This document shows positions 1 to 32,096 of a stretch of DNA of 32,096 bases, in pieces. Location: contig JAIBBR010000055.1 in assembly GCA_019694575.1 (NCBI GenBank), forward strand, positions 1 to 32,096, given 5' to 3'. The stretch comes from Myxococcaceae bacterium (lineage in GTDB: Bacteria; Myxococcota; Myxococcia; Myxococcales; Myxococcaceae). The notes beneath the pieces were generated by a model. The model saw nothing but the letters and a program-made list of their open reading frames with translations, had not been told where the DNA came from and did not search any database. Positions within the stretch are counted from its first letter, which is position 1, and each line of letters begins with the position of its first letter. A program made the translations under genes and the position numbers.

Positions 1-74
1 CTGCGGCCCCGGTCAAGCACCAGCTGGACTGCACCGGCCTTGAACTCCTTCGTGTAGCGATTTCGCTTCTCCAT
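1..74 (-). CDS. IS3-family transposase OrfA, N-terminus (partial)
   Basis: The minus strand from the ATG at 72-74 reads MEKRNRYTKEFKAGAVQLVL and then DRGR before leaving the window. This is the start of the helix-turn-helix OrfA subunit of IS3/IS911-type transposases (Transposase_8), where the R-Y-x-x-E-F-K-x-x-A-V pattern is characteristic. OrfA binds the IS ends. In complete elements it is joined to the OrfB DDE catalytic part by a -1 frameshift, but that part lies outside the window. A purine-rich GGAGG lies just upstream of the ATG at a reasonable distance. Whether the copy is intact cannot be seen. Confidence 0.85.
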   Translation of the reverse strand, partial: MEKRNRYTKEFKAGAVQLVLDRGR

Positions 75-119
75 AGACTCCTCCGTACTGCTTCAGAAGG
101 TGTCTACGAAAGCGGGGCA
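1..119 (-). mobile_element. Partial IS3-family insertion sequence (one end)
   Basis: The left edge contains the end of an insertion sequence that continues outside the window. Read on the minus strand, the element would begin at about 119 with TGCCCCGCTTTCGTAGACAC. The TG start is typical of IS3-family ends, and orfA starts about 45 bp inside it. Only one end is visible, so neither the opposite inverted repeat nor a target duplication can be checked. The outer limit is inferred from the TG...CA rule. Confidence 0.7.
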
Positions 120-439
120 AGCCCAAAGCTGCGGATGACGGGCGTGAGCTCGCGCTTCGACTCAACCGCGTGTCACCAGCTGACAGTTGGTCCGCCGTGT
201 CGGCACTGCCCAGCCGCATCGTCTTTCGGCTCTCCTTCTGCGAGCGCTGCCAAGACGGCCGGCTGATTCTAGAAAAAATGTCTGGGCCTGCTGCTCAGAC
301 CAAAGGGCTCGAGCTCGAGCAACGGCCGATGCCATCAGAGCAAGTATCGAGGTTCATCACTGCCATGGATGCTGAACCGGGCCTCGTTTAACCCACTCTT
401 GGGCCTACCCTGCGCTTCATGCTACGGCCAGCGCCACCG
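120..439. other. Intergenic region, no gene recognised
   Basis: About 320 bp separate the IS3-family end from the monooxygenase start. Two short overlapping reading frames of 60-75 codons exist on the plus strand, but neither looks like a known family and neither has a convincing ribosome binding site. A small tandem palindrome (GCTCGAGCTCGAGC) lies near 309. The stretch probably holds the promoter of the downstream gene plus flanking debris from the insertion. No clear -35/-10 pair stands out. Confidence 0.5.
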
Positions 440-2728
440 ATGAAAATTGTGTGCGTAGGAGGCGGCCCGGCTTCGCTTTATTTCAGCATCTTGATGAAAC
501 AGGCCTTTCCCCAGGTCAGCATCGAGGTTTACGAGCGAAACAAAGCTGACGACACCTTTGGCTGGGGCGTGGTGTTTTCGCGCGAGACGTTGGGCAACTT
601 GGCGTCGCGTGACCCCGAAAGCTACCGGCAAATCGAGTCACGCTTTGCTTATTGGGACGACATCGAGACATACGTCGGAGGCCAGTGCATCACTTCTACC
701 GGCCACGGTTTTTGCGGGTTGTCTCGGCGAGAGTTGCTGCTGATTCTACAAACCCGAGCGCAAGCGTTGGGCGTACAGCTCAATTTTCAGCACGAGCTCA
801 AGCCCGACCAAATACCCGCGGCCGACTTGGTGTTGGCGGCCGACGGCGTGCACAGCGCGTTGCGCGAACACGGCGCGGCGCACTTCAAACCGTCGCTCGA
901 CTGGCGCAAGTGCAAGTTCATTTGGCTCGGCACCACCCGGCCACTGCGCGCCTTCACTTTCGTCTTCAAAAACACCGAGTGGGGCCTGTTTCAAGTTCAC
1001 GCGTACCCATTCGAAAAACCGGGCTCGAAGGCTGAAGCCGTCTCAACGTGGATTGTGGAGATGCGCGAAGAAACATGGCGCCAAGCGGGCCTCGACAAGC
1101 TCGATGAAGCGCAGAGCGTGGCCTTCTTAGAAAAGATTTTCGCTGACGACTTGGGCGGGCACCGGCTGCTGCCCAACAAGTCGGTGTGGCGCACTTTTCC
1201 CACCGTGCGGTGCGAGCATTGGCACCACGGCAACACGGTGCTCATGGGAGACGCGGTGCACACGGCGCACTTTTCTATCGGCTCGGGCACCAAGCTGGCG
1301 ATGGAAGACGCCATGTCGCTCGTCGATGCGTTCAAAGCGCACGGGGTCAGCGACGTGCCCAAAGTGCTCGCGGCCTACGAAGACGCGCACAAGTCTGACG
1401 TGTTGCGGTTGCAGCGCGCGGCGCAGACCAGCTTGGAGTGGTTCGAGAACAGCGCCCGCTACCTTCAACAAGAGCCGGTGCAATTCACCTTCAACTTGAT
1501 GACGCGCTCGAAGCGCATCACGTGGGACAACCTGCGGCAAAGAGACCCGCAACTGGTGGCCAAGGTCGACGCGTGGTTTGCGCAGACGAATCACGGGCTG
1601 CGCAAGAAAGACGGCTCGCCAGCGCCTCCTGTTTTTGCGCCGTTCACATTGCGCGGCTTAGAGCTGCCCAACCGCATCGCCGTATCGCCGATGTGCCAGT
1701 ACATGGCGAAAGACGGTGTGCCCGACGATTGGCACCTGGTGCACTTGGGCTCGCGGGCGATGGGTGGCGCGGGGCTGGTGCTGACCGAAATGACCGACGT
1801 CTCGGCCGAAGGTCGCATTAGCTACGGGTGTACCGGGCTGTACAACGACGCGCATACCGCAGCGTGGAAGCGCATCGTCGACTTCGTGCATCAGCACTCG
1901 AATTCGAAAATCGGAGTGCAGCTGTCGCATGCGGGCCGCAAAGCGTCGTGTCAGTTGCCATGGCAAGGCGACGCTTCACTTTCGGCGGCTGAAGGTGCGT
2001 GGCAGACGTGGGCACCCTCGGCGATTGCGTATGCATCGAATTGGCACGTGCCCAAGGAAATGGACGCCGCGCACATGGCGTTGGTGAAGAGCCAATTTGT
2101 CGAGGCGACGCGACGCGCTTTGGTCGCCGGTTTCGACTTAATCGAGCTGCACTGTGCGCATGGGTATTTGCTGTCGGAGTTTTTGTCTCCACTCGCCAAC
2201 CGCCGCACCGATGCGTATGGCGGCAGCTTGGCGAATCGCCTTCGCTACCCGCTCGAGATTTTCGACGCCATGCGCGCGGTTTGGCCAAAAGAAAAGCCCA
2301 TCGCGGTGCGCATTTCAGCGAGTGACTGGCTGGGGCCTGACGGTTTGACGGTCGACGACGCGGTGGAAATCAGCAAGGCGTTCAAAGCGCACGGCGCAGA
2401 CATTATTGATGTTTCAAGCGGCGGAAATGTGCCTGAGTCGAAGCCTGACTTCGGGCGCATGTTTCAAGTGCCGTTCGCCGAGGCCGTGCGTTACCGGGCC
2501 GATGTTCCGGTCATGGCGGTGGGAGGCATTATGAGTGCTGACCACGCCAACACCATTGTCGCCGCGGGGCGGGCCGATATGTGTGCGCTGGCCCGTGCGC
2601 ATTTGAGCGATCCATACCTGACGGCTCGGTTTGCGAAAGAAGAAGGCGTCGATACGGTGGCCTGGGCCAAGCCGTACCATTCAGTGCGGCCGATGCCGAA
2701 GCCCATGGTGCCGCGCAAGGTAGATTGA
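440..2728 (+). CDS. Bifunctional aromatic acyl-CoA monooxygenase / OYE-type reductase (salicylyl-CoA 5-hydroxylase or 2-aminobenzoyl-CoA monooxygenase/reductase type)
   Basis: This 762-residue fusion has two enzymes in series. Residues 1-382 are a class A FAD monooxygenase: dinucleotide motif VGGGPAS near 6-12, DG motif at 135-136 and GD motif GDAVHTAHF at 270. Residues 398-762 are an old-yellow-enzyme domain of the YqjM class, with flavin-site Cys419 in SPMCQY and the substrate-binding histidine pair in HCAHGYLLSEFLSP (571 and 574). Known relatives are 2-aminobenzoyl-CoA monooxygenase/reductase of Azoarcus and SdgC-type salicylyl-CoA 5-hydroxylases, which hydroxylate, and in the former case also reduce, an aromatic ring carried as a CoA thioester. 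The start is set at MKIVCVGGG because the FAD motif begins there; an ATG 7 codons upstream is possible. No CoA ligase or other aromatic pathway gene lies beside it, and insertion sequences lie on both sides, so the precise substrate cannot be decided here. Confidence 0.88.
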   Translation: MKIVCVGGGPASLYFSILMKQAFPQVSIEVYERNKADDTFGWGVVFSRETLGNLASRDPESYRQIESRFAYWDDIETYVGGQCITSTGHGFCGLSRRELLLILQTRAQALGVQLNFQHELKPDQIPAADLVLAADGVHSALREHGAAHFKPSLDWRKCKFIWLGTTRPLRAFTFVFKNTEWGLFQVHAYPFEKPGSKAEAVSTWIVEMREETWRQAGLDKLDEAQSVAFLEKIFADDLGGHRLLPNKSVWRTFPTVRCEHWHHGNTVLMGDAVHTAHFSIGSGTKLAMEDAMSLVDAFKAHGVSDVPKVLAAYEDAHKSDVLRLQRAAQTSLEWFENSARYLQQEPVQFTFNLMTRSKRITWDNLRQRDPQLVAKVDAWFAQTNHGLRKKDGSPAPPVFAPFTLRGLELPNRIAVSPMCQYMAKDGVPDDWHLVHLGSRAMGGAGLVLTEMTDVSAEGRISYGCTGLYNDAHTAAWKRIVDFVHQHSNSKIGVQLSHAGRKASCQLPWQGDASLSAAEGAWQTWAPSAIAYASNWHVPKEMDAAHMALVKSQFVEATRRALVAGFDLIELHCAHGYLLSEFLSPLANRRTDAYGGSLANRLRYPLEIFDAMRAVWPKEKPIAVRISASDWLGPDGLTVDDAVEISKAFKAHGADIIDVSSGGNVPESKPDFGRMFQVPFAEAVRYRADVPVMAVGGIMSADHANTIVAAGRADMCALARAHLSDPYLTARFAKEEGVDTVAWAKPYHSVRPMPKPMVPRKVD

Positions 2729-2780
2729 GCCGAAGACCCCGGTGAGAATTCGGCCCATCGCGCGACTCCTCGAAAAACTA

Positions 2781-2797
2781 GGGCCTGTCGACATATT
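2781..2797 (+). repeat. IS5-family terminal inverted repeat, left
   Basis: The 17 bases GGGCCTGTCGACATATT form the left end of the insertion sequence and match the right end without a mismatch. The TA just outside (2779-2780) pairs with the TA after the right end. The last base overlaps the transposase stop codon (TGA on the minus strand, 2799-2797). Confidence 0.93.
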
Positions 2798-3551
2798 CAT
2801 GCCAGCCACACACGGATAGAGGCGAACAAAACGAAGCCCAGGAAGTTCGTTGCAGTCTTTTCGTAGCGTGTCGCCACCCTCCGGTACCGCTTAATCTTGC
2901 ACCAGAAATTTTCGACAAGGTGCCGCTCCTTGTAGACGTGGCCGTCGATTTCTCGCTCGACCTTTCGGTTCTCCTTTGAAGGGATGACCGGTATCATCCC
3001 TTTCTTTTCAATAGCTTCGACGACGGCGTTTGAGTCGTAGCCTTTGTCGCCGATGAAGTTTTGGCCTTGGGCGAGTTCGATAAGCGTTGGAGCTTCGGTG
3101 ATGTCGTGAATGTTTCCCGGCGTGAGATGGACGTGGAGTGGATTACCGAGCCCGTCCACAAGAGCGTGGATTTTGGTGGTAAGGCCTCCGCGAGAGCGGC
3201 CAATACCCTGAGTTTTGGCCCCCCTTTTCCGCCTGCGGCGTCTTGGTGCGCCTTGGCGTACGACCCATCAGCGATGTTCGACTCGTGGTCAGCGTCCTTG
3301 GCGAATTCATTGAGAATTTTGTCAAAAATACCCTTCGCGTTCCAACGGGAGAAACGTTGGTGGATGGTTTGCCAGGGACCGAATCGTTCAGGCAAATCTC
3401 TCCAAGGTGCGCCCGTTTTGGCGATGTAAAAAATGGCATTCAGGAATGTGCGGGTCGGAACCTTCGATGGTTTGCCCCGCCTCCCCTGTTCAGGGGGCAA
3501 CAAAGGTTTCAAGCGCTCCCACTCATCGTCCCTGAGTTCATGTCGGTGCAT
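2797..3551 (-). CDS. IS5-family DDE transposase in two frames joined by a -1 frameshift
   Basis: The first frame starts at 3551 with MHRHELRDDEWERLKPLLPP and carries the DUF4096-like N-terminal domain and the first catalytic Asp (ADGSYAKAHQDAAG). After GGKGG the correct protein continues in the -1 frame as AKTQGIGRSRGGLTTKIHAL, then the second Asp in GDKGYDS and the catalytic Glu in RHLVENFWCKIKRYRR, ending at 2797. The switch lies on a minus-strand A4G6 run at 3228-3219, which is a good slippery sequence. The joined product would be about 250 residues, normal for the family. IS427-type elements are known to use two overlapping frames, so programmed frameshifting is the favoured explanation. 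A simple one-base indel that inactivates the gene cannot be excluded. Confidence 0.9.
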
Positions 3552-3687
3552 CAGCAGTGTCGATCAAAAAATCTCGTCTCGCGCAAGCTGGATCTGACCG
3601 AGATGTGCGCGCGCCGATTTACCGGACGCTGGCGAAGACAAGTCGCGTCAGCCGATCACGAAAACTCCGGCATTCCTGGTCTGCGCC

Positions 3688-3704
3688 AATATGTCGACAG
3701 GCCC
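3688..3704 (-). repeat. IS5-family terminal inverted repeat, right
   Basis: This is the inverted copy of the left 17-bp end. Its outermost base (C at 3704, G on the minus strand) is also the third base of the TAG stop codon of the adjacent TPR gene. That gene's reading frame is therefore closed by the element's own terminal nucleotide. Confidence 0.93.
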
Positions 3705-4978
3705 TAACCGCGCACCGCACGCCACTCGTCGAGCGGCTTCAAACTGCCTTGGTGAAAAATGTAAGCCCCGGCGATGCCGTCACCTGCCGCGTCTAACCCG
3801 TCGAGCTTCGCAATCGTCTTGGCGTCATCTTCGCGGCACAGCAACACCAACTCGCGCAGGCCCAAGTAAACGCGCCACGGGCCTTCACCCAATTTTTCGC
3901 GCAATATCGACTGCACGTTGGGCAGTAACAAGCGGGCCGCGTCATGGCCGTCTCCGCGCGCCAACGCCCATAAGCCCGTAGGAGAAGACGCCAACGCCAA
4001 CGCCTTGGGGTCGAACTCAATCGCGTGCACAGCGAGCACCGTCTTCGCCAAATTTGCCCATGCGGCTTGGTCGACTTCTTCGAGCGTCACGCCGTGACTG
4101 TTCGACACCGTCAGCGGCAGGTAACGCAAAAAATCGGGGTGCTCGAGCGCATAGCTCAGCCACAAACCCGCCGGGCCTTCACGCGTCATCAACCCCGTTA
4201 CCCGCTGCGCAAAACGGTCATCGCGCAAAACCGGCAGCACCTTCGACAACAAGTCGGCCCGCTCGGCCGGCAAGCCCAACACGTGCGCGGTGAGCTCTTC
4301 GGTAATCGACGTCACCGCGTCGTCGAGCGATTGCCCAGAGTCCATATAGCTTTGGTGCAGGCCTTTCAGCTCGAGCCGCGCCACGTCTCCGTCGGCCAAC
4401 TTCAAAAACAGCCGCTCTTTTTGCATCAAATGCGTCACCGCCCGCCCTGCCAGCCCGGCGCGCAGCGCTTTTGCAAACTCTTCGAGCGACGCCAGCATCG
4501 CCACAGGTTTGGCACCCGCTGACTCGAGCTCGCCCAACAGCTGCTGCGCTTCAGCATCGAACGGGTCTTTTTCGAGCACCGCCTTCACCAACGCTTCGGC
4601 CCGCGCCTGCTCGCCCCGGCGCATTGCAATCAGCGCCAGGCCTTTCATCGCCTCTAAGTCGGCTGGGTTCAACTGCAGCACCCGCTTCAACGGAGCCTCG
4701 GCCGCCGCGTAGCGCTCGACTGAGAAGTGCGCCCGCGCAATCGCCAACGGCACCTGCGCATCGTGGGGAAAATCTTTTTCGAGCCCCTTCAACAGGCCGA
4801 GCGCCGGTTCGGTGGCATCGGCATTGAGCAGCGCGTGCGCCACCGACAGCTTCAAGCTCAAACCGCCTTGCGCGCTGGCTTCGCGCTCCAACGCACGCAG
4901 CTCTTCGTCAGAGAGAATTTCTCCGGTTTCAACTTTGTGCAGCAAACGGTTCAGCTCTTGTGGGTTCACAGTTGGCAT
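3704..4978 (-). CDS. TPR repeat protein with an unassigned C-terminal domain
   Basis: The 424-residue protein starts MPTVNPQELNRLLHKVETGE. An in-frame ATG 21 codons upstream (5041) gives an Arg-rich extension that looks non-coding and would leave only 19 bp to the divergent dehydrogenase start, so 4978 is preferred. Residues 40-150 form about three tetratricopeptide-like helical hairpins, with alternating Ala/Leu and the N-P-A-D-L-E-A-x-x-G-L-A signature. The C-terminal part (about 170-424) is probably alpha/beta, contains the segment SHGVTLEEVDQAAWANL, and is not assigned with confidence. No signal peptide or membrane segment is seen, so a cytoplasmic scaffold-type role is inferred. The stop codon TAG is shared with the end of the IS5 element, and the coding sequence itself is not truncated. 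Confidence 0.75.
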   Translation of the reverse strand: MPTVNPQELNRLLHKVETGEILSDEELRALEREASAQGGLSLKLSVAHALLNADATEPALGLLKGLEKDFPHDAQVPLAIARAHFSVERYAAAEAPLKRVLQLNPADLEAMKGLALIAMRRGEQARAEALVKAVLEKDPFDAEAQQLLGELESAGAKPVAMLASLEEFAKALRAGLAGRAVTHLMQKERLFLKLADGDVARLELKGLHQSYMDSGQSLDDAVTSITEELTAHVLGLPAERADLLSKVLPVLRDDRFAQRVTGLMTREGPAGLWLSYALEHPDFLRYLPLTVSNSHGVTLEEVDQAAWANLAKTVLAVHAIEFDPKALALASSPTGLWALARGDGHDAARLLLPNVQSILREKLGEGPWRVYLGLRELVLLCREDDAKTIAKLDGLDAAGDGIAGAYIFHQGSLKPLDEWRAVRG

Positions 4979-5018
4979 GCATCGTACTGCGCAAATGCGC
5001 TCTCGTCGCGTTGGCGAC

Positions 5019-5046
5019 CCAAAGTGGGAAATAGAGGGCACTTTGG
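5019..5046. promoter_or_regulatory. Inverted repeat in the divergent TPR / isocitrate dehydrogenase promoter region
   Basis: The 82 bp between the two divergent starts contain CCAAAGTG (5019-5026) and its exact complement CACTTTGG (5039-5046), separated by 12 bases. With one extra C the arms extend to GACC(C)AAAGTG and CACTTTGGTC. The centre-to-centre distance of 20 bp, about two helical turns, would suit a dimeric repressor or activator site. It ends 14 bases before the dehydrogenase ATG, so it could instead fold as a leader hairpin that hides the ribosome binding site. The inverted repeat is seen; its function is inferred. Confidence 0.4.
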
Positions 5047-5060
5047 TCTATGAGGCCCCC

Positions 5061-6068
5061 ATGAGCGAGATGCGAAAAGTGACGTTGATCAACGGCGACG
5101 GCATTGGCCCCGAAGTGGTCAACGCCACCCGCCAAGTGCTCGAAGCCGCCAAGTGCCCGCTCGAATTCGAGTACCAAGACGCGGGCGCCGAACAGATGAA
5201 CCGCCACGGCACCAACTTGCCTCCTTCAACCGTTGAAAGCGTGCTGCGCAACGGCGTCGCACTCAAAGGCCCTACCGCCACCGGCATTGGCGTCGGCCCT
5301 CAATCGGCCAACGTGGCGCTGCGCAAACAACTCGAGCTCTATGCTTCAGTGCGGCCGGTGAAGTCGATACCCGGGGTTAAAACGCGCTACGACAACATTG
5401 ACTTGGTGGTGGTGCGTGAGAACACCGAAGACTTGTACGCCGGCATCGAGCACATCGTGGTGCCGGGCGTGGTCGAAAGCCTGAAGATCATCACCGAGAA
5501 GGCGTCGACCCGCATTTGCCGTTACGCCTTCGAGCATGCCCGCGCGCAGAAACGAAAAAAAGTGTCGGCGGTGCACAAGGCCAACATCATGAAGTTGTCT
5601 GACGGCTTGTTTCTCGACTGCTTTCGCAAAGTGGCGCGCGAGTATTCAGACATTCAGTCTGAAGACGTCATCGTCGACAACTTGTGCATGCAGCTGGTGA
5701 AGAACCCCGAGAAGTACGACGTGCTGGTGATGGAAAATTTGTACGGCGACATCGTGTCAGACTTGTGCGCGGGGTTGGTGGGCGGGCTGGGCCTCGTGCC
5801 GGGCGCGAACATCGGCACGTCGAGCGCGGTGTTTGAAGCGGTGCACGGCACAGCGCCCGACATCGCGGGCAAAGGGTTGGCCAACCCCACCGCGCTGCTC
5901 CTTTCTGCGGTGATGATGCTGCAGTGGTTGAAAGAAGACGTTGCGGCAGCGCGCATCGAGAAGGCGGTGCTCAAAGTGTACGCCGAGGGCAAAGTGCGCA
6001 CGGGCGATTTGGGCGGCAGCGCGCGCATGAAAGACTTCACCCAGGCCGTCATCGCCCATTTGGCGTGA
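5061..6068 (+). CDS. NAD-dependent isocitrate dehydrogenase family enzyme (isocitrate/isopropylmalate dehydrogenase family)
   Basis: The 335-residue protein has the whole beta-decarboxylating dehydrogenase layout: GDGIGPEV near 12-19, the substrate arginines in NVALRKQLELYASVRP (about 84-99), RENTEDLYAGIEH at 119-131, the metal-binding Asp cluster in MENLYGDIVSDL, and the cofactor loop EAVHGTAPDIAGKGLANPTA. The short length and the ENTEDLYAGIEH loop fit the short NAD-type isocitrate dehydrogenases, the mitochondrial IDH3-like group, rather than 3-isopropylmalate dehydrogenase. It would oxidise isocitrate to 2-oxoglutarate in the TCA cycle, in the cytoplasm. Homoisocitrate or another malate-like substrate remains possible. 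The start is MSEMRKVTLI; a longer frame runs back through the divergent TPR gene and is rejected. Confidence 0.85.
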   Translation: MSEMRKVTLINGDGIGPEVVNATRQVLEAAKCPLEFEYQDAGAEQMNRHGTNLPPSTVESVLRNGVALKGPTATGIGVGPQSANVALRKQLELYASVRPVKSIPGVKTRYDNIDLVVVRENTEDLYAGIEHIVVPGVVESLKIITEKASTRICRYAFEHARAQKRKKVSAVHKANIMKLSDGLFLDCFRKVAREYSDIQSEDVIVDNLCMQLVKNPEKYDVLVMENLYGDIVSDLCAGLVGGLGLVPGANIGTSSAVFEAVHGTAPDIAGKGLANPTALLLSAVMMLQWLKEDVAAARIEKAVLKVYAEGKVRTGDLGGSARMKDFTQAVIAHLA

Positions 6069-6095
6069 TGAAATGCCCGCCGGAAGGAGCGACCA

Positions 6096-6122
6096 GCGGA
6101 GCGAGAACCCTTCCCGCTCCGC
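6096..6122 (+). terminator. Strong hairpin downstream of the dehydrogenase
   Basis: GCGGAGCG (6096-6103) pairs perfectly with CGCTCCGC (6115-6122), with possible further GAA/TTC pairing across the loop. It begins 28 bases after the stop codon. There is no U-run, so it may act as a Rho-assisted terminator or 3'-end stabiliser rather than a classical intrinsic terminator. Confidence 0.5.
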
Positions 6123-6252
6123 CGTGCTCCCCTTCTCGCGCGTGCTGCGCGTTACCCAAGGTGTATCGGGCAGCAGCGTAGGAAGTTTCCGCACATTGCC
6201 CGCCACGCGACGGCTTCTTTGAAAACCCCAATCGTTACCGTATCTTTCAGTC

Positions 6253-6765
6253 ATGAACCCACGTGCGCGGTGGTTGTCGGTAGCCATTTTTCTCTCTGGG
6301 TGCGGCCTCATTCAATTCGACGTTGAAGAGGCGCTGCCTGAACAGCGCGTGGCCGGCAACCCATTGGGAGGCGTATTGCCCAGCTTCGTACCCACGCCCT
6401 TCAAATTGAACATCGACCTCAAAGCCGAGACCGAAAAACGCGGCACCGGGCCCGCCACCCATGCCTTTCTCAAAGAGCTGACGTTGTCGGTGACGCCCAA
6501 ATCGAAACCGTCGGGAAACTTCAATTTTCTCGACGAAGTGCACATTTCAATCGCCCCCACTTCAGGCAGTTTGCCCAAAGTCGAAATCGCGCGGGCGGCG
6601 CCGGTCGCCAAAGCGCTCACGGTGCTCAACTTCGAGTTAGTGCCCAACGTCGACCTGTTGCCGTACATGAATGCAGGCGCTGAGCTGACCGCCAACGCAA
6701 CCGGCCAACAGCCCTCAAGTGACGTCACTTTCGATGGCAAAGTGGTGGTCAACGTGAAGCTCTAA
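6253..6765 (+). CDS. Small predicted lipoprotein of unknown function
   Basis: The 170-residue product starts MNPRARWLSVAIFLSGCGLI, a short positively charged signal followed by the lipobox L-S-G-C with Cys at 17. The mature part is rich in beta-type alternation (KLNIDLKAE, VHISIAP, VTFDGKVVVNVKL) and has no enzyme motif. It looks like a single beta-sandwich-like domain anchored by lipid to the envelope. The family is not recognised. The gene stands alone, 184 bp after the dehydrogenase with a terminator-like hairpin between them, so it probably has its own promoter. Confidence 0.75.
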   Translation: MNPRARWLSVAIFLSGCGLIQFDVEEALPEQRVAGNPLGGVLPSFVPTPFKLNIDLKAETEKRGTGPATHAFLKELTLSVTPKSKPSGNFNFLDEVHISIAPTSGSLPKVEIARAAPVAKALTVLNFELVPNVDLLPYMNAGAELTANATGQQPSSDVTFDGKVVVNVKL

Positions 6766-6906
6766 ATGACTGGTGTTAACCCCGGTTGTGGCCCGCGCTC
6801 CGCACCATGATGCCTGCCCGCTACAACCCGCTTCTCAACTCTTCGCTTCGAGAGCACGTCACTTCGCTTCAGCCGCTGGCGTATTTCATGCTCTTGCTGG
6901 TGACGA

Positions 6907-7872
6907 ATGGTTCCCCAAGCCACTGCAGTCTCTTCACGCGCGTCGCACGACGGCACCGTGTCGACTCCGCTTCGCCGGCTGGCTGCCGCGGCCGCCGATG
7001 CTGCGTTTCTGTTCAGCCCTGACCGCCGAAGCAGGCTGGAGCAACTGGCCGACCAACTCGACGCCCACCTCGACCTGACCGCCTACTTTTTCGAAGGCTC
7101 GGCCGACGGGTGGGAAGCAGCGCTAAGCCAAACCCTGGCATTCGACACCTCGCTGACCCATGACGACCTTCAGCAATTGAAGGCCCTGGGGCAACAAGCC
7201 TATTTGCGGTTTTTGGCGCAGCACGCGGTGTCAGAAGCGAAGCTTTTGCAACAGCGAGAAGGTGAGTCGGCCGCTCTTGATGACGACTCCGAGGCGGCTT
7301 TCGTTGCACCGCGCGGCCCCCGTATCGAAGCGCTGCTGCAACGCACCTACGGCGCTTTGCTGCGCGAGCTGGCGCAATTTCTCAAGGCCCGCCCGTGGCC
7401 CCGCACCTTGGCGCCCATCGAGCGGCAAGCGCTTGAAAAAGTACGCTACATTTCAATTCAGCCACGCCCAGGAGCAGGGCCCGCGCTGGTGTTTCATTAC
7501 GCCGGCCGTGACCGCATCAAACCGTCTACCTTTGAAAGCGCCCTCACGCCGTACCTCGCCAAGCTGGGCTTGCGTTTGGAGCTTTCGCCGCTGCGCACCT
7601 TGCTCGTCAAGCGCCCTGCCGGCGCCACCGCGGCATTGCGCGACGTCTTCACCCAGTACCCTGAGCTCGAGAGCCACTTGCTTGAAATACGCGCCGATTC
7701 AAAGGCTGCTTCTGCACGGCTCACCGTCACCTATCGCGACGACTTGCTCAACGCGGGCGAAATGGAACGTCACCAAGACTCACTGCGGCAAAAACTGCGC
7801 GCGCGCGGTTACGCGGCGCAGCTGAATTGGACACCCGTTTCTATCGGAGCGGTGGCCGAGCGCATCGCTTAG
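6907..7872 (+). CDS. Hypothetical protein, family not recognised
   Basis: This frame of 321 codons has the same TCGA-rich, G/C-ending codon use as its neighbours, and no opposing frame is better. Residues 30-180 look alpha-helical and Ala/Leu/Gln-rich. Residues 185-321 alternate strands and helices (KVRYISIQPRPG, ASARLTVTYRDD). No signal peptide, metal motif or nucleotide-binding loop is visible. The ATG at 6907 lacks a clear ribosome binding site, and a GTG at 6958 is an alternative start. The stop lies 10 bp before the MITE-like element. Function unknown. Confidence 0.6.
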   Translation: MVPQATAVSSRASHDGTVSTPLRRLAAAAADAAFLFSPDRRSRLEQLADQLDAHLDLTAYFFEGSADGWEAALSQTLAFDTSLTHDDLQQLKALGQQAYLRFLAQHAVSEAKLLQQREGESAALDDDSEAAFVAPRGPRIEALLQRTYGALLRELAQFLKARPWPRTLAPIERQALEKVRYISIQPRPGAGPALVFHYAGRDRIKPSTFESALTPYLAKLGLRLELSPLRTLLVKRPAGATAALRDVFTQYPELESHLLEIRADSKAASARLTVTYRDDLLNAGEMERHQDSLRQKLRARGYAAQLNWTPVSIGAVAERIA

Positions 7873-7882
7873 CGGGGCCTAA

Positions 7883-8040
7883 GGGCCCTCCACAAAATAA
7901 ACGCTCCATATCAGCGCCGATCCATCCCGGCTGTCCGCGTTGCGCTCCCTGCGACTTACCACTGATAAATCTTAGGTCGCGCGCCTCGCCATCCGGGCGC
8001 CTCGGCGCAGATCTCGGACCGTTTATTTTGCGGCGGGCCC
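7883..8040. mobile_element. MITE-like element, 158 bp, with 21-bp inverted ends and TAA duplication
   Basis: The segment starts GGGCCCTCCACAAAATAAAC (7883) and, on the other strand, GGGCCCGCCGCAAAATAAAC (8040). The ends agree at 19 of 21 positions when the next G is included. TAA flanks both sides directly (7880-7882 and 8041-8043), as expected for a T-N-A target duplication by an IS5-type transposase. There is no gene inside, and the interior arms stay partly complementary, so the transcript could fold into one long hairpin. It lies between convergent genes and may also end their transcription. The right end provides the third base of the tamB TAG stop codon. No full-length parent element is in this window. 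Confidence 0.72.
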
Positions 8041-11000
8041 TAATATTCGTAGCTCCACACCAGTTCTGCGCCGGCGGCACGCTCGCTGCCACCGAACGCT
8101 TCAACCGAGATGAACTTGGTCCACTGGTACTCGAGCTTCGCGGTGAGGGTGTTTTGCCCACGACGGGGGTCGGCTCCCGCCTGGTACAGCGCCCCGACAT
8201 ACAAATTGTCGTTGATGTACTTGCCCGCTTCGACGCGCCAATCGCCAAAGCCTTTTTCACCCGAGTCGATGGTCAGCACGTCGATTTGAATCGGCAGCTT
8301 CGACATCAACGCGCTCTTCAGCACGCCCGCCAACACCCCGGCCACGCTCGACGCCGCTTGGTCACCCGTCATCGACGCGCCCGAGCCCGGCTTCAAGTTG
8401 CGGCGCCCCGTGGCGAGCAAGGTATAAATTTCAGACTCGGGCAACGGCGGCTGAGAGCGCGTCTTCAAGCTGATTTGCTCAACACCCTGGCCCTTCACCA
8501 TCACGAAAACAGTCACTTGCTCGCGCTCGTTGACCCACTCGGCGGTGACGTTCAAAAACGGCTTCGAGGCTTCACCGGCAAAGGTGATGCGCGAGTCGCC
8601 GCTCACGTTGAAGCGCCGACCGAGCACATCGGCATAGCCTTTGCGAATGGCGATGGTGCCGAAAATGCGCGCTTCATTGGCGTACTCGACGCGAAAATTG
8701 TCAGACAAGTCGGCGTCGATGTGCACGTCGGTACCGCGCACTTGAATGCCGTCTGGCACCTTGGCCAAAAGCCGCAATTTGAAAGCGGCGGGTGCACTTT
8801 TTTGCAGCGCGCGCTCGCGCTTCACCTGCGCCACATTTTGCCCACGGCGCACGATGTAAATGTCTTCGCGGTGCTCGAGCTGTTGCAAGTCTTTGCGTTT
8901 GGTGGTGGGCAAGTCGATGCGCGCTTTGGCCACACTGACGTCGCGCAAGTCGAGCCAGCCCTCGGCGAACTCTCCGTCAACACGCAACTGCGCGCTGGCG
9001 GCCGCCACCACTTGCTCATCAGTGACAAGGGGAAATTCTTTCACTTCGCCCGACGCCTTCACTGTCCAATGGGCGGGTTTGACGCGCAGGCCCTCGCCGC
9101 TCAACTGCGCCCAACCCGTGCCTGATGAAACCTTCAACGTTTGCACCGTGATGCGCGAAGGGTCGACGTGCACCTGCGCGCTGACGTCGCGGTAGTCACC
9201 CACGCCCGCCATTGAAAGCACACCCTTGGTCAGCGACAAGTCAGCTTCCATGAAAGGCTCTTTCGCCGTGCCGCGGGCCACGCCTTTACCCTCGAGAATG
9301 CCGCCCACCGCGCGCAGCCGCTCGTGCACTCCTGACAAAAACGCCAAGTCGAAAGCCTTTGCTTCGAGGGTGACGTCAAAAGGTGCGCTCTGCACCGCCA
9401 GGCCCTTTTGCACGGCCTTAAGGCCTACCTCGAGCTGCGCCTGGCCCTTCACCTTCAGCGAGCCTCCTTGTGGAGAAAACATCACCCAAGACACTTCGTG
9501 CTTTTTCGCGGCGTAGTCCCACGCGGCGTTCCATTGACCGAGCGACACTTTGCCCGCGCTGGGCGCTTCGACTGCCGCGCGCACTTTCAATTGGGGAGCC
9601 GCCAACGTGCCACTGCCGGCGACGGTGAGCCGTATCAACCCCTGGGTCAGCCACGTCTTGGTGCGGCCATTGGCCATTTCCAGCGTCTGGGGCAGAGAAA
9701 GCGGGCCCACATGGGCGTCGATTTTGAACGTGGCATCGGCGAGGGCGTCAATGTCGGCCCATTTGTCTGCTCCGGCGTCGAGCACCACATCGACAGTGCC
9801 GGCGGTCTGGTGGTCATGCGTCAGTGTCACGCTCAACGCCGAGCGCTGGCGTTGGGTCGACAGCGAAAGCACCACGTCGTGCGGCTGCAGCGATTCATTC
9901 TTCATGCCCGCCCACTTCGCCGACGCGTCGACCAAAGGCTGCGACAGGCTGCCCACCACCTTGCCGCGCGCCGACAACACGCCCGCCCATTTTCCCGATT
10001 GACCTAAGGCCTGCAGCGCTTGTTCGGCTTCAATGCCGTCAATGCTAAAGGCCACGGTGACGGGCATCGCCTTCCACGTTTCGGCCGAAGGCATGCCGTC
10101 GCGCAGCCGTTTACCGACACCGTCAGTGTGCACCGACAACTTCGCTCCGCCCCCCAGCAACTGCAGGTCGACTTGCACGTCGGCTTGGGCCCGTTCATCA
10201 CTTTTGGCCGTCACCACGGCCCGTCTCACCGCCAGGGGAGCCATTTCGGGCGAAGGCAACACTTCGAGCGCGTTGCCTTCGACATCGAGCGTGACGTGGG
10301 GCGCTTGGGTGTCTCCCGTGACGGCCAACGCGCCGGTCAACGCGCCGCGCAGGCCCAACGTTGAACCGGTGAGGGCCAGCACCTTGTCGGTGGCCACGTC
10401 TTTCATTTTCAGCTCCAGCGAGAGCGGCGCTGGGCTGCCTTTGCTCCACGCCTCGAGGGGAAAGTCGCATGTAGCGTCAAGGTCGCCGACTGAAGTCTTC
10501 AGCCCCAACACGCCCTTCAGCTCTCCATTTTGAAAGCCGACGTTCGACTGCAGGGCCACGTTTTCAATGCCGTACACCGCGCCGTCTTTCCACCGTGCTT
10601 GCGCGTCGACACGAAAAGCCTTCGCCGGCCCCTTCACCTTTGCCTTCACGTCGAGCAACCCCTTCAACTTCAGCCGGCTGACTGGGGCGAGCGCAGGCAA
10701 GCGCGCCAAGTTGAAGCCTTCGACGCGCGCCTCGCCGTCAACCCCATGGCGAGACCAGCCGCCCACCCACGACAGCCGCTGTGCCCCGGCCACCAGCGTG
10801 AGTTGGCCACTGAAAAAACGACCGTCGCTCCACGTCATGTCGACCGGAGCAAGCAGGCTCCACTGCGCTTCGGGGTAGCTCAACGTCACTTCTGACACCG
10901 TCATGCCTTCGCCGCCCGGCGCCAACGTGCCGGTGACGCCGAGCGCGATTTGGCTCAAGCCTCGAGCAGTGAAGCTGCCTTTCAACTTGCGGCCCCACGT

Positions 11001-12575
11001 CGAAACCTTGGCGTCGACGGCGTCGAGGTGTTGCTCGCCAATATCTACCCGCGCCACGGTGAGCTCAGCGCCGGCCTCATAAGGCCGTGCCCAATTCGGC
11101 ACCCGCGCGTCGACAGCCAAGCCCGTCACTTTCACGCTAGACACGCCGAGCGACTCGAAGCGCCCGCGCCCTTTGAATTGCGCTGACTTCCACGGGCCGT
11201 CTACCCCCACGTCGAGGCGACCGCTGCCCGTCACGCCCAGCGGCTCGACGCCCAATGCCTGCGTCAAGCCGCGGCCCAGCTGCGCCACCGAGGGCACCAC
11301 CACCGTGCCCTTGAGCGACACCGTGCGCAGGTCGGCCTTGCCCGTGGTTTCTAGCGTCGCGCCGAAAACACGTGCGGTGAGCTGCGACACGTCGAGCGCG
11401 CCGCCCTTCGCGGTGGCCTTCGCATCGACATCGGCCCAGGGAGCGCCGCTCTCGCTTGTCCACTTCACCTTCGCGGTGGCATTGCCATTCAAGAGGCTGC
11501 CCCCCGCTTCACGCAGCGTGCCTTTGACTTCGAGCGCTACCTTCGAAGACGGCAAGGTCGGCACCAGCCGTCGCGGTGAAAAATCGGCCACTTTCAGCTC
11601 GAAAACATCGACCTGCAGCGGGGCTGTTTCATACGTGGCGTTGAGCGTCGCCTGGGCGCCCAGAGCATGCGCGGTGAGCGCCGCCCGCTTGAGCGACACG
11701 TCACCCTTCACTGTCCACTTCTCGTCGCCCTCGAGCGCAATGCCCAAACCCGCGCGCAACGCGGCAGACACTTCTAACGTTTCAACCGCGACGTCGGGCT
11801 CGGGCAGCCCCACCCGCGCCTTGAGCTGTGAATCACCCAGCGTCAGCGCCACGTCGACCTGGGTTGGGTGAGAAGCGTGGCTGCGCATGGCAACATCGAT
11901 GCGCAGCGGCCCGTCGACCGGCCGCTTGGCGTGGCCTTGGAGCTTGAGCGCTCCCTCGAGCTGCAGCGGGCTGGTGAGCACCGTGGCCTGCCCGTCGGCG
12001 GTCAGCTCGTTAAAATCGAGCAGCATCGGCGCCTGGTTGCCGGTCTTGAAGCCAAAAGTACCTTGCCGCAGCGCCAGGCTTTTCACCGTCACCCGCGTGC
12101 CCTCGCCGGGTTTTTCAAGAGCAGCAGGCGCGGCGGGCGTTTTCGAGGCCATCGCGCGGCTCAAGTTCAACCCGCGCTCATCAGACGCGAGGTACACATG
12201 CGGCCCGAAAAGCTGCACGTCGTCGAGCCGCACTTCACCCGACGTCAGCGCCCACACACCCATCGTCGCTTCAGCGCGCTCAATGTGCGCCACCAGTTCG
12301 CCTTCGGGCGTAAAGAGCTTCAAATCAGTCAGCGTGACGTGAGTGCCAGCGAGGCGTACGTCGCCCAACTCTAACTTGCCCTGCAGCGCTTGGGCGGCCG
12401 CTTTGAGCACCTGCTCTTTCACCAACTGACTGGCCGCGCCGCTGCGCAAATAAATGAGGGCGCCCGTCATCACCACGCCGATGAAAACCGCCAAACCCAA
12501 AAGCACGTACGGCCAACGCCGGCGCTTCAAAGGAGGCACCGTGGTCGGCAAGTCATTGGGCGGCGAAGAAGACAT
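8040..12575 (-). CDS. tamB: TamB-like translocation and assembly module protein (DUF490)
   Basis: The protein of about 1,511 residues starts MSSSPPNDLP; an ATG 11 codons upstream is possible. It has one N-terminal membrane anchor (WPYVLLGLAVFIGVVMTGAL, about 31-50), then more than 1,000 residues of monotonous beta-strand repeats typical of the lipid-conducting AsmA/TamB beta-taco, and the conserved C-terminal DUF490 domain (GSDRI-type motif SGDSRITFAGEASKP, then SEIYTLLATGR). TamB bridges the inner membrane and the TamA barrel and is implicated in anterograde phospholipid transport and outer-membrane protein insertion. A TamA-type gene lies 1.2 kb upstream on the same strand. The stop codon TAG is completed by the first base of the adjacent 158-bp element, but the reading frame remains full length. 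Confidence 0.9.
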   Translation of the reverse strand: MSSSPPNDLPTTVPPLKRRRWPYVLLGLAVFIGVVMTGALIYLRSGAASQLVKEQVLKAAAQALQGKLELGDVRLAGTHVTLTDLKLFTPEGELVAHIERAEATMGVWALTSGEVRLDDVQLFGPHVYLASDERGLNLSRAMASKTPAAPAALEKPGEGTRVTVKSLALRQGTFGFKTGNQAPMLLDFNELTADGQATVLTSPLQLEGALKLQGHAKRPVDGPLRIDVAMRSHASHPTQVDVALTLGDSQLKARVGLPEPDVAVETLEVSAALRAGLGIALEGDEKWTVKGDVSLKRAALTAHALGAQATLNATYETAPLQVDVFELKVADFSPRRLVPTLPSSKVALEVKGTLREAGGSLLNGNATAKVKWTSESGAPWADVDAKATAKGGALDVSQLTARVFGATLETTGKADLRTVSLKGTVVVPSVAQLGRGLTQALGVEPLGVTGSGRLDVGVDGPWKSAQFKGRGRFESLGVSSVKVTGLAVDARVPNWARPYEAGAELTVARVDIGEQHLDAVDAKVSTWGRKLKGSFTARGLSQIALGVTGTLAPGGEGMTVSEVTLSYPEAQWSLLAPVDMTWSDGRFFSGQLTLVAGAQRLSWVGGWSRHGVDGEARVEGFNLARLPALAPVSRLKLKGLLDVKAKVKGPAKAFRVDAQARWKDGAVYGIENVALQSNVGFQNGELKGVLGLKTSVGDLDATCDFPLEAWSKGSPAPLSLELKMKDVATDKVLALTGSTLGLRGALTGALAVTGDTQAPHVTLDVEGNALEVLPSPEMAPLAVRRAVVTAKSDERAQADVQVDLQLLGGGAKLSVHTDGVGKRLRDGMPSAETWKAMPVTVAFSIDGIEAEQALQALGQSGKWAGVLSARGKVVGSLSQPLVDASAKWAGMKNESLQPHDVVLSLSTQRQRSALSVTLTHDHQTAGTVDVVLDAGADKWADIDALADATFKIDAHVGPLSLPQTLEMANGRTKTWLTQGLIRLTVAGSGTLAAPQLKVRAAVEAPSAGKVSLGQWNAAWDYAAKKHEVSWVMFSPQGGSLKVKGQAQLEVGLKAVQKGLAVQSAPFDVTLEAKAFDLAFLSGVHERLRAVGGILEGKGVARGTAKEPFMEADLSLTKGVLSMAGVGDYRDVSAQVHVDPSRITVQTLKVSSGTGWAQLSGEGLRVKPAHWTVKASGEVKEFPLVTDEQVVAAASAQLRVDGEFAEGWLDLRDVSVAKARIDLPTTKRKDLQQLEHREDIYIVRRGQNVAQVKRERALQKSAPAAFKLRLLAKVPDGIQVRGTDVHIDADLSDNFRVEYANEARIFGTIAIRKGYADVLGRRFNVSGDSRITFAGEASKPFLNVTAEWVNEREQVTVFVMVKGQGVEQISLKTRSQPPLPESEIYTLLATGRRNLKPGSGASMTGDQAASSVAGVLAGVLKSALMSKLPIQIDVLTIDSGEKGFGDWRVEAGKYINDNLYVGALYQAGADPRRGQNTLTAKLEYQWTKFISVEAFGGSERAAGAELVWSYEY

Positions 12576-12666
12576 TGTCAAAGTGCACCAAGCATGCTGC
12601 GTACCCACGGGTGTAACCCAAATTCACGCTTCGCTCGAAGAGGCGTCGCAAGTAGAACCGTCGCAG

Positions 12667-13773
12667 GTGCTTCACCGAATTCCCGTACTCGCGCGTTTTG
12701 GCCTGCTGGTGGTGCTTTGTGTCGTCACCGGTGTCACCGCGCTGTGGCTTTTTGGCATTACGGGGCCGGGGCAAACCACCACGGCGTGGCAAAATAACGC
12801 GCCCATCGACATGTGGCTGCGGTGGGACTGCGGCTGGTACCAAGCCATCGCCGAACGGGGCTATTCGTACACACCCGGGCAACAGAGCGCGGTGGCGTAT
12901 TTTCCGCTCTACCCGTTGGTGATGCGCGGGGTCATGGCATTCGGCGTCGACGTTTTTCTCTCGGGCATTGCCGTCACGCTGGTGAGCGGTGGCTTGGGCG
13001 CGCTGGTTTTTCACCAATGGGCACGCACCTTGAAACCGGGCGCGGCTGACTGGGCGCTGACGCTGCTCCTCACGTGGCCTTTCGCGTACTACCTGGCAGG
13101 TGCCGTTTATTCTGACGCGCTGTTTCTGTTGGTCGTCGCTTGCGCTTTTCTCTTTCTCGAGCGCCGCCAGCTGGGGTGGGCGGTGCTCTTGGGCGCCTTG
13201 GCCACGGCGACCCGGCCGGTGGGCCCCGCTGTCGTGCTGGGCCTGTGCGCGCGCGCGTGGGAGTTGGACATGCGCGAAGGCAAACCGTCATGGAAAACGG
13301 CGTTGCCGCTTTTGAGTGGCGCAGGGGCCTTGGCGTACATGGTGTACCTGGGGGTGGCGTTTGGTGACCCGCTCGCGTTTCTTCATTCGCAGGCAGGCTG
13401 GGGGCAGCTGACGAACCAACCCGGCTTCAAGCCGGCGCTCTTCAATGGGCACCGCGACTGGCCCGAATTTGTCTCGCCCCTCATTCACCTCACCCTGGCG
13501 CTGGGGCTGCTCGCGCTCGCCTGGCCCATGCGCAAGCGTTTGGGCTGGGGCTACAGCGTGTACGTGGCGGCGGTGTTGGCGCTGCCGCTCTATTCGAGCC
13601 GCGACTTCATTGGCTTGGGTCGCTATGGCATTGCCGCTTTTCCCAGCTTGCTGGTGCTGGCCGAGACGCTGCGCGAAAAACCCCGGTGGGTGCGCCTGGC
13701 CTATGTCGCCTCGAGCGTCGCCTTGCTCGTGGTGATGACCGCGCGCTTCGCCATTGGCCGCTATGTTTCTTAA
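12667..13773 (+). CDS. PIG-V-like mannosyltransferase family membrane protein
   Basis: This polytopic protein of about 368 residues has many hydrophobic segments. It also has the conserved N-terminal loop WLRWDCGWYQAIAERGYS, followed by YFPLYPLVMR, the hallmark of the PIG-V/GT-C group (Mannosyltransferase PF04188), where the acidic residue before the tryptophan-rich loop is catalytic. It likely transfers a sugar from a polyprenyl-phosphate donor on the outer face of the inner membrane. No ATG occurs where the first membrane segment begins. The GTG at 12667 (VLHRIPVLARFG) is the most sensible start, because the longer frame overlaps the tamB start in antisense. It runs against tamB and tamA, and its stop overlaps the tamA stop convergently in the tetranucleotide TTAA. 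Acceptor and glycan are unknown. Confidence 0.75.
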   Translation: MLHRIPVLARFGLLVVLCVVTGVTALWLFGITGPGQTTTAWQNNAPIDMWLRWDCGWYQAIAERGYSYTPGQQSAVAYFPLYPLVMRGVMAFGVDVFLSGIAVTLVSGGLGALVFHQWARTLKPGAADWALTLLLTWPFAYYLAGAVYSDALFLLVVACAFLFLERRQLGWAVLLGALATATRPVGPAVVLGLCARAWELDMREGKPSWKTALPLLSGAGALAYMVYLGVAFGDPLAFLHSQAGWGQLTNQPGFKPALFNGHRDWPEFVSPLIHLTLALGLLALAWPMRKRLGWGYSVYVAAVLALPLYSSRDFIGLGRYGIAAFPSLLVLAETLREKPRWVRLAYVASSVALLVVMTARFAIGRYVS

Positions 13774-15893
13774 AACGCTTCGCCGACTGAAAGCTGAAAC
13801 ACGCAGCGCCCTTCAGGGCTGCCGCCGTAATTCGGCCCCTGCCCTTTGAAAGCACCGAAACACGAATTGTCAGTCGGGTAAACCACCGGCCGCTGGGGGT
13901 TGTTCTGCGTCACCTGCAACCCAGGCCCCGTCGGCAAGCGCATGGCCACGTCGACGCGAATCGGCCCTACCGGGGTGCGGTAACGAAGCCCCAACCCCAC
14001 TGCGTGTTGTAGCTGGTTGAAGAAATTGACGCCTTCGTCGAGCGGCAACGAACCCGCGCTCACCAGGCCGGTGTCGAAGAAAAACGCCACCACGAAATCG
14101 CCATAGAAATTCCACCGCAGCTCGACCGAGGCCTCGATGAGCCCCTTGCCGCCGACGGGCAGCGTTTCACCTTCACGCGCACCGGCGGGTGCCACCAAGC
14201 CGTCTGACGCGCTGTTCTTCGCCACCGCCGTCATCGGAGACAGCCGCCGGGTATTGAAACCGCGCATCGACGACGCGCCTCCCGAAAAAAACCGCGCCAC
14301 GATGGGGGTGTTGGCGTCTGGCGCGGTGAGCAGCGTGCCCGCTTTCAACTTCGCTCCCAACGTCACCCGCTTCTCTTCACCGAAGCTGACATAGCCGCGC
14401 ACTTCAGGCTGAATTCGATAGAAAGAAAACTGCCCACCCAGCACCCCGCCGCCTTGCTGAAACGAGATTGACGCGTAATACCCTTCACGTGGCTCGAGCG
14501 GTTTGTCACGCCGGTCGTACTCAATCGTCTCTTCTAGGTACGAAAGCGGGCACGGCGCGGTGCAACCCACCGCCTGCTCGGGCGCGCGCCCATCGAGTGG
14601 AATTTCTGACGACAACTTGGGGTAGAGCTCGATGTTGTACGAGGGAAAAATGCGCAGCGCGAGCAGCGGCTTCCACATTAGGCCCACCTTGCCCGCCACG
14701 CCGATGTAGCTGTACGTCGGCTCGAGCCCTGAAAACCCGTCGAGCGAAGCTTGAAAGCTCAGCTGGTTCAACTGGTTGCGCAATGCTTCGGGCACGTTTT
14801 TCCAGTTGAGGGGCGGCTGTTCGAGTTCACCGTGCAGCGAAAACACCGGGCCGTGCTGCGCGCCGGGCGAGCCTATCGCCACGTTGTACACGTCAGGCAA
14901 AAACGCGTAACCGGCTTTGCCTTTGACGGTGCCGCGGCGCAGGCCTCCGAAGAAATTGCGGTGGGTCAGCTCGATGGAGCCGTTGGCTTCTTGCCGCACT
15001 TGGTCGATACCCAAACCCACGCCCGCGCGAATGGTGTGAAACGGCGCGTCGCTGACTTTCACCGCGATGGGCACGGTGAGCGTCTGCCGGTCAGGAGCCG
15101 CGCGCGTCACCCGCACCGCCGAGAACACGCCCATTTGAAACACGCGACCTTGAATTTCAGTCAGCGTGCTTTCGCTGTACCAGTCGCCCTGGCTGAAGGC
15201 GCTTTTCGCCTGCAACAACACCGTTTCGCGGCTCACCCGGCTCTCGCCCAGGTCGATGAACACGTCACCCATGCGGTAGCGCGCGCCCGGCGTGACGGTG
15301 ACTTTTGCCTGCGCGCTGGCGTTGTCGATACGCACCACCACTTCACCGTTCAACACCGCTTCGACGTAGCCGAGCTCGTTGAGCCGCGCGGGAATCAGCT
15401 CTTTCAATTTCGCCCAGTGCTCTTCGATGAAAACATCGCCCACTTTGAGTGGCAGCTTCTTCAGTATTTCTTCGCGCTGGTCTGCCGGCAGATTTTCTAA
15501 GCCTTGAATCGAAAGCTCCGACAGCTTCACCACCGGGCCTTCTTCGACTTTCACTTCTAACACCACGCGCTCACCGGGAATCGGCCGCACAACGTCTTCA
15601 GTCACCTTGGCTTGGTAGTAGCCCTGCGACTGGTAATAGCGTTCGATTCGCTTCAGGTCTGACTGCCACGCGGTAGCGTCGTAATAGTCGTCGTGCCCAA
15701 TGCCCGGCACCCAAGCGGGAAAAAAACCCGTCTCGCTGGTGAGAATGCGCTTTTTGATTTCGCCTTCATCGACGTTTTTCACGCCCTGCAGCTTGATGTC
15801 GTCGACCAGCTTGGCGTCGGGCGTGGGCTTGGTCGAAGCACACCCCACGCTCAGCAAGAGCGCCACGCACGCCCATGAAAACCGCTTAAAAAT
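13770..15893 (-). CDS. tamA: TamA-type Omp85 outer-membrane protein with lipoprotein-like signal
   Basis: About 707 residues. Residues 1-18 read MFKRFSWACVALLLSVGC if the ATT at 15893 is used as start, followed by S/T/P-rich residues, which resembles a lipoprotein signal with Cys18. Residues 28-270 form about three POTRA domains (DDIKLQGVKNVDEGEIKKRI; LSELSIQGLENLPADQREE; MGDVFIDLGESRVSRETV). The rest is a 16-strand-type barrel with the lid-lock motif RFFSGGASSMRGF. Three POTRA domains and the nearby tamB argue for TamA rather than BamA, which has five. No ATG, GTG or TTG gives a sensible signal: the ATG-initiated frame at 16265 only runs antiparallel to family sense through the PAP2 gene. 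The ATT overlaps the end of the PAP2 gene by 8 bases, which suggests translational coupling. Confidence 0.82.
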   Translation of the reverse strand: MFKRFSWACVALLLSVGCASTKPTPDAKLVDDIKLQGVKNVDEGEIKKRILTSETGFFPAWVPGIGHDDYYDATAWQSDLKRIERYYQSQGYYQAKVTEDVVRPIPGERVVLEVKVEEGPVVKLSELSIQGLENLPADQREEILKKLPLKVGDVFIEEHWAKLKELIPARLNELGYVEAVLNGEVVVRIDNASAQAKVTVTPGARYRMGDVFIDLGESRVSRETVLLQAKSAFSQGDWYSESTLTEIQGRVFQMGVFSAVRVTRAAPDRQTLTVPIAVKVSDAPFHTIRAGVGLGIDQVRQEANGSIELTHRNFFGGLRRGTVKGKAGYAFLPDVYNVAIGSPGAQHGPVFSLHGELEQPPLNWKNVPEALRNQLNQLSFQASLDGFSGLEPTYSYIGVAGKVGLMWKPLLALRIFPSYNIELYPKLSSEIPLDGRAPEQAVGCTAPCPLSYLEETIEYDRRDKPLEPREGYYASISFQQGGGVLGGQFSFYRIQPEVRGYVSFGEEKRVTLGAKLKAGTLLTAPDANTPIVARFFSGGASSMRGFNTRRLSPMTAVAKNSASDGLVAPAGAREGETLPVGGKGLIEASVELRWNFYGDFVVAFFFDTGLVSAGSLPLDEGVNFFNQLQHAVGLGLRYRTPVGPIRVDVAMRLPTGPGLQVTQNNPQRPVVYPTDNSCFGAFKGQGPNYGGSPEGRCVFQLSVGEAF

Positions 15894-16752
15894 GGCCCAC
15901 CACCGCCATGCCGCCCAGGCCAGGCACCAAGCGCACGTCGCGGAGCGCTTGGGGCTCACCCGTGTCGACGCCGTGCAACAGCGCCGGCAAGCCGTAGCCA
16001 AACGCCGCGCCCACCACCGCTCCGGTGAGCACGTCAGTAAAGTAGTGCTTGTCGGCCACCATGCGCAGCACCGTGGTGGTGGTGGCGAGCGCCATGCCGA
16101 GCGACCACACCCAGGCGCGGTAGCGGTAGCCCCGCAGCTCGGCCACCGTGCCCACCGCGGTGGCCAGGCAGAAGGCCATCGTGGCGTGCCCGCTGAAAAA
16201 AGAGACGTTGTTGTCGTCGGGGTGCGAAACCATTGCCTTGGCTTCTTGCGAAAGCCGGGCCACAAAAGGCCGTTCTCTGCCGACGGTGAATTTCACCAGC
16301 TGGTTGAAAACAGCGGCGGCCAACACGGCTTCCACCACCAGCAGGGTGTCGACGCCAAACGCGGCGAAGTCATCGGCCTGCCAAAAGCTGTAGAGCAGCC
16401 CACCCGCGGGCATCACTCCTAAAGTGACATAAGACACCAGGTCGATGGTGCGCTGTTGGCCCAGCGGCGCGCGAATGGCGGTGAGCGCGTCATCTAAAAC
16501 ATTGTGCACACACCAGCGACACGCGGCGGGGGCGAGCGGCTTTTTGAAGACTGTTTCAGTGAGCAACAGGCCTGTGCCAAGCACCGCGGTGAGGGGTACG
16601 TCGACCTTGGGCTCCCACTTCAGGGCGCGCGCGGGGGCCACGGCGTCAACCGGTGCCGGCGAGCTGGCAAGCAGCAGCAGTGCGAGCAGGCAACTCATCT
16701 TCAGGTGCCCGTATAAGCGCAAGGCAAGCCGAACAAAAGATCTGGCAGCCAT
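15886..16752 (-). CDS. PAP2-superfamily membrane phosphatase
   Basis: The three phosphatase signatures are present in order: KFTVGRERPF (K-x6-R-P), SFFSGHAT (SGH) and RMVADKHYFTD (R-x5-H-x3-D), with transmembrane helices between them. The N-terminus from 16752, MAARSFVRLALRLYGHLK followed by a Leu-rich stretch ending SSPAPVDA, looks like a signal peptide. ATGs at 16791 and 16698 are alternatives. PAP2 enzymes dephosphorylate lipid phosphates such as undecaprenyl diphosphate or phosphatidic acid on the periplasmic side. The gene overlaps the tamA-type gene downstream by 8 bases and is divergent from the pilT-like gene. An envelope lipid-phosphate role is inferred from motifs and context; the substrate is unknown. 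Confidence 0.88.
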   Translation of the reverse strand: MAARSFVRLALRLYGHLKMSCLLALLLLASSPAPVDAVAPARALKWEPKVDVPLTAVLGTGLLLTETVFKKPLAPAACRWCVHNVLDDALTAIRAPLGQQRTIDLVSYVTLGVMPAGGLLYSFWQADDFAAFGVDTLLVVEAVLAAAVFNQLVKFTVGRERPFVARLSQEAKAMVSHPDDNNVSFFSGHATMAFCLATAVGTVAELRGYRYRAWVWSLGMALATTTTVLRMVADKHYFTDVLTGAVVGAAFGYGLPALLHGVDTGEPQALRDVRLVPGLGGMAVVGHF

Positions 16753-16790
16753 GCGCCCGCATGTCATGCTGTCGCTCTTTGGAGGCTTCA

Positions 16791-17885
16791 ATGAATCAGC
16801 AACAGTTCGACGCGCTGCTGGCGCTCGGCGTGAAGAAAAACGTCAGCGACATTCACTTAGAAGTCGGTTACCCACCCACGTACCGGGTCAACGGCTCGCT
16901 CTACGGCGCCCGCATGGAGCCGCTCAAGCCCGAAGACACCCTCGCCGCGGCCCGCTTGGTGCTGGGCAAGCAAGACGTGGGCGGCAACGAAGTCGACCGC
17001 AGCTACAGTATTCCCGGGGTGTCTCGCTTTCGCGCCAGCGTGTTTCGCCAGCGCAACAGCTACGGCCTGGTGTTGCGCGTCATTCCCTTCGAAATACCCA
17101 CCGTCGAAAAATTGGGCCTGCCTCCCGTCATCGACCGCGTGGCGCAAGCGCGTGAAGGCTTGGTGCTGGTGACAGGCGCGACCGGCCAGGGCAAGTCGAC
17201 CACCATCGCGGCGATTCTGCAGCGCATCAACGCGTCAGAGCGTTTGCACATCGTCACCATCGAAGACCCGATTGAATTCATTTACCCCATCTCGCAATCG
17301 CTCATTATTCAGCGTGAAGTAGGCAGCGACACCGAGAGCTTCAAGCACGCGCTGCGCGCGGCGATGCGGCAAGACCCCGACATCATCATGGTGGGCGAGC
17401 TGAGAGACCCAGAGACCGCCGACACCTGTTTGAAAGCGGCAGAAACCGGCCACTTGGTCATCGGTACACTCCACACGATGGACGTGGTGCGCACCATCGG
17501 CCGCTTCGCCGGCCTCTTTCCCAACGAAGAGCAGACACTGGCCCGCGGCCGTTTGGCTGACGTGCTCAAAGCAGTGTTGAGCTTACGGCTGTTGCCCCGC
17601 GCCGACGGTCAAGGCTTGGTGCCGGCGTGCGAAGCGCTGCTCACCACCCTGTCGATGCAACAAGCCATTCGCGACCCCGCCAAGACGCACGAATTGATGT
17701 CCATCATGGAGCGCTCGTCAGAAGACCTGGGCACCCAGACGTTTGACCAACACTTGCTCGAAATGCACAACAAAGGCCTCATCTCACTCGACACCGCCAA
17801 GGCGAACGCCACGTCGCCAGCGATGATTGAGCGCGCCATCGCCCTCGAGACTGAACCTTCTTCCATGGGAGGCAAGAGGCGCTAA
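16791..17885 (+). CDS. PilT/PilU-like type IV pilus retraction ATPase
   Basis: The 364-residue protein is a full-length PilT-type secretion ATPase. It has an N-terminal PAS-like domain (VSDIHLEVGYPPTYRVNG), a Walker A motif GATGQGKST (about 129-137; families usually have GPTGSGKST), an Asp box IEDPIEF (about 158-164), a Walker B region DPDIIMVGELRDPETA (about 195-210) and a His box GHLVIGTLHT (about 220-229). It would power pilus disassembly at the inner-membrane base, for twitching or social motility. GGAGG at 16781-16785 with five bases of spacing fixes the start at MNQQQFDALL. It forms a tight operon with the next two genes. The GELRD and GQGKS variants suggest a PilU-like or divergent paralogue rather than the main PilT. 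Confidence 0.9.
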   Translation: MNQQQFDALLALGVKKNVSDIHLEVGYPPTYRVNGSLYGARMEPLKPEDTLAAARLVLGKQDVGGNEVDRSYSIPGVSRFRASVFRQRNSYGLVLRVIPFEIPTVEKLGLPPVIDRVAQAREGLVLVTGATGQGKSTTIAAILQRINASERLHIVTIEDPIEFIYPISQSLIIQREVGSDTESFKHALRAAMRQDPDIIMVGELRDPETADTCLKAAETGHLVIGTLHTMDVVRTIGRFAGLFPNEEQTLARGRLADVLKAVLSLRLLPRADGQGLVPACEALLTTLSMQQAIRDPAKTHELMSIMERSSEDLGTQTFDQHLLEMHNKGLISLDTAKANATSPAMIERAIALETEPSSMGGKRR

Positions 17886-18814
17886 TGGCCTCGGCCGCTC
17901 CATCGGTCATCGTCTTGGTTGACGACGACGCCATGCTCTTGCAGCTGCTCTCTGAGCTGCTGCATTCAGACACGCGCATCGTCGACACCGTGTGCGGCCG
18001 CGACGGGCTGACGGCCGACTTGATTTCGCTCTCGCAGCCCAGCCTGGTGATTTTGAACCCGGCCACGGGCGGTTTGAAGCGAGAACAAATGGCCAGCCTG
18101 GTAAGCGAAGTGCGCGAGTCGACGAGCGCGCGCTTCGTGTTGATGGTGAACGACGACGACGAAGTGGCGGTGGGCGAAATGGTCGAAGCCCTCGGCGCCG
18201 ACTCGAGCGTGCCGATTCGCACCTTGCTGCGTGACCCCTTGGCGCAATTGCTGCCGGTGGTGGGCGGCGAAAAGGCCGTCACCGCGGCCGACAGCGGCCT
18301 TTCGAAGCTCAACGCCTTGGGCGCCGACGACATCATGTCGCTCGAGCTCGACGCGATGCCGCGCATCGCCACTCCGCTGCCACGCAAAATCATCGACGTC
18401 GGCAAGGTGAAAGACGAAGGGCCGATTGTCGACTTGGGTGCGTTGATTGACGAAGAGCTCGCCAAGTTCGACAAGCAAGCGCCGGCGGTTGACCACTACG
18501 ACGTCTCGGTCGACACCTTGACCGACCACAACCTTTACGCAGAGCGCGGCACCGACGTGCAGGGCGTTTTCGTGGCCACGCCCGTGTTGCCGCGGGTAGG
18601 CGCCGAGCTCACGGTGCGGGTGCAGTTTCCCTGGGGGCAGACCTTCGACTGGAAAGGCATTGTGGCCTGGGCCCGCAGCGACATTGCCTTTGGCAAACGC
18701 CGCAAGACGGGCTTCGGGTTGTCGGTGAACTTCAGCGACGCCGACAAGAAGGCCTTGGAGCGCATGACGCAGTTACGCGCGCCCATGACCGCGGCCGAGA
18801 GCAAGGCGGCTTGA
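17885..18814 (+). CDS. Pseudo-receiver fused to a myxobacterial PilZ-like domain (TIGR02266 type)
   Basis: The 309-residue protein begins with a CheY-like receiver: VIVLVDDDAMLL supplies the acidic pocket (Asp13-15). The usual phospho-acceptor Asp is Asn58, in PSLVILNPATG, so phosphorylation is unlikely. Residues 120-200 are a low-complexity linker. Residues about 203-300 (TDVQGVFVATP, GIVAWARS, KTGFGLSVNF) match the Myxococcus paralogous PilZ domain. It lacks the usual R-x3-R and D-x-S-x2-G c-di-GMP signatures, so binding is doubtful. The ATG overlaps the previous stop by one base (TAATG) and the stop overlaps the next start in TTGA, which implies translational coupling with pilus genes and suggests a pilus-regulating adaptor. 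Confidence 0.8.
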   Translation: MASAAPSVIVLVDDDAMLLQLLSELLHSDTRIVDTVCGRDGLTADLISLSQPSLVILNPATGGLKREQMASLVSEVRESTSARFVLMVNDDDEVAVGEMVEALGADSSVPIRTLLRDPLAQLLPVVGGEKAVTAADSGLSKLNALGADDIMSLELDAMPRIATPLPRKIIDVGKVKDEGPIVDLGALIDEELAKFDKQAPAVDHYDVSVDTLTDHNLYAERGTDVQGVFVATPVLPRVGAELTVRVQFPWGQTFDWKGIVAWARSDIAFGKRRKTGFGLSVNFSDADKKALERMTQLRAPMTAAESKAA

Positions 18815-19794
18815 GTTTCGTCGAGTCGCTTTTCACCGTCTGGGTCACTTTTTTAGGCCTCTGCGTGGGGAGTTTTTTGAACGTGGTCATCGGCCGGCTG
18901 CCGCTGGGCGAGAGCATCGTGTACCCGGGCTCACGCTGCCCCCAGTGCAAAAACCCCATCGCTTGGTACGACAACATTCCCGTGGTGTCGTGGCTGGTGT
19001 TGCGCGGCCAATGCCGCCATTGCCAAACGCCCATTTCACCGCGTTACATTTTGGTCGAAATGTTGGTGGGTGTTCTCTACCTGCTGGCGTTTCAAAAATT
19101 CGGGTGGACCCTGGCGTTGCCGGGGCCGCTCATCTTCATTGGTTTTCTTGTCGCGCTGTCATTCATCGACGCCGAACATTGGGTTTTACCCTTTGAAATC
19201 ACCCTGCCCGGCATTGTCGTGGGCTTGCTGCTGAGTTGGGTGGGCGGCCTGCACGGCTTCTACGAATCACTCTTTGGCGCGCTGCTTGGCTTCTTGGGCC
19301 TGCGCGCAGTGGAGTACTTTGGCTGGCTGGGCTTTCGCAAAGAAGCAATGGGCGCGGGCGACAAGTTTCTCTTCGCGTTGATTGGCGCGTTCTTGGGTTG
19401 GCGCGCGCTGCTCGGCGTGATGCTGCTGGCGTCGATTCAGGGCTCGGTGTTCGGCATCGGCAAAATTCTGGTGCTGCGCCGTAAAAACGAGCCCGAAAAA
19501 CCGAAAGAGCCCCCTGAAGAGAAGCCCCCCGCGTACACCATGACGTGGGAGTTTTTGCAGCCGGGGCTTTCTATCGGCCGCCGGCTGCTGCTGCTGCCCT
19601 ACTCGCTTTTCTTGCAGCCCATTCCCGACGCTCCGCTCGACGAACAAGGCGAGGAGGTGGAATGGAAGCCCGACTTGACCAACATTCCCTTCGGGCCGTG
19701 GTTGGCGTTAGGCGCGTTAGAAGTGTTGCTGTGGGCCGAGGTGCTGGCCGCGAAGTTGCCGCTCGCCGGTATGGAATTTCTCTTCGGGACTTAA
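18811..19794 (+). CDS. pilD: Type IV prepilin peptidase / N-methyltransferase (PilD)
   Basis: This is a polytopic inner-membrane aspartic protease that removes the leader from prepilins and methylates the new N-terminus. Two zinc-type CxxC pairs (Cys43/46 and Cys68/71) mark the N-terminal cytoplasmic domain. Asp120 in SFIDAEH and Asp184 in MGAGDKFLF are the catalytic pair. Translation starts at TTG 18811, which overlaps the preceding TGA as TTGA. A cytoplasmic insertion of about 75 residues, starting RRKNEPEKPKEPPEEKPP, separates the peptidase core from the last helix (IPFGPWLALGALEVLLW). This makes the protein longer (327 residues) than the 250-290 typical for PilD. The stop is 4 bp from the convergent anti-sigma-like gene. 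Confidence 0.92.
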   Translation: MSFVESLFTVWVTFLGLCVGSFLNVVIGRLPLGESIVYPGSRCPQCKNPIAWYDNIPVVSWLVLRGQCRHCQTPISPRYILVEMLVGVLYLLAFQKFGWTLALPGPLIFIGFLVALSFIDAEHWVLPFEITLPGIVVGLLLSWVGGLHGFYESLFGALLGFLGLRAVEYFGWLGFRKEAMGAGDKFLFALIGAFLGWRALLGVMLLASIQGSVFGIGKILVLRRKNEPEKPKEPPEEKPPAYTMTWEFLQPGLSIGRRLLLLPYSLFLQPIPDAPLDEQGEEVEWKPDLTNIPFGPWLALGALEVLLWAEVLAAKLPLAGMEFLFGT

Positions 19795-19798
19795 GCGC

Positions 19799-21577
19799 TT
19801 ACTTCGCCGGGTGGAGCGCTTCGTTGATGATTTGGCGAAAGTTTTCGACCGGGCGGGCCCCCATGACTTCGCGGCCGTTGATGTAATAGGCCGGCACCGC
19901 GGTAGCGCCAATGCGCTTGGCTTCAGCGATGTCGGCGTCGACTTGGGCCACAATTTGTGGCGAGTCCATCGCCTGGGTGAAGCTCGCCACGTTCAAGCGC
20001 AAGCGACGGGCGTAGTCGACCAAGTCTCCGCGGCTCAAATTTTCTGGGTTGGCGAAACACAGCTCGATGAATTCAAACATTTTACCCTGCTGGCCCGCAG
20101 CCAAGGCCGCCGCCGCGGCTTGGCGCCCGTTGCTGCCTTCGCGAGGCAGGGGGTTGAACTTCACGCGGTAGCGCACCTTGCTTCCCAATTCAGTGCGCAC
20201 TTGCTTCATCGCTTCGTAACCCTTTTTGGTAAACGGCCCCACGGCGAGGTCGGTGAACTCCACCACTTCGACCGTCGTACCGTCGGCGCGTGAGCCAGCA
20301 ATGTCTACTTTGGCGGCCCGGTCATGCATCATCACCACTCGATATTGCTTGTCGTTGCCTTTCTCGCGCGCAGGCAAAGCCAACGCGGCGCCTCGGCTCA
20401 CACCACCGTCGACGGCGCCCCGGGCCTCGAACTCCAAGGGGTAAGCGAAACGCACGGCACCATTTTTAGGCGCGGGAAATTTCACTTGCTGCAGCTCGGT
20501 CATCACACACGACGCCACCCACGGGTTGGCCATGGTGTAGTCAGTGTCCATTTCGGTGTTGATGAGCCGGCCCTGGTTCTCGTGCGGCTCGACGGTGAGA
20601 ATGAGCGTCACTTTTCCTTCGAGCTTCTGGTTCTGCAAAAGCCACTTATAGAAGCACTCGGTCATTTGCCAGCCACGGTCAGAAACCGCCCACTCCAAAG
20701 ACTCCAAATCGAATGATTTCGATACCTCGCTAAAAGGCGTGAGCGGCAACGTCTGGGCTTTCGGGTTTGCGGCGGCCAACGCTTGCGTCGCCTTCGACGA
20801 AGCGGGGGTTTTCTCTCGCGCCCACGCTGTGCCTTCGGGCACGGTCACCTTCACGCCATCATCACCCAGCGCCACCGCCGAGCCTTGCGCCACGAAAACC
20901 ATGAGCGCCGCCGTCTTCCAACCGGCGTTGCGCGTACCTTGCTTCGAGTTCCACGTCAGCATTGTGTGCCTCCAGCGTTCGAGTTGCGACGCTGCGCTGA
21001 CATGCGTGAAGGCTTGCGAAGGTTCCACGCTGATGAGCACCTCACCGTCGGTGCGAATGGTTTCTCTTAACGCGTGCACGGTGAGCACGCCTTCGGTCAC
21101 CAAGCTCCCGCTCACCAATGTCCAGCTGTCTTCACTGTCGCGCCGGGCTTCTCCACGCAGCAGTGTGAGGCGTGCGCCCGCGCTCTCGGTTTCTACCGGC
21201 GTGTGTTCTGCCCGGCAGGTGCTGCCTACCGCCACCGCACGCGACGCGGGTGAAGACGACGTTCCCTCATTCGACGAATGCAGCTGCGTACCCACGGCGA
21301 ACAACGCCACCACCGCGGCTGCGGCGAAGGCAAGCCATTGCCAGCGATGCAGAGACTGACGTGCCGGCGCCAACACTTTCTGCGTCACGCGTTCGGCCCG
21401 CGCGAGGTCTTCGGCGCTCGGTTGCCAGGTGGCCGTTTCTATCGCCTGCAAGTCGCGCCACGCCGCGGCGAGTTGAGGAGCCTGCGCCAGCTTCTCTTCT
21501 ACCGCGCGCGCTTCATCAGTCGACAGCTCACCGGCCTGCCAACGCGACAACAGCTCGAGCTCTTCAAGCGGGGGCAT
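19799..21577 (-). CDS. Multidomain anti-sigma-like protein: helical N-terminus, one membrane segment, FecR-like, AgmX/PglI-like and cysteine-less DsbA domain
   Basis: The 592-residue protein begins with an acidic helical region (1-70, LEELELLSRWQAGELSTDEA) resembling the sigma-binding part of anti-sigma factors, without zinc ligands. A membrane segment follows at about 79-98, then a FecR-like periplasmic region (about 105-240). Residues 300-395 (TECFYKWLLQNQKLEGKVTL, then MANPWVASCVMTELQQVKFP) resemble the AgmX/PglI C-terminal domain found in Myxococcus. Residues 420-592 are a DsbA/thioredoxin fold: VVEFTDLAVGPFTKKGYEAM stands where active proteins have CPxC, and the cis-Pro loop GATAVPAYYINGREV is kept. 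It overlaps the upstream ECF sigma gene by 14 bp. The sigma-control role is inferred from the overlap and topology, and the oxidoreductase activity appears lost. Confidence 0.78.
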   Translation of the reverse strand: MPPLEELELLSRWQAGELSTDEARAVEEKLAQAPQLAAAWRDLQAIETATWQPSAEDLARAERVTQKVLAPARQSLHRWQWLAFAAAAVVALFAVGTQLHSSNEGTSSSPASRAVAVGSTCRAEHTPVETESAGARLTLLRGEARRDSEDSWTLVSGSLVTEGVLTVHALRETIRTDGEVLISVEPSQAFTHVSAASQLERWRHTMLTWNSKQGTRNAGWKTAALMVFVAQGSAVALGDDGVKVTVPEGTAWAREKTPASSKATQALAAANPKAQTLPLTPFSEVSKSFDLESLEWAVSDRGWQMTECFYKWLLQNQKLEGKVTLILTVEPHENQGRLINTEMDTDYTMANPWVASCVMTELQQVKFPAPKNGAVRFAYPLEFEARGAVDGGVSRGAALALPAREKGNDKQYRVVMMHDRAAKVDIAGSRADGTTVEVVEFTDLAVGPFTKKGYEAMKQVRTELGSKVRYRVKFNPLPREGSNGRQAAAAALAAGQQGKMFEFIELCFANPENLSRGDLVDYARRLRLNVASFTQAMDSPQIVAQVDADIAEAKRIGATAVPAYYINGREVMGARPVENFRQIINEALHPAK

Positions 21578-22130
21578 CGGTATCTCCTTTCTCTGGCACG
21601 AGCGCGGGGCGCAAATTCAACAACAACTCGGCGCGGGCCCGGTGCAGCCGCGACTTCACCGTGCCCAACGGCACGCCTTCTGCTTCGGCAATGGCTTCCA
21701 ACGGTTGGTGATGACACTGCGCCAGCACGAAGACGCGCCGCTGTTCTTCAGACAGTTTCTGCACCGCCACTTCGAGCAAGGCCTGCAATTGACGCTCGTG
21801 GGTATAGGCATCTCCACGCACGCTGGTTGATTCTACCGGGCGCGCTTCATCGAGCGGCACCCAGGTCAACCCGCGCTTGCGCTTTTGCATCAACAACCAG
21901 CGGTGCGAGACAGTGAAAACCCAGGTGGACAATTGGGCGGGCCCTTCCGGGTCGAACTTGGGCAACACTTTCAGCAAATGCTCGAAGAGCGCTTGCAGCT
22001 CATCATCTTTCTCGGCACGGTTGCCCAGCCGCCGCAACAACCCCGCGACATGCGGGCCCATTTCGCGCAAAAAAGCAGCTTGCGCGTGCGCATTACCCGC
22101 TTGAGCCTTCTTTAAAAGCGCCGTGTTCAC
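21564..22130 (-). CDS. ECF-type RNA polymerase sigma factor (module 1)
   Basis: The 188-residue protein has sigma region 2 (AFLREMGPHVAGLLRRLGNR, KDDELQALFEHLLKVLPKFD, STWVFTVSHRWLLMQKRK) and region 4 (LSEEQRRVFVLAQCHHQPLE, then GVPLGTVKSRLHRARAELL), the minimal ECF plan. It directs RNA polymerase to a small set of stress or envelope promoters. The start is GTG at 22130; the ribosome binding site is weak (AAAAAG directly before the GTG). Its last 14 bases overlap the anti-sigma-like gene that follows on the same strand, a classical sigma/anti-sigma arrangement. The -35-like GGAACC upstream suggests autoregulation. Confidence 0.9.
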   Translation of the reverse strand: MNTALLKKAQAGNAHAQAAFLREMGPHVAGLLRRLGNRAEKDDELQALFEHLLKVLPKFDPEGPAQLSTWVFTVSHRWLLMQKRKRGLTWVPLDEARPVESTSVRGDAYTHERQLQALLEVAVQKLSEEQRRVFVLAQCHHQPLEAIAEAEGVPLGTVKSRLHRARAELLLNLRPALVPEKGDTDAPA

Positions 22131-22146
22131 CTTTTTGCTGGCCCCG

Positions 22147-22174
22147 TAACATGCACGGGAAAAGCAAAGGTTCC
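22147..22174 (-). promoter_or_regulatory. Candidate ECF promoter upstream of sigma module 1
   Basis: On the minus strand GGAACC (22174-22169) is followed after 16 bases by ATGTTA, around 22152-22147. This resembles the GGAAC-N18-GTT layout of SigR-type ECF promoters. It lies 16-20 bases before the GTG start, which is a suitable distance. This would make the sigma factor autoregulated. The consensus is short, so chance is possible. Confidence 0.35.
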
Positions 22175-22194
22175 ACCCGGTTGTAGAAAAGAAA

Positions 22195-23721
22195 CTAAGC
22201 GCGGTGGCCGTCTTGGGTCAGCTTGGCTATCCACTGTGCCACCAAGCGCGTTTCTTCACCTGACAACAGCTCTTCGGCTTGAGGCCGCATGCGGTACACC
22301 CAATTGTGCGGGCCTACCGTGCCCGGCAGGTTGACGCGCGAAGTCTCGCTAAACACGTCTTGCCACGGCAGCACACACAGCTCGCTCGACGCCTGCATCG
22401 CCGAGCGCAACAACGCGTCATGCAGTGTCAAAGAAAAGCCACTCGACGGGTTCTGCCCCGCCATTTCGGGGAAGGTGCGAATCACCGCTTCGCGCTCCCA
22501 GGGCTGCGCGTTTTCCCACCAGGCTTTCAAAGTCTCGGTGTCGTGGGTGCCCGTCGTCACCAGAGACACCGCGGGGTATTGATGCGGGTGGGTGTACACG
22601 CCGTCGCGCCGCGCCCAGCGCATCACCTCGTAGCCGGGCAATTTCAGCTCGGTCAGCACTTCGCGCGCAAAGGGTGGAATCACCCCCAAGTCTTCCGCCA
22701 CGATGCGGCTGCCTTCAGAAAGCAGACGAAAGTGCTTCTCGCCCAGTGCGCGCTGCGAGGGCTCGTCGCTGGGTACGAAGCGGCCGCGCGGGGTTTGCTC
22801 GTCGCGAACCCACTGGCGAAAATAACCAATGGCGTGGTCGACCCGGCGCAAGTCGTAATAGCTGGCCGCTTTCTGCGCGCGCGCTTTCAGCCACGAATAA
22901 TCTTCGCGGGCCATTGCTTCGAAGTCGAACCACGGCAGGCCCCAGTCTTGGCCGTCAGCGGCGAAATCGTCAGGAGGTACTCCCAGCCGCGCATCGCGCC
23001 GCAACAACCCGGGGTGCACCCAGGCGTCGGCGCTGTTCTGGCTAATGATGAACGGCTCGTCGCCGCAAATCAGCACGCCGGCGGCGCGCGCCTGGTCGCG
23101 TACTTTTTGCCATTGCTCTTCAGCCACCCACTGCAGCCATGTTTGGTAGCCGATTTTTTTCGCCAGACGCTGGCGGGCTTCGTTGAGCGCCGCGCCTTGC
23201 CGCATCGCCAAAGGGGCCGGCCATTCCCAAAAAGCGCGAAAGCCGTTCTCTTCAGACAGCGCGGTGAAGAGCGCGAAATCGTCGAGCCAGCTTTTCTGCG
23301 CGCGCGCCCACACCTCGAAGCGCTCACGCTGGGCCGCGGTGCCTTGCTTCAAAAACGCCGCGTACCCCCGCTCGAGCAACGCTTCTTTGAGGGGAAAAAC
23401 CAAGTCGTAACGCACGGTGGCCGAGGCGCGGGCTTCTTGCACCGTGGCGCGCTCTGCTTGCGAGAGGGCCACGGCCACCGGCAACCCGCGCACATCGATG
23501 AACAGCGGGTTCAAACCAAACGCGCTCGCGGTGGAATAAGGGCTGGGGTCGTTGTGCGCGGTGGGCAACAGGGGCAGCGTCATCCACAACTTTTGGCGGG
23601 CGGCGCCGAGCCACGTGAAAAAGCCGGGCAGTGAGCCAAAGTCGCCCACTCCCAAATCTTGCGCGCTGCGCACCGAGAAGAGTGGCAACAAAATGCCGCA
23701 GAGGCGGTTAGAACCATTCAT
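22195..23721 (-). CDS. malQ: 4-alpha-glucanotransferase (amylomaltase, GH77)
   Basis: The 508-residue enzyme carries the GH77 signatures: the substrate loop PSPYSTASAFGLNPLFID; GDEPFIISQNSADAWVHP (in place of the usual GDLPFYVA..SADVW); the nucleophile Asp in YDLRRVDHAIGYFRQW; the acid/base Glu in IVAEDLGVI; and TTGTHDTETLKAWW. It transfers glucan chains between maltodextrins for glycogen or maltose metabolism in the cytoplasm. The start is MNGSNRLCGILLP at 23721. The longer frame from 23763 overlaps the divergent glycosylase start and is rejected. Only 19 bp separate it from that divergent gene, so their promoters must overlap the coding ends. No other glycogen gene is nearby. Confidence 0.93.
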   Translation of the reverse strand: MNGSNRLCGILLPLFSVRSAQDLGVGDFGSLPGFFTWLGAARQKLWMTLPLLPTAHNDPSPYSTASAFGLNPLFIDVRGLPVAVALSQAERATVQEARASATVRYDLVFPLKEALLERGYAAFLKQGTAAQRERFEVWARAQKSWLDDFALFTALSEENGFRAFWEWPAPLAMRQGAALNEARQRLAKKIGYQTWLQWVAEEQWQKVRDQARAAGVLICGDEPFIISQNSADAWVHPGLLRRDARLGVPPDDFAADGQDWGLPWFDFEAMAREDYSWLKARAQKAASYYDLRRVDHAIGYFRQWVRDEQTPRGRFVPSDEPSQRALGEKHFRLLSEGSRIVAEDLGVIPPFAREVLTELKLPGYEVMRWARRDGVYTHPHQYPAVSLVTTGTHDTETLKAWWENAQPWEREAVIRTFPEMAGQNPSSGFSLTLHDALLRSAMQASSELCVLPWQDVFSETSRVNLPGTVGPHNWVYRMRPQAEELLSGEETRLVAQWIAKLTQDGHRA

Positions 23722-23740
23722 CGTCGAAGCCGTCACTACC

Positions 23741-24337
23741 ATGCTGCAGCCCGCGAGCCCCACCTTCTTTCAACGCAGCGCTTTGGCGCTCGCTCCCGCG
23801 CTGCTTGGGCAGTGGTTGGTGCACCGTTTAGAAGGCGCCCCGCCCCGCGTTGGCCGCATCGTCGAGACCGAGGCGTATGTCGGCCCGCATGACAAGGCGG
23901 CGCATTCGTCGAAGGGCCGTACCCCGCGCACTGAAGTCATGTACCGCGCGCCGGGTCACGCTTACGTGTTTCTCGTTTACGGCATGCACCACTGCTTCAA
24001 CGTGGTGACAGGCAATGGCTCGGCGGTGCTGGTGCGCGCGCTCGAGCCGGTGATGGGCGTACCGCGCGCGGTGCGCACCGACGGGCCAGGAAAATTAACC
24101 AAAGCGCTTGGCCTCACCCTGTTGCAGAACGGGCTGTACCTGCCCACGGCGTCGCTGTTCATCGCCGAGCGTACCGTGGTGGAACACCAACACATTGCCA
24201 GCGGCCCGCGCATTGGCATCGACTACGCCCAAGAGTGGGTTAACAAGCCCTATCGTTTTTGGCTGCGCGACAACCCGTTCGTCAGTGTGGCGAAAGCATC
24301 GGGTGCACACCCGCCGCGTCGGCGCGTGCCCGGCTGA
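23741..24337 (+). CDS. DNA-3-methyladenine glycosylase (AAG/MPG family)
   Basis: The 198-residue protein has the compact AAG fold signatures: RIVETEAYVGPHDKAAHSSK with the catalytic Glu, RTPRTEVMYRAPGHAYVFLV, YGMHHCFNVVT, and DGPGKLTKALGL with RFWLRDNPF near the C-terminus. The enzyme flips out and excises alkylated purines such as 3-methyladenine and hypoxanthine, starting base excision repair. The start MLQPASPTFFQ at 23741 is chosen because the upstream continuation is antisense to malQ. The last 56 bp overlap the 3' end of a convergent acyl-carrier-like gene, and both proteins contribute only variable tails there. Confidence 0.92.
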   Translation: MLQPASPTFFQRSALALAPALLGQWLVHRLEGAPPRVGRIVETEAYVGPHDKAAHSSKGRTPRTEVMYRAPGHAYVFLVYGMHHCFNVVTGNGSAVLVRALEPVMGVPRAVRTDGPGKLTKALGLTLLQNGLYLPTASLFIAERTVVEHQHIASGPRIGIDYAQEWVNKPYRFWLRDNPFVSVAKASGAHPPRRRVPG

Positions 24338-24554
24338 CCAACTTCGCCAAGTCGGCCACCGTGTCGACATTGTTGAGCGGCTCGAAGGGAATCGAGAGCA
24401 ATTCGAGGTCTTCTAAGTCGAGCGCTATCATCACCAGCGCCAACGCGGTGAGCCCCAAGTCTCTTCGCAAGTTCTGCTCGCCGTGAATGCTGTGCACGTC
24501 GACTTCGAGGTGTACCGCTACCGCTTCTCGCACGATGTCGATGTCTTGGCGCAT
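24282..24554 (-). CDS. Acyl-carrier-protein-like protein lacking the phosphopantetheine serine
   Basis: From the ATG at 24554 the protein is 90 residues, the right size for an acyl carrier protein. It follows the ACP pattern: IVREAVAVHLEVDVHSIHGE, NLRRDLGLTALALVMIALDL, and a last helix DTVADLAKLVSRARAD. The key D-S-L of active carriers is T-A-L here (Ala37, codon GCG, one base from Ser TCG), so 4'-phosphopantetheine cannot be attached in the usual way. Longer in-frame starts (24650, 24755) add a basic region with no family resemblance. No fatty-acid or polyketide gene is adjacent. It may be a protein-protein interaction module or a decaying paralogue, and its reading frame is intact. Confidence 0.6.
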   Translation of the reverse strand: MRQDIDIVREAVAVHLEVDVHSIHGEQNLRRDLGLTALALVMIALDLEDLELLSIPFEPLNNVDTVADLAKLVSRARADAAGVHPMLSPH

Positions 24555-24777
24555 CGGAGCTCTTTCTCGTTCGCTTGTCACCGCCGGTCCCGCTGTCTCC
24601 AAACAGGAGTCGGGAGGCATCCATTCCAAATCGTCGCGTGCCTTGTCGCCCATCGTCGTGCCTTTTGTTGGCGGCCGGCGGTGCGCGGTGCACCGCTCCC
24701 TCATTTTTTTAGACAGTCGAGCAGGCCGCGGCGTTAGTGACCGGCTGTTTTCCAAAGAAAAAAAGAAAAACGGGCTG

Positions 24778-24806
24778 CCCTAACGAAATGCCGCTGAAAA
24801 TTGTCT
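24778..24806 (+). promoter_or_regulatory. Candidate ECF promoter of sigma module 2
   Basis: CCCTAACG (24778-24785) is followed after 17 bases by GTCTCTTC (24803), 17 bases before the sigma gene ATG. A similar pair occurs at 26089-26116, before the exported dioxygenase. A TAAC-type -35 and GTC-type -10 are usual for ECF holoenzymes. Autoregulation by the sigma factor encoded downstream is inferred. Confidence 0.4.
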
Positions 24807-24819
24807 CTTCATTCGCCGC

Positions 24820-25356
24820 ATGACTCAACAGGTAGACGACAGCGGCCTCGTCGCCCGGGCGCGCCAAAAAGACGCGGCCGCGTTTACGGCATTGGTGCGC
24901 CGTCACTTGCGCGCTGCCATCGCCGTGGGAATTGCCGTGCTCAAAGACGCCACCGAAGCCGAAGACCTCGCGCAAGACGCTTTCACCGTGGCGTACCAAA
25001 ACCTCGCGCAGTGCCGTGACCCCGCGCACTTTGGCGCCTGGCTGCTCAGCATCGTGCGCAGCCGTGCACTGAACCGTCTGGCACAAAAACGCATTCGCGC
25101 GCCGCATGACATGGTGTTGGCCGAGCCCACCACGGCCAAAGAAGCCGAGCGCTTTGCCCTGCGCGAGCAGCTTTTGCAAAGCCTTGCACAGCTCACCGAA
25201 GTGCAGCGCGAAGTGGTGTTGCTGCATGATCTCGAGGCGTACAGCCACGCCGAAATCGCCGCGGCGCTGAACATGTCAGAGGTCAGCTCGCGTCAACACC
25301 TCTTCAACGCCCGCAAAATTCTGCGGCAGCTTCTTGAACCGAAAGGCCGGCCATGA
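24820..25356 (+). CDS. ECF-type RNA polymerase sigma factor (module 2)
   Basis: The 178-residue protein has sigma region 2 (ARQKDAAAFTALVRRHLRAA, EAEDLAQDAFTVAYQNL, GAWLLSIVRSRALNRL) and region 4 (LTEVQREVVLLHDLEAYSHA, then NMSEVSSRQHLFNARKILR). The next gene starts inside its stop codon (ATGA), and a periplasmic sensor-like gene follows with another ATGA overlap. The order sigma, one-helix membrane protein, CpxP/CnrX-like periplasmic protein resembles the CnrYXH nickel/cobalt-responsive system, though with a different gene order. The stimulus is not known from sequence. Confidence 0.9.
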   Translation: MTQQVDDSGLVARARQKDAAAFTALVRRHLRAAIAVGIAVLKDATEAEDLAQDAFTVAYQNLAQCRDPAHFGAWLLSIVRSRALNRLAQKRIRAPHDMVLAEPTTAKEAERFALREQLLQSLAQLTEVQREVVLLHDLEAYSHAEIAAALNMSEVSSRQHLFNARKILRQLLEPKGRP

Positions 25357-25682
25357 ACGACGACGACACACCTATCGACTTTTCGGCGTTGAACCCCGCG
25401 CGCGACAGCCAGCGCTGGGAACAGCTCATTGAGCGCGTCGCCACCTGCGCGATGAACGCGCCACCGCTGGTGAATTTACTTTGGTTGGCAATGGCCCGCA
25501 CCGGGCGGGGGCTCTTTGCTTTTTCTGCGGTGTTGGCGGTGTGCGCGTGGCTGCCGACATGGGTGCAAGGGCCGGCGGTCGAAAGCGTGCCCACTGAGCA
25601 CCCCATTGCTGAATGGGCGCGCCGCGGTGAAATTCCGCCTGATGCCGACGTGCTCGGGCTCTTGCAGGAGACATGGCGATGA
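25353..25682 (+). CDS. Small single-pass membrane protein, probable anti-sigma factor
   Basis: The 109-residue protein has an acidic cytoplasmic N-terminus (NDDDTPIDFSALNPARDSQR), one membrane segment at about 50-72 (GLFAFSAVLAVCAWLP) and a short outer tail with PPDADVLGLLQE. It overlaps the sigma gene by the four bases ATGA. Size, topology and position match one-helix anti-sigma factors such as CnrY. No zinc-binding cysteine set is present. The function is inferred only from context and topology. Confidence 0.7.
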   Translation: MNDDDTPIDFSALNPARDSQRWEQLIERVATCAMNAPPLVNLLWLAMARTGRGLFAFSAVLAVCAWLPTWVQGPAVESVPTEHPIAEWARRGEIPPDADVLGLLQETWR

Positions 25683-26080
25683 ACGCGAATGCTTCTCGTC
25701 GGGCCCAGCTGCTCTCGGGGCTGATTCTCTTGGGCGTCTTTCTCGCCGGAGCGGCCACTGGCGCAGGCGTGCTGTCATGGACGCGGGGGCCAGGGCCCCA
25801 TCACGGCCCCCACGGTGGGCCCGGGCATGGGCCGCCGTACCTGCGTGAATTACAGCTCACCGAAGCGCAGCGGGCCAAGGCCCAACCTCTTTTCGAGCAG
25901 CACCACCAAGCCATTGAAGCGGTGATGCGCGAGCGCTTCCCCCAGATTCGCGCGCTCAACGAAAAGCTCGAGACCGAGCTCAAGACGATGCTCACGGCAG
26001 AGCAAGCAAAGGCACTCGACGAGTGGAAAGCACGCGAAGCACAGCGAGCACCGCCTCAAGGTGGCCCGCCTTTTCCGTAA
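25679..26080 (+). CDS. CnrX/Spy/CpxP-like periplasmic heavy-metal sensor protein
   Basis: The 133-residue product has an N-terminal membrane or signal segment (LLSGLILLGVFLAGAATGAG), a His/Gly-rich stretch GPHHGPHGGPGHGPP that could bind metal, and a helical hairpin with two L-T-x-x-Q motifs (LTEAQRAKAQPLF and LTAEQAKALDEW) typical of the Spy/CpxP/Metal_resist family. GGAG at 25667-25670 is 8 bases before ATG 25679 but only 2 before ATG 25673. Together with the ATGA overlap this favours 25679. It probably senses a periplasmic ligand or misfolded protein and relieves the anti-sigma factor encoded just before it. The metal identity cannot be read from the sequence. Confidence 0.8.
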   Translation: MNANASRRAQLLSGLILLGVFLAGAATGAGVLSWTRGPGPHHGPHGGPGHGPPYLRELQLTEAQRAKAQPLFEQHHQAIEAVMRERFPQIRALNEKLETELKTMLTAEQAKALDEWKAREAQRAPPQGGPPFP

Positions 26081-26088
26081 CGATTGCA

Positions 26089-26116
26089 CCTAACGTTTTG
26101 CCAGGCACGCTGTCTT
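26089..26116 (+). promoter_or_regulatory. Candidate ECF promoter upstream of the exported dioxygenase
   Basis: CCTAACG (26089-26095) and GTCTTC (26112) are spaced by 16 bases, against 17 in the motif before sigma module 2. Surrounding bases also agree: TTGCC follows the first element and TTCTT follows the second. The site ends about 35 bases before the ATG. It suggests that the module 2 sigma factor also controls the dioxygenase gene. Confidence 0.35.
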
Positions 26117-26149
26117 CTTCTTTGCCGTTACCCTTTTCTTGGAGAACCG

Positions 26150-26977
26150 ATGCCCGCACCCAAGCCGTCGAAAATTCACCCTCTGCCCGAAGCCACCCGC
26201 CGTGATGCATTGAAAGTGTTTAGCGGAGGCGCGGGCGCACTGGCGCTCATCGCCTGCGGTGTCGCTCCGGGCACCACGCTCGATGGGGGAACAGGCGGAG
26301 GAACAGGCACCGGCGGTGGAAACACCGGCGCGGGGGGAGGTACAGCGGCCGGCGGCGGGGCCTCTGCTGGGGGCGGCACCGGCAGCAACCCCACCTGCCA
26401 AGAGATTGCCAGTGAGACGCTCGGGCCCTACCCCGACAAGGTGGGCATGTTGAACAACGCCATGTACGAGCGCAGCGACATTGCCGAAGGCAAAGCCGGC
26501 ACCGCGCTCGACGTGGTGCTTTCGCTCGTCAACACCAACGCGGCGTGCGCCGCCATCACCGGGGCCAAAGTCGTGGTGTGGCACTGCGATGCCGACGGGC
26601 ACTATTCAGAATATGCAGGCCAGCCCGGTTACGACGGCACCGGCACCACGTACATGCGCGGCGTGCAGGTGAGCGACAACAATGGGCAAGTCACTTTCAA
26701 AACGGTTTACCCCGGCTGGTACCCCGGCCGCGCCACCCACATTCACATCGAAGTTTTCGTCAATGGCACTTCGCGCAAGGTGACGCAGCTGGCGTTTCCC
26801 GAAACTGTCAACACCGCGGTGTACGCGCAAGGCGTGTACGCAAGCAAAGGCAGCAACCCGCAAACCAATGGCAACGACATGGTGTTTCAAGACAGCCTGG
26901 CTGACGAGCTGGCCACCGTGACGGGCAACGCCGCGACGGGTTACCTGGCGGCGCTCACCATTGGCGTCGACCTCTAA
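26150..26977 (+). CDS. Tat-exported lipoprotein with intradiol ring-cleavage dioxygenase domain
   Basis: GGAGA five bases upstream selects the ATG at 26150. Residues 16-26 (TRRDALKVFSG) form a twin-arginine motif, followed by a hydrophobic stretch and a lipobox L-I-A-C (Cys36). A Gly/Thr-rich linker runs from about 45 to 79. The catalytic domain (about 81-275) has the intradiol ligands: Tyr152 in VWHCDADGHYSEY, Tyr191 in YPGWYPGRATHIHIEVF, and His197 and His199. It would hold non-haem Fe(III) and cleave a catechol-like ring or related substrate outside the inner membrane. Folding in the cytoplasm before Tat export would suit a metalloenzyme. It follows the sensor gene after 69 bp with its own ECF-like promoter. 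The substrate is unknown; a non-catechol role is possible. Confidence 0.85.
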   Translation: MPAPKPSKIHPLPEATRRDALKVFSGGAGALALIACGVAPGTTLDGGTGGGTGTGGGNTGAGGGTAAGGGASAGGGTGSNPTCQEIASETLGPYPDKVGMLNNAMYERSDIAEGKAGTALDVVLSLVNTNAACAAITGAKVVVWHCDADGHYSEYAGQPGYDGTGTTYMRGVQVSDNNGQVTFKTVYPGWYPGRATHIHIEVFVNGTSRKVTQLAFPETVNTAVYAQGVYASKGSNPQTNGNDMVFQDSLADELATVTGNAATGYLAALTIGVDL

Positions 26978-27378
26978 CGTTGGTGAAGACGGAAATTGAG
27001 CGTTCATGAAGCCGCGAAAGCCTTCAAGGTGGCGTTTGACGCGCGCCGAAAGTGAGCGCCCCGAATTTTTGCGAGAGGTTCGTTAAACGGCGCACATGAG
27101 GTGTGCATGGCTTCACACACCTTCGGTAGCCGTTCCGCCGCTCCATTTCGCATTACTCTGCCCCCGCGCGAGCTCGTCTCCGTCAGGTCTTGAGGGGCCG
27201 AGGCTTTAAAAAAAGGCGAATCAATCAGCTCGAGCCAAGAGCGGCGAAGGCGACACGACGCACCAATCGCCCCTCTCTCTCACCCAAGCTCATAAGGAGC
27301 GCTTTGCTCCCGTCGAAGCAGCTGACGGTTTTTGTGCGCTTGACGAAGTGACGCGGCTGCCACAGGTTAGTCAGACGC
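26978..27378. other. Intergenic region, probably with the promoter for sigma module 3
   Basis: About 400 bp hold no recognised gene. A 26-codon plus-strand frame (27006-27086, MKPRKPSRWRLTRAESERPE) has no clear ribosome binding site and no known relatives. A hairpin GGAGCGCTTTGCTCC lies at about 27297-27311 without a following T-run. A purine-rich A7 tract occurs near 27209. TTGACG near 27343 could be a -35 element for the next gene, but no matching -10 is obvious. Confidence 0.45.
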
Positions 27379-27972
27379 GTGCGCACCGAGAACGACGATT
27401 CGCAGTTGCTCGAAAAGGCGCTGGCCAAAGACAACGCCGCGTTCGCAGAGCTGGTGCGCCGCTACCGCGACCCGGTCTACGGCCTGGCGCTGCGCATGAC
27501 GCGCTCTGAAGCCGACGCCGCCGAAGTGACGCAAGACGCGTTTCTCGCCGCCTACCGGCATTTGTCTGAAATTCGAACTGACCAGGCTTTCGGCGCCTGG
27601 GTGCACCGCATCGCCGCCAACCAGGCGTTGATGAAACTGCGTCACCGCAAGGTGGTGGCCAACGTCGAGGCGCCGCTGCCCACGCCCGAATTCAATGAGC
27701 GCGGCTCGCTGGTCGAAGAAGTGGCCGACTGGAACCCCACCGCCTTGGAGCAGTCGCTCGATGCTGAGCTGGGTAAGGCTATCTCCCACGCGGCCGATGA
27801 GCTGCCCGAGGAGTACCGCCAAGTTTTCTTGCTCAAAGACGTGGAAGACTTAACCTACGAGCAAATAGCCGAAATTACTGGCGATTCTGTGCCAGCTATC
27901 AAGAGCCGGCTCCATCGCGCCCGGTTAGCGATGCGCGCCGCTATCGACCGTTTCTATCTGGAGCGCGAATGA
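27379..27972 (+). CDS. ECF-type RNA polymerase sigma factor (module 3, RpoE-like)
   Basis: The 197-residue protein starts at GTG 27379 and carries a standard RpoE-like arrangement. Region 2 is DNAAFAELVRRYRDPVYGLA, SEADAAEVTQDAFLAAYRHL and GAWVHRIAANQALMKLRHRK. An acidic linker follows, and region 4 is LPEEYRQVFLLKDVEDLTYE, then GDSVPAIKSRLHRARLAMR. The next gene, 49 bp on, encodes a zinc-finger anti-sigma factor. No strong ribosome binding site precedes the GTG. It is not closely similar to the sigma factors of modules 1 and 2 at the region 4 helix, so different promoters are expected. Confidence 0.9.
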   Translation: MRTENDDSQLLEKALAKDNAAFAELVRRYRDPVYGLALRMTRSEADAAEVTQDAFLAAYRHLSEIRTDQAFGAWVHRIAANQALMKLRHRKVVANVEAPLPTPEFNERGSLVEEVADWNPTALEQSLDAELGKAISHAADELPEEYRQVFLLKDVEDLTYEQIAEITGDSVPAIKSRLHRARLAMRAAIDRFYLERE

Positions 27973-28021
27973 TAGCCTTGAAACCCATGCGGCTCCCAAG
28001 CATCTAAATGGCGGCCGACTC

Positions 28022-28258
28022 ATGAACACGTGCAAAGACACCCTAGAACTCTTGAGGGGCTATCTCGACGGCGATTTGAAGCCTGACGAGCGCACGGCAT
28101 TGGAAAAACACCTGGGGGCCTGCTCGCCCTGTGTCGATTTTTTAAACCAGTACAAGCGCACGCCGTCGCTGTGCAAAAAGGCGCTCGCAGCGAAGATGCC
28201 TCGCGAGTTGGCTGATCAACTCGATGCCTTCTTGAAGAAACACCTGGCAAACGAGTAG
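28022..28258 (+). CDS. Soluble ZAS-type zinc-finger anti-sigma factor
   Basis: The 78-residue protein has the zinc-binding anti-sigma signature C4-x25-H30-x3-C34-x2-C37 (MNTCKDTLEL, then ALEKHLGACSPCVDFL), as in RsrA/ChrR-type proteins (zf-HC2). No membrane segment follows, so it is probably cytoplasmic and sequesters the sigma factor encoded immediately upstream. Extra cysteine at about 51 (SLCKKAL) could contribute to redox or metal sensing. Zinc binding is inferred from the motif. Confidence 0.85.
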   Translation: MNTCKDTLELLRGYLDGDLKPDERTALEKHLGACSPCVDFLNQYKRTPSLCKKALAAKMPRELADQLDAFLKKHLANE

Positions 28259-28280
28259 AGCGTCGTTCTTTCGACCCTCT

Positions 28281-29168
28281 ATGTGGCCTGATCTCGAATC
28301 GGTTCATTGCTTTGACATGGCTGCGCGCCTGCTCAACTTTCGCGCCGCCGCCAAGCAAGTGTTTTTGTCACCCGCGGCCTTCAGCGACCGCATTCGCCGA
28401 CTTGAAGACCAACTCGGCGCTCCGCTCTTCGTGCGCTCGACGCGCAAAGTGGTGCTGACCGAAACCGGCGAACAGCTGCTGCCCCAAGCGCGGCGCATGC
28501 TCGAAAACGCGCAGGCACTCACCCGCCCCGCCGCACGAGGGCCTCTGCCGTACGAGCTGACGTTGGGTACACGCTACGAGCTCGGTCTCTCGTGGCTTTT
28601 GCCGGCCCTGTCGCAGCTTGAAAAACAACAGCCGCACCGCACCGTGCACCTGCACTTCGCCGACAGCGCCGAGCTGATTTCAGGGTTGAAGCGCGGCACC
28701 GTCGATTGCGCGGTGAGCAGCACGCGGCTGTTAGACCCTTCACTGCGTTACGTGTTGCTCCACGAAGAGCAGTACCAATTCGTGGCGTCTCCAAAGCTGC
28801 TGCAGACGAAACAGCTCCATACGCCCGCCCAGGCGTCGGCACACACCCTGCTCGACCTCAGCCACGAGCTGCCGCTGTTTCATTACTTTCTCGACGCCCG
28901 GCCGCGTGACGAGAAGTGGGCTTTCGCTCGCGTGCACCACCTGGGCACCATTTCAGCCGTACGCCAACGCGCGTTAGAAGGCGCCGGCGTGGCGGTGCTG
29001 CCCAAATATTTCATTCGCGAAGCCGTGCGCGACGGCTCGCTCAAACCGCTGCTGCGCACAACGCAGACATTGTCTGATTACTTTCGCCTGCTTTGGCACA
29101 AAGACCACCCGCGGCAGCCCGCGCTCGAGCAACTGGGCAACGAGCTGCGGCAATTGCCCATTCGGTAA
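28281..29168 (+). CDS. LysR-family transcriptional regulator
   Basis: The 295-residue protein has the LysR winged helix in the first 65 residues (FDMAARLLNFRAAAKQVFLS, PAAFSDRIRRLEDQLGAPLF, VRSTRKVVLTETGEQLL). A periplasmic-binding-protein-like effector domain follows to the C-terminus (DSAELISGLKRGTVDCAVSS, GAGVAVLPKYFIRE). It binds DNA as a dimer or tetramer and responds to a small ligand. It ends 6 bp before the CstA gene on the same strand, so co-transcription and control of that transporter are likely but not shown. It begins 22 bp after the zinc-finger anti-sigma gene, which may place it in the same transcript. Confidence 0.92.
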   Translation: MWPDLESVHCFDMAARLLNFRAAAKQVFLSPAAFSDRIRRLEDQLGAPLFVRSTRKVVLTETGEQLLPQARRMLENAQALTRPAARGPLPYELTLGTRYELGLSWLLPALSQLEKQQPHRTVHLHFADSAELISGLKRGTVDCAVSSTRLLDPSLRYVLLHEEQYQFVASPKLLQTKQLHTPAQASAHTLLDLSHELPLFHYFLDARPRDEKWAFARVHHLGTISAVRQRALEGAGVAVLPKYFIREAVRDGSLKPLLRTTQTLSDYFRLLWHKDHPRQPALEQLGNELRQLPIR

Positions 29169-29174
29169 ACGCTG

Positions 29175-30866
29175 ATGCTCTCACTGCCTCTGATTGCGCT
29201 CGCTGTGATGGTGCTGTTGGCGCTGGGTTACCGCTTCTATGGCGGCTTCATTTCTCGGCAGTACGCGCTCGATGACAACGCGGCGACACCAGCGCACCGG
29301 CATGAAGACGGCGTCGACTTCGTGCCCACCCGGCCGTTCTCGCTGCTCGGCCAGCACTTCTCGGCCATCGCCGCCGCAGGGCCCATTGCCGGGCCCATTC
29401 TCGCGGCCAAGCAGTTCGGGTGGTTGCCTGCCCTGTTGTGGATAGCCCTGGGCGTCGTCTTCATTGGCGCGGTGCATGACTTTTCGGCCCTTGTCGCTTC
29501 GGTGCGGCACGGAGGTAAGTCGATTGCAGAAGTGGTGAAAGCGAACTTGGGGCCCAAAGCCGGCGTGTCGATGCTGGCCTTCATTTGGGTGGCGCTGATT
29601 TACGTGATTGTCGCGTTCACCGATGTCACCGCCTCGACGTTCGTCGCCAAAGACCCTGACTTGGCGGGCATTGCCTTTGACTTCAATCAAGGTGGAGCAG
29701 TGGCCGCGGCATCGACGCTCTATTTGGCGCTGGCGATTGTGCTCGGCCTGGTCGACCGGTACTTAAAACCACCGCTGTGGTTGTCGACGGTCATTTTTGT
29801 GCCCCTCACGTTGGCCGCTGTTTGGGCCGGCACGCTGCTTTCTACCGTGCTGCAGGCCACGCCTCTGGTGTGGGGCATGGTTATTTTGGCCTATTGCTTC
29901 GTGGCTTCGCTTTCGCCGATGTGGCTGCTTCTGCAACCGCGCGGGTACTTGGGCGGCTTCGTGCTTTACCTGGCGTTGGCCATCGGCACGCTGGGCATTT
30001 TTTTCGGCGGCTTTGAAGTGAAGCAAGAAGCCTTCAAGGGGTTTTCGACTCCAGGTAACAGCGGTCTGCTCTTTCCGTTTCTCTTCGTCACCATTGCCTG
30101 CGGCGCCTGCAGCGGTTTTCATGGGCTGGTGTGCTCGGGCACGACTTCGAAGCAGATTGACAAAGAGTCGCACTGCCACCCGGTTGGTTTCGGAGCGATG
30201 TTGCTCGAGGGTTTCGTGGCGGTGATTGCGCTCGCCACGGTGATGATAGCGGCGCCGTCAGAACTGGCCGGCAAAGGCCCCGGCACGCTCTACAGCATTG
30301 GGTTGGGTCGCTTCTTCAGCGTGCTGATTGGTGAACAGCATTTGCCCTTTGCCATCACCTTTGGAGCGATGGCGTTTTCGACGTTTGTCTTCGACACGTT
30401 GGACGTTTCGACGCGCTTGGGGCGTTACATTTTGCAGGAGCTGTTTGGGTGGAAGTCACGGCTTTCGAGTGTGGGCGCGACGTTGCTGACAGTGGCGGTG
30501 CCAGCGGTTTTCATTTGGGTGGCCAAGGCAGGCGCATGGCAGAGCTTTTGGATGCTCTTCGGCACCAGTAACCAACTGCTCGCCGCGCTGTCGCTGCTCG
30601 GTATCAGCGTGTGGTTGAAGAAGTTGGGCAAGCGGTATTGGTACACCTTCGTGCCGATGATCTTCGTGTCGGCGATTACCGTGACGTCACTGGTGCTGCA
30701 TATTCGCGACGGTTTTTTCGGGCCTGAAGTGACTGCGCTCGGGTGGGTGAATGCCGGAGTGGCGGTGGTGCTGCTCGCGCTCGCCAGCTCGTTGTGGGTG
30801 ACGGGCGTTCGGGTGCTGATGCAGCCGGTGGTGACTGCTGTGGCGGCCGAGCCTGTCGCGGGGTGA
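29175..30866 (+). CDS. cstA: CstA-family carbon starvation / peptide or pyruvate transporter
   Basis: The 563-residue, highly hydrophobic protein belongs to the CstA/BtsT family. The conserved start YRFYGGFISRQYALDD, FSAIAAAGPIAGPILAAKQF, VHDFSALVASVRHGGKSIAE, and the loop GACSGFHGLVCSGTTSKQI are all present, with about 14 or more membrane segments. It is shorter than E. coli CstA (about 700 residues), as in many other bacteria. The family imports small carbon sources such as peptides or pyruvate in exchange for or with protons when nutrients are low. The start at 29175 is 6 bp after the LysR stop. The substrate in this organism is unknown. Confidence 0.93.
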   Translation: MLSLPLIALAVMVLLALGYRFYGGFISRQYALDDNAATPAHRHEDGVDFVPTRPFSLLGQHFSAIAAAGPIAGPILAAKQFGWLPALLWIALGVVFIGAVHDFSALVASVRHGGKSIAEVVKANLGPKAGVSMLAFIWVALIYVIVAFTDVTASTFVAKDPDLAGIAFDFNQGGAVAAASTLYLALAIVLGLVDRYLKPPLWLSTVIFVPLTLAAVWAGTLLSTVLQATPLVWGMVILAYCFVASLSPMWLLLQPRGYLGGFVLYLALAIGTLGIFFGGFEVKQEAFKGFSTPGNSGLLFPFLFVTIACGACSGFHGLVCSGTTSKQIDKESHCHPVGFGAMLLEGFVAVIALATVMIAAPSELAGKGPGTLYSIGLGRFFSVLIGEQHLPFAITFGAMAFSTFVFDTLDVSTRLGRYILQELFGWKSRLSSVGATLLTVAVPAVFIWVAKAGAWQSFWMLFGTSNQLLAALSLLGISVWLKKLGKRYWYTFVPMIFVSAITVTSLVLHIRDGFFGPEVTALGWVNAGVAVVLLALASSLWVTGVRVLMQPVVTAVAAEPVAG

Positions 30867-30980
30867 TTTCGTGGCAGGGCTTTTAAGGGGCGAGCCGGGG
30901 TCGTTTTGCGCGGCGGGTTGCCGTCGTGAGGCCGTGCTCGGGCGATTTCGCGACGCGGTTTTCGTTCAGTTGCGGACAGT

Positions 30981-31020
30981 GGGTCAGTTTGGGTACTTGC
31001 GCGGGTACACGAATTGACCC
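30981..31020. repeat. Imperfect inverted repeat, possible IS end
   Basis: GGGTCAGTTTGGGTAC (30981-30996) faces GGGTACACGAATTGACCC (31003-31020), with 12 of 16 paired positions. ACAG and CTGT a few bases further out also match. It could be a relic of an insertion-sequence end, since it lies just before an IS91-family remnant, or a hairpin at the end of the cstA transcript. The identity is not established. Confidence 0.4.
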
Positions 31021-31060
31021 AGCACCCTGTTGTCAGCCTGCAGGGTAGCTTGGAGGTGCG

Positions 31061-31183
31061 ATGCTCTCGCCTCACAGCGCGGCGCGTACGGTGGTGGCCT
31101 TCAGCTGCAAGGGGCGTGGGTGGCGCCCTTTCTGTACCGCCCGACGCTCCGTCGAAACGGGAGCCCACCTTGAAGCAGTACTA
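31061..31183 (+). pseudogene. IS91-family transposase remnant
   Basis: The plus-strand frame has GGAGG at 31052-31056 before an ATG at 31061. It reads VVAFSCKGRGWRPFCTARRS followed by VETGAHLEAVL. This is the zinc-binding region of IS91-type (Y2) transposases, usually CKGRGFCPSC followed by an RR and an ETAAHL-like segment. Only about 35 residues match. The first Cys of CPSC has become Arg, and the match stops near 31183. The relaxase-like catalytic domain is absent, so this is debris of a former element. It overlaps no other gene, although the frame continues in antisense over the Hint gene. Confidence 0.7.
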
Positions 31184-31218
31184 ACCAGTGATGGTACTTC
31201 ACGATATTCAGTGAGTGA

Positions 31219-31860
31219 TCACGGGCCAGCGTCTGACGTACCGGCATCGGCGGCGCAGTCAACACAGGTTGCAGAGCTACCGCCGCCAGAACACTGGACA
31301 CGCCCTTGGCCGCCGTTCTGACAGGTACATGTCTCGTTGTTCATGGTGGGTTGTCGGTCGGGCAAATAACAGAGCGCAGGATTTTGCTTGTTGTGCACGA
31401 GCACATCGTTTGCGATGAAGTTGTGCAATTCGTGATCGACTGTCAGATCAAAAACTTCGTGCACCCCAGCAAACGTCGAAACCTGCTCCACCGTGACTGG
31501 AATGACGCCCTCCGCGACTACCCTAAGAAGATGTGTCTTCTCGCCGAGCGCCCAGTCGCCGGCAGGTGCCCACTGCCGAGAAATAGGGCAGTAAAGTGGA
31601 TGATCACTGGTGGCCAGCAACTCAAGCCCGGCATAGCTGAGGCGTACGCATTCACGGTGAGCACTGCGGGTAGTCGAAACCGTTGCGGTCACGAGCTGAC
31701 CAGAATTGGGATCGACGCACAAAATCTGGTCTCCCTCTTCAACTTCCTCAATTTGACGATCTCCGCCTGGAGTTCGCACCCTGCTACCCCGAGCAATGCA
31801 GGACGTTGGGCCACAAGCCAGTGCACCGACTAAGGAAGTACCTGCCAAAAGCTTCTTCAC
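31219..31860 (-). CDS. Lipoprotein with an intein-like Hint (hedgehog/intein) domain and Cys-rich tail
   Basis: The 213-residue protein starts at GTG 31860, with GAGGT five bases upstream. Residues 1-16 (MKKLLAGTSLVGALAC) are a lipoprotein signal with Cys16. Residues 21-157 form a complete Hint domain: Cys21 in CIARGSRVRTPGG, block B TSDHPL (Thr84 and His87), and the C-terminal block NFIANDVLVHN ending His156-Asn157. The +1 residue is Lys158, not Cys/Ser/Thr, as in bacterial intein-like (BIL) domains. A 56-residue tail with six cysteines and a Gly/Ser-rich part follows. Hint domains self-cleave or splice through a thioester at the first Cys and Asn cyclisation. Here the N-extein after signal removal would be only CGPTS. 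The role is unknown. Confidence 0.82.
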   Translation of the reverse strand: MKKLLAGTSLVGALACGPTSCIARGSRVRTPGGDRQIEEVEEGDQILCVDPNSGQLVTATVSTTRSAHRECVRLSYAGLELLATSDHPLYCPISRQWAPAGDWALGEKTHLLRVVAEGVIPVTVEQVSTFAGVHEVFDLTVDHELHNFIANDVLVHNKQNPALCYLPDRQPTMNNETCTCQNGGQGRVQCSGGGSSATCVDCAADAGTSDAGP

Positions 31861-32096
31861 GTTGACCTCGAATCACCGGCCCCCTCTCCTACATAACCTG
31901 GCACGCGACCCCAAGCGAGCTGCTCCGGTTGCGCATCTGGGCGAGTTGGGACGCAAAAGGCCGCGCCAAGGCCCACTGGATCCGCATCCATCAAATCGTC
32001 ATGGTTACGCAGCCTTCGCAGGAGCTGTCGCCACGGTGGGCAGGAGCTTTTGCATAACGACGGAGTTGAGCCCAGAGAGCCGAATTTGAACGCTGG
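31861..32096. other. Right-edge region, no gene recognised
   Basis: The last 236 bp hold only short frames without family resemblance on either strand. The minus-strand part next to 31860 presumably carries the promoter of the Hint lipoprotein gene. A ribosome binding site for that gene is visible (GAGGT), but no clear -10/-35 pair was found. Confidence 0.4.

Follow-up and report, generated by a model that had tools for sequence, protein, structure and literature searches.

The bacterial intein-like (BIL) domains of type A are said to go back to the work of Amitai in 2003 and of Dassa in 2004. In these domains a thioester is formed at residue 1 and the last asparagine cyclises, the outcome being mostly cleavage together with some ligation through the free amine of the C-fragment (PMC4031507, PMC7664689). 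The type-C BIL of Bdellovibrio has a PPS-1 domain (PMC9185962). The protein described here, encoded at positions 31219-31860 of a 32,096-nucleotide stretch of DNA from a Myxococcaceae bacterium (the window), has in common with type-A BILs such as CthBIL4 (PDB 2lwy) the fold, the size (137 residues), Cys1, and the TxxH motif, as well as the terminal His-Asn pair, the absence of Cys, Ser, or Thr at the +1 position, and variable flanks. It differs from them in having 1-7 residues of lipoprotein anchor as its N-terminal flank and, almost without exception, a lysine at +1, and its cargo corresponds to what in paralogues is the ordinary body of a lipoprotein. Judged from its sequence, the protein is best described as a real and conserved variant of the type-A BILs, with its Hint domain placed at the predicted lipid anchor of surface lipoproteins. 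That the domain serves to separate the lipid anchor from the cargo is a reading to which we give slightly better than even odds. The flanks indicate that the Hint domain would work outside the cytoplasm, next to a lipid anchor, and that anchor and cargo would be the parts separated, and thus the role of a BIL for its host becomes directly testable with natural flanks. In the open-access literature, which leaves most subscription journals outside, no paper was found on Hint domains joined to lipoprotein anchors in such a layout. The features of the locus are as follows.

31219 to 31860, minus strand: gene for a 213-residue lipoprotein-type Hint protein (sequence; paralogue and orthologues).
31816 to 31860, minus strand: signal peptide, residues 1-15, with a KK n-region and a short hydrophobic stretch (sequence; type kept in relatives).
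31801 to 31815, minus strand: predicted mature N-extein, Cys16-Gly-Pro-Thr-Ser20, with Cys16 the predicted lipidated residue (lipobox rule; spacer of 0-6 residues in 28 proteins).
31390 to 31800, minus strand: Hint (type-A BIL) domain, Cys21 to Asn157 (profiles, alignment, model, and structure matches).
31600 to 31611, minus strand: block B, Thr84-Ser-Asp-His87 (TSDH), with Thr and His invariant.
31423 to 31449, minus strand: block F, Asp138 to His146, both residues invariant among relatives.
31387 to 31395, minus strand: His156-Asn157, the Asn cyclisation motif, and the +1 residue Lys158 (invariant in 16 relatives).
31222 to 31389, minus strand: C-extein or cargo, a 56-residue six-Cys tail with DAG-type low complexity at its end (alignment and tail search).
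31073 to 31180, plus strand: remnant of an ISCR/IS91-type transposase, downstream of the gene and outside it (24.4 bits, E = 9.7e-6).

The reading frame begins with a GTG codon, and GAGG lies ∼5 bases upstream. The N-terminus displays the basic n-region, the short hydrophobic region, and the lipobox ending in cysteine that characterize a lipoprotein. The lipobox with Cys16 reads MKKLLAGTSLVGALAC, and its -3 residue is an alanine; in many relatives it is a leucine. The cysteines of the tail are located at positions 164, 178, 180, 189, 199, and 202. The residue numbers that the preliminary description had assigned to the lipobox, the Hint domain, block B, the His-Asn pair, and Lys158 were all correct on translation, as was its count of six cysteines in the tail. 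The six-Cys tail was queried alone for Hint-free homologues and none was found; the matches were members of the family and two other proteins, which on reading were not Cys-rich lipoproteins. The tails of two relatives (L043 and L045) are lengthened by several Cys-rich repeats similar to the tail considered here.

The NCBIfam model intein_Cterm matched the protein at 23.6 bits, above its cut-off of 15.6, and PF14890 and PF13403 matched at 5e-7 and 3e-5, respectively, both under their curated cut-offs. The profile matches are modest and right in kind, and the intein-like match is not due to chance. A sequence search against solved structures yielded whole-domain matches that included a BIL domain from Clostridium thermocellum and the splicing domain of Mtu RecA. 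An AlphaFold2 model, built on 40 sequences from the window and the loci, has pLDDT values of ∼97 across the Hint domain and below 50 across most of the tail. With Foldseek and VIA-align, residues 21-157 of the model align with whole inteins and BIL domains from the first residue to the last (Z ∼20), and in the predicted model the horseshoe Hint fold spans the entire domain.

The fold, Cys1, and the block B Thr/His pair place the protein within the HINT superfamily. Its terminal His-Asn pair is followed by Lys158 rather than by Cys, Ser, or Thr, and its host is variable and non-conserved in that the tails differ and, in part of the family, evolve faster; both features are those of a type-A BIL. 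The class 1 mini-inteins, including those of Ssp/Npu DnaB and the Mtu RecA splicing domain, share the fold over residues 21-157 (Z ∼20) and the catalytic residues. In contrast to these, the protein here has Lys158 where a class 1 intein is followed by Cys, Ser, or Thr, it carries no endonuclease, and its host is a short lipoprotein with a variable tail and not a conserved site in an essential protein. Type-B BILs have no C-terminal His-Asn, and the pair is present here. The Hedgehog autoprocessing domain (1at0, 6tyy) is alike in fold (Z ∼18.5) and provides a link to lipid chemistry. A Hog domain, however, lacks the terminal His-Asn pair and leads into a sterol region, whereas the N-extein here is predicted to be lipid-bearing already and the domain closes with His-Asn before a Cys-rich tail.

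A second copy of the gene in the same genome shows 47% identity over its length and is laid out in the same way. Within the order 145 genomes were searched, which revealed ∼20 further relatives, nearly all from the same family of Myxococcota, and a pattern and alignment search of public genomes added members from Nannocystis pusilla DSM 53165, from Polyangia and Planctomycetota, from Myxococcaceae and Archangium MAGs, and from other groups. Invariant across the 16 relatives that were aligned are Cys21, Thr84, Asp86, His87, Asp138, His143, His146, His156, Asn157, and Lys158. The residues for both intein half-reactions, thioester formation and Asn cyclisation, have thus been kept, which goes beyond what the preliminary description had claimed for these key residues. 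Between pairs of signal-bearing relatives, dN/dS of the Hint core is mostly 0.16-0.43, and that of the tail is 0.13-0.41 in one genus and reaches 0.8-1.0 in a second, all of these values having been estimated by the simple Nei-Gojobori method, with several pairs showing a high dS. Purifying selection on the Hint core and a freer tail in part of the family is what one would expect if the domain processes a flank that varies. The selection on the core speaks, together with the invariance of the catalytic residues, against an inert Hint domain that is a folded spacer only or a decaying remnant, an explanation we regard as very unlikely even though remnants do exist: L051 is without most of its Hint domain and L049 lies in two frames. 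The former (4230-4510) is pseudogene-like and is found in a conserved neighbourhood, where the signal and approximately the first 35 Hint residues are followed by a stop and then by tail-like DAG text; the latter is a gene split across two reading frames.

A signal peptide and the His-Asn pair are absent from three relatives, L013 (L013 and L046 are one gene), L047, and L048, and these proteins have hardly any tail. L013 and L047 end in VGDA in place of His-Asn, and L048 shares its gene neighbourhood with signal-bearing relatives of its genus. On the tree the losses of His-Asn amount to two separate events. Few as these events are, the disappearance of His-Asn together with the anchor and the tail fits a role for the pair in parting the one from the other. 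Homologues without Cys1 or the terminal Asn, which the preliminary description had named as evidence against its idea of a self-cleaving domain, thus do occur, but only among members that are also without signal and tail, and in this form they favour that idea.

The lipobox rule was a simple one that called for a basic residue near the start, a hydrophobic stretch, and a PROSITE-like box. By this rule, the lipobox Cys lies 0-6 residues ahead of Cys1 in 28 of the 83 Hint domains examined. The 28 proteins belong to Myxococcota, Planctomycetota, and a small number of other groups, and in all of them the Hint domain ends in HNK, although one of the search patterns included VHNK[QST], so that the conservation of Lys at +1, or of VHNK, in distant phyla was partly selected for and is inflated. 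Inside the family the +1 lysine was also recovered by a search without that pattern, and in the RHS-like Hint domains of the same phylum the residue is Gly, Asn, Thr, or Tyr. The spacer is zero in L010, L011, and L012 (Myxococcota) and in L099 and L102 (Planctomycetota), such that one lipidated Cys would make up the entire N-extein; if active, the domain would be an intein with a lipidated-peptide N-extein as short as one residue. In another group, from Polyangia, 23-42 residues separate the lipobox Cys and Cys1. The long internal Hint domains, RHS-like and others, have no box by the rule except for one false positive (L018), where the call near Cys1 falls deep within a frame of 2325 codons. 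The combination of a lipid anchor, an intein-like domain, and a near-zero N-extein, put forward earlier for this one gene, is therefore supported as a recurrent and conserved architecture. Note that L077 has no lipobox and a membrane-anchor-like N-terminus, and that L075 and L076 (Nannocystis) have a proline before the Cys; lipidation is thus not universal, which counts against the separator reading.

With spacers of 0-6 residues the N-exteins are mostly anchor and little else, as would suit a quite different use of the domain, in which the Cys1 thioester passes the lipidated N-extein, down to one lipid-bearing Cys, to an amine of peptidoglycan or of a second protein. Transfer of a ubiquitin-like N-extein is the proposed activity of the BUBL BIL domains, and the Tetrahymena BUBL BIL2 domain (6tmm, 6y75), a BIL with possible N-extein transfer, is among the closest folds, although the N-extein there is a ubiquitin-like protein and here a lipopeptide, and the sequence identity is ∼19%. 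No acceptor is known, however, the +1 lysine could equally serve as one, and the conservation of the His-Asn pair points to a role for the C-side reaction as well. Conjugation of this kind is accordingly given a low probability.

Two other layouts were observed during these comparisons. L017, L019-L021, and L023-L031, all from Myxococcaceae, are larger lipoproteins in which ∼430-460 residues extend from the lipobox to a C-terminal Hint domain; two of them end in VGDA at the His-Asn position, and His-Asn was not found in the rest. This group forms a type-B-like lipoprotein family. L074 (1356-2885) is a single lipoprotein with a tandem pair of Hint domains, each ending in VHNK, and a Cys-containing stretch between them.

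The main new evidence comes from the placement of the Hint domain at the anchor-linker junction of unrelated cargoes. In L146/L149 of Nannocystis pusilla, the lipobox Cys is followed by NDESH, the Hint domain, KSTCAYTTCGDEFPGTTGTTEP..., and then by beta-propeller-type repeats, a name that rests on the repeats since the cargo has no Pfam match. Paralogues without a Hint domain in the same genome (L151/L154, L153/L157, and L158, the three that were read, with four further matches left out) proceed from the lipobox Cys through a Thr/Ser-rich linker to similar repeats. In L073/L160 the Hint domain precedes a GD-rich linker, which is followed by a DUF1554-like cargo; a PF22807 match in L073 was distrusted as it falls on the GD repeat. 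Six of the Hint-less DUF1554-like paralogues have a lipobox and linker and two have no lipobox by the rule, with three others cut by contig ends and one not placeable left out of the count. In L071/L173 the Hint domain lies ahead of a chlorophyllase/PAF-acetylhydrolase-like enzyme (an alpha/beta hydrolase, with the Pfam match above cut-off), and all five Hint-less paralogues consist of lipobox, linker, and enzyme. Altogether, 14 of the 16 readable Hint-less paralogues of the three cargo kinds are plain lipoproteins composed of a lipobox, a low-complexity linker, and the cargo. In three kinds of lipoprotein that are unrelated to one another, the Hint domain therefore occupies the anchor-linker junction, an argument drawn from relatives, the tail of the protein encoded in the window having no Hint-free homologue found.

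The same comparison bears on splicing, in which the Hint domain, as a domesticated mini-intein, would be excised and the lipidated pentapeptide joined to the tail. Without the segment from Cys1 to Asn the three larger proteins would resemble their Hint-less lipoprotein paralogues, the residues for both half-reactions are all kept, and type-A BILs are able to ligate without a +1 nucleophile (PMC4031507, citing Aranko 2013). Clean splicing would leave an ordinary small lipoprotein and no release, and to that extent it counts against a separator. Yet the +1 position holds no Cys, Ser, or Thr, cleavage dominates in BILs according to reviews (PMC4031507, PMC7664689), there is neither a homing endonuclease nor a single conserved host site, and a fast-changing short tail would be an odd product to conserve. 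Splicing thus appears rather unlikely, and it is given about half the weight of release.

For separation of anchor and cargo, the chemical steps, the lipidation, and the location that we infer for the protein are the following. After Sec export, Lgt and LspA would convert it to a lipoprotein with the mature N-terminus lipidated Cys16-Gly-Pro-Thr-Ser. In Myxococcus xanthus, inner-membrane lipoproteins typically have Lys at +2 (PMC3222651); the Gly at this position here would make an outer-membrane place more likely. The Hint domain would fold outside the cytoplasm, and the carbonyl of Ser20 would be taken by Cys21 as a thioester. Cyclisation of Asn157 would cut the chain before Lys158 and free the Cys-rich tail. 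The Cys21 thioester would then be hydrolysed or be attacked by an amine, to which the lipopeptide would pass. The main outcome would be separation of the cargo from the anchored Hint domain, that is, a delayed or conditional shedding, and a minor product might be some tail ligated back to the lipopeptide, as is known for type-A BILs. Release is favoured as the main outcome because the +1 residue is not a usual nucleophile and the tail is variable. If active, such a domain would allow protease-free shedding or re-anchoring of surface lipoproteins. It is unlikely, but conceivable, that the +1 lysine is itself the acceptor, its alpha- or epsilon-amine taking the thioester-bound lipopeptide; the Hint domain would then remove itself and leave a re-lipidated cargo, or the anchor would be passed to another protein. 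If true, this would be a bacterial counterpart to the lipid transfer of Hedgehog, from the opposite side.

The ISCR/IS91-type remnant on the plus strand begins ∼40 bases past the stop codon of the gene, and pieces of the intergenic region 30870-31215 are repeated elsewhere in the genome with 73-89% identity. Between the start codon and the contig end upstream of it there are 236 bases. The final 126 bases of the contig (31971-32096) match the end of one other contig (G000:C36) exactly, their sole other occurrence, and are absent from relatives, an arrangement that resembles an assembly fork caused by a repeat. A relative of the gene in another genus lies in a neighbourhood conserved in five genomes. 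The IS91 debris of the preliminary description thus does adjoin the gene; the recent mobility that it was taken to suggest is unproven and, given that conserved neighbourhood, not needed. A search of neighbouring genes found no recurrent partner across loci, the one shared syntenic block being that of a single genus, and libraries of phage and defence genes gave one weak match of no known function and none for defence.

These surroundings also bear on processing of the polymorphic-toxin type, whereby a pretoxin HINT would free the tail as a small toxin or bacteriocin. As here, the pretoxin HINT (PF07591) precedes a variable tail; the secreted tail is Cys-rich, and part of the family has tails that vary faster than the Hint domain. 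The PF07591 match is weak, however, at 19.3 bits against a cut-off of 27.7; the protein is without a trafficking domain or a recognised toxin, and a hydrolase and repeats are found among the other cargoes. Across loci no recurrent immunity-like neighbour was found, with the contig of the present gene ending nearby, and the defence-system search gave no match. Toxin processing is consequently regarded as highly improbable. Elsewhere in the window, at 2797-3551 on the minus strand, an IS4/IS5-type transposase is encoded in two overlapping frames, by programmed frameshift or through decay.
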